64,000 nt of DNA from Vampirovibrio chlorellavorus. Lineage in GTDB: Bacteria; Cyanobacteriota; Vampirovibrionia; Vampirovibrionales; Vampirovibrionaceae. The notes beneath the pieces were generated by a model, which was not told the DNA's origin, searched no databases, and saw nothing but the letters and a program-made list of their open reading frames with translations. Below are positions 1 through 64,000 of the stretch, one piece after another. Every line of letters starts with the position of its first letter. The stretch's first letter is position 1. The position numbers and the translations under genes are program-made. The DNA lies in assembly GCA_001858525.1 (NCBI GenBank), contig LAPX01000005.1, forward strand, positions 62,001-126,000, in the 5' to 3' direction.

Positions 1-2403
1 GCCGCCATGCGGGCCTTGGCTGAAGGGAAAAAGATTTTCTACACCACACCGCTGAAGGCTTTGAGCAACCAGAAGTATTTTGATTTGAAAAAGCAATACG
101 GCGAAGCCAATGTGGGCTTGCTGACCGGGGATTCTTCCTTTAACCGGGATGCCCGCATTATTGTGATGACCACGGAAATCTTCCGTAACATGCTCTACGG
201 CATTGAGGGGGATAGCAGTGTGCTGAGCTATCTGGGCTATGTGGTACTGGATGAATGCCACTATATGAACGATTCCGAGCGGGGCACGGTGTGGGAAGAG
301 TGCATTATTTACTGTCCGGACAATATTCAAATCATCGCCTTGTCCGCCACTGTGGCCAATGCCGCTGAGTTGACCGACTGGATCAATGAGGTGCACCACG
401 ATACCCGGTTGATCTGGAGCGATTTTCGCCCGGTGCCGCTGCGCTTTTCCTTTTACGATCGGGATCGCCTGCTGCCCTTGTTTGAACCCATTGGCGCTGA
501 CGGGCAGAAAAAGCTCAATCGCAAGCTAAAGCTGGACATGAAGGGCCAGCGGTTCGCCAAGACCAACCGTTTTTTCCGGCCTAACGAGCTGATTAATCTG
601 ATGGCCGAAAAGGACATGCTGCCAGCCATCTTCTTTACCTTCAGCCGTAAGGATTGCGACAAGCATTTGGAGTTCACCTTCCCCCTCAAGCTGTTGTCTC
701 CCGCCGAGCGGAAGCAATTAGAGCGCAAAGTGGATGAGTTTGTGGCCCAGAATCCTTTTCTGGAGAGCAGTCCCCAGATTAAGTATATTCGCAACGGCTT
801 TGCCTGCCATCACGCCGGCTTGCTGCCTGCCATGAAGCACCTCGTGGAAACGCTGTTTCAGCAAGGTTTGATTAAAGCGGTTTTTGCCACAGAGACTCTG
901 GCTGCGGGGATTAACATGCCAGCCCGTTCCACGGTGATTACCAAAATTTCTAAGCGTACCAATGATGGTCACCGCTTGCTGACGGCCAGCGAATTCTTGC
1001 AAATGTCCGGTCGGGCAGGGCGTCGGGGTATGGATGAAGTGGGCTATGTGCTGATTGTCAGCTCCCAATATGAAGGGGCCATGGAAGCGGCCACCCTGGC
1101 CAGCAGTCCGCCGGAACCCTTGAATAGCCAGTTTACCCCCACCTACGGGATGGTCCTGAACCTGTTGCAAAAGCACAGCTTGCAGCAGGCGGAATTCCTG
1201 ATTCGTCAGAGCTTCGGTCAGTTCACAGCGGCCCGGCGCTTGCGCCCCCTGGAAGAGTCTAAAGCCCACCACGAGGCCGAATTGCAGCAATTGTTGGATT
1301 TCAAATGCCCGGTTGAGGTCACTGACAAGGATTTCCACGGGTATTTACGGGCCAAGGAGCTGGTGCATGAAACCGCTCGCTTTGTGCGTATTTTGCAGAA
1401 GCAGCTCAAACAGCATGGCAACTCGCCGGAAGTGCACAAGCAACTGAATCACGAGCAAGGCAAGCTGAATAACCTGCGGGCCACCATTAACAGTAGTCCT
1501 TGCAACCGCTGCGATGTGTTGCGCAAGCACGAGCGGGTGGAAGAGCGTATTCAGCGTGAGCAGCGCAAGTTAAAATCCGTGAATCGCTTGCTGGCGGAAG
1601 AGAACGATACCCATTGGCGACGGTTTATGAATATTTACGCTTTGCTGCGGGAAACAGAATATTTGAATGAGCAGGATAAGCCGACCCGCCGGGGTGAGCT
1701 CACTGCCCAGATTCGCTCTGAGAACGAGTATGCCATGGCGGAAATTTTGCTGGCCGTTGGGGTGATTGATGATTTGACTGCCCCGCAGCTGGCCGCTTTG
1801 GTGTCCGCTTTGCTGAATGACAGCAACCGGGAGAATTTATACGTTAAATTCCACTTGTCTAACGCGGTGGTAGAGGCCTTAAACAAGGTGGATATGCTCT
1901 TGCAGCGGGTGGACCGTTTGCAACGCAAACACAAGGTGGCTGTGGGCCTGATTCTGAATCCGGTGGCCAGTGGGCTGGTGGAAGCCTGGGCCATTGGCTG
2001 GTCTTGGGAACGCCTGGTGGGCATTACCAACATCGGAGAAGGTGATATTGTGCGCTTGCTGCGCCGCACCGCCGATATCCTGCGGCAAATCAGCCGCATC
2101 GATACCTTGCCTCTGAACATTCGCCTGACTGCCAAAGAGGCCCTGAAGCTGATTGATCGGGAGCCGATTAAAGAAATCGAGCTGATTGAGGAGCCGGTGG
2201 TGGCTGTTGTGAGCGAGGCATTGCCGGTTGAGCCGACCACAGAAGCGGGGCAATTATTACCGTTTCCCAGTGTTGATTCACTTAGTTCTTCCCCTGAAAA
2301 CTTGGCCGTAAAAGCCGAGGCTGAGGCGGAACCAGAAGCCTCGCTTGGCGTCGACAGTTTCCATGAGGCCTTGCCCCAGACCACGGAGTTTCCCCAGGCA
2401 TGA
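1..2403 (+). CDS. Ski2/Mtr4-like (HelY-type) superfamily 2 RNA helicase, 5' end outside window
   Basis: Reading frame appears open from the window start; DECH box (VVLDECHYMND), SATVANAAELTDW, SGRAGRRGMDEVG motifs and long C-terminal region typical of Ski2-like helicases. Confidence 0.85.
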   Translation, partial: AAMRALAEGKKIFYTTPLKALSNQKYFDLKKQYGEANVGLLTGDSSFNRDARIIVMTTEIFRNMLYGIEGDSSVLSYLGYVVLDECHYMNDSERGTVWEECIIYCPDNIQIIALSATVANAAELTDWINEVHHDTRLIWSDFRPVPLRFSFYDRDRLLPLFEPIGADGQKKLNRKLKLDMKGQRFAKTNRFFRPNELINLMAEKDMLPAIFFTFSRKDCDKHLEFTFPLKLLSPAERKQLERKVDEFVAQNPFLESSPQIKYIRNGFACHHAGLLPAMKHLVETLFQQGLIKAVFATETLAAGINMPARSTVITKISKRTNDGHRLLTASEFLQMSGRAGRRGMDEVGYVLIVSSQYEGAMEAATLASSPPEPLNSQFTPTYGMVLNLLQKHSLQQAEFLIRQSFGQFTAARRLRPLEESKAHHEAELQQLLDFKCPVEVTDKDFHGYLRAKELVHETARFVRILQKQLKQHGNSPEVHKQLNHEQGKLNNLRATINSSPCNRCDVLRKHERVEERIQREQRKLKSVNRLLAEENDTHWRRFMNIYALLRETEYLNEQDKPTRRGELTAQIRSENEYAMAEILLAVGVIDDLTAPQLAALVSALLNDSNRENLYVKFHLSNAVVEALNKVDMLLQRVDRLQRKHKVAVGLILNPVASGLVEAWAIGWSWERLVGITNIGEGDIVRLLRRTADILRQISRIDTLPLNIRLTAKEALKLIDREPIKEIELIEEPVVAVVSEALPVEPTTEAGQLLPFPSVDSLSSSPENLAVKAEAEAEPEASLGVDSFHEALPQTTEFPQA

Positions 2404-2564
2404 GTGATCCAAAAAGCATTGAAACCAAGACCAGTGAGACGCCCGTGGTCACTGAAACCCCCTGTCCTGATGGGGTCATCCGATCCAAATTGCCGGATTT
2501 TCGTCCGCTGGGAACCGTTCGAGATTATTTTACAGAGCTGATGCGGCAGGATAGTATTCGTTAA
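2400..2564 (+). CDS. 54-aa small protein overlapping the helicase stop codon (ATGA)
   Basis: Manual translation MSDPKSIETKTSETPVVTETPCPDGVIRSKLPDFRPLGTVRDYFTELMRQDSIR*; ATG at 2400 overlaps TGA at 2401-2403. Confidence 0.5.
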   Translation: MSDPKSIETKTSETPVVTETPCPDGVIRSKLPDFRPLGTVRDYFTELMRQDSIR

Positions 2565-2611
2565 GTACTTCCCCCTGCTCAATCCAAACCAACAGGTGTA
2601 CAATTAAATTT

Positions 2612-3925
2612 ATGACTCAATTTCAAACCCTCCCCCTTGATGCCGCTGTTTTAAAATCCCTGGATCAGATGGGTTATCATGAGATGACCCCCATTCAGGA
2701 AATGGCCATCCCCAAACTATTGACCGGGCAAGACTTTTTAGGCCAAGCACCTACCGGAACCGGTAAAACCGCCGCTTTTGGCATTCCACTCATTAGCCGT
2801 TTGCAAGCGGGCAGTGGCACCATTGATGCCTTGATTTTGGGGCCGACCCGCGAATTGGTGCAGCAAATTGCCGAAGAGCTGAACCGCATTGGCGCTGAAA
2901 AAGGCATTCAGGCCCTCCCCATTTTTGGTGGAGAAAACGTGTTTGTGCAAAAAGAAGCCCTGCGTGAGCGCAAGGCCCAGATTATCGTAGGAACCCCCGG
3001 CCGGGTGCTGGATCACATTGGTCAGGTCACCATGGATTTGTCTCAAACCCGCATGGTGATATTGGATGAAGCCGATGAGATGCTGGATATGGGCTTTCGA
3101 CCCGATATTGAGTCCATCTTTAAGCATTTGCCCGGTGGGCGGGAAACCTGGCTGTTTTCGGCCACTGTGTCCCCAGAGATTCGCAAAATCGCCGATCAGT
3201 ACATGTACCATCCGGAAGAAGTGCGTATTCAGCCGCAAACCAAGACGGCGGAAAACATTCAGCAAATGTACTATGTGGTGAAAGACGAGGAAAAGCACCG
3301 TCTGCTGCGCCAAATCGTCAAAGAGCACCCCGATATGTACGGGATTGTGTTCTGCCAGACCAAGCGGGATGTGGTGTTGCTGACCCGTAAAATGCGGGAT
3401 TATTACCCTATCGATTGCTTGCATGGGGCTATGGCCCAGGGCGATCGGGATCAGGTGATGGACGCTTTCCGCTCCGGCAAGCTGAAATTGCTGGTCTCCA
3501 CCGATATTATGGCCCGGGGCATTGATGTGGATAACTTGACTCATGTTATCAATTATTCACCGCCGCATGATCCGGAATCTTATATTCACCGGATTGGACG
3601 AACCGCCCGCAAGGGGGAAACCGGTGTGGCCATGACCTTTTTCAATCCCTTTGAAAAACGTGCTTTGGAGCAACTGGAGCGCCGGGTGAAGATGGGACTG
3701 CAAAAGCATCCCAGTTGTGAATTGGAGTTTGAAGACGCCCCACCCAAAGGCTTTGGCCGCTATCAGGGGCAGGGCAATTCTGGTTTTTCACACGGGCGTG
3801 GCGGGCAAAAGCCCAATGGCCATAATCCGAACGGACAGAAACGCCGTCCCCGTCGTTCCGGTAATCCCAACCCGGTCGCTGGACAAACAGGGGGCACTTC
3901 TTCGCCCTCCTCGGCGGAAAGTTAA
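2612..3925 (+). CDS. DEAD-box RNA helicase (CshA/DeaD-like)
   Basis: APTGTGKTAAF, PTRELVQQ, VILDEADEMLDMGF, SATVSPEI, HRIGRTARKG motifs; Gly/Arg/Asn-rich C-terminal tail. Confidence 0.93.
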   Translation: MTQFQTLPLDAAVLKSLDQMGYHEMTPIQEMAIPKLLTGQDFLGQAPTGTGKTAAFGIPLISRLQAGSGTIDALILGPTRELVQQIAEELNRIGAEKGIQALPIFGGENVFVQKEALRERKAQIIVGTPGRVLDHIGQVTMDLSQTRMVILDEADEMLDMGFRPDIESIFKHLPGGRETWLFSATVSPEIRKIADQYMYHPEEVRIQPQTKTAENIQQMYYVVKDEEKHRLLRQIVKEHPDMYGIVFCQTKRDVVLLTRKMRDYYPIDCLHGAMAQGDRDQVMDAFRSGKLKLLVSTDIMARGIDVDNLTHVINYSPPHDPESYIHRIGRTARKGETGVAMTFFNPFEKRALEQLERRVKMGLQKHPSCELEFEDAPPKGFGRYQGQGNSGFSHGRGGQKPNGHNPNGQKRRPRRSGNPNPVAGQTGGTSSPSSAES

Positions 3926-3952
3926 TATCCGCTAGGCCATCTTTTCAAACAT

Positions 3953-4825
3953 TTGCCTGTGCACGATTTAAAATTCTGGGGACTGGGAACAGTCCTTCAG
4001 GATGGGTCGTCTATCAGTTTTACGGCGTGGCACAAGGATGACGGAATTCTTATGGATGGTGCTCAAAAAGGCGTGCTTCTCATTCATGGGCTGACCGGCT
4101 CTCCCCTTGAGATGCGACCGGTCGAGGAATCCCTGGGTCAAGGCGGTTATAAAACCCAACTGATTACCTTGCCCGGACACGGCGAGCGGCCTGAGAAGCG
4201 TTTTTTTGAGACGTCCGCTTTTGAGATTCTGGATCACTGCGCCGCTGAGTATGAGCAGTTTGCCAAATCGGTGGATGAGGTTTATATTGTCGGGCATTCG
4301 CTGGGTGGGATTTGCACCTTACTGACCGCCTCGGTGCAACCGCCCAAGTTGAAGGGGATTGTGGTTTTTTCCGCCCCTTACGAGCATGCCTATTTTTACA
4401 ATCACATCCGGGGGCTGACCCAAATGACCGTTCCTCAGCTGGTGCGCAGTCTTTATCTGGCCCCTCGGGACAAGATTGCGTTCAATCGGCCTGATGTGAA
4501 GCCCTGGAATGTTCCCAAATTGCTGCAACAAACCCAGATTATGTTTTCACTGATGAAGGAGCAGGTGGGCAATATTCAGGTGCCGGTCAGTTTGGCCCAC
4601 TCCGTCTATGATTTGACCATTCCCTACGGGGAAATGGAAAAACTGGCCCAAGTCATTGGACAATCGGCCCCCGTTAAAACCACGGTGCTGGAACGATGCG
4701 GGCACCGTATTTTTCCGGTCAGTCAGGACATGGACACCGCCATACAGGTCATTTACGATTTTCTGCAAACGGATTGTCATGCCATGCAATCGGCCTGGCT
4801 TAATCAGGCTTGTCCCATCCGGTAG
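3953..4825 (+). CDS. alpha/beta hydrolase (carboxylesterase-like)
   Basis: LLIHGLTGSPLEM oxyanion region, GHSLGG nucleophile elbow, C-terminal ERCGHRI; apparent TTG start. Confidence 0.75.
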   Translation: MPVHDLKFWGLGTVLQDGSSISFTAWHKDDGILMDGAQKGVLLIHGLTGSPLEMRPVEESLGQGGYKTQLITLPGHGERPEKRFFETSAFEILDHCAAEYEQFAKSVDEVYIVGHSLGGICTLLTASVQPPKLKGIVVFSAPYEHAYFYNHIRGLTQMTVPQLVRSLYLAPRDKIAFNRPDVKPWNVPKLLQQTQIMFSLMKEQVGNIQVPVSLAHSVYDLTIPYGEMEKLAQVIGQSAPVKTTVLERCGHRIFPVSQDMDTAIQVIYDFLQTDCHAMQSAWLNQACPIR

Positions 4826-4841
4826 TTCGTTCGTGCTGAGT

Positions 4842-6002
4842 TTACAGGAAATTGTTGAGGATTTTTTGATCCGCTTCCAGTCCGCAGGGGGTGGCCCGAT
4901 ACACAATGATTGGCTGTAAGGGGTTTTCCCGGTACTGACGCACCACAATTTCAAACACGCCGTCTTTATCCAAATCTTCCACAATGCGGTTGGGCGCGAC
5001 ATTGGTTTTAAACGCCGCCAAAGGCTTGCCGTCACTGCCGGTCACCCGGACCAGATATTGCTTACTGCCCTGAGTTTGTTTTTCTTGGAATTGGCTTTCC
5101 TGGGTTTGAAAAAACTGAATGAGTGCAGGGTTGCCGTTAAAGTTGGTGGCTTGCTGGGCAATACTGACACCCCGCACAGCGTTGTAATCGGTATCCATGG
5201 GGCCGGGTTCCGGGCTGCATACGCTGCCAAAGGAAGCACTGGTGAGGCCGCTTTCCGGGTTATTGGTGGTTAGGGATTGGCTGCTGTTTTGCACACCACC
5301 CAAAGGCACCACGGCGTTGCCGTAAGGCACATAAACCAAGCTGAAATCCCGATTGCTGAAGCTTTTGTAGGCGGGCATGCCTTTCATTTTTTGGATGACC
5401 TGGATGTAGCTGGGCCAAAAGCCGGGTTGGTGCTTTTGGGCGTCGCGTTGCACGGCATCGCCCAGTTTGAACATGGCATCCAGCTTGCGGGTAGTGGTAA
5501 CTTCCGGGGTGGATGCCTCCAGGGTCAAGTCCGCTTCCACTTCGGCCATGCCATAGGCCAGGGCGGAGAACTGGTCCTGGAAAAAGTCGTTGGCCTTGCG
5601 CAGAAAGAACAATCCGGTTTTGTTTTGCTTGAAAACCAACTGGGCGTAGCCGTGGTCAAATCCCAGCATCAAATCTTTCTCGTTGGTCATACGGCGCTTA
5701 TGAATGGCTTCCAGCAATTTGTCCTGGCTGCCAGCGTCTAAATCGTGGTAGGCCCGACGAATGGCCTCCATGTGTACCAACAGAACCGGGGTGCTGTTCA
5801 GGGCCTGAATGACTTGATCGGGAGTGGTGAATGTCTCCGGGAAGGCTTTGGCTGAGGCGTAACCGTCCACGGTTAGGGGTATGGTTCTGAGAAAATCCAC
5901 GGTGTCAGCCTGAACGGGGATACTGCTACTTAACAAGAGGCCGAGACAACTGGCCCAGACGCCGGTTTTTTTGAGGGATCCCTTAATAACGCTCAGGTTC
6001 AT
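4842..6002 (-). CDS. secreted protein of unknown function
   Basis: 386-aa ORF with N-terminal signal peptide (SCLGLLLSSSIPVQA); no family recognised. Confidence 0.65.
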   Translation of the reverse strand: MNLSVIKGSLKKTGVWASCLGLLLSSSIPVQADTVDFLRTIPLTVDGYASAKAFPETFTTPDQVIQALNSTPVLLVHMEAIRRAYHDLDAGSQDKLLEAIHKRRMTNEKDLMLGFDHGYAQLVFKQNKTGLFFLRKANDFFQDQFSALAYGMAEVEADLTLEASTPEVTTTRKLDAMFKLGDAVQRDAQKHQPGFWPSYIQVIQKMKGMPAYKSFSNRDFSLVYVPYGNAVVPLGGVQNSSQSLTTNNPESGLTSASFGSVCSPEPGPMDTDYNAVRGVSIAQQATNFNGNPALIQFFQTQESQFQEKQTQGSKQYLVRVTGSDGKPLAAFKTNVAPNRIVEDLDKDGVFEIVVRQYRENPLQPIIVYRATPCGLEADQKILNNFL

Positions 6003-6149
6003 GCCTTACTCTCCCGGATTTCTTTATTAACACACGCTTGGAATGAGTGGATTCAGCCCCCCTGTTGGGTTGAACTGAAGACAGCCTATTGCCTCCAAAA
6101 AAGAAGCATTTGGGGCTTGCTGGTCAATAACGTCTAACGCTCTCTAACC

Positions 6150-6316
6150 TTTGGGGCTTGACCTGACGAGACTCTCCGACAGGGTGCATTGGAGTTGGGT
6201 CAGGCTCGGCGTTGTTGCGAACAGGTATTTACGCCTAGCGAACCCTTTTCGGACCGTCTTTAAGGACAAGCGCCAGAATAGTTTGATTTTAACACGCCGA
6301 TGGGTTGAGCCCCAAA
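6150..6316 (+). ncRNA. candidate structured RNA (three-way-junction-like)
   Basis: TTTGGGGCTTGACC (6150-6163) pairs with GGTTGAGCCCCAAA (6303-6316) as a 14-bp helix with two G-U pairs on the + strand only; internal helices also present. Confidence 0.35.
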
Positions 6317-6458
6317 ATTATCTCATCCCGCTTTTTTACTTGATTCCAAGGGCTTCAACCGGCACAATGAGACACAGGCGGGAACAGCCTTTTTTCTTGC
6401 CGGTTTTCTCTGCTGCCAGCCCACCCCGGCAGTTCCGCCATTCCCCAAAGGACACGTT

Positions 6459-7928
6459 TTGAGCCAAGCCAGTTTTTTTCAACGTTTTGAAAAGTACCCG
6501 TTTAAAACATGGGTGCTGGTCATGGCCTTGGCCTTGGGGCTTACGGCGGTATTTTATAATGTGCCGTTTTTATCGGGGCCACGTTGGGCCCGAGAGGTCT
6601 TTGTTTGGCCCCTGACGGTGGTGCTCATTTTAACTTACTGGCAAGGCTTTCTGGCCCTGCAACGGCAGTCGATTTCCCTCAAAACCTTGTGGCTGACAGG
6701 ACTGCTCCTGGCGCTGCTGGCCTGGGCCATTCCGCCTTTTCATTCCACCGATCTGTTTGGCTACATCAACCGGGGATGGCAGCAATGGCATTACGGGCTT
6801 AATCCATACGTCTACACGGTGGATCACATTCCCCACTGGGGGCAGGACCCCATGATTACTGATCACTGGGTGAATAATCCTAGCCCCTACGGTTTTTTGT
6901 ATTTGTTGATGGCCAAGGCCTTGTGCGCACTGGGGGCAGGCCATAAACTGCTGACAGTGTGCCTGTTTAAAGCCTTTAACGTAGTGCTCTACGGGTTGAC
7001 CGGGCTGTTGATTGTGGCCGGGGTCAATCGACTGAATCGCACCAGCTCTTCCACTCAGCCGACGGCACTGGTGACACCCCAAGCCCTGTATCTCTATTTG
7101 TGGAATCCGCTGGTTTTGATTCAGGCCATTAGCAATGGGCATAACGATAGTGTGATGGGGTTTTTCGTCACGCTGGCCGCCTTCTTTGCCATTGCCGGGC
7201 AGTGGCTATGGATTTTGCCCGCCCTGATGGCCGCTACCCTGATTAAGTATGGGGCCGTGGTGATTTTGCCGTTGGCCTTATTGTTTTTGTTCAAAAATCG
7301 GGCCTGGGGCACTTTAATCGGGGGCTTGTTTTTGGCCGCTGTTCTGTTTGGGGTGACTGGCTTGCCTTATTTGGCGGATTGGCAGCAGTTCCATCTCACG
7401 GAAATTAACCGAAACGCATTTGTCAGCCACGGTTCGCTGCATTCCTTTGTGTATGCCATTTTTAAAAACCTGGACAAAACCCTGTTGCCCGGTCTGCATG
7501 CGCATCGGGAGACCATTCGGGCCATCCTGAAGAATCTGTTGCTGGGGGCTTATGCGCTGTTTCTGGGCGGGTTGTGCTGGCGGCGCTTTCGGCAGGCTGA
7601 TTACGCGCCCGCTTTGTGGATTCGGGATGCTTTGCTGGCCATGGCGGTGTTGATTTGTCTGGTGAGTTTGAAGTTTTACCCCTGGTATTTGGGCATGTTT
7701 TTCCCGCTGGTGTTATATCTGTCCCCGGCGGATTGGCTGCAACGCATGCTGCTATGGGTTTCCTGCGCCCAGATGCTTTCAATTACCTTTGTCGGTCAGG
7801 CGCATTTGCTTAATTTTGTCTTAATGACCGGATTACCCGTGGTTTACTTAGGAAAGTGGCAGCAAAAGGGGGTTGTTCAGGGGCCGCCAGTCGCCCAAGT
7901 AGATGTCAGGGAGCCCGGGGGCCAATGA
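6459..7928 (+). CDS. polytopic GT-C type glycosyltransferase (polyprenol-phosphomannose-dependent mannosyltransferase-like)
   Basis: Many TM segments; STDLFGYINRGWQQWHYGLNPYVY region; apparent TTG start. Confidence 0.65.
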   Translation: MSQASFFQRFEKYPFKTWVLVMALALGLTAVFYNVPFLSGPRWAREVFVWPLTVVLILTYWQGFLALQRQSISLKTLWLTGLLLALLAWAIPPFHSTDLFGYINRGWQQWHYGLNPYVYTVDHIPHWGQDPMITDHWVNNPSPYGFLYLLMAKALCALGAGHKLLTVCLFKAFNVVLYGLTGLLIVAGVNRLNRTSSSTQPTALVTPQALYLYLWNPLVLIQAISNGHNDSVMGFFVTLAAFFAIAGQWLWILPALMAATLIKYGAVVILPLALLFLFKNRAWGTLIGGLFLAAVLFGVTGLPYLADWQQFHLTEINRNAFVSHGSLHSFVYAIFKNLDKTLLPGLHAHRETIRAILKNLLLGAYALFLGGLCWRRFRQADYAPALWIRDALLAMAVLICLVSLKFYPWYLGMFFPLVLYLSPADWLQRMLLWVSCAQMLSITFVGQAHLLNFVLMTGLPVVYLGKWQQKGVVQGPPVAQVDVREPGGQ

Positions 7929-9658
7929 AACGGATGACCTCTTGGGCGTGGGTGGGCTTGGTCATCATTCTTTTGCTGGGGGCCAGTGCCCGTTTTTACC
8001 AGTTGGGTGAAAAAAGCCTGTGGAGTGATGAAATTGCCACCATCGCCACCAGCATGGGTAATTCCATTGATCCAGAAGCATTTGCCTTGCGGGGGGAACG
8101 CTTTGATCCGCCCAGCCCTGTTCCGGCCTCCGTTTATCTGGCCAAGGCCACCCAGTCTCATGGGGCTGGTAACTGGGGGCAAACGGCTCAGGTGCTCAAA
8201 GCCAACGTACATCCGCCCCTGTTTTTTATGCTGATGAACGGCTGGATTCATCAGGTTGGGCTGGATCCCGGTACACTTCGAATTCCTGCGGCTTTGTTTG
8301 GCCTGCTATCAGTAGGGATGATGTTTGGCCTGGCCCTTAAACTGGCTGATTGGGATCCTTTAGTCTTTCAGGGAGCCCGGCGGGAAGGGTTTGCTTTGCT
8401 GGCATCGGCCATGATGGCTTTGTCTGCTTATCAGGTGGATCATGCCCAAGATGCCCGCCAGTATACTCTGCTTATTGTTTTGGCCTTGTCGGCCTGCTGG
8501 CTGGCGGTGTCTTTAGTACAACGTCAGGGGCAAAGCGTTTGGCGTTGGGTGTTGCTGGCGTTGTTACTGGCTACGGGACTTTACACCCAGTACTTTTTTG
8601 GGCTGTTTTGCGCATTGATTGTGTGGTTGTTGCTGGTGTTCGGTGGGTGGCAAAAGCGGATTTGGCTCGGCACAGTGGCTTGCGGCGGCCTTGTCCTGTT
8701 GTTGCTTTTGCCTTGGCTGCCTGTGTTTCGGGAGCAACTGGTGTTTTTGAAACTGGCCGGTCATTACACGGCCGGGTTGTGGAATCCAGTTCAATTACCC
8801 GAAAAACTGTGGCGCATTTTTTGTGAGTTTTTCTTGCCGGAGAACAAGGCTGGTAAATTGGTGCCCTTGTTGATATTTCTGGCCTGGGGGGCTGGTTTTG
8901 GCAGGCATAGGGCGCAGCAAAAGCTGTCGGAAGCGGTCACTGGTGAGCGGAAAGCCACGGTGCTTTCCCCCGTGTTGATGTTGATTTTGCTGTGGTTGTT
9001 GGTGTTGGTGGGCGGCCAAATTGGCCTGGATTTGTTGAAAGATTCTCACACGGCAACCATTCGTCGTTATTTATTACTGGCCAGTCCGGCTGTGTACTTA
9101 TTAATGGCTTACGCCTTGTGCGCGGTGTTCAGGGCTTTTTCCGGAAGTCGCACCCGCTGGATTCCGCTAATGGTGACGGGGGCTTTGTTGACCCTGATGC
9201 TGGGGGATACCTGGCATTATTTGTACCGGGATCATACTTCGTCCGATGAGTTTAAACAGGTCGCCCGGCAAATTAACCGGGAGGGGCAGGCTCAGGATTT
9301 GGTTCTGGTGAGTAAAACCGGGGCCATGGCCGTGGGGCTGGCGTTTTATCTGAAGTCTGAAACGCGTCTATGGGGGATTGATGTGCCCTCCGCCAGCACA
9401 TTAAGTCCCGGTTCGGAGATGGTGAAGCGCCTGACCACAGTGCTGGGTCAGCTTCCGGCATCCGCCGGGGTGTGGTTGGCCTTTTCTCATACCGCGCCCA
9501 GTACCCGGAACCGCTTGTCCCAGTTGTTGACGGACTTGGGGTATCAGGCTGGTTCCGAGGTGAAAGTGCCGGGGGTGCGGTTGACCCGTTGGCTGAAATC
9601 GCCTGATTCCAGACGTAGTTCAAAAAATAGTGAGGCTGCCTTCACAACACGTTTCTAA
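7925..9658 (+). CDS. GT39-like membrane glycosyltransferase
   Basis: MKRMTSWAWVGLVIILLLGASARFYQLGEKSLWSDEIAT; LWSDE motif typical of GT-C transferases; ATG overlaps upstream stop (ATGA), so the listed upstream start at 7856 is unlikely. Confidence 0.75.
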   Translation: MKRMTSWAWVGLVIILLLGASARFYQLGEKSLWSDEIATIATSMGNSIDPEAFALRGERFDPPSPVPASVYLAKATQSHGAGNWGQTAQVLKANVHPPLFFMLMNGWIHQVGLDPGTLRIPAALFGLLSVGMMFGLALKLADWDPLVFQGARREGFALLASAMMALSAYQVDHAQDARQYTLLIVLALSACWLAVSLVQRQGQSVWRWVLLALLLATGLYTQYFFGLFCALIVWLLLVFGGWQKRIWLGTVACGGLVLLLLLPWLPVFREQLVFLKLAGHYTAGLWNPVQLPEKLWRIFCEFFLPENKAGKLVPLLIFLAWGAGFGRHRAQQKLSEAVTGERKATVLSPVLMLILLWLLVLVGGQIGLDLLKDSHTATIRRYLLLASPAVYLLMAYALCAVFRAFSGSRTRWIPLMVTGALLTLMLGDTWHYLYRDHTSSDEFKQVARQINREGQAQDLVLVSKTGAMAVGLAFYLKSETRLWGIDVPSASTLSPGSEMVKRLTTVLGQLPASAGVWLAFSHTAPSTRNRLSQLLTDLGYQAGSEVKVPGVRLTRWLKSPDSRRSSKNSEAAFTTRF

Positions 9659-9772
9659 AACTGCGTGGTGCTCAGACAAGTTGTAGAACTGCTTCTGGCA
9701 AGCCTGCCAAGCCCATGTTTTTTAACTCGCTCTACTCAGACAGTTACAAACGTGTTGTGAAGGCAGCCTCAC
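9630..9772. repeat. 143-bp element with perfect 25-bp terminal inverted repeats (MITE-like)
   Basis: GTGAGGCTGCCTTCACAACACGTTT (9630-9654) and its exact reverse complement AAACGTGTTGTGAAGGCAGCCTCAC (9748-9772). Confidence 0.7.
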
Positions 9773-9895
9773 CTAAAAATTGACGCCTGTAGCAAAAAAA
9801 TCCTTAAGTTTGTTTTCATGCTTGTACAGGGGATTAGGCAGTTTTCTTCAGAACGTTTAATCACAGGATAAAACAGGCAATAGGGGACAACGATT

Positions 9896-10339
9896 ATGAC
9901 ATATCCTTACGCCGGTTATGGCGGCGGTTATGGTTTTGGCTACGCGCCTTCCTATGTTCCGACTCCCGGTGGTTTAACACCTGGCAGAACCGGTGCGGTG
10001 GAAAGCACGCCCACAACGCCATTTGAAAAAACCAGCGGAAAATTACACACCCACCAAGAGGGTGTTCAGGGCTCCTGGATCGGTGCTGGTGCCGGTGCTG
10101 GTGCTGGCGGTATCCTAGGTGCTGGCATTGGTCATAAGTTATTTGGCAAAAGCGGCGGCAAAGGTGCACTCTTTGGTGGGCTTTTAGGTGCAGTCGGCGG
10201 TGCCTTTGGTGGACTTTTTGCCGGTAAAAGCATCGGTCAGGCCAAAGCGGCTGAATCCGATGTGAATGACGATGGGAAATTTAACGGATCGGATAGAGGC
10301 GATTTCCAGCTGGATCGCACCTATAACGGGGTCTTCTAA
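9896..10339 (+). CDS. glycine-zipper protein with C-terminal EF-hand/dockerin-like loop
   Basis: GAGAGAGAGGILGAGIGHKLFGKSGGKGALFGGLLGAVGGAFGGLFAGKSIG followed by DVNDDGKFNGSDRGDF. Confidence 0.65.
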   Translation: MTYPYAGYGGGYGFGYAPSYVPTPGGLTPGRTGAVESTPTTPFEKTSGKLHTHQEGVQGSWIGAGAGAGAGGILGAGIGHKLFGKSGGKGALFGGLLGAVGGAFGGLFAGKSIGQAKAAESDVNDDGKFNGSDRGDFQLDRTYNGVF

Positions 10340-10367
10340 CCCCCCTCTACTAATACCCACCCCGCAA

Positions 10368-10407
10368 CCGTCAAAGCCGCATGGCTTTGGCGGTTTGCTT
10401 TATTTCA
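10368..10407 (+). terminator. intrinsic terminator
   Basis: CCGTCAAAGCC-GCAT-GGCTTTGGCGG 11-bp stem (one G-U) followed by TTTGCTTTATTT. Confidence 0.75.
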
Positions 10408-10634
10408 CAAGAATGGTCGCAACAAAGTCGTCGTAACAAAGGGAGTGGAACGTCTTTTCAAAACCCGTATTTGAGAGACAATAAATTTGTATCCTTTAAT
10501 ACTGATTCGGCGAGGTCAGTAAGGGTTCTATAAACAGAGCAATATAGACAAAGAATATGATGGACGAGAGCCTCTTGGGGTTCGAGTACCAACAAAAGCA
10601 TTCAGTCTATAGGATCTGTTCAATAACACCATGC

Positions 10635-10664
10635 CCTCCTCGCCCAAAAACAGGAGGTTTTTTT
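10635..10664 (+). promoter_or_regulatory. terminator-like hairpin whose 3' arm is the pyrB Shine-Dalgarno
   Basis: CCTCCT-cgcccaaaaac-AGGAGG followed by TTTTTTT and then ATG. Confidence 0.55.
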
Positions 10665-11732
10665 ATGGCTACACATCCCCCATTGCCGGGTAGTGGGAGT
10701 TGGAACCGGCGACATGTGATTGATTCTGCATCGCTCACCTACGATGAGGTGCAGGAGGTACTCCGCACAGCGCAGTCCTTTTCCCATATCCTGAGTCGGC
10801 CGGTTAAAAAAATTCCCACCTTGCGGGGCAAAGTGGTGGTGAATATGTTCTATGAGAACTCCACCCGAACCCGCACCAGCTTTGAGTTGGCGGCTCAGTA
10901 TCTCAGTGCCGATGCCATTAATTTTTCCGTCTCCAGTTCCTCGGTCAAAAAAGGGGAATCCCTGATTGATACCGCCGAAACGCTGGCAGCTATGGGCACC
11001 GATGCGGTGGTCATCCGGCATGCCAGTTCCGGGGTGTGCCAGCAGTTGGCAAACTACTTCGGGGATCGCATGTGCATCCTCAACGCCGGGGATGGCTACC
11101 ATGATCACCCCACTCAGGGCTTGCTGGATTTGTTCAGTTTGAAAAATCGCCTGCTGAAAAATCACACGGATGATTTACGCGGTAAAAAAATTGTCATTGT
11201 GGGCGATATTTTGCACAGTCGGGTGGCCCGCAGCAATATTCATCTGTTGAAATTATTCGGGGCTGAGGTGCACTTGCTGGCCCCATCGACTCTCTTACCT
11301 ATGCATATTGAGGCCTTGGGCTGTAAAGCCCATACCGATATTGAAGCGGCTCTGCATGACGCCGATGTGGTGATGTGCTTGCGTATGCAGCTGGAACGCC
11401 AGCGGGCAGGCTTAATTCCGGCGTTGCGGGAGTACATTCGTTTCTACTCCATCACTCAGGAGCGCCTGGATCGTTTTTGCAAGCCGGATGTGCTGGTTAT
11501 GCACCCCGGCCCCATGAACCGGGGTGTGGAAATTGCCAGTGATGTGGCCGATAACCAGCAACTGTCGCTGATTACCAATCAGGTCACCAGCGGAGTGGCC
11601 ATTCGTATGGCCCTGCTGTACTTGTGTATGAGTACCCCCACCGAGCGCTCTGGCCTAGAGCGTCTTCAAAGTAGTCAGTTTCAAGGCAGCCAGAGTGATC
11701 AGAGCTTGCAGAAAGGAGTGTTGGCCGTATGA
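10665..11732 (+). CDS. pyrB: aspartate carbamoyltransferase catalytic subunit
   Basis: MFYENSTRTRTSFELAAQ, SLIDTAETL, HPTQGLLDL, HPGPMNRGVEI motifs; AGGAGG upstream of ATG at 10665. Confidence 0.95.
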   Translation: MATHPPLPGSGSWNRRHVIDSASLTYDEVQEVLRTAQSFSHILSRPVKKIPTLRGKVVVNMFYENSTRTRTSFELAAQYLSADAINFSVSSSSVKKGESLIDTAETLAAMGTDAVVIRHASSGVCQQLANYFGDRMCILNAGDGYHDHPTQGLLDLFSLKNRLLKNHTDDLRGKKIVIVGDILHSRVARSNIHLLKLFGAEVHLLAPSTLLPMHIEALGCKAHTDIEAALHDADVVMCLRMQLERQRAGLIPALREYIRFYSITQERLDRFCKPDVLVMHPGPMNRGVEIASDVADNQQLSLITNQVTSGVAIRMALLYLCMSTPTERSGLERLQSSQFQGSQSDQSLQKGVLAV

Positions 11733-13039
11733 AGACCTTATTAAAAGGTGGACGGGTCATTGATCCCGCTTCCGGCTTGGATGCCGTGATGGATGTGCTG
11801 ATTGACGGGTCTCAGGTGGCCGCCATTGCGCCCAATATTGCGCCAGAGCAGGCGTATGAAGTCGTTCAACTGACCCCACAACACTGGGTGACCCCCGGCT
11901 TGGTGGACGTGCACGTCCATTTCCGAGATCCGGGTAGTCCAGACAAGGAAACAACGGAGACCGGAGCCGCTGCGGCCATTGCCGGTGGCTTTACCACGGT
12001 TTGTGTGATGCCCAACACTTCGCCCGTCATCGACAGTACCCCCATGGTGCAATATATCCTGAATGCGGCCAAACCCACCGGCATCCAGATTTTCCCCATT
12101 GCCGCAGTCACCCGTGGGCTGGAAGGGGAGGAAATGACCTCCATTGGCACCTTGGTTAGTCAAGGGGCGGTGGCTTTCTCCGATGATGGGAAGCCGGTGG
12201 CCAGCGCCAACATGATGCGCAAGGCTCTTGAGTACTCCAAGATGTTTGACGTGCCCATTGTGTGCCACGCCGAAGATTGCTCCTTGTTTGGCAACGGGGT
12301 CATGCACGAAGGCTATTATTCCACATTGCTGGGCTTGCCGGGTATTCCTTCGGTCGCTGAGAGTGTGATGGTTGCTCGGGATATTGAACTGGCCCGCTTT
12401 ACCGGCGGACGGGTTCACTTTGCCCATATTTCCAGCAAAGAAAGTGTGGCCCTGATTCGTAAGGCCAAAGCGGAAGGGCTGCGCATTACCGCTGAAACCA
12501 CCCCGCATTATCTGGCCCTGACCGATGCCTGCTGTCAGGCCTATGATCCGGACTTTAAAATGAACGGCCCTCTGCGGGCAGAAACGGATCGGCAAGCGTT
12601 GATTGAGGCGGTCATGGACGGGACCATTGATATGATTGCCACTGATCACGCCCCGCATACCCCGGATGAGAAATCGATGGCCTTTGACTGCTCTCCCAAC
12701 GGCGTTATTGGCTTGGAAACCGCTTTAGGGGTGGTCTTAACCCAGTTGTTCCATACGGCCAAGCTCAGCCCCACCGCCATTATTGAGCTGATGTCCTCCA
12801 AACCAGCGGAAGTCTTTAAGCTGAAGGACTCTGGTAAGTTGTCGGTCGGGCAGCGGGCTGATATTACGGTGATTGACCCGGAGCAGGAATGGACGGTTGA
12901 TCCGGCCCAGTTCCGCAGCAAGTCTCGTAACAGCCCCTTCAAAGGGCAAACCCTCAAAGGTCGGCCCGTCATGACGTTTGCCAATGGGCAGTGCCTCCTC
13001 CAGCAATCAGAAGCGCTGCAGGCCTCTGCCCTGGTTTAG
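11729..13039 (+). CDS. pyrC: dihydroorotase
   Basis: DVHVHFRDPGSPDKET, VMPNTSPVIDS, ATDHAPHTPDEK; ATGA overlap with pyrB. Confidence 0.95.
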   Translation: MKTLLKGGRVIDPASGLDAVMDVLIDGSQVAAIAPNIAPEQAYEVVQLTPQHWVTPGLVDVHVHFRDPGSPDKETTETGAAAAIAGGFTTVCVMPNTSPVIDSTPMVQYILNAAKPTGIQIFPIAAVTRGLEGEEMTSIGTLVSQGAVAFSDDGKPVASANMMRKALEYSKMFDVPIVCHAEDCSLFGNGVMHEGYYSTLLGLPGIPSVAESVMVARDIELARFTGGRVHFAHISSKESVALIRKAKAEGLRITAETTPHYLALTDACCQAYDPDFKMNGPLRAETDRQALIEAVMDGTIDMIATDHAPHTPDEKSMAFDCSPNGVIGLETALGVVLTQLFHTAKLSPTAIIELMSSKPAEVFKLKDSGKLSVGQRADITVIDPEQEWTVDPAQFRSKSRNSPFKGQTLKGRPVMTFANGQCLLQQSEALQASALV

Positions 13040-13051
13040 TGGCAACATTTT

Positions 13052-13099
13052 TGTCCCTCCCGAGCGCCCATCGCCTGGGAGGGACATTTACTCCCAGGC
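13052..13099 (+). promoter_or_regulatory. two mutually exclusive hairpins downstream of pyrC
   Basis: TGTCCCTCCC/GGGAGGGACA (13052-13061/13077-13086) and GCCTGGGAG/CTCCCAGGC (13073-13081/13091-13099) share bases. Confidence 0.5.
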
Positions 13100-13386
13100 T
13101 GCAGGGATGGCACAAATTGTTAGCCGCCCGGTTTATTTTTTATGTATGATGCCAAGATGATGTCATGTCCCAATCAATGATTCGCTTTTTATGTTCATCC
13201 CTCTCGTTCAATTGAATACATTCTGTTGGTGGTGCCTTGCGATTGAAGGGCCGCCGTTCTCAAGGTAAGTTTGGGCATTGACTAAAAATTTTGAGAAACC
13301 GGCAGACTTCAGTCCATTAGGAAGCACGTCGGTTTTTTTGCTAGGACCCTTTTTTACTCCCTCTTTCCAGAAACACATGCTTACTT

Positions 13387-14925
13387 ATGCCTCCAGTTGA
13401 AACACAAATTGCCAAAGTGCCGTTGGTGCTCCAGAAAATGCCTTTCTGGGAGAAAACGGTGGGTAATTTGCTGCACTTGAGCGAGGGGCAAAATGGCTTG
13501 TCCTGGATGTCTTTTATTCGGGATACTTCGGTGGCCTGGTTACCCAAAATCGTGGTTTCCCGCAGCCTGATTGAAATCTCAGAAAGCACCTTCCTGGAGT
13601 TTCTGGAGTCCGGGGTGGTTTACTTTTCAGTGCCGGTGGCCGCTCAGGCCATGCATAAGTTTTTCCGGCGGCAGGCCGAAAAAAGCTATAACCAGAATTT
13701 ATCCAAGGAGTACCTGGGGCACTCTGTGGCCAAACTAACGCAGTTGGCGACCACGGCCGGGCATGAGGGGCTGAAAAAAGAACTGCCGCATTTGATCGCG
13801 GTGAAGGCGGCCACCATTTTGGGCCCCATGGTGGCAGTGGGCTTGGGTTGCGAGTATTTGATCAATTACAGTAAAAACTTAATGACCGCCCACTTCTTTA
13901 AGAAAGATAAATTCAGTGACATTGTGAATTTATCCAAGGGGGAGATGAAAACGGGCGAAGAGAGCCAGGTTGTCAAAAAATCGCTGCATCGAACCCTGGG
14001 GACTTTGGGCCTGATGGGTAGCACCTTGCTGGGTTCGGTGGCATTGGCCAAGTTTGGCCATCGATTGCCCCAAATGCCTTTGGCCTCTTTAAAGCAGAAA
14101 TTGCTCAAAAGCCCTCATTTCAGTAAACTGGGCCGCTGGGTACCGGAGAACCCGGTCGGCGCCCTGGTGGATCATCTGGACTATGACGCCAAGAAGGGTG
14201 GATTTTCTATTTCCGGGAAGCAGTTGCGCTGGTATATGGCCGCCTCTATTCCCGCTTACGCCGATGCGGCCCGGGACAAGCTGGAGCGGGTCGAGGCGGT
14301 GTCTCGACTGGGTGTGATTATGGGCTATCTGGCTTTTGGTCAGCAGGCCTTGGAGCGGGGTATGTTGAGTGTCATCCGTAAGTTTCGTCCGGATTTACAC
14401 AGGGCCATGATTGCCCCAGTGTCGCCCAGCGGGAAAATGCAGGTTATGCGACTTCAGGATGTGGTGGACCGGGCTTTCAACAAGGTCAACGCGACTCAGG
14501 GGCATCAAGTGGTGGCTGTTGATAAAGTGGAAGGCTTACTGGGCAAGGCCGATCAGGCCGCTGCCAGCATTGCCGCCGATGCCGAGCTGAAAAAGGCCAT
14601 TCTGGGGAAAAATGTATTGTTCGGGGTGCCTATGGTGGTGGGGATTTTGGGCACCGGGGTGGGCGTGACCCTGCTCAACCAGTTCTGGACCAAGTATCGA
14701 TTCCACAAAGCCCAGCAACCCATAGTATTAGGGAGTACCAGCCCGTCACTGCCTAAAGGTGTCTCTGCGCCCAATCCGCTGGCCTTGGCTACGGCCAATG
14801 GAGCCGCCAACAGTGCCTTGTTGAATCATGGTTTTTCCGGGCAAGCGAGTCGTTTTCCCCAGAGAACGGCCCCGGCCCCTTTTTCGAATATAAATCCTAG
14901 CCAGTCCTGGGCATGGCAGATATAA
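13387..14925 (+). CDS. uncharacterised protein, tandem paralog A
   Basis: 512-aa ORF sharing FIRDTSVAWLPKIVVSRS...LEF.ES and INYSKNLMTAHFFKKDKFSDIVNL with the next gene. Confidence 0.75.
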   Translation: MPPVETQIAKVPLVLQKMPFWEKTVGNLLHLSEGQNGLSWMSFIRDTSVAWLPKIVVSRSLIEISESTFLEFLESGVVYFSVPVAAQAMHKFFRRQAEKSYNQNLSKEYLGHSVAKLTQLATTAGHEGLKKELPHLIAVKAATILGPMVAVGLGCEYLINYSKNLMTAHFFKKDKFSDIVNLSKGEMKTGEESQVVKKSLHRTLGTLGLMGSTLLGSVALAKFGHRLPQMPLASLKQKLLKSPHFSKLGRWVPENPVGALVDHLDYDAKKGGFSISGKQLRWYMAASIPAYADAARDKLERVEAVSRLGVIMGYLAFGQQALERGMLSVIRKFRPDLHRAMIAPVSPSGKMQVMRLQDVVDRAFNKVNATQGHQVVAVDKVEGLLGKADQAAASIAADAELKKAILGKNVLFGVPMVVGILGTGVGVTLLNQFWTKYRFHKAQQPIVLGSTSPSLPKGVSAPNPLALATANGAANSALLNHGFSGQASRFPQRTAPAPFSNINPSQSWAWQI

Positions 14926-15166
14926 TGCTTGCAACTGATTAGCGTTTGCTGATCACCTGTTCATCCTTTTGATTTGTATTACTGACCTCCCTCTTCTCTA
15001 TAAGCGTTAAGCGTTGAAATGGTTGATCGTATTGTCAAGGTTTGTGGCACTTGTCCATTTTGTGTTTTGCGCGTAACGAATTGAACCCGGTTTACGGAAG
15101 CCGGGACAACTGACACAAAATCCCTTTAGCCGGTTTAATGCCACTGACCAACCAGAGTAATTCGGT

Positions 15167-16600
15167 GTGACAAAGGTTCCCCCCGTTAGTTCTATAGCCT
15201 CAAATGCCGCCCATGTGCTGAAACAAAGCAAATTGGCCAAAGCCCTGGCTTTTCAGGAAGGCCAGGGTGGTGGTACCACTATGAAGTTTTTGCAGGACAC
15301 CGGCACTGCCTGGATGCCTAAAATCCTGATTTCCCGAAGCAAGGCGGAAGGGGCGGAAGTCAGCCTGCTGGAGTTTGGGGAATCGGCCATGACGTATGCC
15401 TTGCCCACCCTGTTCGGGCCGGGGCTGGCTAATTTGTTTTTTAAGGTCTCTGGGAAAAGTGAGGGCTTTCGGAAGCAGTTACTCACCCAAACCTTTGATC
15501 AACTCAAAACCGAAGGCAATTCAGAGGCCGCTCATCGGGCCATGGCTGCCAAGGCCGGGATTATTCTGACCACCATTGGCGGAATTGGCTTATGGGGGGA
15601 ATCTCTGGTCAATTACGGCAAGAATTTGATGACCGCTAAAGTCTTCAAGAAAGATACGTTCAGTGATGTCATCAATTTAGGGCAAAGTTCAGGGCAAAGT
15701 TTCGCAAGCACAACCAATGACTCATCGGCCATTGATGACAGTCCCAAAGTGCGTAAGGCCAAGCGACGCATTGTGCAAGCGACTGCCGCTTTTGGCGGGA
15801 TCTTGGGCAGTTCGTTTTTGCTGGCCCGCTTTGGGCATCGCTTCGATTGGTCCAAAGCCTTGTCCAGGAAAATGGTGAAACATCTCGATTTTGATTTTGC
15901 CCATAAAGAGGGCGGTAAAGTGGCCTTTGGCCTGGGTAACCGAAAAGGCATGTTGGGAGCCATTATGCTCACCTGCTCCATTCCGTATCTCGATTCTGCC
16001 CGGGACGGTTATGAGCGGCTGGAAACGGCTATTCGGCTGCCCGTGGTATTCGCTTATATTTTGTACGGTCAGGAATTTGTACAAAAGCTAATGTTCAAGA
16101 CCTTTCCCGGTCTTTTCAGGGGGGCCCTGGACGAGAAAAGCCAACTGCTCAGCACCCAGCAGATTGCTCAAAACGTGGTGCAACAGCATTGGAAGGCGGG
16201 ACAGGACTGGAGCCCTGAGGTGCAGCAAAAAGTACTGGCTGATATGAGGCGGCCCATGGTTTCCAAGGCCATGACGGTGGCTTTTCCCTTGCTCAGTGGG
16301 ATTTTAGTAACCGGTATTGGCTTGGGCTTGTTCAATCGACTGTTGACCAGCTATCGGTTTAAAAAGCAGGCCCAGCAGCCCGCGGTGCCGGTCGCTGGCA
16401 TACCCGGCACAACCGGGATACCCAATGCCTCCACCTCGTCATCCATGACACCTTCCGCAACGCCTTTCGGATTCTCCGCCACACCGCAATCTTGGGCAAG
16501 TCATCCCACTCGGCCTGGCTTTACGGGATTTCAGAATACGACTGGGCCATTAGCCATTCCGGCAGCTCAGCCGGTGGTGACCCCGGTGGCTTATCGCTAG
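15167..16600 (+). CDS. uncharacterised protein, tandem paralog B
   Basis: 477-aa ORF with FLQDTGTAWMPKILISRS...LEFGES and VNYGKNLMTAKVFKKDTFSDVINL matching the preceding gene. Confidence 0.75.
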   Translation: MTKVPPVSSIASNAAHVLKQSKLAKALAFQEGQGGGTTMKFLQDTGTAWMPKILISRSKAEGAEVSLLEFGESAMTYALPTLFGPGLANLFFKVSGKSEGFRKQLLTQTFDQLKTEGNSEAAHRAMAAKAGIILTTIGGIGLWGESLVNYGKNLMTAKVFKKDTFSDVINLGQSSGQSFASTTNDSSAIDDSPKVRKAKRRIVQATAAFGGILGSSFLLARFGHRFDWSKALSRKMVKHLDFDFAHKEGGKVAFGLGNRKGMLGAIMLTCSIPYLDSARDGYERLETAIRLPVVFAYILYGQEFVQKLMFKTFPGLFRGALDEKSQLLSTQQIAQNVVQQHWKAGQDWSPEVQQKVLADMRRPMVSKAMTVAFPLLSGILVTGIGLGLFNRLLTSYRFKKQAQQPAVPVAGIPGTTGIPNASTSSSMTPSATPFGFSATPQSWASHPTRPGFTGFQNTTGPLAIPAAQPVVTPVAYR

Positions 16601-16648
16601 TCTTGTTAGCTCAAAAATGATCTGTCGGGCGATGGTATTTGCATACCT

Positions 16649-17008
16649 TTAAGCGGTGGTATCGGGGATAAACTGCTTGATTTCCAATAACTTGCCGGGT
16701 CGCTGGCTAAGGCTGAGCATAAATTCTTCCAGCCGGTTGCCGGGCACAAAGTAGTTGTTGAGGCGCACGGTATTGCTGTCGTGGTGCAGCTCCATCATTT
16801 TAACCACGTAATGCTTGGCGTCTCCCACTTCCAGCAGAGAGGTCTCATCGTTCAGGCCGTTGCTGTCGTGCTTGATGCTAACGTAGTTAAAACCATCCGG
16901 GCTAATGACCATTTCACCGCCCTCTTCCACCTCAAAGTGAAAGTGTTCGCCCCGGCGGTACTTTTGGAAAATGCTGATGACTTTATTACTAATATCGTCG
17001 GTTGTCAT
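16649..17008 (-). CDS. hypothetical protein
   Basis: Likely start MTTDDISNKVISIFQKYRRGEHFHFEVEEGG; longer upstream start overlaps the neighbour. Confidence 0.55.
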   Translation of the reverse strand: MTTDDISNKVISIFQKYRRGEHFHFEVEEGGEMVISPDGFNYVSIKHDSNGLNDETSLLEVGDAKHYVVKMMELHHDSNTVRLNNYFVPGNRLEEFMLSLSQRPGKLLEIKQFIPDTTA

Positions 17009-17061
17009 GGTGCGTATCCCTGTTTTAAAAATGTGCGGTGTTGGATCTTCTGAGCCGATTT

Positions 17062-18084
17062 TCAGGCATCCGGTTTGGGTAAGTTGGCTTTGGGCTGAAG
17101 TTGATCGAGCCATAACTGCAAATCCAGTCCCTCGCTGCGTACCTGGCAGTCGTACCACATTAAAATCAGGGCGCTGATGTAATAGGGCATCATCAGGCCA
17201 TTGGCCAGGCTATTCCAAACATTCCAGGCGGTTTGCAGATAAAGGGGTACGGTCTGGTGAAGGCCCAGGCGGGTTTGTTCAATGCCCATCCAGAGAATCA
17301 CCGGACTGAGCAGGACAGACAGCATGGAAAGACTCAGCAGGAAGCCGCAAATACTGAAGCCGATCAATCGTGGAAAGTTTTTAAAGATCAGGGTAAAAGA
17401 GCCAGAGAGGGTTTTCCAGAAGTCCGGTTTTTCGCTGGTGGCGGTGGAAATGGCTACCAAAGGGAAGTTGGATAAAAACCATTGCAGACTGATTAGGCAG
17501 GTGAGTAAGCCCAGGGATAGAAAACCAATCATCAGGATGGAGACCCCGATCATGACTTTGGTGAAGAGGTTCCCGACGGCCAGGTTCGAGCCCATCAGGG
17601 CTCCCACGGTTAAGGCGATAAATAGAAAGCCTGCGTAAAACACAATGATATCAACGAGGATCATGACAAAGAGCACCAACCCCAGCAGCAGGATCAGGCC
17701 AGTCAGTTGCAGCCAGTTCTTTTTCAGGTGTAACAGGCACTCTTTCATGGAAGGAGGGTGCTCCTGAAGCAAGGCCAGGTAGAAAAATCGACAGAGTAAA
17801 CAAACACTGATCATGCTAGCAATGGCGGTTGGAATGAGCAGGGCAAAACTGCCCACTAGTATCAGCAGGCGCGTTTGTAATTGGGGCAGCGTGGTCTGGG
17901 TCAGGAAAGAACTGCTGGATAATAGGCTGATCAGAAAGTGCAGACTGGTATTGAGTAACGTGAGGGGCAGCATTACCAGCAGTACTTTTTTCAGGTTTAA
18001 CCGCACCAGATTCCAGGCTCGGCTGAGCAGCATTAAAATGCTTTGGGGCTGGTAGATAATTGAACGGGTTGGGGAAGTGCTCAT
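17062..18084 (-). CDS. polytopic membrane protein of unknown function
   Basis: 340 aa, several hydrophobic segments; ATGA overlap with upstream YkgJ-like gene. Confidence 0.65.
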   Translation of the reverse strand: MSTSPTRSIIYQPQSILMLLSRAWNLVRLNLKKVLLVMLPLTLLNTSLHFLISLLSSSSFLTQTTLPQLQTRLLILVGSFALLIPTAIASMISVCLLCRFFYLALLQEHPPSMKECLLHLKKNWLQLTGLILLLGLVLFVMILVDIIVFYAGFLFIALTVGALMGSNLAVGNLFTKVMIGVSILMIGFLSLGLLTCLISLQWFLSNFPLVAISTATSEKPDFWKTLSGSFTLIFKNFPRLIGFSICGFLLSLSMLSVLLSPVILWMGIEQTRLGLHQTVPLYLQTAWNVWNSLANGLMMPYYISALILMWYDCQVRSEGLDLQLWLDQLQPKANLPKPDA

Positions 18085-18581
18085 GGGGTTGGCGCGCCTG
18101 TCTGATGTACGGTTGTATCAAGGGAGGCAGTGGCTTTAAAGTCTCCTGCCTTGGATGGGTCTATTTGCCTTAACACATCCTGAAACGTTTTTAGCAGGCG
18201 AAACTGATAGCCGCAGCCTTCCGCCAATTTTCCGCCCATGAGCATGGCGTGTTCCGAGGGGTATTGGCGGCAAAAATTGGGGCGAGCGTCATAAATACCG
18301 CAAGATTTGTCCGCTTGCAGGTGCACGCACTGAAACAACAGCCCCTCTTCGTCACTTTCTGCCAAAAGGGGCTTAAAATATTGGTATTCGGGGTTTTTAG
18401 CCTTTATATCCTCAAACATGGCCACGCTGTTGATGGTCTGCTGACCATACACCAGATAAATGTGAGAGCAGCACTTGCCACACTGGTTACAGCCGCCGGT
18501 GCGCTCGTAATACTGCCCCTGCACAGCACCGTGCTGGCTGGGCTCCGCCCCTCTTAAAAACGATTTGACGATCTCTAACAT
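18081..18581 (-). CDS. YkgJ-family cysteine-cluster protein
   Basis: CNQCGKCCSHI ... CGIYDARPNFCRQYP; likely start MLEIVKSFLRG. Confidence 0.75.
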   Translation of the reverse strand: MLEIVKSFLRGAEPSQHGAVQGQYYERTGGCNQCGKCCSHIYLVYGQQTINSVAMFEDIKAKNPEYQYFKPLLAESDEEGLLFQCVHLQADKSCGIYDARPNFCRQYPSEHAMLMGGKLAEGCGYQFRLLKTFQDVLRQIDPSKAGDFKATASLDTTVHQTGAPTP

Positions 18582-18696
18582 TCCCCTATTGTAGCGTGTT
18601 TGGCACACTTCAGGCTAAAGATTATGGGCCAATATTGTGAACGCCAAAATAGACTAATACGAGATTAGGGAGGGCTAATTGAACAGACGAAAAAAC

Positions 18697-19575
18697 TCAG
18701 CCCACCGCATTCAGGCTTCTTTTACGCAGAATGACGGCATGGGTAATATTTTTGTCGCTGCCGTGAACGGTAGCCACCTTCTCGAATCCTGCCAGGCTAT
18801 TAGGATCCAGTCCTTCATACATGGCGTTTTTAAGGCCATCCACACTGCGAACAATCACCGTGCAACCCGGTTTGGCGGTTTTTGCAATTTGCTTGAGAAC
18901 CTGGCCTTTGTTGGGCACCATTACGGCAATGCCGACATGGGAGTAGGGGCCGTAGTTGAAGTTCTCGCCAGCCATTTGCTGAAAGTCAATTTTCCCTTGA
19001 GACTGGGCCGCAATGCCTTGGGTTGCGGCGATGGCTAGCCGGTCAGTGTCGATGCCTGTTACCCGGTTGGCAAACTTGGCGTAAGACAATACGGTGTTGG
19101 GCTGGGGGCCACTGCCCACAAATACGGCGGTGGATTGTTCATTCATGCCGCTGGTACGGGCTTCCAAATCGGCAAAGGAGGTATTTAGGGCCTGGTAATT
19201 GTTGTCAGCCACCTTGGGTGAGGAGCCCGTATTTTTCTTTTCCAGGAGTAAGACCCGTTCTTGGTATTGCTGGCGGAGGTATTGCATATCATCCGTATGA
19301 GCCCGCATCACGTAATCGCCCACGGTTTCTTGCCAAGGTTGGCTTCGGGCCTCCTCCTGCAGTTTCCCAATCCAGGCAGGCTGAATTTCACGTTTGCTAA
19401 CCGGATGCTCTCTGGCCTCAGTAACCAGGGCTACAAACTGCTGATCGAGCTTTTGGTATGCGTCCCAAATCGGTGTATTGTAAGGGGTTAAAGCGAGACT
19501 GTTGGAGGAGCCGGTTCGTTGCATAGAGCGGGCTGGTGTGGGCATTGCCAGACTGGTTTGTGGAATAGCGAGCAC
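18697..19575 (-). CDS. nicotianamine-synthase-like (NAS/CntL family) protein
   Basis: TAVFVGSGPQPNTVLSYAK plus IVRSVDGLKNAMYEGLDPNSLAGFEKVATVHGSDKNITHAVILRK resemble NAS-family motifs (FVGSGPLPLT; RSAHGxRAFLYP; RGFE; INSVVIARK) recalled from memory. Confidence 0.65.
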   Translation of the reverse strand: MLAIPQTSLAMPTPARSMQRTGSSNSLALTPYNTPIWDAYQKLDQQFVALVTEAREHPVSKREIQPAWIGKLQEEARSQPWQETVGDYVMRAHTDDMQYLRQQYQERVLLLEKKNTGSSPKVADNNYQALNTSFADLEARTSGMNEQSTAVFVGSGPQPNTVLSYAKFANRVTGIDTDRLAIAATQGIAAQSQGKIDFQQMAGENFNYGPYSHVGIAVMVPNKGQVLKQIAKTAKPGCTVIVRSVDGLKNAMYEGLDPNSLAGFEKVATVHGSDKNITHAVILRKRSLNAVG

Positions 19576-19648
19576 TGATGGATTCCTTATGAATGACGTC
19601 TATCAGGATGAAGTAGAAAAACAACGGGAGATTTTGAAATTGCTGTTA

Positions 19649-21118
19649 CTAGGCTCCCAGGGTGAGCAGGGGTTGTAAATAGTTGGCCAGGGTAATAGAT
19701 TCGGTTTGCTGTTTGGCAGCACCGGCCCGTAACAGGTTTAAAATGTAATCCACCCGGAACTGACCCATGGTCTCGGCCATGGCTTTGAGTCGCTGGGGGT
19801 TACTTTCCAGTCGATTCAGAATGTCTGTGGCCTGCAGGTTGGGATTTCGCAGGGCTTCCTGTTGCAGGGCGATCAGGTAGTTGACCTGCGCCCGGTATTT
19901 CTTGCTGTTAATACGCTTGCCTTCATTTACAATGGGGCCTCCCATAGCGGTTAAGCCTTGCCAGTGCTTGAGATCCAAAGCACCTTTTAGTACCTGACCT
20001 GCCGTAATTAAGGGTACGCCCAGAAAAGTCATCGCCCCATCCACTTCCCCTTTGCTTTGCAGGGCTCGCATGAGAACGGGCATATAAGAAATAATGGAGA
20101 AGACCAGGACAAATTGGGATAGCCGAGTGAAGCGCTCCGGGATTTTTCGAAATTCGGCGGGCCACTTGTTAAAGTTGTTCAGCTCTAATTTTAAGTGAGG
20201 ATTGTTTTGAATTTCCCTTTTTTGAAGAAAGTAGGCCAGAGTAGAGGCAATAAAGGCCACCAGATTGAGTTGGGCCCCAATGGCGGTTTGGTAAGGCTGT
20301 GGTTTTTTAAAATCTTCCTTGTTTTTAATGGATTCCTGCAGGTTTTTCCAGGGGCCGGTGGATAAGGTGTAGCGAAAGTCCTTCCCCATAAACTTCAGGG
20401 TATTCCACAGTTCCCGGAAAAAGCCTTTTTCACCCGCTTGTTGTTCGCCCTTAAAGGCTCGAAACAGGCGATGTTGATCGAACTCTCGGCGTTGGCCGGG
20501 GTTGTTGGTGTTTTTAATGTCGTTAGTTTCCCCGGAAAACCAGAAAAACGAACTGAGAAAGCTTATGGTCTGAAAATAGGGCTTTTTTATGTTTATGCAG
20601 GTGAGGGCCTGGGTGGTGGTGCCGGTTAAAGAGGACAGGCTTTTGGAGGGTTGTTGGGTGTTAATGCCCACCTGATAGCCGGTATTGAGCTGAAGCAACG
20701 TCGCAAGGCTGGCGGCCTTGTTCAAGGTTTCCATCAGGGATTTTTGATTTGCGTGTTTTTGGGCCCATTGCTCCATATTAGCGCCCCACTGTTCCCCCAG
20801 TCGATCGCCAATGACGGTTTTCAGTTTGTTCTGAACGGATTTTTGGGCCAGCTTTTGGGCAATTTGGGGAGAGAAAAACAGCACTCCATTAACGATGGTC
20901 ATCCCGGTCAGGCTGGTTTTGGCCAGTATGTCCCAAGCGGTACGTTTTTGGGGTGCGGTGTTGTCAAGGCTGAGGGGGACGGTGGGGGCGGCTTGGGCGT
21001 CAGGCCCTTGATTCCAACCAAAGGGGTTACGGTTGGCTTCCGCAGCGGCAGTAAGCTGTCCTGGGCGGATTGGAGGCCAGGCAGCTAGAGTGTTAACTTG
21101 TGAAGCCGCAAGAGAAAT
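19649..21118 (-). CDS. uncharacterised protein with hydrophobic segments; possible ATT start (annotated ATG is at 20902)
   Basis: 417-aa ORF from 20902; frame stays open 72 codons upstream to an ATT at 21118-21116 preceded by GAGGT with 7-nt spacing. Confidence 0.5.
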   Translation of the reverse strand: MSLAASQVNTLAAWPPIRPGQLTAAAEANRNPFGWNQGPDAQAAPTVPLSLDNTAPQKRTAWDILAKTSLTGMTIVNGVLFFSPQIAQKLAQKSVQNKLKTVIGDRLGEQWGANMEQWAQKHANQKSLMETLNKAASLATLLQLNTGYQVGINTQQPSKSLSSLTGTTTQALTCINIKKPYFQTISFLSSFFWFSGETNDIKNTNNPGQRREFDQHRLFRAFKGEQQAGEKGFFRELWNTLKFMGKDFRYTLSTGPWKNLQESIKNKEDFKKPQPYQTAIGAQLNLVAFIASTLAYFLQKREIQNNPHLKLELNNFNKWPAEFRKIPERFTRLSQFVLVFSIISYMPVLMRALQSKGEVDGAMTFLGVPLITAGQVLKGALDLKHWQGLTAMGGPIVNEGKRINSKKYRAQVNYLIALQQEALRNPNLQATDILNRLESNPQRLKAMAETMGQFRVDYILNLLRAGAAKQQTESITLANYLQPLLTLGA

Positions 21119-21153
21119 GGCGGATACCTCAGAGTGACATGGGGTGTGAGGGC

Positions 21154-21170
21154 TTGAGAATAATTCTCAA
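21154..21170 (-). promoter_or_regulatory. Fur-box-like palindrome 1
   Basis: TTGAGAATAATTCTCAA, perfect 8-1-8 palindrome matching the TGAGAATnATTCTCA Fur-type core. Confidence 0.6.
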
Positions 21171-21181
21171 AGTATGACAAA

Positions 21182-21196
21182 TGAGAATAATTTTCA
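21182..21196 (-). promoter_or_regulatory. Fur-box-like palindrome 2
   Basis: TGAGAATAATTTTCA, centre 27 bp from box 1; rc contains TTGAAA-17 nt-TACTTT promoter-like spacing. Confidence 0.55.
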
Positions 21197-21437
21197 ATAG
21201 AAGGAACGAGAGGCCTCAAGGTAAGGCATTGGGTGATTTGGTTTTTGAAACCCACCTTATTTAAACCCATGGGGTTTCGGGATTTGCGCCGTCGCAGAAA
21301 ACAGAAGGTCTCGATTGTTTTTAGTTGTGTTGGCTAGCAACTTTTGACCTTGAGGATCTTAATACCAATATCCAACCTCTATCAGATTGAGCTTGTTCAT
21401 CACGTTTCGGGTCATTTTTTTTAAAGGACTATCAATA

Positions 21438-22004
21438 ATGATTACTCCCGCTTTTGGCTCTTTGTCGCCGCGCTCAGTATCGCTTCAACCCCGTCAGGCA
21501 GAACCGGCCATCCCGATTCCTGCGCCGCAACCGAATGTGAATCCGGTGCAAAATAATGAGGCCGCCATTCCGGGAATTTTAGGTGGTATTCAGCAAATCA
21601 TGCAGCAACGTAGGGCGCAAAACCAAAACGTGGTACGTTTTGGTATGGATGCCCAACCACCCCAAGATCCCAACCAGCCTGGCTTACCCGGTCACGGCGG
21701 TGATGAGCCTCCGGGCACCCCCGAAGACCAAGGGATTCCTCACGTTATTCCCAACGCACCTCGGGCACCCCGACTGAATCGTGCAAGGCAACAGGAGGAT
21801 GCTGTAGCGGAGGATGCCCAACCTCTCTTGCCACATTTACTACCTTTCAATCTCTTGCCCATCTTCAATCAAGTGGCCCAGTTGAACCCGCTGCAGCAAC
21901 CAGCACCACCGCCGCAACCGCCGCAGTCTCCCTCGGTTCAATCTGCCCAAACCCGGGTAAAAATAAACTCTCCCACCAAATCGGTCAATAATTCCAGCCA
22001 ATAG
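21438..22004 (+). CDS. proline-rich hypothetical protein
   Basis: MITPAFGSLSPRSVSLQPRQAEP... with Pro/Gln-rich composition; start chosen at 21438. Confidence 0.55.
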   Translation: MITPAFGSLSPRSVSLQPRQAEPAIPIPAPQPNVNPVQNNEAAIPGILGGIQQIMQQRRAQNQNVVRFGMDAQPPQDPNQPGLPGHGGDEPPGTPEDQGIPHVIPNAPRAPRLNRARQQEDAVAEDAQPLLPHLLPFNLLPIFNQVAQLNPLQQPAPPPQPPQSPSVQSAQTRVKINSPTKSVNNSSQ

Positions 22005-22043
22005 CCGGTTTTATTTCGCGTTCAAATTGCCTTCCAATCTTTA

Positions 22044-22076
22044 AATTGCCTGAAGAAAACCCTCAGGCAATTTTTT
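22044..22076 (+). terminator. intrinsic terminator
   Basis: AATTGCCTGA-agaaaaccc-TCAGGCAATT followed by TTTT. Confidence 0.85.
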
Positions 22077-22136
22077 GATCAGGGGCGGCCCGGTGCCCCA
22101 AAACGTCTGTATCCCAAAACATCGTTTCAACCCTCA

Positions 22137-23123
22137 CTAGCGTTTTTGCAACAGTAGCCATAAAAAGAAGGGGCACCCCAGCATGGCTGTTATTACCCCC
22201 ACCGGGATTTCTGCGGGGGCGATGACGCTGCGGGCCACCGTGTCGCAGACCGTTAATAAACTACCGCCCAGCAATGCGGAACCCAGCCATAAAAAGCGGT
22301 GATCGTGGCCCACCAGCAGGCGGCCGATGTGGGGGGCCATCAATCCCACAAAGCCAATGGGGCCACAGATGGATACAATGCCACCCACGGTCAGGGACGT
22401 CCCCCAGAACAGCAGTTTGCGGGTTTTATTCAAATCCACGCCCCGACTGGCCGCAATATCATCGCCCATGGACAGCAAGTTCAGCTCGTAGGGCAGGCAG
22501 GCGATGAGTACCACCCCGGGGGTGATAAAAAGCGTCAGTTGCATCAGGCTATTCAGGTCCAAGCCTTCTAATCCACCCATCAGGGAGTGCAGGATGCGGA
22601 ACACGTTGGTGAAATCGCTCAGGTATTGGATGAAGGTGACCGCTCCCCCAAAAAAGTAATTGATGGCCACACCGGCCAAGAGGAGCGTGCTAATGGAAAA
22701 GCGTCCGCCCAGGCTGGCCAGTTGGTAAACCAGCAGGGTGGTTAAGGCGGCTCCCAGCAAGGCCAGTAGCCCCGGCGCCCCATAAAAGGGAAACAGTCCG
22801 GCCAGCACAATGGCCAGCACACTTCCGAAGGAAGCGCCGCTGGCTACCCCAAAGGTAAAGGGGGAGGCCAGAGGGCTTCGAAACAGTGCCTGAAAAACCA
22901 TGCCGCATAAAGCCAGACCGGCGCCGGTGATGAAGGCGGCCAAGACTCGTGGCAGGCGAACGTTCCAGAAAATATCGGCGTCCAGTGTCTGAGAGGCGTT
23001 TAAATGCCAGGGGGCAATAAACTGCATCCCGATGCAGGGGGCTAAAAACAGAATAAGGCAGGCTATGGCGGCCAAGACCATCAGGGTACGTTGGGGCATC
23101 CTGCGGGGAAGGCTCTGGCTCAC
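22137..23123 (-). CDS. btuC: FecCD/BtuC-family ABC transporter permease
   Basis: NVRLPRVLAAFITGAGLALCGMVFQALFRSPLASP; GPIGFVGLMAPHIGRLLVGHDHR; GTG start overlaps btuD stop (TAGTG). Confidence 0.85.
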   Translation of the reverse strand: MSQSLPRRMPQRTLMVLAAIACLILFLAPCIGMQFIAPWHLNASQTLDADIFWNVRLPRVLAAFITGAGLALCGMVFQALFRSPLASPFTFGVASGASFGSVLAIVLAGLFPFYGAPGLLALLGAALTTLLVYQLASLGGRFSISTLLLAGVAINYFFGGAVTFIQYLSDFTNVFRILHSLMGGLEGLDLNSLMQLTLFITPGVVLIACLPYELNLLSMGDDIAASRGVDLNKTRKLLFWGTSLTVGGIVSICGPIGFVGLMAPHIGRLLVGHDHRFLWLGSALLGGSLLTVCDTVARSVIAPAEIPVGVITAMLGCPFFLWLLLQKR

Positions 23124-23974
23124 TAGGCTGTTCCTCCGGCCTGCGGGGGGTACGGATTGCCTGAATCCTGCTGAGGCACCAGCCAGTGCTTGGCGCCATC
23201 GGTACTGTTGGGGGCGGTTAGCTTTAAAAAGGGCAGCTCAAATAAGGTCTCTAGTTGCGCGGGTTGCAAGGTGGCCTCGGGCAGGCCTTCCAGTAGGACG
23301 TGTCCCTGCTTTAGTCCCAGAATTCGGTTGGCGTAATGGGCGGCGCTGTTGAGATCATGGGTCACGCACAGGATGGATAGCCCTTGGGCTTGGTTCAAAT
23401 GGCTCAGCAGGGCCAGAATGTCCTGTTGATTTTTGGGATCGAGAAAGGTGTCCGGCTCATCCAGCACCAAAATCTCAGGTTGCTGGGCCAAGGCCGCCGC
23501 AATCATCACTTTTTGCCGTTCGCCGCCACTGAGGCTGCTCAACACACGTTCCGCCAGAGGACCCGTGCCTGTTTGCTGCAAGGCTTGCTCTACCATCTGC
23601 CGATCCTGCGCCTGCGGGGCGGCCAAAGGGGCCAAATAGGGGTAGCGGCCCATCATGACAAAATCCCACACCAGTTGGGCGTCGCTGATGGTGGCAGACA
23701 ATGCGGACTGGGGAACGTAAGCCAGGTGCCGAGCTTTTGCTTTGGGTGAAAAGCTGGACAGCGGTTGTTCTCGCAGCAGAAACTGCCCGCCAGCGATTGG
23801 AATCAGACCCAACAGGGCTTTGATTAAGGTGGACTTTCCGGCCCCGTTGGGACCGATGACCGCCATAAAATCACCGGCCTGCATCTCGAAAGAAACGTCC
23901 TTCAGGATGGTCTGGTTTTGCAGACGCACCTGAATGGATGTGGCGCGTAATAAGGGTGATGGGGGATTACTCAT
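23123..23974 (-). CDS. btuD: ABC transporter ATP-binding protein (BtuD/FecE-like)
   Basis: GPNGAGKSTLIKALLG Walker A, LSGGERQKVMIAAAL signature, ILVLDEPDTFLD. Confidence 0.88.
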   Translation of the reverse strand: MSNPPSPLLRATSIQVRLQNQTILKDVSFEMQAGDFMAVIGPNGAGKSTLIKALLGLIPIAGGQFLLREQPLSSFSPKAKARHLAYVPQSALSATISDAQLVWDFVMMGRYPYLAPLAAPQAQDRQMVEQALQQTGTGPLAERVLSSLSGGERQKVMIAAALAQQPEILVLDEPDTFLDPKNQQDILALLSHLNQAQGLSILCVTHDLNSAAHYANRILGLKQGHVLLEGLPEATLQPAQLETLFELPFLKLTAPNSTDGAKHWLVPQQDSGNPYPPQAGGTA

Positions 23975-24938
23975 GCTTCCAGTGTAATTCAGGGTGAATG
24001 GCCTGGGCAAATTGCGTCAGAATTTGGGGAAAGCGAGGGCCGGGAATCACCATGTAATCTTGCCCGAAGTGGTAAACTCGATGATGTTTGACGGCGGATA
24101 CCTGCGGTAGGCTTCGCCATTGGGCCTCGGCCATGGCGTTTTGATCTGCTTGTGTGAGCTGGGTGTTGGCGAGGCCTAGTGATTCGGTGGTTTCAATAAT
24201 GACATCCGGGTTAAGGCGCAGAATACCCTCTGCGGAAATTTGCAGAAAGCCTTTTTTATGGGGAGGCAGCACGTTGCGGCCACCAGCTTGTTCCACCAGT
24301 TGGTTGTAAAAGCCGTCTTCTCCTGCCACAAACGCCCATTTGAGTTTTTCCGACTGCACATTACGATCGAGGACGACCAATACAGTGGGGCGGGTGGCGG
24401 CCTGTTTCAGGGTGGAGGCAATCCGGTCCATTTCTTGTTGCAGTTCTTGATGCAATTGTTTGGCTTGTGTTTTCCGGTGACAAGCCTGCCCCACGGCATC
24501 AATGGAAGCTAAAATACCGGGGACGGTCTGATGATCGACGGCCAGTAGCGGAAAGCCCAGGGCTTTGAGCTGATGACTGAGCTGGATTTGTTCACCGCGC
24601 AGGATGACCAGATCCGGCTTGAGGCGCAACAGGGCTTCAGTGTCCGGATCCACATACCCACCCACTTGAGGCTTGCGTTGGGCCGCCTTGGGGTATTTGC
24701 AGTAGCGGGTCACCCCGGCCACGTGATCTCCTAAATCCAGGGCATACAAGACTTCCGTAATGCTGGGTGAGAGTGATACGACCCGTTGACAAGCGCTATT
24801 GAGAGAGGTCTGACTTGCGCTTGGCAGCAAGGTTTTAACACAACCACTCAGGGTAACCAGTGTTAAAAAAAGAATCGCCAGCAGTGCCCTGACTTTGAAA
24901 CAGGGGGAAGTTTTGCGAATGAACTGCTGGCGATACAT
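23967..24938 (-). CDS. btuF: BtuF-like substrate-binding lipoprotein
   Basis: Lipobox LSGC; RVVSLSPSITEVLYALDLGDHVAGVTRYCKYP; position in cluster. Confidence 0.82.
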   Translation of the reverse strand: MYRQQFIRKTSPCFKVRALLAILFLTLVTLSGCVKTLLPSASQTSLNSACQRVVSLSPSITEVLYALDLGDHVAGVTRYCKYPKAAQRKPQVGGYVDPDTEALLRLKPDLVILRGEQIQLSHQLKALGFPLLAVDHQTVPGILASIDAVGQACHRKTQAKQLHQELQQEMDRIASTLKQAATRPTVLVVLDRNVQSEKLKWAFVAGEDGFYNQLVEQAGGRNVLPPHKKGFLQISAEGILRLNPDVIIETTESLGLANTQLTQADQNAMAEAQWRSLPQVSAVKHHRVYHFGQDYMVIPGPRFPQILTQFAQAIHPELHWKHE

Positions 24939-24983
24939 AGCGAATGAGGGTGACTCTTTTTTAGTGAGGGTTCATTGGTAGGT

Positions 24984-27161
24984 TCAGAGCGCCCAGCGTA
25001 AACCGCCATACGCGGAGATACGAGGATTGCCGTAGCCTTTGACGGTTTCATACGGGGTGTCTAAAAAGTTGACCAAGCGTCCGTACAAACTGACTTGATC
25101 GGATAGGGCCAACTCCATCGCCAGATTGATCAGGGTGTAGGCTTTTAACTTCACCGGTTTGGCTGGAAAGGTAAAAAAGTCCAAATCGCTGCGCTGGCCG
25201 GTGTGGGTGATGTCCAGGTTGATGTTCAGTCGCTTGATGGGCTGGTAGTTGATGTTAAAGGAGGCTTTGTTGCGGGGACGTCGAAACAAAGCGTCGCCTT
25301 GCGTGCTGCTGGGACCCAGATCCTTGGTATCGGTGTATGTGTAGCTACTTCTCAGTTGCAAGCATTTGTAGGGCTGGCTGGTGATATAGGCTTCCAGCCC
25401 CTGCATGCGAGCCCGTTCCACATTGGTATAGGCGGTGGAAAACAGCCCGGTGGGGCGGAAATCAATCAGGTTGCGCACCTGATTCTGAAACAAAGTGGCC
25501 CCCACTTGCATTTTGTTCCCCAGCAAGGCTTGTTCCAGGCCGAGATCCCAACCGGTGCTGGTTTCTGGTTGTAAGCTGGGATTGGCCCCAAAGGTGCCGT
25601 ATAACTGCGACAAGGTGGGTGCTTTAAAGCCCGTGCCGATACTCCCTTTGATGCTGGTGCCGGTGCGTTTGACGGTGTAGATGGAATCGGCCCGGAAGTT
25701 GTGGTGTCCCCCAAAGCGGTTGTGGCGATCGTAGCGATAGCCGAGAGTCGTGAACCAGCGATCCCACAGTTGGATGCGATCTTGCACGTAAAAGGCCGTA
25801 TTGGTTGCGGAGCGCAGCTGGGCGGCGCTGTTGAATGGGCCGAAGATACTGAGCGAGTTGTAATAGGAATCGCCCCATTCATGCTGCACGTTGAGCCCGG
25901 TGGTCAGGGTGTTGGTGCGATGCAGGCGGAAGTTGTTCTGAAAGTCAAAGTTCAGTAATTTCCCCCGGTAGCGATCGTGGCTTTTGCTGGAGTCCAAGGC
26001 GTCTGGCTCGTTGAAGTTTTCCCGACGGACATTGGTGAAGGCCAATCGGGTGATTTGCTCGTAGCGATCGCCCCATAACTTTAAGCGGGAGCTGCCGTTG
26101 ACCGTCATGGTGCGGTTGGTGCCGGTGAAGTTGGGATCATCGCCGGTGTAGCCGCCGTAACTGTCCAAATCAAAACGGGATCGGGTGTACAGGCTGGACA
26201 AATCCAGGGTCAGGTTTTTTAGCGGGGTGTATTCGGTGCGGGCGGTAATGGTGGTGTTATGGTAACCATCCGGTTCCGCGTTACGGTAAAAGGTGCCAAA
26301 GGAGTTGATACCGTAGCGGCTGCTGGCTGCGGAAATTCCCCGCACGTCCTGCCGGGTGATGTGCAAGAAGGTTTTCAACTTGTCACTGTATTGGGCACCC
26401 ATCCCGATATCTTCTTGCAGGGTTCCCTGTGCCCCGGCGGTGACCTTGGCGTACAAAGTCGGTTTGCCGGGTTCGCCTTGCCGAGTGATGATGTTAATGA
26501 CCCCGCCCATGGCATCGGAACCAAAAATGCTGTTTTGAGGGCCCCGCAGCACTTCCACACGCTCTACGGCATCCGGGCTGATTTGATCCAGGTAGCTATA
26601 GGTGCGGTCGGGGGAGATGGGATCGTTCATACGCACCCCGTCTACCAGCACCAGGGTGTGACTGGCGTTCATGCCCCGAATAAAAATGGAGGAGGTGGCA
26701 CCCAGATAGCCATTGCGCACCACGTCCACGCCGGGCACCTTGGCCAGCACTTCGGTGAGCGAAAAGGGCTGCATTTGTTGAATCTGCTGCCGGGTAATGA
26801 CGGTGGCGGAAGTGCCGGTCTGATTGCTGGGAATGCCAATTTTGGTGGTTTGCAGTAACAGGGGCGCGGTGGCAGAGGGCTCCAGAGGGGGGAGAACATC
26901 GCCGCTGGCGGTGGCTTGCGCTGGGCCTTCTGTTTGACCTCCTGTCTGAGCAGAGGTTGGCAGGCTCAAGTCCAGACCGTCAGAGGTCTCCGTTTCTAAA
27001 GCAATTTCTTCTAGCGGAATGCCAGATTCTTCCCCCTGGGCGGTGCCCAGCACACCGGCACTAAGTAGTAATATTAGTCCTAAAGCGACGGTGCGGGCCT
27101 GTTGATTGATATGGAATAAAGAGAACTGATAGTCTGTGAATTGAAGCGATAACTGAAACAA
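24984..27161 (-). CDS. btuB: TonB-dependent receptor, BtuB-like
   Basis: Plug domain IFIRGMNASHTLVLVDGVRMNDP, VEVLRGPQNSIFGSDAMGGVINIITRQG; C-terminal beta-strands ending LRWAL; TTG start preceded by GGAAGG. Confidence 0.85.
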   Translation of the reverse strand: MFQLSLQFTDYQFSLFHINQQARTVALGLILLLSAGVLGTAQGEESGIPLEEIALETETSDGLDLSLPTSAQTGGQTEGPAQATASGDVLPPLEPSATAPLLLQTTKIGIPSNQTGTSATVITRQQIQQMQPFSLTEVLAKVPGVDVVRNGYLGATSSIFIRGMNASHTLVLVDGVRMNDPISPDRTYSYLDQISPDAVERVEVLRGPQNSIFGSDAMGGVINIITRQGEPGKPTLYAKVTAGAQGTLQEDIGMGAQYSDKLKTFLHITRQDVRGISAASSRYGINSFGTFYRNAEPDGYHNTTITARTEYTPLKNLTLDLSSLYTRSRFDLDSYGGYTGDDPNFTGTNRTMTVNGSSRLKLWGDRYEQITRLAFTNVRRENFNEPDALDSSKSHDRYRGKLLNFDFQNNFRLHRTNTLTTGLNVQHEWGDSYYNSLSIFGPFNSAAQLRSATNTAFYVQDRIQLWDRWFTTLGYRYDRHNRFGGHHNFRADSIYTVKRTGTSIKGSIGTGFKAPTLSQLYGTFGANPSLQPETSTGWDLGLEQALLGNKMQVGATLFQNQVRNLIDFRPTGLFSTAYTNVERARMQGLEAYITSQPYKCLQLRSSYTYTDTKDLGPSSTQGDALFRRPRNKASFNINYQPIKRLNINLDITHTGQRSDLDFFTFPAKPVKLKAYTLINLAMELALSDQVSLYGRLVNFLDTPYETVKGYGNPRISAYGGLRWAL

Positions 27162-27387
27162 AATGGGGTTCCTTCCTGCGTCAAAAATTACGATGAGACA
27201 GGCCAGACTCAAACAGGCTGAAACTCCGCTAGAAATGCAGGAGTGCCTGAAGGGTGCGCCTTGATATGAACTGGATCAATATCCAAACAGCCCCACATCG
27301 GGGGAACCCACTAATCAAACTCGAAATGGTGCGCAGACATACTCATTATCCTCTTCGTGCTCGCAAGAGTGTAAACAAGCTCCCCCA

Positions 27388-27523
27388 CGGTGTTCTGACT
27401 TTCCATTGTGTTTTAAACGCATTTTAAACACATTTTAAACACAGTAGATTCACAGTTGCGGCACAGTCCCGGAGTTTCACCGGGTTTCCCGAATATAGGA
27501 CGAGCCTGATAATAAAAACACAG
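27388..27523 (-). ncRNA. cobalamin riboswitch
   Basis: rc contains GGGAAACCCGGTGAAACTCCGGGACTGTGCCGCAACTGTGA (conserved core), ACTGTGTTT...AAACACAATGGAAAG, and AGTCAGAACACC (B12-box-like); directly upstream of btuB. Confidence 0.9.
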
Positions 27524-27685
27524 AGGTTGTGTTAACGCAATCAGTCAGTTATCGAGAAGAAATTGGGTCAGAGGCTTGGCTGAATGCGCTCCAAATATTT
27601 CCGTACATGAAGAAAAGGTTTAATCAGCGGGAAATTACTCTACAATAGAAAAGTTGTAAAAAGTTTTGTTGATTCAATTCCCCAG

Positions 27686-28168
27686 TTGGCTATGATTTTT
27701 AAACTTTTAAAGGCTGCGTTAATGGGCTATGCCCTCTATTTCGTGGTCGGTGCATTTGTGGCTCCCCATGCCGCACACACCCATCAATTTGAGTTGGCTG
27801 ATCAGTACTACGGGCTTTTTGCCGCATCTTGCCAGCAACAAGCCAGTCGCTCTTTTTGGCTGGAAGGATACCCTTTAGCCTTGTGTGCCCGTTGTCTGGG
27901 TAATTACATTGGATTTATATCGCTTGGGCTGCTCTGGTTGATCAAGCCTCAGCGGATTACCCCAAAGTTATTTCTGTTACTGTTGGTGCCGGGATTGGGT
28001 GAAAAAATCGCAGAATATCTGGGTTGGGCGGGCAGCAATGAAGCTCGCTTGGTTGCCGGGATGTTTCTGGGAGGAGCCATTCTGTCCGGGCTTGCGTTGA
28101 TTTGTCATTTTGTTTGGAGGATTTGGAATAAGTATGAACGTGAAAAAATCAGTTGCCCTGGCGCTTAG
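27686..28168 (+). CDS. DUF2085-like membrane protein
   Basis: CQQQASRSFWLEGYPLALCARCLGNYIGF. Confidence 0.75.
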   Translation: MAMIFKLLKAALMGYALYFVVGAFVAPHAAHTHQFELADQYYGLFAASCQQQASRSFWLEGYPLALCARCLGNYIGFISLGLLWLIKPQRITPKLFLLLLVPGLGEKIAEYLGWAGSNEARLVAGMFLGGAILSGLALICHFVWRIWNKYEREKISCPGA

Positions 28169-28775
28169 TTCTTTGATTGTGGTTTCCGCCGTTTTGCCGG
28201 CCTTTTCGGGTCAGGCTTCTAAGCCATCCAAAAAGCCCATGACGGTTCAGGAGTTTGTGAAAACTCACCCCAATATGACCGTGGAGTATCGTTACAGCAA
28301 ACACAACGCTCCCCAAAGCGATAATTTGTTGGCTGCCAATAAAGTCAAGTTACCCGCCAATAGCCCGGTCATTTTGCGGCTGAACGATACGATCCGGGGG
28401 AATGATTCTGCACAAGGTTCCACAATTAGCTTTACGGTAGTCAGTGATGTGAAAGTGGGCAGTGAAGTATTGGTTAAAGCCGGTACCCGGGCCAAAGCCC
28501 AAGTGTCCATGGTGGATGACAGTGGTTTGATTGGTCAGGGTGGCAAAATCCAGATTTCCGACTTTGGGACAACCGCTGTGGATGGTAGTTTTGTGCCGCT
28601 TCAGGGTTCTTTGTCTGAAAAAGGCAAGGAAAAAGTGGTGCTGTCCGTGGGGCTGTCGCTCTTTATCTGCCCATTGTTCTTGTTGATGAAAGGGGAAGAG
28701 GCCACTGTTCCCGCTGGTATGGAAAAAACGACCTACACTGCAGCCGATGTTGAAGTGAACCTGACCAATCAATAA
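28134..28775 (+). CDS. secreted hypothetical protein
   Basis: MNVKKSVALALSSLIVVSAVLPAFSGQA signal peptide; overlaps upstream CDS by 35 nt. Confidence 0.65.
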   Translation: MNVKKSVALALSSLIVVSAVLPAFSGQASKPSKKPMTVQEFVKTHPNMTVEYRYSKHNAPQSDNLLAANKVKLPANSPVILRLNDTIRGNDSAQGSTISFTVVSDVKVGSEVLVKAGTRAKAQVSMVDDSGLIGQGGKIQISDFGTTAVDGSFVPLQGSLSEKGKEKVVLSVGLSLFICPLFLLMKGEEATVPAGMEKTTYTAADVEVNLTNQ

Positions 28776-28790
28776 GTCTTTTCAATAGTA

Positions 28791-28829
28791 AATCCCCTGC
28801 TTTTCTGACACGAAAGGCAGGGGATTTTT
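28791..28829 (+). terminator. intrinsic terminator
   Basis: AATCCCCTGC ... GCAGGGGATT followed by TTT. Confidence 0.85.
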
Positions 28830-28862
28830 AATGGTTAGATTACTGTTTTTGGGAAATGATTT

Positions 28863-29165
28863 TTACCACCAACTGCGACGGGGGGCAGGATGATTCTTGT
28901 AGTATCCCCACCGATTGCCCGGCAAGTAGGCGACTCGGCCTGGACGCCACCAGTTTCCCTGAGGGAGGGGCCGGTAATACCGGGGGCCTTGGTTTTGTCT
29001 GTAATTCCATGTGCGGGTGCGCCAGCCGTCCCGGTAGCCATCCCGATAGTCATCTCGGTCATGGGCAAAGGCGCTATTGCCGAAAACGGTCAGTGCTAAC
29101 AGGCCCAATGCGCCAATACCGAGCATTGCTTTGCGATTGAACCCGCTCTTGATTAATTGTTTCAT
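28863..29165 (-). CDS. small secreted Tyr/Arg/Trp-rich protein
   Basis: Signal peptide then HDRDDYRDGYRDGWRTRTWNYRQNQGPRYYRP... Confidence 0.55.
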   Translation of the reverse strand: MKQLIKSGFNRKAMLGIGALGLLALTVFGNSAFAHDRDDYRDGYRDGWRTRTWNYRQNQGPRYYRPLPQGNWWRPGRVAYLPGNRWGYYKNHPAPRRSWW

Positions 29166-29213
29166 CGTCCATCTCCTCCTGAATAACAAAATTGTGTTTT
29201 GCGAAGTTAAAAA

Positions 29214-29570
29214 CTACCAGCGGAAGCCATTGCCACCAAAGGTGCCTTGGCGTTTCAGATATTCATACCCGAGTCCAGCCCCGGCACCAATAACGGCGCC
29301 CTTAATGGCTGTATCGGCCCGGTAACCATCCTGACCCAAAATGCCGCCAATCAAGGCCCCGGCCCCACCACCAATGGCTGCTTTTTTCACATAGGGATGC
29401 CGCTGCCCAAAGGTACCCCAGTTCTGGTTGTACCGAGAATCGTAGTAGCGGTTGTACCCCCTGTACCCCTTGTCGTGCGCTTGGGCAGGTACCAGGGTGT
29501 TGGCTGCCATGATGGTCAACAGGGCAGGTACGGCCAACAGTTTGAGTTTAGAAAGACGTTCCATTTTCAT
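29214..29570 (-). CDS. small secreted glycine-zipper protein
   Basis: Signal peptide; AAIGGGAGALIGGILGQDGYRADTAIKGAVIGAGAGLGYEYLKR. Confidence 0.65.
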   Translation of the reverse strand: MKMERLSKLKLLAVPALLTIMAANTLVPAQAHDKGYRGYNRYYDSRYNQNWGTFGQRHPYVKKAAIGGGAGALIGGILGQDGYRADTAIKGAVIGAGAGLGYEYLKRQGTFGGNGFRW

Positions 29571-29834
29571 AGTGCTTTCTCCTCTCCCAATGTGTGGGTC
29601 TTGGAAATTATTCTCACATCGCTATTACTCTGCAGCAGATCAAAAAGTTTCGGCCAATCGGAAATAATTTTTTGGAAATGCGAATATTTACAAAACTTCA
29701 CTAAAAATGAGGGATCTATGACGGACAGGGCATCTCAAACTGGATTGCGGCGTTTATGATAGAGGGTGTTACCATCACTCACAAGATAATGGTTTTACCT
29801 TCATCACATTTACTACCCGGGAAATTGCGATTTT

Positions 29835-30509
29835 ATGGCTTTGGTTCCTTTTTCACTGCCCAGCTGGTTCGATTATGGCGCCACGTTTTTGTTTGCCATG
29901 GCAGGGACGTTGCTAGCGCTGCGCAAGGGGTACGATATCGTGGGCGTGTTTACGGTGGCTTTTGCCGGTTCCGTGGGGGGCGGTCTCATTCGGGATGGCC
30001 TGTTTCTGCAGCAGGGTCCACCGGGGATTACCACCAATGGCAATTACCTGATTCTGATTGTATTAGGCGCCCTAGTTGGGGTTTTGTTTCAGCGGCGAGT
30101 GCCTCGTTTGCAATTACTGATTGAAATGGTAGATGCCCTGTGTTTGGGTGCTTATGCGGTGGTGGGCTGCGATAAGGCCATTTTGGCCGGATTGGCCATA
30201 CCGGCGGTTGTGCTGGTGGGGGTGATCAACGCCGTGGGCGGAGGCATTCTTCGGGATATCCTGATTCGGGAAGAGCCCTTAATCTTTCGTCCGGGACAGT
30301 TTTATGTGGCAGTGGCGGTGGTGGGCTGTCTCACCTTTGTATTACTCAGCCAGTTTGTTAGCTGGATTGGCCACTTTGAGGCCGGACTAATCAGCATTGC
30401 GGTGACCTTTACCTTGCGGGCGCTGGCCATCCGGTTCAACTGGCAAACCCCCAGCTTAACAGTCCCGCTCCCGGATCCGGAACCGATGGGTATCAGTCTG
30501 GAAAAATAA
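29835..30509 (+). CDS. TRIC/UPF0126-family membrane channel protein
   Basis: WFDYGATFLFAMAGTLLALRKGYDIVGVFTVAFAGSVGGGLIRD ... NAVGGGILRDIL tandem repeat architecture. Confidence 0.88.
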   Translation: MALVPFSLPSWFDYGATFLFAMAGTLLALRKGYDIVGVFTVAFAGSVGGGLIRDGLFLQQGPPGITTNGNYLILIVLGALVGVLFQRRVPRLQLLIEMVDALCLGAYAVVGCDKAILAGLAIPAVVLVGVINAVGGGILRDILIREEPLIFRPGQFYVAVAVVGCLTFVLLSQFVSWIGHFEAGLISIAVTFTLRALAIRFNWQTPSLTVPLPDPEPMGISLEK

Positions 30510-30545
30510 TGACTGGGTGCTGGCGTTAAAGGGTTTGTTGCCTGC

Positions 30546-31685
30546 TTAAGCGTTTCCACCACTGAGCAGACTAACCACCAAACGGCGCTGATTGGGGCTG
30601 TACTCCTCAGCCTTTAAGGCTGGATAGACCGTGCCACCGGAGGCGCCTTCGACGGTTTGTCCCAGGTCGTTTTGCACAAAGCGAACCCCTTGGGCCATGT
30701 CTTCCTGAATCATAGTCTGGACGCTCACAGTCAGGGCATTCAGGGCTTGCAGATTATCCGGGGCGATTTGGGCCACCCGAATGGCATCGCCCAAAGGCGC
30801 TTGCAGATCGGCCAATCGCAAGCCCAGGAAGCGGATATTCACATTGCGAAAAGCAGGCTCCCAAGCCGAGGCCAGCTTGAGTGCTGTGGCCGTTCCGGTC
30901 AATAAGCCACCCCCGCCAATGGGGGCAATAATGACCACCTCTTCATACGGGTGCTGGCCCAGTAAATCGCCAATTTGGGCTAATAGTTCCAAGCCCAGGG
31001 TGCCTTGACCGGCCACCACCCAAGGGTCGTTGTACGGATCAAGATAAGCCTCATCCTGTCCCTGGTTGGCCATGGCCCAAGCCCGGGCTTCATCGAAGGT
31101 GCTCCCCTTAAATAATAAATCGGCCTGAACACCGTTGGCATTCAGACCGTCAATTGCTTTGCGCAGTTTTTCAAGTTTAAGGGCGGCGGTGTTACCGGGG
31201 ACGACCAGGCGCACCGCCTGCGGGAGAAGGAGTTCCGCAGCCTTAAGCACACCCAGGGCATGGTTGCCGGTAGACACGGTGAGAAACCGTTTGACGTGGT
31301 TGCTTTCCATAAACTTGGCCATGCCCACAACCGCGCCTCTTAACTTATAGGCACGGGTGGCGGTTTGATCTTCCCGCTTGTAATACAAATGGGGCAGCAG
31401 GGTGGATGGGGTCAAGGCCGTCAAGGGCGCTTGGGGTTCCCCACTATTGGCCAAGGCTGGGTTAAAACGAGCCAACAGTCGCAGATTATCCCGATACCGA
31501 TCCAGTATACGGCTGGCTTCCAGAATTTTGGCGTATCGGTGCACCAGCGGCAAATAAGACTGTATGGATAACCCCGCCGGAAAGCCCGGCAGCCTAATTC
31601 GTCCGTCCTCATCAATGGCCGGAATGGTGCTGGCCGCTAGATGGTTCAGGTCGAATTTCAGGTAGGCGTTTGGGCTTTCCAACAT
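30546..31685 (-). CDS. PLP fold-II threonine dehydratase-like enzyme
   Basis: YYKREDQTATRAYKLRGA, STGNHALG, PIGGGGLLTG; adjacent to ilvC. Confidence 0.72.
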   Translation of the reverse strand: MLESPNAYLKFDLNHLAASTIPAIDEDGRIRLPGFPAGLSIQSYLPLVHRYAKILEASRILDRYRDNLRLLARFNPALANSGEPQAPLTALTPSTLLPHLYYKREDQTATRAYKLRGAVVGMAKFMESNHVKRFLTVSTGNHALGVLKAAELLLPQAVRLVVPGNTAALKLEKLRKAIDGLNANGVQADLLFKGSTFDEARAWAMANQGQDEAYLDPYNDPWVVAGQGTLGLELLAQIGDLLGQHPYEEVVIIAPIGGGGLLTGTATALKLASAWEPAFRNVNIRFLGLRLADLQAPLGDAIRVAQIAPDNLQALNALTVSVQTMIQEDMAQGVRFVQNDLGQTVEGASGGTVYPALKAEEYSPNQRRLVVSLLSGGNA

Positions 31686-31707
31686 GGGTCTATCTCGCTT
31701 TCTTGAT

Positions 31708-32754
31708 CTAGTTTTTATCCCGATTGACCAGCTTATTGCCAGACAACCAGCTCATCATGCCACGGAGTTTGCGGCCAGCCACTTCCAGCGGATGCTGGCG
31801 GTCGGCTTCCACCCGTTTTTTCAATTCGGGCATACCGCTGCGGTATTCTTCCATCCATTCGCGGGCAAATTCGCCGGACTGGATTTCAGCCAGAATTTGT
31901 TTCATGGCCACTTTGGTGTCGGCGGTAATCACCCGAGGTCCCCGGCTGACATCGCCGTAACGGGCCGTATCACTGATGGAGTAGCGCATGTCTTCCAGAC
32001 CGCCTTCATACATCAAATCCACGATCAGCTTCAGTTCGTGCAGACATTCAAAGTAGGCCAATTCCGGAGGGTACCCGGCTTCAGTCAAGGTCTCAAAACC
32101 GGCTTTGACCAAGGCGGCAGCCCCACCGCACAATACGGCTTGCTCCCCGAATAGATCGGTTTCAGTTTCATCTTTAAAGTTGGTTTCAATGACCCCGGCC
32201 CGACCAGAACCCAGACAGGCCGCGTACCCCAAGGCCAATTCACGGGCTTCGCCAGTGGCGTTTTGATGCACGGCAAACAGGGAAGGCACCCCACGATCCC
32301 GCTGGTACTCAGAACGCACCAGGTGACCGGGGCTTTTGGGGGCAATCAGGAATACGTCTACATCGGCGGGTGGCACGATTTCGTTGTAGTGAATGCTGAA
32401 CCCGTGGCTGAAAACCAAAGCCTGACCGGGTTTGAGTTTGCCTTCAAAGTATTGTTTGTACACGGGGCCGTGTTGCACATCGGGAATCAGGAACATGATC
32501 AAATCAGCCCACTCGGCGGCTTGCTCCAGAGAAATGGCTTCCAGACCGGCTTCCTGAACCTTGGCCTCGGTGGCGCTGCCAGCTCGCAAGGCGATTTTTA
32601 CAGTGGCCCCGGATTCTTTCAGGTTTAAACTTTGTCCGTAGCCTTGGCTGCCAAAGCCCACCACGGCCACTTTTTTAGCCAGCAGTTTGCTGCGGTCGAT
32701 GTCTTTATCGTAAAAAATACTCAGGGTTTGGGGGGCGTTAAGCGTTGTGGGCAT
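31708..32754 (-). CDS. ilvC: ketol-acid reductoisomerase
   Basis: KVAVVGFGSQGYGQSLNLKESG; APKSPGHLVRSEY; YSISDTARYGD. Confidence 0.95.
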   Translation of the reverse strand: MPTTLNAPQTLSIFYDKDIDRSKLLAKKVAVVGFGSQGYGQSLNLKESGATVKIALRAGSATEAKVQEAGLEAISLEQAAEWADLIMFLIPDVQHGPVYKQYFEGKLKPGQALVFSHGFSIHYNEIVPPADVDVFLIAPKSPGHLVRSEYQRDRGVPSLFAVHQNATGEARELALGYAACLGSGRAGVIETNFKDETETDLFGEQAVLCGGAAALVKAGFETLTEAGYPPELAYFECLHELKLIVDLMYEGGLEDMRYSISDTARYGDVSRGPRVITADTKVAMKQILAEIQSGEFAREWMEEYRSGMPELKKRVEADRQHPLEVAGRKLRGMMSWLSGNKLVNRDKN

Positions 32755-33106
32755 GGGCCATTCTCCTTTGGGGCTGATCTTGAATAATATCGGATACGAA
32801 CAGGGGGGTAATGTTAGACGCTTCAGCGCTGTTCTTCGCTTCCGCTGCTGGTTGAAGGGTGTGCGCTTTTAGCACGTAAACTTGCTTTTGCAGGAATTTG
32901 ACCAGTTTTTCAATGGTTTTATCTTCCTGCGTTTCAAAGGTCAGTAGAATTTCCAGTTGATTGTTTTCGCACAGGGCGGATGCCATCCGTTGGGGAATGA
33001 TGCCCCGATGGGTCAAGGCGCCTAGTACCCGATCCAGGGCCCCCAGGCGGTTTTGGGTCAGGCAGTATAAGTGCTGCGAGCCAGAAGACTGGTTGGGATC
33101 AGTCAT
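32738..33106 (-). CDS. ilvN: acetolactate synthase small subunit (ACT)
   Basis: NRLGALDRVLGALTHRGIIPQRM, between ilvB and ilvC. Confidence 0.8.
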   Translation of the reverse strand: MTDPNQSSGSQHLYCLTQNRLGALDRVLGALTHRGIIPQRMASALCENNQLEILLTFETQEDKTIEKLVKFLQKQVYVLKAHTLQPAAEAKNSAEASNITPLFVSDIIQDQPQRRMAHAHNA

Positions 33107-33208
33107 TTCAGAACCTCTTAAATTGTGGGTTGGTGATAATTGCATGATGTTTTGAATCTCTTATATTGTTTGAATCTCGTTTATTAAAAATGAGCTGCTA
33201 CTACTCTT

Positions 33209-34969
33209 TTATTCTTCGACGAGCATGTCCTCATTGGCCCCGCCTGCTGGCACCCACGGATAGACATCCGCTTTTTCCCGCACCCGGAAATCAATCAAAA
33301 CCGGGCGATCGGTAATGGCATAAGCTTGCCGGATCACGGTGTCCACATCCTCGGGACGCTCCACCACAAAGCCCGCGCAGCCGTAGGCTTCGGCCAGCTT
33401 CACGTAATCGGGAGAGGTCATTCTGGATTGAGAAGGGCGGTTCCAGGTTTTATCCTGCCACTGGCGGACCATGCCCAGATAACCGTTGTTGATGATGGCT
33501 ACTTTGACGGCCAACCCGTGATCGCGGGCCGTGGCCAGCTCTTGCAGGGTCATTTGGAAGCTACCGTCTCCGGCGATATCAATGACCGTTTTGTCGGGGA
33601 AAGCCGCTTGCACCCCAATGGCCGCTGGAAATCCAAAGCCCATGGTGCCCAATCCGCCGGAACTAATAAAGCTGCGCGGGCGATCCAGATTGAAGCGCTG
33701 AGCGGCCCACATTTGATGCTGGCCCACTTCGGTGGTCACAAAGGCGTCTTTGGGTAAGTGGTGGAAAATGCGATCCAGCACGAATTGCGGGGTCAATACG
33801 CCATCCAGCATTTGCTGATTGTTGCGTCGTGTTTTCCAGCTCTGGATGGTTCTGAACCAGTGAGAGCGATCATCCAGAGAGGCCCGAAATTCGCTCATGT
33901 CATCGGTTTTGGCCAGTAGTTGCTGAAAAATATTTTTAATATCCCCCTGCACTGGCAGAAAGGCTTCCACGTTTTTTTGCAAGGTGCTGGGATCCAGATC
34001 GATGTGCACGATTTTGGCGTTGCGGGCAAAGCGATCCGTTTTACCGGTTTGCCGCTCTCCCAACCGATTGCCCACGATGATTAACAGATCGGCGTTGGCA
34101 ATGGCGATGTTGGCCCAATACTGGCCGTGCATGCCACAAAAGCCCAAAAACTGAGGATGACTGGTGGGAAAGCCGCCCAGACCCATCAGCGAGTTGGCTA
34201 CGGGTAAATTAAAGCGCTCGGCGAAGGCCTTGATTTCGGAATGTGCCCCGGCGTTGATAACCCCGCCACCGGCCAGTAGCACTGGCTGCTTGGCTTCTTG
34301 TAACAGCGCCAAAACGGCATCCAGATCTTCAGGGGTGAATGATTCTTCTACCGTGTAACCGGGCAGATCGATGCTGGCCGCTGCGTAGTCAAATTCAGCG
34401 GTGGCTAGCAGTACATCCTTGGGGATGTCCACCAGCACCGGGCCAGGACGGCCTGTGGTGGCCACATGGAAGGCTTCCTTGATGGCTTGTGCCAAATCTT
34501 CGGCCCGTCGCACGATGATGTTGTGCTTGGTTACCGGTCGGGTAATGCCCACAATGTCAGCTTCCTGGAAGGCATCGTTCCCAAGCAAGGAAGAGGGCAC
34601 GTTGCCGGTGAAGGCCACAACGGGCACGGAATCGTAATAGGCATCGGCCAAGCCGGTCACCAGATTGGTGGCCCCAGGGCCGGAGGTGGCAATAGCCACG
34701 CCTGCTTTGCCGGTGGCTCGGGCATAGCCTTCCGCCATGTGGACGGCCCCTTGTTCGTGGCGCACCAAAATGTGGTTCAAACTCGGAAATTCGGGCAAAG
34801 CTTCATAAATGGAGAGGATGACGCCACCGGGCATGCCAAACAGGGTGTCCACCCCTTCAGCCACCAGACAGCTCAGGAAAATTTGCGCCCCGGTTAATAC
34901 GGCGGGGTGTGGGTTGCTTTCGGAAGCAGCGGAATTGCTCCACTCAATTCGTTCACTACGCGCGGCCAT
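33209..34969 (-). CDS. ilvB: acetolactate synthase large subunit
   Basis: DTLFGMPGGVILSIYEAL, RHEQGAVHMAEGYARATGKAGVAIATSGPGATN, ThDP motif GDGSFQMTLQELATARDHGLAVKVAIINN. Confidence 0.95.
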   Translation of the reverse strand: MAARSERIEWSNSAASESNPHPAVLTGAQIFLSCLVAEGVDTLFGMPGGVILSIYEALPEFPSLNHILVRHEQGAVHMAEGYARATGKAGVAIATSGPGATNLVTGLADAYYDSVPVVAFTGNVPSSLLGNDAFQEADIVGITRPVTKHNIIVRRAEDLAQAIKEAFHVATTGRPGPVLVDIPKDVLLATAEFDYAAASIDLPGYTVEESFTPEDLDAVLALLQEAKQPVLLAGGGVINAGAHSEIKAFAERFNLPVANSLMGLGGFPTSHPQFLGFCGMHGQYWANIAIANADLLIIVGNRLGERQTGKTDRFARNAKIVHIDLDPSTLQKNVEAFLPVQGDIKNIFQQLLAKTDDMSEFRASLDDRSHWFRTIQSWKTRRNNQQMLDGVLTPQFVLDRIFHHLPKDAFVTTEVGQHQMWAAQRFNLDRPRSFISSGGLGTMGFGFPAAIGVQAAFPDKTVIDIAGDGSFQMTLQELATARDHGLAVKVAIINNGYLGMVRQWQDKTWNRPSQSRMTSPDYVKLAEAYGCAGFVVERPEDVDTVIRQAYAITDRPVLIDFRVREKADVYPWVPAGGANEDMLVEE

Positions 34970-35147
34970 AACACCCTCCTTGCATGGTAATTCGGGTTTG
35001 GGTGTTGGCGGTGGTGGCAGCGCTCAGGGCGAACACGACCACCTGGCTAGGGCGGACGACAGTGGGTGGTGTGCCCAGCAGGAGGACGACCACGCGGTTC
35101 AGCAATTTGGAGATGGCTTGGAAGTTGCTGAAAGTGTGTGTGGTCAT
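34956..35147 (-). CDS. Val/Leu-rich 63-aa leader ORF overlapping ilvB start
   Basis: MTTHTFSNFQAISKLLNRVVVLLLGTPPTVVRPSQVVVFALSAATTANTQTRITMQGGCYGRA; AAGGAG 7 nt before ATG. Confidence 0.55.
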   Translation of the reverse strand: MTTHTFSNFQAISKLLNRVVVLLLGTPPTVVRPSQVVVFALSAATTANTQTRITMQGGCYGRA

Positions 35148-35236
35148 TGGGCGACTCCTTTTTAATTGGCTGCTGATGGATTATTGATAGGTTGGACTAA
35201 AACGTAGTTGGAATACTGGGTGTTGGCCTTAAAGCA

Positions 35237-35266
35237 AAACCGCCGGTCCCTGGGGGCCGGCGGTTT
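35237..35266 (-). terminator. ilvB attenuator terminator
   Basis: rc AAACCGCCGG-cccccaggga-CCGGCGGTTT then TGCTTT. Confidence 0.85.
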
Positions 35267-35298
35267 GTTGAATCTGTTGTTCTCGTTCTGAACAGGAT

Positions 35299-35367
35299 TC
35301 AAATCCCACCGGCAGGGCCGCTGAGAATGACTACGAGAATAATGACTACGCTGTTCAGAATGTTCAT
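35299..35367 (-). CDS. ilvB attenuation leader peptide
   Basis: Manual translation MNILNSVVIILVVILSGPAGGI*; 13 of 22 residues are Ile/Leu/Val; followed by antiterminator and terminator. Confidence 0.8.
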   Translation of the reverse strand: MNILNSVVIILVVILSGPAGGI

Positions 35368-35759
35368 AAGAACGAAAGTAAATTCCGTACTAAATAATGA
35401 ATAAAGTGGAAGGTGAACAAGCTCACATTTGCACTTTAGTAGGTGTCATCATAACACATAGCTCAGGAAAAACAATCAGGGAAAATAATCTGATACTTTT
35501 ATTGACAGGAATAGAGACTTTTTAACTTGGGAGCTGCAACAAGAATGATATCGGGCAAAAGATTGGCGAATGAAAACCGGATGTGTACAATAGTGACAGC
35601 GTTTTGAGGCGAGGGCGGCTTGGATTAGTATTACCAATGCATTTTTAGGAGACATTTTTTTGAGTCAGTTTGAGTCAACATCTCAGGATGTTTAGGCCAG
35701 TCCGCCCGGTTTATTTTTTAGAGAGTGGATTTAGAAAAGGATAGAGAGAGAGAGAGCGT

Positions 35760-36632
35760 ATGCCAAATTTTTCACCGCCAGTGCCGGGGATGGGTCGAGG
35801 GGGCAACAATGAACCCGGATTGGCCCTGATGCACCCGGGCGATAGTGGTAATGCCGTGCGGGTCATTCAAACCCGCTTAGCCCAACTGGGGTTTCATCAG
35901 GGGGCCATTGACGGCACCTATGGTGCCATTACCCAAAAGGCCGTGGCCGCTTTTCAACGGTCCCAAGGGCTCTATCCCACGGGGCTCGTCGATCATCATA
36001 CCCTGCGGGCCTTGGGTTACGAGGTCGATCCGGCTGCGCCTCCGCCTTCCCAGTCCACGCCCTCGATGGAAGCGGTGGCCAAATTATTCCCCGATGCGCC
36101 CATTAACAACATTCGCAATTATTTGCCCTTGGTACTGCGGGCGCTGGCTGAGCGAGGCCTGAGTGATAAGTCCATGGTCTTGATGGCTCTGGCCACCATT
36201 CGGGCGGAAACGGCCAGTTTTGCCCCCATCAGCGAGTATCAGTCCAAGTACAACACCGCTCCCGGTGGAAGGCCCTATGCCCTGTACGACTTTCGATCCG
36301 ATCTGGGCAATAATGCACCGGGCGAAGGCGATCGCTACAAAGGACGTGGCTTTATCCAGCTGACTGGAAAGAACAACTATGCCACCTACTCCCAAAAGCT
36401 GGGCTTGGGAGACCTGTTACTGCGTCAACCTGATGCCGCCAACGACCCGGTCATTGCCGCCCGTGTTTTGGCCGCCTTCCTGAAGGATAAGGAAGGCACT
36501 ATTCGTTCCGCTTTGGCCAAAGGGGATTTAAAAACCGCCCGGAAGTCGGTCAATGGGGGCACCCACGGTCTGGATGCTTTTACCCTGACCTTTCAAAAAG
36601 GGGCCGCACTGCCCAATCTGGCCTTCGCTTAA
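35760..36632 (+). CDS. peptidoglycan-binding domain + GH19-type chitinase/endolysin-like hydrolase
   Basis: GDSGNAVRVIQTRLAQLGFHQGAIDGTYGAITQKAVAAFQRSQGL; AETASFAPISEY...YKGRGFIQLTGKNNYATYSQKLG. Confidence 0.85.
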   Translation: MPNFSPPVPGMGRGGNNEPGLALMHPGDSGNAVRVIQTRLAQLGFHQGAIDGTYGAITQKAVAAFQRSQGLYPTGLVDHHTLRALGYEVDPAAPPPSQSTPSMEAVAKLFPDAPINNIRNYLPLVLRALAERGLSDKSMVLMALATIRAETASFAPISEYQSKYNTAPGGRPYALYDFRSDLGNNAPGEGDRYKGRGFIQLTGKNNYATYSQKLGLGDLLLRQPDAANDPVIAARVLAAFLKDKEGTIRSALAKGDLKTARKSVNGGTHGLDAFTLTFQKGAALPNLAFA

Positions 36633-36689
36633 TAGCGTGGGCCAACCGCAGATGAAGTTTCCGCTCACTCTGCGGGCTGTGTTTAATGG

Positions 36690-37874
36690 CTAGGGCAGAA
36701 TCACCAGCACCATAAACGGATCGTATAAGACCAGGGCATGCTCGGCCAAGGCCAGCTTGATGTCTTCATCACTCAACGATTCGGGATGCTCATCCAGCGA
36801 GGCTAACGCTTCAAACACGTTGTGCTGACGCAGCAGGTGCAGGGTCTTTTCCTCGTTTTCGTTGCGAGGTTCATACTGACGGAGCTGTTCCAGCGTGGCC
36901 TCAGCGGCAGCGCCACTGATGTTGTGCAGAATGTCTAGCATGCAGTGGGCTTCCAGACGCAAGGATGGCTTGCGTTGGGTGGGTCGAATCTGCTCATTCT
37001 TGTGATCATCGACGGCATCGACGGTGTCGATCCCGTGGATGGTTTCCGTATCTGGGTGAGAAGGACCGGACTTGAAGAACACGATGGGCGCGGAACCATA
37101 AATAGAAGGGTTCCACAGCAGGCTGGTTAAAACACGGAGCGCTTCCGGTGTCACCAGGCCATCGTTGGGTGCGGCGATTTTTTCCAGCACCTTGGAAACC
37201 GTGGTGGTTTGCAGGAAGCGCAGGGCTTCCAGTTGACGTCCTCGCAATCCACTGGCAATGGCGGACATGGCCATCAAGGCATCGAAAGGCATGCCAGCCT
37301 GACCGGGTCTGATTAGTAATTGTAAGGTTTCCAGTAAATCCTGGGTTTGTAGTTGTCCAAACCGGGCGGTTGGTGCGCCAATCAGTGGGCGCGGTGCTGC
37401 GGGTGCTGGCAGCGGAGATCCTTGCAGGTAGTTGAGATCCTCGTTGGAGAGCCGCAGGGAGTCTTTGGCCATTTGGGCGGCCAGCTTGACATCCCGGGCG
37501 CTTAAGCTGTCCTTCACGCCGTCCATTTTGGAAATACGCTCAAAGACCTGTGGGTTTTTGCGCATAAAGAGTACGAAGTCTTTTTCTTCCTGGCTCAACT
37601 GAGACAGCGGCAGCGCTTTGAGTTGGTCAAAGGTCAGGGTTCTCAATCGAAAACGCTGAATCAGGTTCAGAATAGCTCGGGTACTGATGTCTAGCCGCGT
37701 GCTTTCATACCGACTTGGAAAGCTGGAAGCTGTCTCCACCGGAGGCTTGTTGACCGGCGGAGGGGGTAACTCCGGGCTGGCGTTGTTTTTTTCCAACGCA
37801 GATGCTGCCGCTTTGAACAGACGAGACCTTTCAAAGGGGTTGATGGTGTTATCGGGTCTATCTATGGGTGACAT
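36690..37874 (-). CDS. uncharacterised protein with EF-hand-like repeats
   Basis: Repeats VFERISKMDGVKDSLSARDVKLAAQ / VLEKIAAPNDGLVTPEALRVL / VFEALASLDEHPESLSDEDIKLALA. Confidence 0.6.
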   Translation of the reverse strand: MSPIDRPDNTINPFERSRLFKAAASALEKNNASPELPPPPVNKPPVETASSFPSRYESTRLDISTRAILNLIQRFRLRTLTFDQLKALPLSQLSQEEKDFVLFMRKNPQVFERISKMDGVKDSLSARDVKLAAQMAKDSLRLSNEDLNYLQGSPLPAPAAPRPLIGAPTARFGQLQTQDLLETLQLLIRPGQAGMPFDALMAMSAIASGLRGRQLEALRFLQTTTVSKVLEKIAAPNDGLVTPEALRVLTSLLWNPSIYGSAPIVFFKSGPSHPDTETIHGIDTVDAVDDHKNEQIRPTQRKPSLRLEAHCMLDILHNISGAAAEATLEQLRQYEPRNENEEKTLHLLRQHNVFEALASLDEHPESLSDEDIKLALAEHALVLYDPFMVLVILP

Positions 37875-38122
37875 CGGCATGATGTAATAAAACCTCTGCG
37901 GTACAAAATCTGTTGTGCAATGACGAAGCGAAAGTGCTTTGTTCCTGACTACTTTAATAAAAACCAATGAAGAGAAAATATTGTATGAAACTCACGCCAA
38001 TATTGTAACGCTTCCATTTTTTTTTACCATTTTTTTTTAAGAATGATCGGTGTTATTTTAGGAGGATTCTCTCTGCATCGTTCTGAAATGACCCTGTAAC
38101 CCCCTGAAAACGAGGCTTCTTC

Positions 38123-38650
38123 ATGCTCCCAGCGAACCTGACTAATACGGTTTCTTCGGTGCCAGCTCTCATTCAAGCTTTGGGTCTGGAAGCCCATGAC
38201 GAGGGTGGCTATTTTCGGCAGTTGTACCAGTCGGACTGGACATTGCAGACGAATCGGGAAGGGGAATCGCGTTATGGGTTGAATACCATTTATTACCTAC
38301 TCACTGCGGATAGTCCGAAAGGCCACTTACATCGCAATCAATCGGACATTGTGCATTTTTTTCATGCCGGGCATCCGTTGACCTATTTTTTGGTGAGTCC
38401 GGAAGGCGAATTCAGCACAGTGGTCATGGGACCTGATCCCTTGCAGGGACACATGTTTCAATTCACTGTACCCGGTGGTTACTGGAAAGCCTCTTTCCTG
38501 AGCGCCGGTGCGTTTGGGTTAATTAGCGAGGCCGTTTGCCCGGGGTTTGATTATCGGGATCGGGAGTTGGCCACCCCGGTTTTAGTGAATGAACGGTTTC
38601 CTCAACTGGCGGAAATCCTCAGTCCTTATGTGCTTTCTGCCCACCCCTAG
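38123..38650 (+). CDS. cupin_5/DUF985-family protein
   Basis: LGLEAHDEGGYFRQLYQSD; LNTIYYLLTADSPKGHLHRNQSDIVHFFHAG. Confidence 0.85.
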   Translation: MLPANLTNTVSSVPALIQALGLEAHDEGGYFRQLYQSDWTLQTNREGESRYGLNTIYYLLTADSPKGHLHRNQSDIVHFFHAGHPLTYFLVSPEGEFSTVVMGPDPLQGHMFQFTVPGGYWKASFLSAGAFGLISEAVCPGFDYRDRELATPVLVNERFPQLAEILSPYVLSAHP

Positions 38651-38842
38651 ACGCATGTAGCAATAGATTGAGCCGGGTTGCGCTGACTCTGATGACAGGT
38701 TGTTCTGGTTTTTGTTTCCCGCATTCGTTTATACTGGGCTCGGTTGCATGCTTTCTCACTCCGCTGTTTTAGCGCATTCCAATTTTGCTTTTTTCTAGTT
38801 TGCTTTTATCTATCTTTATATCTGTCAGGAAGGATTTGATTG

Positions 38843-40558
38843 ATGTCCCCCAACGATTTGAGACACAAAAGCCGTCACGTGATGGACGGTCCTGCTCGTG
38901 CCCCACACCGGGCTTTTTATCGGGCCATGGGGCTCAAGGATGAGGACTTCCAGAAGCCTTTGGTGGGTATTGCCACCACATGGAACGAAGTGACGCCCTG
39001 CAATATCACCCTGCGAGATCAGGCGGCTCACATCAAGCGGGGAGTGGACGCCAATGGCGGGATTTCCCGTGAATTCAATACCATTGCTGTAAGTGACGGC
39101 ATTGCCATGGGCCATGAGGGCATGAAGGCTTCTCTGGTGAGCCGTGAGGTCATTGCCGATTCCATTGAGTTGGTCATGCACGCACACCAGTACGACGCCT
39201 TGGTTGGCGTTGCCGGTTGTGACAAGTCCTTACCGGGCATTTTGATGAGCATGGCTCGTTTGAATGTGCCCTCCCTGTTTTTGTACGGGGGCACCATTAT
39301 GCCCGGCCGTTTGGGTGGCAAGGATTTGACCATTGTGGACGTCTACGAGGCAGTTGGCGCCTTTACCACCGGTAAAATTACGGAAAAAGAACTCTACGAT
39401 ATTGAATGTTCGGCCTGTCCGGGGGCTGGGTCCTGCGGGGGACAATTTACTGCCAACACCATGGCTTGTGTGGCCGAGGCCATGGGTATGGCCCTGCCCG
39501 GCAGCAATGGCTATCCTGCTCTGGATCCCGGGCGGGTGGCCGTGAACGAGCAGTGCGGTGAGGCCATTATGCGCCTGTTGCAGCAACATCTTCGCCCCAG
39601 TGAGATTATGACCCGCAAGGCCTTTGAGAACGCCATCCGGGTGGTGGCCGCCACAGGTGGATCGACCAATGCTTGTTTGCACCTGCCAGCCATTGCTCAT
39701 GAGTTGGGCGTTGACTTGCCCTTGAGTCTGATTGACCAGATTTTCAACGAAACACCCACACTGGCCGATTTAAAGCCGGGCGGCAAGTACGTGATGAACG
39801 ATTTGTTCCGCATTGGCGGGATTCCCGTCCTGTTGAAAGCCCTGCTGGATGCTGGTTTGCTGCACGGAGATTGCATGACCGTCACCGGGACAACCATGGC
39901 GGAGAACTTGAAGGATGTTATTCTGCCCACTGATCAGGATGTGGTCTATCCGGGTACTTGCCCCATCAGTCCTACCGGCGGCTTGAAGATCCTGTATGGC
40001 AACCTGGCCACAGAAGGGGCGGTGGTTAAAGTGGCCGGTCTGAGCCGTCGGGTGCACCGAGGGCCAGCCAAGGTCTTTGATGGTGAGGAAGCGGCCTTTG
40101 CGGCCATTCAGCGTCAGGAAATCAAGGCCGGGGACACGGTGGTCATTCGGTATGAAGGTCCCAAAGGTGGGCCTGGCATGCGGGAAATGCTCTCGGTAAC
40201 GGCGGCGTTGTACGGTCAGGATTTGGGGCAAGATGTGGCCCTGATTACCGATGGTCGCTTTAGTGGGGGAACCCGTGGACTGTGCGTGGGACACGTTGGG
40301 CCTGAAGCCTTTGTGGGCGGCCCCATTGCCCTATTGCGTGATGGCGACATGATTGAAGTGAACGCGGAGACCGGTGTGTTGTCCGTGGTGTTAAGCGATG
40401 CGGAATTGGCTGCCCGGAAAGCCCAGTGGCAAGCGCCTACGCCCAACTATGGCAAAGGGGTGCTGTGGAAATACGCCCAGCAAGTGGGGTCTGCCGCCAC
40501 GGGTGCTGTTACGCATCCCGGTGGACTGGTAGAGCAGAAAGCCCTCAGCCCGGTATAA
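38843..40558 (+). CDS. ilvD: dihydroxy-acid dehydratase
   Basis: [60 protein letters not shown]. Confidence 0.96.
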
Positions 40559-40579
40559 CACGGAATTTTCTAAATTCAG

Positions 40580-40614
40580 AAAGCCCGTTCTTCAAAGGGA
40601 AGGCCGGGCTTTTT
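40580..40614 (+). terminator. intrinsic terminator of ilvD
   Basis: AAAGCCCG ... CGGGCTTT followed by TT. Confidence 0.75.
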
Positions 40615-40672
40615 GTTGGAAAAATACCTGAAAAGATCTGATTTCTCGTGCGGTTGCTGACTAGGTTGCGGC

Positions 40673-41509
40673 TCAGCTGGATAAAGGCTGTCCGCCATAG
40701 GCCACGCCGCTTTCGTTGGTCAAGGTGCTTCGGATTTCTAGTAATTCCGGGAAAAAGCGGGTTTTGACGCCTTTTTGCAGCACCTGAGTGGCCAGCCCTT
40801 TTAAAGAGTGGGATTCGGTGCCAATGGTTCTGGCCACCAAGGCCATGTGATGGGCCCGCCATTTATGGAAGAGATCATCAAAGTCCATCAGCGCTTCAGC
40901 CAGCGTGTGCAGCTCTAGATGATTGTGATAATCCGTATAAATCTGGCGAATGCTGATTTGGCGGCGAACCAACAACTGATCAAAGGCCTCTCCCAGTTTC
41001 GGGGCCATTTCCAGTAGCCAGTTGAAGCCGGGGGATTCCATGCCGCTGCCCTGCCCCAGCACCAGCCGGATTTTTCCGTATTCCACAATGCTGATATGGC
41101 TGCCGATAAGATCCACTTGTTGAATCAGTATTCGCTGGCAATCGTGCACCAGCCGTAAGCTTCTGAGAGCAACCCACAGCTTGTCCTCGTTCATGGCCTG
41201 CACCAGATGCTTTAGCTCTTGCAGCATCAGCTTCATCCACAATTCAGAAGTCTGATGGGTGACCTGAAAAAGCAACTCCTCCGGGCTGGCCGATTCCGCC
41301 GGAGTTTTTTGAAGACTCAGCAGCTCCGGGGTACGCAGGTACTTTTCATAGTCGGTTTTGCCCTCCCCGATGGGAAAGCCGGGAATGTAATACCGTCCGG
41401 TCACATCCGGATGCGGATTGCTGGTGCTGGATTTTCCCGTTAACTCACTATCGAAAGGCTCACCCACTACGCACAGTTCCTTAATTGATGGAATGTGACC
41501 ATTATCCAA
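40673..41509 (-). CDS. kynA: tryptophan 2,3-dioxygenase family protein
   Basis: YEKYLRTPELLSLQ, EELLFQVTHQTSELWMKLMLQEL, FHKWRAHHMALVARTIG. Confidence 0.85.
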   Translation of the reverse strand: MDNGHIPSIKELCVVGEPFDSELTGKSSTSNPHPDVTGRYYIPGFPIGEGKTDYEKYLRTPELLSLQKTPAESASPEELLFQVTHQTSELWMKLMLQELKHLVQAMNEDKLWVALRSLRLVHDCQRILIQQVDLIGSHISIVEYGKIRLVLGQGSGMESPGFNWLLEMAPKLGEAFDQLLVRRQISIRQIYTDYHNHLELHTLAEALMDFDDLFHKWRAHHMALVARTIGTESHSLKGLATQVLQKGVKTRFFPELLEIRSTLTNESGVAYGGQPLSS

Positions 41510-41568
41510 TAAAAATGGGCTTGCTTCAAAGGCGGGGCGTCTGAAAAAACAGGGTGGTTCCGCAGTGA

Positions 41569-42315
41569 CTAGGGTTTTCCGCCGCAGCCTTTGCTCAATC
41601 GTGCTTGCACATCGCTGGCCTTGGGAGAACCCAGACTTTTTAATTTTTCCAACTGGGCTTTGGCGCGGGCCGTATTGCCCTGATTACAGTATTCAATGCC
41701 CAAAGCCACCCGGGAATTATCCAGGGCAGGATTGAGTTCCAGAGATTTTTCATATTCGGCAATGGCCAAATCGTGCTGGTTGGAGGATTGATAAGCCCAG
41801 GCCAAGGTGGCGTGGGGGTAAGGGTTTTTGGGATCCAGATCAATGGCCCGTTTGGCCTGCTCTTGAGAATCTCCCCAGCGTTGTTTTTCGGCGTAAACCC
41901 AGGCCAGGTTGGCATGGGCGCCGGCGTTATTCGGATCGAGAGCCAATGCGCTGATCAGATGGCTTTGGGCCTCGTCCCACATCTTTTGTTCAGCGTAGGC
42001 CCAGCCAATTTGCACGTGTCCCTGCACATTGCGGGCATCGGCAGCCAGAACGGTCTTGAATTCTTCAGTGGCTCCGGCCCAATCACCGGCTTTGGCTTTG
42101 CTATTACCAGCGTCCAGATGAGTTTTAATGAACTTTGCATCAGCCTTTCCGTCTGCGGGAAGGGTTGGAGTACTTGCGCTTTGGGAGGTTGCGCTTTTGT
42201 TTAAGAAGGGCAACTTTTCCAGAAGGTCGCAACCGCTGAAACTGGCACTGAGAAAAAGGGTAAAGAGGGCCAATAGGTAAGCGTGGCGCTTTTGCCATGT
42301 TTGCTTTAATGACAT
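41569..42315 (-). CDS. TPR-repeat lipoprotein
   Basis: Lipobox SFSGC; consecutive TPR units. Confidence 0.8.
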   Translation of the reverse strand: MSLKQTWQKRHAYLLALFTLFLSASFSGCDLLEKLPFLNKSATSQSASTPTLPADGKADAKFIKTHLDAGNSKAKAGDWAGATEEFKTVLAADARNVQGHVQIGWAYAEQKMWDEAQSHLISALALDPNNAGAHANLAWVYAEKQRWGDSQEQAKRAIDLDPKNPYPHATLAWAYQSSNQHDLAIAEYEKSLELNPALDNSRVALGIEYCNQGNTARAKAQLEKLKSLGSPKASDVQARLSKGCGGKP

Positions 42316-42435
42316 TTCGGTCGATACTCCCAAACCACTTAAGGGAACAGGCCAACTTGGCAAAAACCGATGAACCTGACTCCGTATGACTAACTTTATT
42401 GTAGGGAATTTCCCAGGGTTTGCATAAAAAGAGTG

Positions 42436-43035
42436 CTAAAGTTCGTTTTTTCGGCGGAGAACAACAAGGCGTTCGATGCCACGGCGGTTGTTGGCAGGGG
42501 GCCGTTCCTCAACGGAAATAAGGTTGAAATCGTTTGAAAAGAGGGCTTTTACCTCCTCCAGTGTAGTGCTGAACGGTGGGCCATCCGGTTCTTCATGCTC
42601 CCAGAAAATGCCTATGAGATAGCCTTCCGGCTTGAGCAAGCGGGTTACTGTTTTAAGGTAATCTGGGCGCTGTTTGGGCAAAATGGCACAGAAGCAGGTA
42701 TGCTCCAAAACATAGTCAAACGGATGCGCATGGGGTGAGTCGGCATTGGCCAGCGTGAAAATGTCCACCTGCTGAAAATCAGCCCATTGGCTATAAAGCT
42801 GTCGAGCCTCCTGGACGGCGCTGGTCGCATAGTCGAATCCAGTGACCTGAAAGCCGTTTTTTCCAAACAGGGCGGCATCGTGACCACGTCCGGCTCCCAA
42901 TACGGCTATGGAGCCCGGTTTTAAAAATGCGGGGGGATTTTTGAGGAGTTCCACAAAATGCGGAGAGGGCCCCGCCAGATCCCAGCCTGTGTTTTGGCTA
43001 ATGTAGCGATTTTCCCAAAAATGAACATCCAGCAT
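42436..43035 (-). CDS. TPMT-like SAM-dependent methyltransferase
   Basis: FWENRYISQNTGWDLAGPSP; VLGAGRGHDAALFGKNGFQVTGFDYA; HTCFCAI. Confidence 0.82.
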   Translation of the reverse strand: MLDVHFWENRYISQNTGWDLAGPSPHFVELLKNPPAFLKPGSIAVLGAGRGHDAALFGKNGFQVTGFDYATSAVQEARQLYSQWADFQQVDIFTLANADSPHAHPFDYVLEHTCFCAILPKQRPDYLKTVTRLLKPEGYLIGIFWEHEEPDGPPFSTTLEEVKALFSNDFNLISVEERPPANNRRGIERLVVLRRKNEL

Positions 43036-43151
43036 ACGGTCTGGTCTAACTCTCTGAATTGGGGCGGCGTGCTTTGACCGCCGGTAACTGCCTGAGGGTA
43101 GCGTTATTTTATCATTTAATCGCTGCGATGCCTTGAATACAGGGTCCAGAT

Positions 43152-43568
43152 TTAGCTGGAGCTTGAACTGGCCGGGCTCGCCGAGGGGGCTGGTTTCTTG
43201 TTGAGAAATTGGTAGCTGGCTGAAACAAAGTGCAGCAGTGCCAGGCAAAAGGCACCCGTGGCCACGGGGGGAATGGGCAACAGCATCACACCACCCACGC
43301 TATACCCTAAAGTCCACATCATGTTTTTCCGGGGCTGGTCAAACAGTTTTTGAATGATGGGCGGCGTTTTGGGAGCGTTAGTTTGATTTGCAGCCTGGCC
43401 GGTTGAGGACGTCTCAGAGTGTTTTCCCTGAAAGCGGACAGGCTGAGTGACCGGCCTATGTAGTGCAGGCGCAGCAGGGTAGTTCGGCATCTGTGTGTGC
43501 TTGAAAGCAGGCGATGCCGTTTTATGCTTAAAATCCAGTTGAGAACGAACGATTCCAATCCGAGTCAT
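43152..43568 (-). CDS. hypothetical protein with hydrophobic segment
   Basis: 138-aa ORF between same-strand genes; VRFQG motif. Confidence 0.5.
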   Translation of the reverse strand: MTRIGIVRSQLDFKHKTASPAFKHTQMPNYPAAPALHRPVTQPVRFQGKHSETSSTGQAANQTNAPKTPPIIQKLFDQPRKNMMWTLGYSVGGVMLLPIPPVATGAFCLALLHFVSASYQFLNKKPAPSASPASSSSS

Positions 43569-43676
43569 GGTGGAGATCTATACTTCTAAATTGTAAATGA
43601 AGCCACTTGAAAGGCTTAACAGAAGCCCTTACTTGAACCCTTCAAAAATACAACAAATAAGCGATTCTGACAAAAG

Positions 43677-43723
43677 CCTTGCCGCCAAGATGTTACAAAG
43701 GCTTAAAACAACGGCGGCAAAGG
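43677..43723 (-). terminator. intrinsic terminator
   Basis: rc CCTTTGCCGCC ... GGCGGCAAGG followed by CTTTTGT. Confidence 0.7.
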
Positions 43724-43747
43724 GCTTGAGCGGCAGGGGATCCGTCT

Positions 43748-43966
43748 TTATTGCTCTTTGCTTTTGAGAAAGGCGGCAAAGGCGATATCCATGAATCCTG
43801 CACCTACTAGGAAAATTCCTATAAATAGTGGATCGATGTTGCTTTCTTTAAACAAGGTTTTGGCCTGTGCCTGACAGATCAACATCCAGCTTCCCATTGC
43901 GAGTGGTAGTATCGAAATAGCCAGAAGTAAGGTGTAAGCGGGAATTTTTTTTTCGGGTTCGGGCAT
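43748..43966 (-). CDS. small two-TM membrane protein downstream of exosortase
   Basis: 72 aa, two hydrophobic segments, 41 nt after exosortase stop. Confidence 0.55.
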   Translation of the reverse strand: MPEPEKKIPAYTLLLAISILPLAMGSWMLICQAQAKTLFKESNIDPLFIGIFLVGAGFMDIAFAAFLKSKEQ

Positions 43967-44007
43967 GGGTGTTCCTCCTAGTTCAATAATCAGTCATTTA
44001 ACAGTGT

Positions 44008-45528
44008 TTAGTCCAAGGTGTTTAATACCAATGTTGAGAAGCCTTGTAAGGTCTCAAGATCCTGTTGCTGTTGTTGTGTCGGGCTCTTGATGGGCAGGGG
44101 CATCGTCACCGTGACAATCTTCCAGTCAGACTGCGGTTTTCCAAAGCGGGATTGCAGCACGGCTTTATACCACTGCCACCGACTAGCCGTAATGCCGCTA
44201 TCCCATTGGTACCAGAGGGCCTCGTAATACAGCCTTCCCTCATACTCATACTGTATGACGGGAATGTGGTAAATCTGTTGATTTAAGTTCAGTTTTAACT
44301 GAGCCACCTGTTTGGGTTGAAGCCCTTGTCCCACAAGACATCCCCAAAAGTTATGAATATATTCAGGAGATTCACTTTGAAGCACGGTCAATAACAGCCG
44401 TTGGTTATTGCGATGATAAGCCCGGTTGATAATCTGGGCGCCTGCCAGTGATTTTTTCTCGGCTTCAGATAGCGCCAGTTCCGACCCTTGCCAGTTTGCC
44501 AATTGGTTGGGAACGGTTAAAGGCGTTTGCGTTGGATGCTTCAATGGCGGGTTTACAATCCAATGAAAAGCGATAACGCTGATGAGCACTAACGTCGTAA
44601 TTCCGGTAATGAGTCTGTTTTTGAAGGGGCTGGCCAGGGGAGCGGTTGGTGTGGTTTGGTTCTTTTTTTTAGGTGGAAGTACGGCTTTAATCCAGTGTCC
44701 ACTTTCCCAAATTAGATAAAACCCAATGGGCAACAGGACATAATCCAGATTGGTATGAATGGCCACGGCTTGATCGGCGGAGGCGAAATAGGCGACCAAT
44801 GCAGTCAGGCAAAGCCGAATGCTGTTTAAGAACAAGGCGAAAAGCAGGGAAAGGGGTATGAGTAAAGCCAACTCCAGTGTTTGAAGTCCCTCAAAGATCT
44901 GTTTGAGTAGGCCTGCAAAAATAAAACCGACCCAGCTCTGGATGCCACTGCAATCGGCAGTGATTTCAAAGGTTTCCCCTTTAATGTACATCATGTTCTG
45001 GTGGTAGGTTAAAGGAATAAACAAAGCGGAAAACTGGGTGGCCAGCCAGGTTGATATCAGTTGCAGGGGCAGACTGATAGCCGTGTGAATTTCCGCGTTC
45101 ACTACGGGGAGTAAAAAGGCTGAAAATAAAAAATACGGTAAACACTGTAAAAAGCGTCGAAAACCAAGTAGTGTCCAGCAGCAAAGCGCCAGAACACCCA
45201 AATAACTCATCCAATACAAGGATTTGACGTGTAAAAAATCAAACAGGACGTGAAACAGAAGTACACCGGATAACAAGGCAAGCCCTATCCAGCTGGTATT
45301 CAGGAGTGCTTGAAGTGAAAGTTCTTTCTCTTGATTGCGTTTGATAATACCAAACAGGGAAAACAGCAATACAAAGGCGCTTCCCAGTTGGATTAAATTG
45401 GAATCCAGCGGACGTTGCCACAGTGTTTGTACCCAGCTTGTCAGTACAGGCACGCTGAGAAGCAGCATCAGCACGGGCAGCAATAAGTATTGAATAGATA
45501 TATTTTTCTGAAATTCAGAAATTTTCAC
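44008..45528 (-). CDS. exosortase with C-terminal EpsI-like (DUF3485) domain
   Basis: Polytopic; ADCSGIQSWVGFIFAG (Cys), LNSIRLCLTALVAYF (Arg), HTNLDYVLLPIGFYLIW (His); C-terminal EpsI-like region. Confidence 0.85.
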   Translation of the reverse strand: MKISEFQKNISIQYLLLPVLMLLLSVPVLTSWVQTLWQRPLDSNLIQLGSAFVLLFSLFGIIKRNQEKELSLQALLNTSWIGLALLSGVLLFHVLFDFLHVKSLYWMSYLGVLALCCWTLLGFRRFLQCLPYFLFSAFLLPVVNAEIHTAISLPLQLISTWLATQFSALFIPLTYHQNMMYIKGETFEITADCSGIQSWVGFIFAGLLKQIFEGLQTLELALLIPLSLLFALFLNSIRLCLTALVAYFASADQAVAIHTNLDYVLLPIGFYLIWESGHWIKAVLPPKKKNQTTPTAPLASPFKNRLITGITTLVLISVIAFHWIVNPPLKHPTQTPLTVPNQLANWQGSELALSEAEKKSLAGAQIINRAYHRNNQRLLLTVLQSESPEYIHNFWGCLVGQGLQPKQVAQLKLNLNQQIYHIPVIQYEYEGRLYYEALWYQWDSGITASRWQWYKAVLQSRFGKPQSDWKIVTVTMPLPIKSPTQQQQQDLETLQGFSTLVLNTLD

Positions 45529-45698
45529 AGGGCGGATTCTCTGGATGGTTTCATAAGGGCTAGAGCGCCTTTCAAAGGAAAGAGGGGTTCTGATTTATAG
45601 TAAATTCTTAAAAAAGGTTGACATTTATAAAAACATCGATCAACATTCAGATGAGGGACTCTTTCTCTCAGGCGACGTAAGAATGGAGAGACATTGCT

Positions 45699-45929
45699 GT
45701 GAACCAACTCTTGAGGCATGGAAATTTGCTGTGGGCAGTGACAGCGCTACTGATTAGCGTGTTTGCCCTCAGTGCCGATGCTGCACCTGGTAATGGAAAT
45801 GGTAACGGAAATGGCAGCGACAACGGAAATGGCCCTAAAAAGACCCCCGGTCTGGCATTGGTTGCCATCGCCGCTTTATCATCCGCCAGTTATACGGGTT
45901 ATAAACGGTTAAAAAACAAAGCGAACTAA
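45699..45929 (+). CDS. candidate exosortase substrate (76 aa, Asn/Gly-rich)
   Basis: Signal peptide, APGNGNGNGNGSDNGNGPKKTPG, C-terminal TM LALVAIAALSSASYTGY, basic tail KRLKNKAN; GTG start. Confidence 0.65.
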   Translation: MNQLLRHGNLLWAVTALLISVFALSADAAPGNGNGNGNGSDNGNGPKKTPGLALVAIAALSSASYTGYKRLKNKAN

Positions 45930-45941
45930 CAAAAAAAGTTC

Positions 45942-45978
45942 TTACGCGTTATGGCGTAACATCCTTTATTTAAAGGAT
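45942..45978 (+). terminator. paired hairpins downstream of substrate gene
   Basis: TTACGC-gttatg-GCGTAA and ATCCTTTA-tt-TAAAGGAT. Confidence 0.5.
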
Positions 45979-46125
45979 AAAGTCTGCCTCTCCTTAAGAC
46001 TAATATGAACATGACCGGTTGGGATCGGTGATTGACCGAACAACTTTCTATGGCCTGATGAGGTTGTAGCTCGTTTCTTCCCAAACGAAGGGTTCAAATT
46101 GGTCTTTTGGGAGAGCTGGACAGTC

Positions 46126-48180
46126 ATGGACTCCATTTTTCTGGTTCTAAAGCGTCATCGCTGGCTGGCTACAGCAGTATTTTGCTTCTCGTTTCTGATT
46201 GTCATGCTGGTTCACTTTTTGAGTGCTCCCGTCTATGAGGTGAAATCCAGCGTTTATATTCAGCGAAAAATTCCAAACCAGTACCAGGCTTACGAATATG
46301 ATGATACGTTGGACCATATCCGGATTTTAAAGTCCAATCTGGTTATCGACAAAGTTGTGAGTCGACTGAAAAAGGAGTTTCCCAGCCGCAAGGATTTGAC
46401 TCAAAGCTTGTTGCTGAAACGTCTGAGAGCGGATAGTAATGTGAGTACAGAGCTGAATCAGGTCACCAAAGTGGTTGATCTGTATTTTCAGGATACGTCA
46501 GCGCATTTTGCCAAAAAAGTGCTGGACCACACTCTGAAATCCTATGAAGAGGCACTGGAGTATATTGCGCAGGAAACCCGCTTAAAGGGAATCGGATTTC
46601 TGAAGGCGCGTCTCGCTGAGGTGCAGAAAAATCGCCAGCAGTTGGCCGAAAACCTGAAGCAAGTGGAAACCTCCAGTGGCACGACTGATATTAATCTGAA
46701 AAACTCTGAGCTGTTTAAACTAAAGAGCAGTTTCACCCAGTTGTTGGGTACAACCAGCGCGGAAATTCAGGCCACGGAGAAGCAAATTACGCATTTGGAA
46801 AAAATATTGGGTTTGACACCCTTGCAGGTGCAGCGTTTGGTCAGTATTAAGAGTGATCCAAAGTTGGAGATCTGGCAAAAGCAATTGGCCATAGAAAAGG
46901 GAGAGCTGGCCAAGCTGAAATCGGCGTTTACAGATACTTACCCGATGGTGCTTGAGAAAGAGGATGTGGTTTATCGGCTGGAGCGTTTAATTAGTCAGCG
47001 AATTCAAACCAGTTACAGCCAAAATATTCATCCCGCGTCTCTGGTGGGAGAGGACAAAGCCTTTAGCGATTTGGACGTGACTTTTGGCAAGCAGTTGATT
47101 GAGTTGACCACCCAGCGGGCGGCTTTACTTCAACAGCAGTCTTATTATGAGAGTTATTTATCCCAGCTTGATGGTGGCTTTAAAGAAGTCGCTTTTGAGA
47201 AAAAGGATATGGATGACTTGCAATTGGCTTTGGATGCTCTGAAAAGCGAAGAGGAAAAACTTCAGAATAAAATTCAGGAAACCATTATGGAGCAAGCTAG
47301 TTTGCTTAATTTAGGGGCCTTTGTGGTTTTAAGCCCTCCGGTTGAGCCTCAAAAAGGCGATGCCGTCTTCCCCATCTCTTTGAAAACCACTTTACTGTTG
47401 GGGGGCATTGCCAGTTTTGTTTTGGCCCTGTCTAGTGTTGTGATTGCTGAATTCCTGGACCCCAGGATTCCATTGCTGGAGAGACCAGGCATAGCATTGG
47501 GACGTTTCTCTGGCCGTTCACATCGAACCACAGAAAAGTTGTATGAAGAGCTCACTCTCCTTTGTCAGAGCATGTCCCTTCAGATTCGAAAACGAAACCT
47601 GCAGACCCTGTTTTTTATCTCACTGTTTGCGGGTGAGGATGCTCAATGTGCATTGCCCATTTATGCTGAAGCATCCAGTAAAAAGCCTGAGGCTTTTTGG
47701 CATGCGGGCAATATAGCAGGCGTTCTGGCTGGATTATACGCCTTTAAACATCCTGAACTGAAAATTCTATATTTTACGCAACGTTCAGCCGAACTGGATG
47801 GCGCGCTTTTGTTTAATCCGTTCCGAAATAAAACATTGGTGCTGAAACTGGGACGGTTGGAGCTGTATCGCTCTTGCAATCAGGATAACTTGTACTTGCT
47901 TCTTAGTGAAACTCTGGATGAAGGAACACTGGATCCGTACTTCTTAAAAAGCTTACGGGAGCAGCAAGGCTTTCAAGTGATCTTTTTACACCAGCTGATG
48001 CCCGCTAAAGACGGCGATCATCAAAGTGTCCTGCTACAGAATCGGGCGACCTTGATTCAGGATATCGCCGATGGGGTCATTCTGGGGCTTTCAAAATCTG
48101 GCAGTGATGTCCGCCAATTGCATTTTCTGGAGTCATCGATTCAGCCTGAGCAAATTCTCGGGAATATTGTATTTCCTTAA
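46126..48180 (+). CDS. Wzz/Wzc-like polysaccharide co-polymerase with degenerate C-terminal domain
   Basis: TM helices flanking long coiled region; C-terminal region lacks a Walker A GxGKS/T motif. Confidence 0.75.
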   Translation: MDSIFLVLKRHRWLATAVFCFSFLIVMLVHFLSAPVYEVKSSVYIQRKIPNQYQAYEYDDTLDHIRILKSNLVIDKVVSRLKKEFPSRKDLTQSLLLKRLRADSNVSTELNQVTKVVDLYFQDTSAHFAKKVLDHTLKSYEEALEYIAQETRLKGIGFLKARLAEVQKNRQQLAENLKQVETSSGTTDINLKNSELFKLKSSFTQLLGTTSAEIQATEKQITHLEKILGLTPLQVQRLVSIKSDPKLEIWQKQLAIEKGELAKLKSAFTDTYPMVLEKEDVVYRLERLISQRIQTSYSQNIHPASLVGEDKAFSDLDVTFGKQLIELTTQRAALLQQQSYYESYLSQLDGGFKEVAFEKKDMDDLQLALDALKSEEEKLQNKIQETIMEQASLLNLGAFVVLSPPVEPQKGDAVFPISLKTTLLLGGIASFVLALSSVVIAEFLDPRIPLLERPGIALGRFSGRSHRTTEKLYEELTLLCQSMSLQIRKRNLQTLFFISLFAGEDAQCALPIYAEASSKKPEAFWHAGNIAGVLAGLYAFKHPELKILYFTQRSAELDGALLFNPFRNKTLVLKLGRLELYRSCNQDNLYLLLSETLDEGTLDPYFLKSLREQQGFQVIFLHQLMPAKDGDHQSVLLQNRATLIQDIADGVILGLSKSGSDVRQLHFLESSIQPEQILGNIVFP

Positions 48181-48198
48181 ATAGAGCTGGAAAAAATA

Positions 48199-49542
48199 AT
48201 GCCTTTGATTGAAAAAAAGCACACTCAAAAATCAATAACCATTGTTTGTCTGCTTGGTCTGATGGTGTTTTCCAGCATTCAAATGGTCTTGGCCGTGGAG
48301 AGTACACAACCCAGTACCAATGGGCCCTCCCCCATGGCGTTTTCCTCAGGACAACCGACTCGCAGTCCGGTGCCCTTTGTGCTGAATTCCTTGAAAAGCA
48401 CCTCATCAGTTGTACTGACGGAGAAAGATTTTTCAGCGTGGTGGACACACTTTTTGTCTCAAAATCTAAAGCCTTCTTCGGAAGGCACGCTGGAAAGTGC
48501 GAAGGCTGCGCCAGAAAGCACTCCGTCAGAGGATGGTTTTCATCCGGTTTCGCTCAATAAAAATGAGACTCGTCCTCTAAGAGCCCAAGCTCAGTGGCTG
48601 GACTATCATTTAAAGCCGGGAGATGTTATTTCTTTGCAGGTACTCAGTCATCCGGAGTTTTCTCTCAGGAATATTTTAATTGCACCGGATGGTACCATTG
48701 CTTTGCCGTTGTTAGGCAAAGTCACGGTCGCCAATCACAGTGTTGAAAGTTTGACTGACGTCTTAACTGAGGGTTTTGCCAAGTCTTTGCGTCATCCTGA
48801 TGTAACCGTGTCATTAGACAAAATTGCCCCGCGGCGCGTTTATGTTTTGGGGGCGGTCAAAAAGCCCGGGTTATATTTACTGGACGGTCAGGATAATTCT
48901 CTGATCACACCGGCAGGGGTGAATCCAGCCAAGCTGGACTACCATCTCAGTACGGCACTTGTTAAAGCGGGTGGCTTGCTGGCCGATGCGGATTTGGCTC
49001 ATGTGAAAGTCTTTAACCTGAACCAGGCTTCCTGTCTTGAGGCCAATATTGTGGAATTACTGGCCTACGGAGCCTTGCCCAATGATGTGTCTCTGGATTT
49101 GGAGGATGTTATCTATGTCCCGCGTCTTGAGGATGCCCAGTGGAATCACCCTGAGGTGCTAAAACTATTGGCCAATAGCAATTTGGGTCAGGACACCTAT
49201 CCAATTCGTGTCTATGGTTATGTGGCCCGTCCCGATGTTTACCAGTTAAGTCCCACCGAAATGACGTTACAGAGTGTGCTGGCAAAGGCTGGGCTTGATA
49301 TTGACAAGGCCCAACCCAAACACATTATTGTTGCCAGAACGCTACCCAATCAACAAATGCTCGCTTTAAAAGTGGATGCCACCAAAAAGGATATGATTCT
49401 GTTTCCCAACGATTCGGTCATTGTGTCTAAAAGCAACTGGAAGCATTGGACCAAGTCTGCTTTCGGAGCTGCTGCAGCCATTACTCTGCCTGCTGCCAAT
49501 ATCAAATACATTCTGGATAATACCAACGCTATCACGCCATGA
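48199..49542 (+). CDS. Wza-like polysaccharide export protein (Poly_export/SLBB)
   Basis: YHLKPGDVISLQVLSHPEFSLRNILIAPDGTIALPLLGKVTVAN; RRVYVLGAVKKPGLYLL; IRVYGYVARPDVYQL. Confidence 0.85.
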   Translation: MPLIEKKHTQKSITIVCLLGLMVFSSIQMVLAVESTQPSTNGPSPMAFSSGQPTRSPVPFVLNSLKSTSSVVLTEKDFSAWWTHFLSQNLKPSSEGTLESAKAAPESTPSEDGFHPVSLNKNETRPLRAQAQWLDYHLKPGDVISLQVLSHPEFSLRNILIAPDGTIALPLLGKVTVANHSVESLTDVLTEGFAKSLRHPDVTVSLDKIAPRRVYVLGAVKKPGLYLLDGQDNSLITPAGVNPAKLDYHLSTALVKAGGLLADADLAHVKVFNLNQASCLEANIVELLAYGALPNDVSLDLEDVIYVPRLEDAQWNHPEVLKLLANSNLGQDTYPIRVYGYVARPDVYQLSPTEMTLQSVLAKAGLDIDKAQPKHIIVARTLPNQQMLALKVDATKKDMILFPNDSVIVSKSNWKHWTKSAFGAAAAITLPAANIKYILDNTNAITP

Positions 49543-50984
49543 TTCATCCGCATTACCTACCGAGATCGACTTTCAATTCTTTGACATTATTTGCCATTTT
49601 GGCCGTGGTGATTGTCTTGCTTTGGACTGTTTTTTTTCAGTCCGCATTTTTGATTCAAGCCTTGGGACTGCCACACAAAATTCATCTTGTTCTTGGTTTT
49701 GTGTTGCCACTTGTGCCGTTATTCTGGTTTTTGAGCTGGAATAATAGTCGACTGTGTCTGGTTATTTATACGTTTCTCATTTTTTTTGGAGACGCTTTTT
49801 CGGCGTTGTGCGCACCGGCCCTGATTGCTGCCACCCTGCCCAACTGCATTCATTTAATGCTGCGATGGCGAACCACACGGCTACGCTGGTTGGTGGCGCC
49901 TTTGTTGCTATTGGGATTTATCTACTTTTTTGTGTCCATTGCCATGGGGTCGGTTGAAATCCCCGTTCAGCTGACCAATCGGATGCAATTTGATCCGGGG
50001 TTTCCAGCGTTGTCTTTAGGCTGGGGCTCTTCGCTGCTGGGATTTACCATTGTCTATCCCCTCATTTATATTCCCTGCTTGCTTTATGATCTCAGTTTCA
50101 ACCATCCTGTTTTCTTAAAGCGTTTTCTGTTGTGCTTGAGTGTGGTATTTAATGGCATCCTGTTGTACGGGGTACTTCAGTTTATACAGGCAGGGGGAAT
50201 GATTCGGGTCTCTTCCATTATGCGTTTACCCACACGCCTAGGGCCATTTATTGTGGTCTTTCTGACGTTTATTTGTACCCAGTTGGCGTTAGCAAAAGGC
50301 AAAATAAAGCTCTACTGGATCGCTTCACTCATATTGAGCCTGGTGGTTTTGGGGATGACCCAGACCCGAATTGCCATTGTGGCACTGTTTTTATTGATGA
50401 TGATGACAGTTGTGTCACTATTTGTCACTAAAAGCTGGCAGCAACTCAGGAATTTTCTTTTGGGAGGCTTGCTTATTTTAGTGCCCGTGGGGCTGTTGTT
50501 ACTACTAACGCCAGACTTGGGAGAACGATTTTCCTCCAGTCAAATTGAGTCGGGCAATGATAGTCGAGAAAAAATCATTCAGGATTATCAAGCCGGTATT
50601 AATCTGGAAAATGTGACGACGTTTCAGAAAACAGCCCGGTTTTTGTTTGGGTATGGCATGTTTCGAGAGCGTCAATTGGCCCACTTTAACCTGCACGATA
50701 CGCTGGCTTGCGCGTTATCTGTATTTGGCCTGATAGGGACTATTTTGTATTACATTCCGTATCTGCTGATTACCGCCGTGTTTCTGTTTAAGACTTTGAC
50801 CACACCCGGTTTGTCTCGCAATATTTGCTATGCCATGGCTTGCTCTGCTTTTTTGGTTTTTTTCCTCACGGGGGCATTCCATAATAAACTGTACTCACCC
50901 ATTGAGACCGCTTACATTTGGTTGGTGGCAGGCTTTGTAATGTATCAGGATTTGCCAGTTCTATTGGCTGGGAGGAAGCCATGA
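49539..50984 (+). CDS. Wzy-like O-antigen polymerase/ligase
   Basis: Polytopic, Wzy-like topology; overlaps upstream stop (ATGA); cluster context. Confidence 0.7.
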   Translation: MIHPHYLPRSTFNSLTLFAILAVVIVLLWTVFFQSAFLIQALGLPHKIHLVLGFVLPLVPLFWFLSWNNSRLCLVIYTFLIFFGDAFSALCAPALIAATLPNCIHLMLRWRTTRLRWLVAPLLLLGFIYFFVSIAMGSVEIPVQLTNRMQFDPGFPALSLGWGSSLLGFTIVYPLIYIPCLLYDLSFNHPVFLKRFLLCLSVVFNGILLYGVLQFIQAGGMIRVSSIMRLPTRLGPFIVVFLTFICTQLALAKGKIKLYWIASLILSLVVLGMTQTRIAIVALFLLMMMTVVSLFVTKSWQQLRNFLLGGLLILVPVGLLLLLTPDLGERFSSSQIESGNDSREKIIQDYQAGINLENVTTFQKTARFLFGYGMFRERQLAHFNLHDTLACALSVFGLIGTILYYIPYLLITAVFLFKTLTTPGLSRNICYAMACSAFLVFFLTGAFHNKLYSPIETAYIWLVAGFVMYQDLPVLLAGRKP

Positions 50985-52144
50985 CCTGCAAGAAAGTCAT
51001 TTTACTGGCCCATGAACATTTATACGGTGGTGGCACGAAACAGGCTTTTTTATTGGCTGAGGCCCTGGTGACAATGGGTGTGCAAACGATACTGATCTCA
51101 AACGCGGAAAAAACCTGGCTGGGTCAAGCGATTCAAGAAAGTGGCTTACCCATTAAAACCTATTACTCCCACCAAATTGATCGAGCCATTCGCCCCTGGC
51201 AAGAACTACAGGTGCTTTTTTACATCATCAAAGTATTTCTCAAGGAAAAGCCTGATGTGGTTCTGGCCTCGGGGGTGAAATTGATTGGGTTGAGTGGTAT
51301 TGCAGCCTGGTTATGCAACGTCCCTGGCCGGTTTGCCATTATTCGGGGGGAAGGCGCGCCACCGGGTTCTCCCACGCTAAAGATCATTTACTGCATGCAT
51401 CGACTGCTGGCCCTGTTAGGGACCCGCTATATTACGGTGTCTGAGTATATTCGACAGCAGATGATCATGCACGGTATCTGCCAGCCGGATCGCATTCACA
51501 CGATTCACGACGGTATTCCGGTTGCAGCGTTTAGTGCCCTCTCTGGGACTGTAAATGCTGACTCCACTGGCTCTTTTACGGAAGTCTGGCAGTTGCCAGA
51601 AAATGCTTTTAAGATTGGCATGGTGGGGCGCTTTGTGGCAGGGAAGCGTTATGACTATTTTATTCAGTTTATGACGGCCTTATGTCGGGAATTTCCTCAT
51701 GTTTACGGGTTTTTGATTGGGGAGGGAGCCGATCGTCCTCAACTTGAAAGTCTGATTCAGGCTTCCGGTTTTGCAGATCGCATTTTGGTGGCGGGCTACT
51801 GTGCTGAAATGACCAAAGTGTATCGAGGCTTGGATTTTACAGTTTTATTCACCGATTATGAAGGATGCCCGAATTCCGTTTTAGAGAGCATGGCCGCCAG
51901 TGTGCCGGTTTTGGCCTCCAATGTTTGTGGCATTGGAGAAATTCTATCGTCTGGGCAGAACGGGTTTTTAGTGACGCATGGAAATATTGAAGAGGCGGTT
52001 GACTTGATTAGAAAGGCTATAGACAATCCAGAGCTTTGCAAGTCCATGGGGGAGAATGCGCTTCACTCGGTTTCTGCCCGTTTCGATTCATCCCGTAAGT
52101 TACAGGAGTTGGTTTCATATTTGCTCACAATGGGTACTTCCTGA
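50981..52144 (+). CDS. GT4-family glycosyltransferase
   Basis: MTCKKVILLAHEHLYGGGTKQAF; GRFVAGKRYDYFIQ; EGCPNSVLESMAASVPVLASNVCGIGEI. Confidence 0.85.
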   Translation: MTCKKVILLAHEHLYGGGTKQAFLLAEALVTMGVQTILISNAEKTWLGQAIQESGLPIKTYYSHQIDRAIRPWQELQVLFYIIKVFLKEKPDVVLASGVKLIGLSGIAAWLCNVPGRFAIIRGEGAPPGSPTLKIIYCMHRLLALLGTRYITVSEYIRQQMIMHGICQPDRIHTIHDGIPVAAFSALSGTVNADSTGSFTEVWQLPENAFKIGMVGRFVAGKRYDYFIQFMTALCREFPHVYGFLIGEGADRPQLESLIQASGFADRILVAGYCAEMTKVYRGLDFTVLFTDYEGCPNSVLESMAASVPVLASNVCGIGEILSSGQNGFLVTHGNIEEAVDLIRKAIDNPELCKSMGENALHSVSARFDSSRKLQELVSYLLTMGTS

Positions 52145-52228
52145 TGGAGAACTTTGATTAAAGTTCTCCGTTCCATTGCCGATAATGACCCAAGTAGAGT
52201 AAAGAAAGCGATTGTTGGGTGTTGAAAC

Positions 52229-53257
52229 ATGACGATGTCTGAATTTTCTGGTATGAACTGCCTGGTCACGGGGGGAGCTGGCTTTGTCGGATCACATCTG
52301 GTTGATGCCTTGGTATCAGCAGGACATCGGGTGACCGTGTTTGATAATTTATCAACGGGTAAGCGTTACAACATCATGCATCACGGTGCCAATGTTGAAT
52401 TCATTCAGGATGATATTCGCAACATGTCTGCTTTGGTGGCGGCTTGCCGGGGAAAAGATATCATTTTTCATAAAGCAGCCATTGCCTCTGTGTCTGAGTC
52501 GGTTCGAGATCCTCAAAGTAGCTATGAGGTTAATATTCTAGGAACCGGAAATCTGTTTGAGGCCGCAGGGCAGGCCAATGTCAAACATTTGGTGTTTGCC
52601 TCCAGCGCTGCCGTTTATGGACCGGTAGAGCACACTGAATGCCATGAGGGATTGCTGACTCAGCCAGCCTCGCAATATGGGTTGAGTAAACTGGTTGGCG
52701 AGCAATATGGGCAATTTTATTCTAAGTTTAACGATATGCAGGTGACCTGTCTGCGATATTTTAATATTTACGGGACCAGGCAGAGTCAAAGTTCTGACTA
52801 TGCCGGTGTGATCTCATTATTCATTAATAACTTGCTGTCCAATAAAAATTTGACGGTATTTGGAGACGGAAAACAGACTCGGGATTTTATCAACGTGGCG
52901 GATGTGGTGCAAGCCAACCTGAACGCGTTAACCCAAACCGGACAGTATCAATTTGAGATTATGAATATTGGAACCGGTCAAAAATTGTCTCTGCTGGAGT
53001 TGATTGACGCCCTAAGGGCACTGCATGACAAGGGTTTTGAGGTAGAGCATCGCCCGGAGCGCCGCGGTGAATTACGGCACTCTTTATCCAATATTGATAA
53101 AGCCAGAAAATTGCTTGGCTTTTCGCCTAAAGTCCGTTTTAAGGATGGACTCTCTGAGGTTGTGGCGTATATTCGGCTTCAAAAAGAGTCCTCATATGAC
53201 TCTTTGCAGGCTGGGGAGCCGTTGATTTACAGTCCGGACAAAGCTTGCAACGCATAG
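52229..53257 (+). CDS. NAD-dependent nucleotide-sugar epimerase/dehydratase
   Basis: LVTGGAGFVGSHLVDALVSAGHRVTVFDNLSTG; YGLSKLVGEQY. Confidence 0.9.
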   Translation: MTMSEFSGMNCLVTGGAGFVGSHLVDALVSAGHRVTVFDNLSTGKRYNIMHHGANVEFIQDDIRNMSALVAACRGKDIIFHKAAIASVSESVRDPQSSYEVNILGTGNLFEAAGQANVKHLVFASSAAVYGPVEHTECHEGLLTQPASQYGLSKLVGEQYGQFYSKFNDMQVTCLRYFNIYGTRQSQSSDYAGVISLFINNLLSNKNLTVFGDGKQTRDFINVADVVQANLNALTQTGQYQFEIMNIGTGQKLSLLELIDALRALHDKGFEVEHRPERRGELRHSLSNIDKARKLLGFSPKVRFKDGLSEVVAYIRLQKESSYDSLQAGEPLIYSPDKACNA

Positions 53258-53282
53258 GTTGATTGAGGAGTTTGCCGTTCTG

Positions 53283-54020
53283 ATGGATGCGTCATCTTAT
53301 CCCAAGAATACTTCCCTTCCTGAGCCCGAGGTAGAGTCGGAACGCTTTTTGCTGGAGTATATGCCGTTTACTCCCTCTGTGGAGTATCGTCGCTGGTATG
53401 GGTTTAAACGTGTGTTTGATCTGGTTTTTGCCAGTTTTGGACTGATTTTTTTCGCACCTCTGTTTGTATTGATTGCCATTGCCATTAAATTGACCTCATC
53501 GGGGCCTATTTTATTCCGTCAGGAGCGATTATCGATTTATGAAAAGCCTTTCACCCTGATTAAATTTCGTACCATGATGGATAAGGCGGAGGCGCAAACG
53601 GGTCCCACCTGGGTTCAGGAGGATGATGAACGAATTACGCCCATCGGACAGTTTTTACGTAAAACGCATGTGGATGAACTGCCTCAGTTGTGGAATATCT
53701 TACTTGGAGAAATGTCACTGATTGGCCCACGTCCTGAGCGTCCTGTTTTTGTAAAACGATTTCGCGATGAGGATGTTGAGAATTATAGTTGCAGGCACTT
53801 TTTCCGGCCCGGCATTACGGGATATGCGCAAATGAAGAATCCGAATCCCACGGTGGATCAGATTCAGGAAAAAACCGATGCAGATCTTTGGTATATTACC
53901 AACTGGAGTGTTAAGTTAGAGCTTTGGCTGATGCGCCAGACCGTGGTTTATTTTAGCAGATCGCTTTTGAGACTGATCTTGAGAACCCCCAAAAAATCAC
54001 ATCATTTGGACGCCCCTTAA
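53283..54020 (+). CDS. initiating sugar-phosphate transferase (WcaJ/WbaP-like)
   Basis: FKRVFDLVFASFGL; FRQERLSIYEKPFTLIKFRTM; DELPQLWNILLGEMSLIGPRPERP. Confidence 0.9.
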   Translation: MDASSYPKNTSLPEPEVESERFLLEYMPFTPSVEYRRWYGFKRVFDLVFASFGLIFFAPLFVLIAIAIKLTSSGPILFRQERLSIYEKPFTLIKFRTMMDKAEAQTGPTWVQEDDERITPIGQFLRKTHVDELPQLWNILLGEMSLIGPRPERPVFVKRFRDEDVENYSCRHFFRPGITGYAQMKNPNPTVDQIQEKTDADLWYITNWSVKLELWLMRQTVVYFSRSLLRLILRTPKKSHHLDAP

Positions 54021-54021
54021 A

Positions 54022-55407
54022 TTGAATTCTTTAAAGCAATTGCAAGCGTTTATTCATCGTAATCAGCCATTGAATGGTTGGCAATGGTTGGTGTTAATAA
54101 TCAGGAAAAACAGCGCCCAAATGGCCATTTTACAATTTTTGGTGGTGGGTCTGACTTTCTTGAAAGAAATTGTTATGACGGGCTTTTTAGGGCTGGTCCA
54201 ATTTATGGATGCTTATACGCTGGTCAACAATATTTTGATATTCACCAGAAGTTACTTCGAACAGCTGGGCTACGGGGCGCTCATTCCGGCTTTGAGCCAG
54301 TCTGCCACAACTGTATCGTCTCTGGATGAGTCGGCGGGTGAAGCACGGTTTTCGCAGCAAAAACTATTGGTGGTCCTGCTTAATTATGCCCTTCTGTTTA
54401 CAGTGGTGATTGGTGGGGCTATTTGCCTGTTTCACAAGCCCATCGCCTGGTTGATTGCCCCAACCTGGTCCGATGAAAAATTACAGGACTTACTATTGCT
54501 CACCTGGTTGGTTCTGCCCTCCTGCTTTATGTTCCAGGTGGCTGAAATGTTTCGGGTGCTGTGCATTCAAGAGAAACGCTTTATTCTCTACCAACTACCC
54601 AGAATTATCAGTCTATTGTTATTTGTTTGCAGTTTTGTGATTTTGTTAACAGTCATGGGGCCACTGGGACTGGTCATTGCCTTACCAGCCTCTCAATTGG
54701 TGGAATTGTTGATCTATTGTATAGGGCTGAAAATTCGTCCGCAGTGGGCTTGGCGAACGCCTGGCTCTGCGTCTTTTTTACGAAAAGTATTGCCGGTTAG
54801 TTTGACCTGGGGTGTTTTTTCCTTGAGTGCGCTGGTTGATAATTTCTTTTTGAGTTTTTTATCTACCGGTGAGCCCAGTGCCTTTCGTTATGCCTATGTG
54901 AGTGTGTTGATAGCGGGTAGTCTCACGGTTGTGAATTTGCAAATGGTGAAATTGGCAGACTTGAATCAGGCCTGCTTGGAAAAAAATCTGGAAAAGGCAC
55001 TTGCCATTTTAAAAAGCGCCAGCGCTCAAATCATGTTGTGGAGTTTGCCCTTGATTGTGGGTTCTGTCTTGTTGGCGCCATGGTTAATCAAAATTATTTA
55101 TGAGCGAGGGGCCTTTACGCCTCACAACACTTTTTTGGTGTCCCAGTGTTATCAAATATTGATAGTAATGGTGCCTTATACAGCCCTATGGCGCTTAATT
55201 AGCAGTTGTTACTATAACTTGGGCCTGACAAGGCCATTGCTGCTGATGGGGATTGCTTTGCTATTCTTGCGCATTGGTATGGATTGGCTGGGTATTCATT
55301 TTTATGGACTGCAGGGTATTTCCTGGATGGTACTGATCAATTCCTATTTATTATTAATGGTGTTGAGCTGGTTTTTATTCAGTGCTAGAAACAGACTTAA
55401 GGTCTAG
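54022..55407 (+). CDS. MurJ/Wzx-type lipid II/O-unit flippase
   Basis: Polytopic MVF-like; IIYERGAFTPHNT motif; TTG start. Confidence 0.78.
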   Translation: MNSLKQLQAFIHRNQPLNGWQWLVLIIRKNSAQMAILQFLVVGLTFLKEIVMTGFLGLVQFMDAYTLVNNILIFTRSYFEQLGYGALIPALSQSATTVSSLDESAGEARFSQQKLLVVLLNYALLFTVVIGGAICLFHKPIAWLIAPTWSDEKLQDLLLLTWLVLPSCFMFQVAEMFRVLCIQEKRFILYQLPRIISLLLFVCSFVILLTVMGPLGLVIALPASQLVELLIYCIGLKIRPQWAWRTPGSASFLRKVLPVSLTWGVFSLSALVDNFFLSFLSTGEPSAFRYAYVSVLIAGSLTVVNLQMVKLADLNQACLEKNLEKALAILKSASAQIMLWSLPLIVGSVLLAPWLIKIIYERGAFTPHNTFLVSQCYQILIVMVPYTALWRLISSCYYNLGLTRPLLLMGIALLFLRIGMDWLGIHFYGLQGISWMVLINSYLLLMVLSWFLFSARNRLKV

Positions 55408-55434
55408 AACAGAGGTTGAACCTTTCAGCAAGGC

Positions 55435-55980
55435 CTATTGCCGAATAATCAAATCGCCCTGAGAGTCTATGATGTATTCTTTTTGCTTGGCAGCCTCAGT
55501 TAGTTGCTTGCGAAGCACTTTATTAAAGTCATTAGCTTTTTTGATACCACCCTCGGCAAAGGCATCGGCCATATTCTGCAGGGTTTCTTTCTCAACGGGC
55601 GCGTTTAATGTCTTATGAATTTCAAAGTAAGTAAAAACACTATCCATGAGGTTTAGGACCTGTTTGGTCATTTTGATCTGATCATTTTCAGGTAATACGT
55701 AGATGTGGTTGACGGCCTTTTGAGTGGATGGATTTTTGTCGTAATTCCGTCGTTTCTTTTGTGACTGGTGGAGTCCCAAGACTTTGTCGCTACCCACGGA
55801 TTTGAGGTCATTCATTAATTGTGAAACTTTATACTCTTTTTCTGCCACTTTAACGACGCAGTCTCCAATGATGGTCTGAACGTCGTTTGGCAGCGACGCT
55901 AAAAAGTGAATTGCTTTCGCCAGCTCTGGTTTCTTATCGTGCCACCGTTCGTGCTTTTTAGTCACGTCACCACGCTCCAT
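55435..55980 (-). CDS. hypothetical protein
   Basis: 181-aa charged helical ORF. Confidence 0.5.
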   Translation of the reverse strand: MERGDVTKKHERWHDKKPELAKAIHFLASLPNDVQTIIGDCVVKVAEKEYKVSQLMNDLKSVGSDKVLGLHQSQKKRRNYDKNPSTQKAVNHIYVLPENDQIKMTKQVLNLMDSVFTYFEIHKTLNAPVEKETLQNMADAFAEGGIKKANDFNKVLRKQLTEAAKQKEYIIDSQGDLIIRQ

Positions 55981-56074
55981 ACCACATTCCCGAGATCAGA
56001 TCATAACAGTTGTTAGGGTGCTTAAAATCCACCATCGGGAGGAGTCGGGGAGTGAGCGCAAGTAGGGCTGTTGT

Positions 56075-57055
56075 TTAGCGGGATTTTTTTTCCACAAAGC
56101 CGTTAACGACTTTACCCAAAAACTGGCTGCCGGGGTAAACCACAATTTTTCCATAGCCGCTGTCAAATTGCACTTGCCCACTCACAGTGCTACCGTTCCG
56201 AAGTTCTAGAACATTAATGACAGGCTTATTTTCGATTTTCTTTTTGCTGGTTGTGCTGGCCGGTTTACGGCTTGTGGCAACCGCGGATGGATCCCAGCCT
56301 GGCCCATAAACCGTAGGGGCTTCCGGATTGGTGGCCTGGTAGGCTTGATAACTGCTTGGCCCTTCCCCGGACACTTTCAGGCCATTGACATAAATACTTT
56401 GCTCTGGAGTGATGACCGTGGTCTGGTTCAGGGCACCCTTGATGGTAAAGCCGTTGATGGCGGAAAGTCCGGTGGCTCCGACCCTCACGGTGGCCACATT
56501 GTTGCCACCAATGACGATACCTGAACCCAGATTGTTATTTCGTTCGGAAAACAGAATGTCAGTGGCTTTACTGTCATCCAGCGTGGCCAAATGACCACCC
56601 AGCGAAATCAGCCCATTGACTTCTGAATGCTCAATGGCCACTTCGTTTCCGGCGCTGACACGTTGGGCGACACGGGCATCATGCAGGGTCACATCGTGCC
56701 CGGCGGCAATATTTTGAATGACCTGACTGTGAATAATTTCGGCATCATGTCCAGCGGCAATGTTTTGCACTTCCGCACACTCATTGAGCGAGATACTTTT
56801 CCCTGCGGAAATATTGCCACCAATAGCGCAGTTATTACAGGTAATATTTCGTCCGGCAGCGAGTTTGCCTTCCACTTGTACAGAGCTCAGCATTAAATCG
56901 CGTCCCACGGAGGCTGAGGTAATAGATTGAGAAACCATTTGTAAATCAGTGGCACTGGTGTAGTGGTTGCTTCTGGCAAAGGCGGGTGTTGCACACACTA
57001 GTGAGAGGACAAAGGTGAGCAGGAGGCTTTGAATTTTTGAGTTCATCAGAGACAT
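56075..57055 (-). CDS. secreted beta-helix-like repeat protein
   Basis: Signal peptide; about 17-aa repeats (QNIAAGHDAEIIHSQVI / QNIAAGHDVTLHDARVA / QRVSAGNEVAIEHSEVN). Confidence 0.7.
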   Translation of the reverse strand: MSLMNSKIQSLLLTFVLSLVCATPAFARSNHYTSATDLQMVSQSITSASVGRDLMLSSVQVEGKLAAGRNITCNNCAIGGNISAGKSISLNECAEVQNIAAGHDAEIIHSQVIQNIAAGHDVTLHDARVAQRVSAGNEVAIEHSEVNGLISLGGHLATLDDSKATDILFSERNNNLGSGIVIGGNNVATVRVGATGLSAINGFTIKGALNQTTVITPEQSIYVNGLKVSGEGPSSYQAYQATNPEAPTVYGPGWDPSAVATSRKPASTTSKKKIENKPVINVLELRNGSTVSGQVQFDSGYGKIVVYPGSQFLGKVVNGFVEKKSR

Positions 57056-57184
57056 ACGTGTTCCCCTAGTGTGTCGGCTTGAAAAGCGAGTGCCGAATTT
57101 CGTTACAAGCTAACACAACCCAGCCGATTTTGCACCGCTGTGAACGGTTAATATACGCATTATTTCTGTCTGCAGGGCTTAACG

Positions 57185-57904
57185 TTAGAGGGGGAGATTT
57201 TCCCAGTGCATCGGCTTGGGTGAATGCTGGGCTGGTGTCTCAGGAGTATGGGACGAACGTTGTTCACTGAGCCTTTCCGCTTCTTGAAGCCACTGGACCA
57301 CTTGTGCGTCTGTACACTGGGGAAAGCGTTCATACCAGGCGCTGACCGCATCAAAACTTTCCGGTTTTTCCAGGCAGATGATCTCATCCACTTCATACCG
57401 AAGCTGGCTCAATAAAGGACGAGTCCCTACGGGAACGGCGAGGACTACTTTGGCTGGCTCCAGAGCCTTGATGGCTTTGATGGCTGCCCTTGCGGTGGCC
57501 CCGGTAGCCAGGCCGTCATCCACGATGATGGCTGTTTTTCCGCTGAGCGTGGGAAATGGCCGACTGCCTCGGTACTGTTGCAATCGTCGGTTTAACTCGA
57601 TTCTGGCCTTTTCAATCCGGGGGGGCAGCGCGTCCGCTTGCAGTCCCAGCATGACCAGAACATCCCGGTTTAAAATCAGAACATTTTCTGGCCCTACCGC
57701 ACCTGCGGCAAGCTCCTCGTGTCCCGGTGCGCCAATTTTGCGAACCACCAGCACATCCATTGGTTTTTGCAGACGGCGAGCCACTTCAATGGCCACTTCC
57801 ACTCCACCTCTGGGCAGGCCGAAAATCAGGCAGTTTTCTCGCTGATAAGGCAATAAGGCTTCTGCCAATTGACGTCCGGCATCGCTGCGATCTTTAAACA
57901 CCAT
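57185..57904 (-). CDS. phosphoribosyltransferase-domain protein
   Basis: TAIIVDDGLATGATARAAIKAIKAL PRPP motif. Confidence 0.82.
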   Translation of the reverse strand: MVFKDRSDAGRQLAEALLPYQRENCLIFGLPRGGVEVAIEVARRLQKPMDVLVVRKIGAPGHEELAAGAVGPENVLILNRDVLVMLGLQADALPPRIEKARIELNRRLQQYRGSRPFPTLSGKTAIIVDDGLATGATARAAIKAIKALEPAKVVLAVPVGTRPLLSQLRYEVDEIICLEKPESFDAVSAWYERFPQCTDAQVVQWLQEAERLSEQRSSHTPETPAQHSPKPMHWENLPL

Positions 57905-58024
57905 GAAAAGCCACCTCTCTTGAAATTCCCAATGAGCGGCCATCATAGCAATTCATGGTGTTCATGCCATTCCACAGTTCGGCAATAACTGGATGATTTT
58001 CGAGCGTCTAAGCCTGAGGTCGCA

Positions 58025-58606
58025 TTATCCGTGCAGCTTGTTTAGCAAGTTGGCTACTTGAGCGCCCAGTTTCTCAATGGCTGCCTGCTGTTTGGCATCT
58101 TTTAAATGACCTTCTGGGGTAAAGACTTCATGGGCTTTGGATACTGCCACCTGCTCCGGTAATACCAGCACCCCGATATTTTCCAGGATGGTACGGACGG
58201 GCGTTAATCCCCGTAAGCCACCCAGTGCACCGGGAGAGGCACTCATGAGGGCGCATACTTTGCCTTTAAAACAGGCCAGCGGAGCTTCTCCCTCCGCAGG
58301 GCGAGAGGCCCAGTCTATGGCATTCTTTAGGACGGCGCTGATAGAACTGTTGTACTCCGGACTGGCAATTAGAAGGCCCTGATGAGAGAGCAGCAAATCC
58401 TTAAATTGTCTGGCGTTGGCTGGTAAGCCTTCGGCCTGTTCCAAATCTTCGTCAAATAAGGGCATGGGAAGCGTCTTTAGATCCAGAAAAGTCACTTGAG
58501 CACCGGCTTTTTCAGCGCCCAGTCCCGCGATTTTGACCAGTTTTTTGTTGTAGGATTCGGTGCGGGTACTGCCGGCAAAAATTAGGATGCGGGGTGCTTC
58601 GCTCAT
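58025..58606 (-). CDS. NADPH-dependent FMN reductase
   Basis: ILIFAGSTRTESYNKKL; SPEYNSSISAVLKNAIDWASR. Confidence 0.9.
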   Translation of the reverse strand: MSEAPRILIFAGSTRTESYNKKLVKIAGLGAEKAGAQVTFLDLKTLPMPLFDEDLEQAEGLPANARQFKDLLLSHQGLLIASPEYNSSISAVLKNAIDWASRPAEGEAPLACFKGKVCALMSASPGALGGLRGLTPVRTILENIGVLVLPEQVAVSKAHEVFTPEGHLKDAKQQAAIEKLGAQVANLLNKLHG

Positions 58607-58808
58607 CGGTTTGGGCTCCTTTTTTACCTTTATTTTGAACCTTTAAAAAATTATAAGATTCAATCTGCGTTATTAAAGCATATCCTGCCTGAGCTTGTTT
58701 GCTGACTAGAATGTCCTACTTCCGATTTGGGCTGTACCTTTGCGGACGTGGATTTTTTTCTTTATGATGAGCTTGTTTTCAATTTTTAGAGAGATAGAGG
58801 GAAGCGTT

Positions 58809-60440
58809 ATGGCTAGGACTGCTTTGTGGACATGGTTAAAAAAGTTAACCACAGAGGCCCTGACGCAGACGCTGGAGACTCCGCTCACCCGGCGCCAGTT
58901 TTTGAAAACCTTATCCGGTACGGCCCTGACGGTGGGCGTTACCTCCTTGGGGTTAGCACAGGCCCAGAAAAATACGGCGTCCGATAAAGGGCACCCCGCG
59001 GTTGCTGGTGTTCAATCTAACAAAGCCAGGGTAGTCATTGTGGGTGCTGGGCTGGCCGGCTTGGTCAGTGCTTACCGCCTTACCCAGTTGGGAATTTCCT
59101 GTGAACTTTATGAGGCCAGCCACCGGGTGGGAGGTCGTGTGTTTACCCGGCGTAATGTGAACCGGGAAGGCATGTTCGTGGAGCTGGGTGGAGAACTGGT
59201 AGACACCAACCACGAGGCCCTGATTGGATTATGCCAGTCCCTGAACGTACCTTTGGAGCGTTTCCCTGCAGCCGGTGAAGGTATTCAGTCTGCTTTGTTC
59301 ATTAATGGTCAGGATGTTAAGACGGAACAGGATGTCATAGAGGCCTTTCAGCCATTGGCCAAAGCCTTGGCCAATGAGTTAAAAAGGATTTTTCCCGATG
59401 GGGAAGTGCGTATCCCTACTTATCAGGACCCCTGTGGGGCGGAGTGGCTGGATCAGATGTCTTTACAGGCCTATCTGGATGGTTTAAAAGACGTACCGCT
59501 TTGGCTCACGCGGGTGATTAAAGCCGCCTATACCGGTGAATATGGCCTTGACCCACAGGATCAATCCGCCTTGAATTTGCTGCTCCTGATTGACCCGGAA
59601 ACCAGTGAAGGGTTCCGGATGTTTGGCGAGAGCGATGAGGCCATGCGTATACAGGGCGGTAATAGCAGCTTGGTGGATGCTTTATATGCCGCTATCCGTG
59701 GGAAAGTTCCTGTTCGCTATGGCTATAAATTAAGCCAATTCATTGATGATGGGACGTCCTTGACGCTGACTTTTCATCACCGACGTCGCAAACGCACGGT
59801 GAGTGCCGAGCAAGTCATTCTGGCGACCCCATTCTCGGTCCTTCGACACGTCAAAGGGATCGAGACACTGGGCTTATCGGAACGTAAGCTGAAGGCCATC
59901 CAGGAGTGGGGCTATGGCACCAACAGCAAGCAAATGATGCTATTTAACAACCGTTTCTGGCTGAACTCCGCAGCGCCATACCCTGCCAATACCGGGGAGT
60001 TGTTCACCGATTGGCCTAGCCAGTGCTATTGGGAGACCAGCAGGCTGCAAGCCGGAAATCAAGGGGTTCTGACCAATTTCCTGGGGGGGAGGGCCGGTGT
60101 TTCCGCCGATGGTAGTCAATGGCGCAAGGCATTAGCGGACTTGGAGCAACTCTTTCAGGGGCAAGCCACTCGGGAGTTCACAGGGCAACAGGTCTTAATG
60201 AACTGGTCCCGTCATCCCTGGGCCAAAGGAAGTTACAGCTGCCCCGCTCCAGGTCAGTACACCAGCTTGATGGGGGTGGCTGGTGAGCCTGAGCTGAATG
60301 GACGGCTTTTCTTTGCGGGTGAGCACTGTAGCGTAGACTGGGCTGGCTTTATGAACGGGGCTGTGGAAAGCGGTTTGGTGGCCGCTGAGCGCATCGTGGG
60401 TTCTGAAAGTCGGCTTCAAGCTGGTTTGAATCTGGCTTGA
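58809..60440 (+). CDS. Tat-exported flavin monoamine/L-amino-acid oxidase
   Basis: TRRQFLKTLSGTALTVGVTSLG twin-arginine signal; VVIVGAGLAGLVSAYRLTQLG; FFAGEHCSVDWAGFMNGAVESG. Confidence 0.88.
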   Translation: MARTALWTWLKKLTTEALTQTLETPLTRRQFLKTLSGTALTVGVTSLGLAQAQKNTASDKGHPAVAGVQSNKARVVIVGAGLAGLVSAYRLTQLGISCELYEASHRVGGRVFTRRNVNREGMFVELGGELVDTNHEALIGLCQSLNVPLERFPAAGEGIQSALFINGQDVKTEQDVIEAFQPLAKALANELKRIFPDGEVRIPTYQDPCGAEWLDQMSLQAYLDGLKDVPLWLTRVIKAAYTGEYGLDPQDQSALNLLLLIDPETSEGFRMFGESDEAMRIQGGNSSLVDALYAAIRGKVPVRYGYKLSQFIDDGTSLTLTFHHRRRKRTVSAEQVILATPFSVLRHVKGIETLGLSERKLKAIQEWGYGTNSKQMMLFNNRFWLNSAAPYPANTGELFTDWPSQCYWETSRLQAGNQGVLTNFLGGRAGVSADGSQWRKALADLEQLFQGQATREFTGQQVLMNWSRHPWAKGSYSCPAPGQYTSLMGVAGEPELNGRLFFAGEHCSVDWAGFMNGAVESGLVAAERIVGSESRLQAGLNLA

Positions 60441-60632
60441 ACTGTACTTGAACCATTGCTGTGCTTTGGTTAAACTGGGCTTATACTCAGCAGATTCTGG
60501 AAACTGGTGTTTTGACTCCGGCGTGCGGTTAGTGAACTGACCGACATACTAAAGCTTGATTTTGGGTTTTCAGGGAACTAAAATGCTGAAATTATTCTAC
60601 TTTGCTCATCCCCCTCAGGAGAATTCATTTTT

Positions 60633-60842
60633 ATGCGTGAAGCAGTCCACCCTCAATACAACAAGGTAAAAGCCACCTGTGTGTGTGGAAACACCATTGA
60701 CACCGGTTCTGTGCTGTCCGAAATCCGTTTGGACGTTTGCAGCGCTTGCCACCCCTTCTTTACCGGTACCCAGAAGATTATGGATACCGAGGGACGGGTT
60801 GAAAAGTTCAAGAAGCGCTACGCCAAACCCGACCAGAAGTAG
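60633..60842 (+). CDS. rpmE: 50S ribosomal protein L31 (Cys-containing)
   Basis: MREAVHPQYNKVKATCVCGNTIDTGS...DVCSACHPFFTGTQKI. Confidence 0.97.
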   Translation: MREAVHPQYNKVKATCVCGNTIDTGSVLSEIRLDVCSACHPFFTGTQKIMDTEGRVEKFKKRYAKPDQK

Positions 60843-60845
60843 TTT

Positions 60846-60900
60846 TAAAACGCAACCGACCCACCCTGCTTGCGGGCTAAGTTGGTTGCGTTTTAGTTTT
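60846..60900 (+). terminator. intrinsic terminator of rpmE
   Basis: TAAAACGCAACC ... GGTTGCGTTTTA perfect 12-bp stem followed by GTTTTT. Confidence 0.88.
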
Positions 60901-60959
60901 TACCCTGTTTAAAGCCTTTAAAGCCAGAAAAAGCAGAAAGAATCTGAGTCTCGCACGTT

Positions 60960-62057
60960 ATGAAAGGTCTTGAAAGTTTATTAGAGAAGCTGAAAGAGGT
61001 GGAAGTCACCTACCATCAGCTTGGGGATATGTTGTCGGACCCTGCCGTGTTGTCCAACTCTAACAAATTGCAGGAGATTTCAAAGAAGCGGGCCGCTTTG
61101 GAAGACACCATCGAGGTGTTTGACGAGTGGAAGCAGAGCAACGCCGATTTGGCCGACTCAAAGGAACTGCTCAAAGGCGAAACCGACACCGAGATGCGTG
61201 AATTCCTGCACTCGGAAATTCAGAGGCTGGAAGAACATTTAGAGGCGCTGGCGCACCGTCTGCACATTCTCTTGCTGCCCAAGGACCCCAATGATGATAA
61301 AGACATTATGCTGGAGGTGCGGGCTGGCACTGGTGGCGATGAGGCCAACATTTTTGTGGGCGATTTAATGCGCATGTACTTGCGCTATGCCAGCACGGTG
61401 GGTTGGCAAGCCAGTGTTTTAAGCAAGTCCGAGAATGAAATTGGTGGCTTTAGCGAAGTGGTCATTGGCATTAAGGGGCAAAATGTATACAGTGCCCTTA
61501 AATATGAATCGGGCGTGCACCGGGTTCAACGGGTGCCTGTAACCGAGTCTCAGGGCCGGGTGCATACCAGCGCGGCCACTGTGGCTGTTATGCCGGAAGT
61601 TGAAGACATCAACATTGAAATTCGTCCAGAAGATATTGAAATCATTACGGCCCGCAGCGGTGGCGCCGGTGGACAGAACGTGAACAAGGTAGAAACCGCC
61701 GTCAGATTGTTCCACAAGCCGTCAGGCATCCAGATTCACATGACGGAAGATCGCAGCCAGCTTGGAAACCGCACCAAGGCGATGGCTTTACTGAAGGTGA
61801 AGTTATTTGACCTGGAACAGCAAAAGCAGCAAAAGGAAATCACCGATTTGCGGCGCTCACAGGTGGGCAGCGGGGACCGCAGTGAGCGCATTCGTACCTA
61901 TAACTATCCTCAGGATCGCTTGACTGACCATCGCATTGGACAGAATTTTTCCTTGAGTCCAATTATTGATGGGGATTTGAGCGATTTGCTGAATCAGTTG
62001 GCTTTGGCCGATCAGCAAGCTAAAATGGAAAAACTGGCAGAAACATCGGTTTCCTAA
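60960..62057 (+). CDS. prfA: peptide chain release factor 1
   Basis: [34 protein letters not shown] (GGQ); [18 protein letters not shown]. Confidence 0.97.
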
Positions 62058-62134
62058 AAGCGGGAAATGACTCTGCCGAATCGTTCCTTCCGGGAGCTTT
62101 GCCTGGAACGTCAATTACTCGGGGAATGCACGGC

Positions 62135-63145
62135 ATGAAAACTCCAGTCCAGCTAACCAGCGATCGCATTCAGGACACCTTATACGCCTTTATGCGCAGC
62201 CAGATTTTGTTCACTGCCATTGATTTAGACTTATTTAGTTGCATTGCAGGCGGGGATAATCAACTGGGGGCTTTGCAAGAGCGTTTGGCTCTGGATGAGC
62301 GTGGCTTGCGCCTGTTACTGAATGGTTTGGTTGGTATTGGCTTTTTAAAAGTCTCTGCGAGTGGGGTGTATACCTTGCCAGAAGATGTAGCTCACTTCTT
62401 GGTGAAGCCAGAATCCACGTATATTGGCGGCATGGTGCATCATTGCAAGTGGCTGTATGAGAATTGGTCCATGTTGACCGATGCGGTCAGCTCCGGACAG
62501 CCCGTGGGTGGTGCCCAAAGCTTGGCCCAGCTGGAGATTTACTTCTCTGAACTGGTGAAAGGCCTGTATGTGTCTAACTACCCCACGGCCCAAAAATTGG
62601 CTGGGATTTTAGAGATTGGTTCTGCTTATCGCAATCTGGAAATTCTGGATGTGGCCGGTGGCTCTGCGGTTTGGTCCATTGCCCTGCTGGAAAAAGACGC
62701 AGGCAGTCAGGCCACGGTGCTGGATTTTCCCTCGGTCACCCATGTGGCAGAAAGTTACGTGGAACAACATGGCTTGAGTGACCGCTTTCGTTACTGGCCG
62801 GGTGATTTGGAAGCCATGGACCTCAATGGCGCCCGCTTTGATGTTGTAGTGATGGCCCATATTTGCCACATGTTGGGGCCAACAGCCAGTCAAAAGGCTT
62901 TTCAGAAATTGAAAAAAGTATTGAAACCCGGCGGCAGATTGGTGATTGTTGACTTCGTGCCAGATGATCAACGCTCTAAACTGGGATGGCCCTTGGTTTT
63001 TGGTGTGAATATGCTTATTACGACCCCGGAAGGCGATGTCTTTACTGGGGGTGAATACAAACAGTGGCTCCAGGCCGCCGGATTTGAGCAGGTTGCTCTG
63101 CAGGAGATTGATTCTGATGTGACCGTGGTCATTGGTCAGGTGTAA
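62135..63145 (+). CDS. SAM-dependent O-methyltransferase (methyltransf_2-like)
   Basis: ILDVAGGSAVWSIALLEKD; LKPGGRLVIVDFVPDD. Confidence 0.82.
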   Translation: MKTPVQLTSDRIQDTLYAFMRSQILFTAIDLDLFSCIAGGDNQLGALQERLALDERGLRLLLNGLVGIGFLKVSASGVYTLPEDVAHFLVKPESTYIGGMVHHCKWLYENWSMLTDAVSSGQPVGGAQSLAQLEIYFSELVKGLYVSNYPTAQKLAGILEIGSAYRNLEILDVAGGSAVWSIALLEKDAGSQATVLDFPSVTHVAESYVEQHGLSDRFRYWPGDLEAMDLNGARFDVVVMAHICHMLGPTASQKAFQKLKKVLKPGGRLVIVDFVPDDQRSKLGWPLVFGVNMLITTPEGDVFTGGEYKQWLQAAGFEQVALQEIDSDVTVVIGQV

Positions 63146-63226
63146 AGCACTATAAAGTTCTGAAGGATTTCGGTTTTAGCGGTTGAATCTCAGGGGCAAG
63201 GGTGTTATATTTTCCTCAGTTTCCAA

Positions 63227-63310
63227 GCCGGTGTGGCGAAATGGTAGACGCAGTCGACTCAAAATCGACCGTAGCAATACATGTCAGTTCGACTCTGACC
63301 ACCGGCACCA
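63227..63310 (+). tRNA. tRNA-Leu(CAA)
   Basis: Acceptor GCCGGTG/CACCGGC, anticodon stem-loop GTCGA-CTCAAAA-TCGAC, T-loop GTTCGACTC, long variable arm, encoded CCA. Confidence 0.95.
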
Positions 63311-63319
63311 TTTAGTTTT

Positions 63320-63384
63320 AAGCTCCTGACACTTTTAAAAACGAAACAAGCTGTTTCCCCTTTAAAAGCGTCAGGAGCTTTTAT
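63320..63384 (+). terminator. strong terminator downstream of tRNA-Leu
   Basis: AAGCTCCTGAC-A-CTTTTAAA ... TTTAAAAG-C-GTCAGGAGCTT followed by TTA. Confidence 0.85.
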
Positions 63385-63473
63385 TCTTGAGAGAACAAGG
63401 CTGCAAAGGCCTGCTTTGGATTGGACTAGAGGAGTATTCTCTGGGGCAAGCACTTGAGTCGCGTAGAGGTTGC

Positions 63474-63620
63474 CTAGTAAAAATGGGGATTGGGCTTTCG
63501 CAGGCGAATTTTAATATGCGCCTGCGAAATCAACAGAAAAACCAGGCATAGTATCACTAGTTGGTTAATGATGTCTGAAAGGTCATAGTTCTCAATCAGA
63601 AGCTTTAAAATTTCTGTCAT
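63474..63620 (-). CDS. small single-TM protein
   Basis: MTEILKLLIENYDLSDIINQLVILCLVFLLISQAHIKIRLRKPNPHFY; GAGGT upstream of ATG. Confidence 0.4.
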   Translation of the reverse strand: MTEILKLLIENYDLSDIINQLVILCLVFLLISQAHIKIRLRKPNPHFY

Positions 63621-63885
63621 GGCGACCTCAATATTTCCAATATGTATATATAAAAACGATATAGCGTTGAGAATTGCCATCTTCATTTTCTTTCGGAGCT
63701 TTGATTTTCATCTGCAAAAAATGGCGCTCGTACCAGTGCCCCACTAGAGGATTCAAAAAGTTTGACGAGAGAGCCCTTAACATCCGCCTATCAAAAACGG
63801 GAATACTGAATATGGGGGAATCGGTTTCTTTTAGAACAAATTCATAATGACCACACGAAGGGAATATCTCTGTGGAGAAAATAGC

Positions 63886-64000
63886 GTGCGTAAAAGGTAT
63901 ACATTGCATTGGTTGACCTGTATCGCTTTGGCAAACAGCCTGTTGTTTTCAGCAGGGGTGCAGGCAGAATCCGAAAAAGCCGCCAACCTGACCGTTCAGG
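63886..64000 (+). CDS. secreted protein, 3' truncated at window end
   Basis: GTG start with GGAGA upstream; MRKRYTLHWLTCIALANSLLFSAGVQAESEKAANLTVQ signal peptide. Confidence 0.5.
   Translation, partial: MRKRYTLHWLTCIALANSLLFSAGVQAESEKAANLTVQ

What the first reader, a model, noticed from the sequence alone, without database searches (positions are those of the whole stretch)
35237..35367. Complete ribosome-mediated attenuator upstream of ilvB
Read on the minus strand: leader peptide MNILNSVVIILVVILSGPAGGI* (35367-35299). Segment A TTCTGAACAG (35360-35351, inside the Ile-Leu codons) is exactly complementary to C CTGTTCAGAA (35295-35286). Segment B GCCGGTGG (35313-35306, just before the leader stop) can pair with D CCGCCGGC, the 5' arm of the terminator AAACCGCCGG/CCGGCGGTTT, with one G-U. 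A:C and B:D would form a pseudoknot, so they compete. A ribosome stalled on Ile/Leu/Val codons blocks A, which frees B to pair with D (antitermination). Otherwise A:C and the terminator form. The logic parallels enterobacterial ilvB/ilvGMEDA attenuation. I know of no description in this lineage, but could not check.
Basis: partly seen in the sequence, partly recalled or inferred. Interest (0 to 1): 0.8.

Follow-up and report, generated by a model that had tools for sequence, protein, structure and literature searches.

The report
Amino-acid attenuator before ilvB
A predatory relative of cyanobacteria (Vampirovibrio) appears to switch its branched-chain amino-acid operon on and off by letting a ribosome 'taste' isoleucine, leucine and valine on a short leader peptide; this is a textbook mechanism, here in a lineage where we found no description of it, with an unexplained second leader gene in front of the enzyme gene.

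Summary
The minus strand at 35367-35237 holds a 22-codon Ile/Leu/Val leader ORF, a 10-bp A:C complementarity, an 8-bp B:D complementarity (one G-U) and a GC-rich terminator, upstream of an ilvB-ilvN-ilvC-threonine dehydratase operon in Vampirovibrio (Vampirovibrionales, Melainabacteria/Cyanobacteriota). It is not chance. The unit recurs before ilvB in 9 of the 11 ilvB-bearing genomes held for the order. A:C, B:D and a further stem S (35302-35296 with 35274-35268) are kept by compensatory changes. In 2.09 Mb of this genome it is the only Ile/Leu/Val leader followed by a terminator. The control codons end about where a stalled ribosome would still leave antiterminator strand B free, in all six species modelled. 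Ribosome-mediated transcription attenuation is therefore the best explanation (about 0.92). The order uses the same device elsewhere: Phe/Tyr leaders before DAHP synthase, an Ile leader before threonine dehydratase, and Met, His and Trp leaders before an uncharacterised protein family. No RNA or expression data exist here.

The parts
35448..35458 (-). putative extended -10 promoter element TGTGTTATGAT (transcript start then about 35440)
   Evidence: TGTGTTAYRAT is kept in the five genus members; the simple sigma-70 scan found no minus-strand site, so inferred only
35299..35367 (-). leader ORF1, MNILNSVVIILVVILSGPAGGI*, no Shine-Dalgarno
   Evidence: leader conserved in 9 genomes of the order
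35323..35349 (-). control codons VVIILVVIL (GTA GTC ATT ATT CTC GTA GTC ATT CTC), including low-usage GTA and CTC
35351..35360 (-). segment A (5' arm of A:C, anti-antiterminator)
   Evidence: covariation
35317..35325 (-). segment B' (CTCAGCGGC), pairs with B in a local hairpin
   Evidence: MFE fold, RNAalifold; mostly invariant, so no covariation support
35306..35313 (-). segment B (5' arm of antiterminator), ends just before the leader stop
   Evidence: own-vs-swapped pairing; ribosome geometry
35296..35302 (-). stem S, 5' arm TTGAATC
   Evidence: double changes in L008 (ATAAG/CTTAT)
35286..35295 (-). segment C (3' arm of A:C), first bases of the loop of stem S
35268..35274 (-). stem S, 3' arm GATTCAA
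35256..35263 (-). segment D (3' arm of antiterminator; shared with the terminator 5' arm)
35237..35266 (-). intrinsic terminator AAACCGCCGG/CCGGCGGTTT followed by TGCTTT
   Evidence: 10 of 10 pairs kept in 8 sequences; -22.4 kcal/mol
35155..35163 (-). Shine-Dalgarno of ORF2 (AAAAAGGAG)
   Evidence: an SD precedes ORF2 in all 8 genomes that have it
34956..35147 (-). ORF2, 63 aa, Val/Leu-rich (LLNRVVVLLLGTPPTVV..QVVVF), stop overlaps ilvB start by 14 nt
34972..34981 (-). ilvB Shine-Dalgarno (AAGGAGGGTG), inside ORF2
33209..34969 (-). ilvB, acetolactate synthase large subunit (TIGR00118, 734.7 bits)
32738..33145 (-). short ilvN-like small subunit (TIGR00119 E 5.8e-8, below its cut-off)
31708..32754 (-). 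ilvC, ketol-acid reductoisomerase
30546..31685 (-). threonine dehydratase-like PLP enzyme (best NCBIfam hits are threonine ammonia-lyases, below cut-off)

Best explanation
A ribosome-mediated transcription attenuator of the ilv operon. SHOWN from sequence: ORF1, helices A:C, S, B:D and D:E, their conservation and covariation, and their positions. INFERRED: when Ile, Leu or Val is short, the ribosome stalls in the VVIILVVIL run. There it covers A and/or B', so B is free when D emerges; B pairs with D around stem S, the terminator cannot form, and ilvB-N-C and the threonine dehydratase gene are transcribed. When the amino acids are plentiful the ribosome runs to the stop codon and covers B, so D pairs with E and transcription stops. 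When the leader is not translated, A:C and B':B form before D is made and favour the terminator (anti-antitermination). ORF2 is most likely a translated, coupled second leader that passes ribosomes to ilvB; whether its Val/Leu run senses amino acids is unresolved.
For: Leader and operon are present in 9 of 11 ilvB-bearing genomes of the order. RNAalifold independently returns A:C, B':B and the terminator, with 7 double-changed pairs. A:C, S and D:E together: 93.9% of cells paired, 8 double-changed pairs, 0 of 500 shuffles, slid controls 0-2. In family f3 (L012) A:C and B:D have unrelated sequences that pair well only with their own partners. With a 12-nt downstream footprint, B is free at the control codons and masked from about the next codon on, in six species. 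Control codons track the gene: Ile for ilvA, Phe/Tyr for DAHP synthase in seven other genomes and in this one. It is the only Ile/Leu/Val leader with a terminator in 2.09 Mb. ORF2 shows pS 0.13-0.22 against pN 0.07-0.09; its Val/Leu core has only synonymous changes between L002 and L004.
Against: ORF1 has no Shine-Dalgarno. The U-tract is interrupted. No minus-strand promoter was found by the consensus scan. Nested equilibrium folding favours B:D over A:C even with no ribosome, so the untranslated state rests on kinetics. B':B does not covary. Two ilvB genomes of the order (L010, L011) lack the leader. No RNA-seq, term-seq or reporter data were available.
Confidence: 0.92

Rival explanations
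1. ORF1 encodes a functional hydrophobic micropeptide (membrane peptide or toxin-like) and the hairpin is an ordinary terminator ending its own transcript.
For: The peptide is very hydrophobic and conserved in the genus.
Against: Leader residues change with the regulated gene: Phe/Tyr for DAHP synthase, Ile for ilvA. Segment A keeps pairing with C while its codons change. There would be no reason for B to copy the terminator's 3' arm.
Confidence: 0.03
2. A metabolite riboswitch, T-box or protein-dependent terminator controls the operon, and the leader ORF is incidental.
For: Well-structured conserved 5' region (z -4.9); ilvB is under T-box or ppGpp riboswitch control in some Firmicutes (T-box from general knowledge; ppGpp riboswitch in PMC10272879).
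Against: No Rfam RNA-regulator family reaches its threshold, and only chance-level hits appear at relaxed threshold. Most conserved structure is inside or next to the ORF, with codon-specific content.
Confidence: 0.03
3. ORF2 is a major sensor in its own right: a translational attenuator in which a ribosome stalled on the Val/Leu run opens the ilvB ribosome-binding site.
For: ORF2 is conserved, codes for V/L runs, has a strong SD and overlaps the ilvB start by 11 or 14 nt in 8 genomes; purifying selection.
Against: Synonymous recoding of ORF2 leaves accessibility of either ribosome-binding site unchanged in nearly all species, so no selected sequestering structure was detected. The V/L run is weak in L008 and L009. 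It would add to, not replace, the ORF1 attenuator.
Confidence: 0.08
4. The leader is a decayed attenuator that no longer regulates.
For: Interrupted U-tract, no SD before ORF1, leader absent in genus g8 (L010, L011).
Against: Compensatory changes across two families plus wholly different arms in a third; ORF1 is identical between the window, L003 and L004 although flanks diverge.
Confidence: 0.04

Closest known systems
ilvB-II motif / ilvL attenuator of Corynebacterium ilvBNC (PMC10272879, PMC11857589)
   Same: Ile/Leu/Val leader ORF upstream of ilvB, terminator, antiterminator formed by pairing the terminator 5' arm with a region of the first hairpin, and an anti-antiterminator; ilvBNC operon.
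   Different: Different sequences. Here A:C spans almost the whole ORF, a separate stem S sits inside the antiterminator, and a second ORF overlaps ilvB. C. glutamicum ilvL starts one nt from the transcript start (PMC11857589); here a leader of about 70 nt before ORF1 is inferred.
Enterobacterial ivbL (ilvBN) and ilvGMEDA attenuators (established knowledge)
   Same: Classical 1:2, 2:3, 3:4 logic maps onto B':B, B:D, D:E; control codons for branched-chain amino acids.
   Different: Extra A:C helix whose 5' arm lies upstream of the control codons; extra coupled ORF2; no Shine-Dalgarno at ORF1.
ilvB-OMG motif and Leptospira ilvB motif (PMC10272879)
   Same: uORFs rich in branched-chain amino acid codons upstream of ilvB, attenuation proposed.
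   Different: No Rfam match here; their consensus was not available for direct comparison, so the relation is untested.
Actinobacterial ilvB leader peptides (PMC1262725)
   Same: Short ORFs with Ile/Val/Leu runs overlapping candidate terminators.
   Different: There codon substitution in S. coelicolor did not affect regulation; here a complete antiterminator set is present and covaries.

Membership tests
Ribosome-mediated transcription attenuator (trp/his/ilv type) | Short leader ORF with a run of codons for the operon's end products | tested here: met
   9 of 10 residues Ile/Leu/Val; operon identified as ilvB-N-C and a threonine dehydratase-like gene
Ribosome-mediated transcription attenuator (trp/his/ilv type) | Intrinsic terminator between leader ORF and first structural gene | tested here: met
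   35266-35237, -22.4 kcal/mol, 10 of 10 pairs kept; U-tract interrupted
Ribosome-mediated transcription attenuator (trp/his/ilv type) | Mutually exclusive antiterminator using the terminator 5' arm | tested here: met
   B:D, kept with a new sequence in L012 and by changes in L008 and L009
Ribosome-mediated transcription attenuator (trp/his/ilv type) | Anti-antiterminator that favours termination without a stalled ribosome | tested here: inconclusive
   A:C exists and covaries and B':B is present but invariant; dominance over B:D is not shown at equilibrium
Ribosome-mediated transcription attenuator (trp/his/ilv type) | Stall position leaves, and read-through masks, the antiterminator strand | tested here: met
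   Geometric calculation in six species, assumed footprint 12 nt
Ribosome-mediated transcription attenuator (trp/his/ilv type) | Promoter upstream of the leader ORF | tested here: inconclusive
   Conserved TGTGTTAYRAT by eye; scan negative
Ribosome-mediated transcription attenuator (trp/his/ilv type) | Induction by cognate amino-acid limitation | not testable with these tools
   needs term-seq or reporter
ilvB-OMG / ilvB-II RNA motifs | Match to the published covariance model | tested here: inconclusive
   No Rfam 15 hit, but presence of these models in the library was not verified
T-box or ppGpp riboswitch | Match to the Rfam family | tested here: not met
Translational attenuator (for ORF2) | Structure that hides the downstream ribosome-binding site until the leader ribosome stalls | tested here: not met
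   No excess sequestration over synonymous recodings; L006 alone marginal for the ORF2 SD (fraction 0.03)

The most novel reading that the evidence does not exclude
A two-layer tandem leader: ORF1 controls transcription by attenuation in response to Ile/Leu/Val, and ORF2, a second Val/Leu-coded leader overlapping the ilvB start by a fixed 11 or 14 nt, controls ilvB translation through coupling. The order would carry a whole regulon of such attenuators, including leaders that assign Met, His or Trp to paralogues of an uncharacterised protein family.
Probability: 0.35. Interest if true: 0.68.

Novelty: new variant of a known kind. Interest (0 to 1): 0.5.

Why it matters
Comparative work on amino-acid attenuators has centred on Proteobacteria and Firmicutes, with some in Actinobacteria (PMC1262725). 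The literature searches found nothing for Vampirovibrio or Melainabacteria, although only an open-licence library was searched. It would show that a predatory, non-photosynthetic cyanobacterial relative that makes its own Ile, Leu and Val (PMC4451040) still tunes that pathway by supply, presumably depending on how well its prey feeds it. Leader codons also offer a handle on genes of unknown function.

Tried and rejected
Rfam at gathering and relaxed thresholds: only a tRNA and chance hits. Same leader in other orders of the class: 19 ilvB loci, and 194 genomes with model R1, gave nothing convincing; two Leu-rich ORFs far upstream (L023, L025) look unrelated. SD sequestration by ORF2's Leu codons (CUCCU looks anti-SD) looked attractive in single folds but did not exceed synonymous recodings. 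Covariation of B':B: not supported. Rows of the own-genome scan for Trp, Cys, Arg and similar were mostly background.

Full report
WHAT WAS CHECKED. The minus strand from 35367 encodes MNILNSVVIILVVILSGPAGGI*. A (35360-35351) and C (35295-35286) are perfectly complementary over 10 bp. B (35313-35306) pairs with D (35263-35256) over 8 bp with one G-U, and D is part of the terminator stem 35266-35257 / 35246-35237. The leader folds better than all 200 dinucleotide shuffles (z -4.9). The downstream genes are acetolactate synthase large subunit (TIGR00118), a short small-subunit-like protein, ketol-acid reductoisomerase and a threonine dehydratase-like enzyme. The closest named relative is a Vampirovibrio chlorellavorus MAG (L032, 80% identity in IlvB); taxonomy Vampirovibrionales, Candidatus Melainabacteria in the NCBI scheme.

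CONSERVATION. The order has 18 genomes in the held set, 11 with this ilvB. Nine of the 11 carry an Ile/Leu/Val leader followed by a terminator: the five of the window's genus (window, L003, L004, L005, L006), plus L007, L008, L009 and, with wholly different sequence, L012. L010 and L011 (one genus) lack it. ORF1 is identical in the window, L003 and L004 and changes gradually to MFNPMNSIIILVVIILSGYAGG (L007) and MINSFVNSVVLLIIVLSGRPVSLESC (L009). Outside the order no convincing equivalent was seen.

COVARIATION. RNAalifold on the eight-genome alignment A3, given no structure, returns A:C, the B':B hairpin and the terminator, with seven pairs double-changed. Counting a named structure (A:C, stem S, D:E) gives 93.9% of cells paired and 8 pairs with changes on both sides (shuffled mean 1.7, 0 of 500 reach it); sliding the partners by 1 to 3 columns gives 0 to 2. 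Eight partly related sequences make the shuffle count an indication, not a probability. Pairing each species' 5' arm with every species' 3' arm gives the same message. L012's A pairs 9 of 10 with its own C and 5-6 with others; its B pairs 8 of 8 with its own D and 2-3 with others. L008's stem S pairs 6 of 7 with itself and 4 with others. B':B is nearly invariant and gets no such support.

Stem S (TTGAATC 35302-35296 / GATTCAA 35274-35268) begins at the leader stop codon and its loop starts with C. Thus A:C and S together have the topology of an H-type pseudoknot with adjoining stems, while B:D encloses S as one long antiterminator (about -27 kcal/mol for the B to D segment, against -22.4 for the terminator in the window). 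B is also held in a local hairpin with B' (35325-35317).

MECHANISM. Placing a ribosome on each codon and folding the RNA available just before E is made shows B:D forming for stalls at the control codons, and B masked from about the next codon onward, in six species (footprint of 12 nt assumed). This is the geometry a classical attenuator needs. A stall on the first control codons also covers A. Without a ribosome the nested equilibrium still prefers B:D, so the conserved A:C must work by order of synthesis: A:C and B':B are complete before D appears. That kinetic step is inferred. Control codons include the less used GTA (7.3 per thousand) and CTC (9.9 per thousand).

ORF2. Between terminator and ilvB lies a second ORF (35147-34956; MTTHTFSNFQAISKLLNRVVVLLLGTPPTVVRPSQVVVFALSAATTANTQTRITMQGGCYGRA*) with a strong Shine-Dalgarno. 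It occurs in the eight leader-bearing genomes other than L012. In all eight ilvB is in the +1 frame and the ORF2 stop lies 14 nt (six genomes) or 11 nt (two) into ilvB. Synonymous change exceeds non-synonymous change (pS 0.13-0.22, pN 0.07-0.09), and in its Val/Leu core all L002-L004 differences are synonymous. Length varies from 33 to 63 aa and the Val/Leu run is weak in L008 and L009. Translation and coupling to ilvB are likely. A sensing role was tested through sequestration of either ribosome-binding site and not supported. Its role is therefore left open.

A WIDER DEVICE. Model R1 and follow-up searches found the same plan elsewhere in the order: an Ile leader (MNTLINSIQIIIMLTASPVSSDCC) before a threonine dehydratase in G007; Phe/Tyr leaders before DAHP synthase in seven other genomes; and in this genome MKNTRWQNSFYFFYFYGFPVGVVC before a DAHP synthetase I family gene. 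Leaders rich in Met, His or Trp precede members of an uncharacterised protein family. That codon content tracks the regulated pathway in independent cases is strong support for attenuation in this lineage.

COMPARISON WITH KNOWN SYSTEMS. It works like the enterobacterial ilv attenuators and the Corynebacterium ilvB-II / ilvL attenuator (PMC10272879, PMC11857589). Of the sequence-testable defining features of the class, the leader codons, terminator, antiterminator and stall geometry are met; the promoter and the dominance of the anti-antiterminator are inconclusive. It matches no Rfam family; whether the ilvB-OMG and ilvB-II models are in that library was not verified. What differs is the A:C helix spanning the ORF, stem S inside the antiterminator, and the coupled ORF2. 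Literature searches found no report for Vampirovibrio or Melainabacteria, within an open-licence library only.

LIMITS. Verdict: a real, conserved ribosome-mediated attenuator, a new variant of a known kind.

Noticed in passing
window 13191-13268 (+), terminator 13296-13335, gene 13387-14925: Leader-like ORF MFIPLVQLNTFCWWCLAIEGPPFSR (Trp-Trp-Cys) followed by a terminator-like hairpin before a 512-aa protein without Pfam match; a paralogue follows at 15167-16600. Relatives have similar leaders with Trp runs (L187 MNWWWSALCRPPCSC, L188 ..SLCWWPCLYRPPVSR).
   Followed up: partly
L140/L178 (G000:C14:86006-86163), L179, L180, L181, L182, L183, L186: Met-rich leaders (e.g. MNAMITFTALLIGMMMMCPMILREDRPTSCAEG, MFLTAYNFAGMMMCPMLPRRIG) with similar GC-rich terminators before members of the same uncharacterised family, hinting at methionine-responsive attenuation.
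   Followed up: partly
L284:9290-9376 (G000:C26): His leader MLNLVLHHQHVHHHHHRMMAYGLLAGND with a terminator before a 594-aa member of the same uncharacterised family (profile search E 8e-52); paralogues thus carry leaders for different amino acids, which may hint at their roles.
   Followed up: partly
L221 about 6453 (-) (G000:C27); L151, L152, L153, L155, L156, L157, L159: Phe/Tyr leaders before DAHP synthase genes in this genome and seven other genomes of the order.
   Followed up: partly
L132 (G007:C12:66716-66856): Ile-run leader MNTLINSIQIIIMLTASPVSSDCC before a threonine dehydratase gene, in a genome without a close ilvB match.
   Followed up: partly
L133 (G012:C104:5636-5766): Val/Ile leader (..RVVIIDVAVIIPITGLPGINLH) and terminator before a 134-aa ORF of unknown nature.
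   Followed up: no
window 32738-33145 (-): The ilvN-like small subunit is only 135 aa and scores below the TIGR00119 cut-off: short or divergent acetolactate synthase regulatory subunit.
   Followed up: no
leaders at ilvB, DAHP synthase, Met and His loci: ORF1-type leaders mostly lack a Shine-Dalgarno, while ORF2 and the ilvB gene have one; the His and Phe/Tyr leaders of this genome start within a few bases of a -10-like box, so some may be on leaderless transcripts.
   Followed up: no
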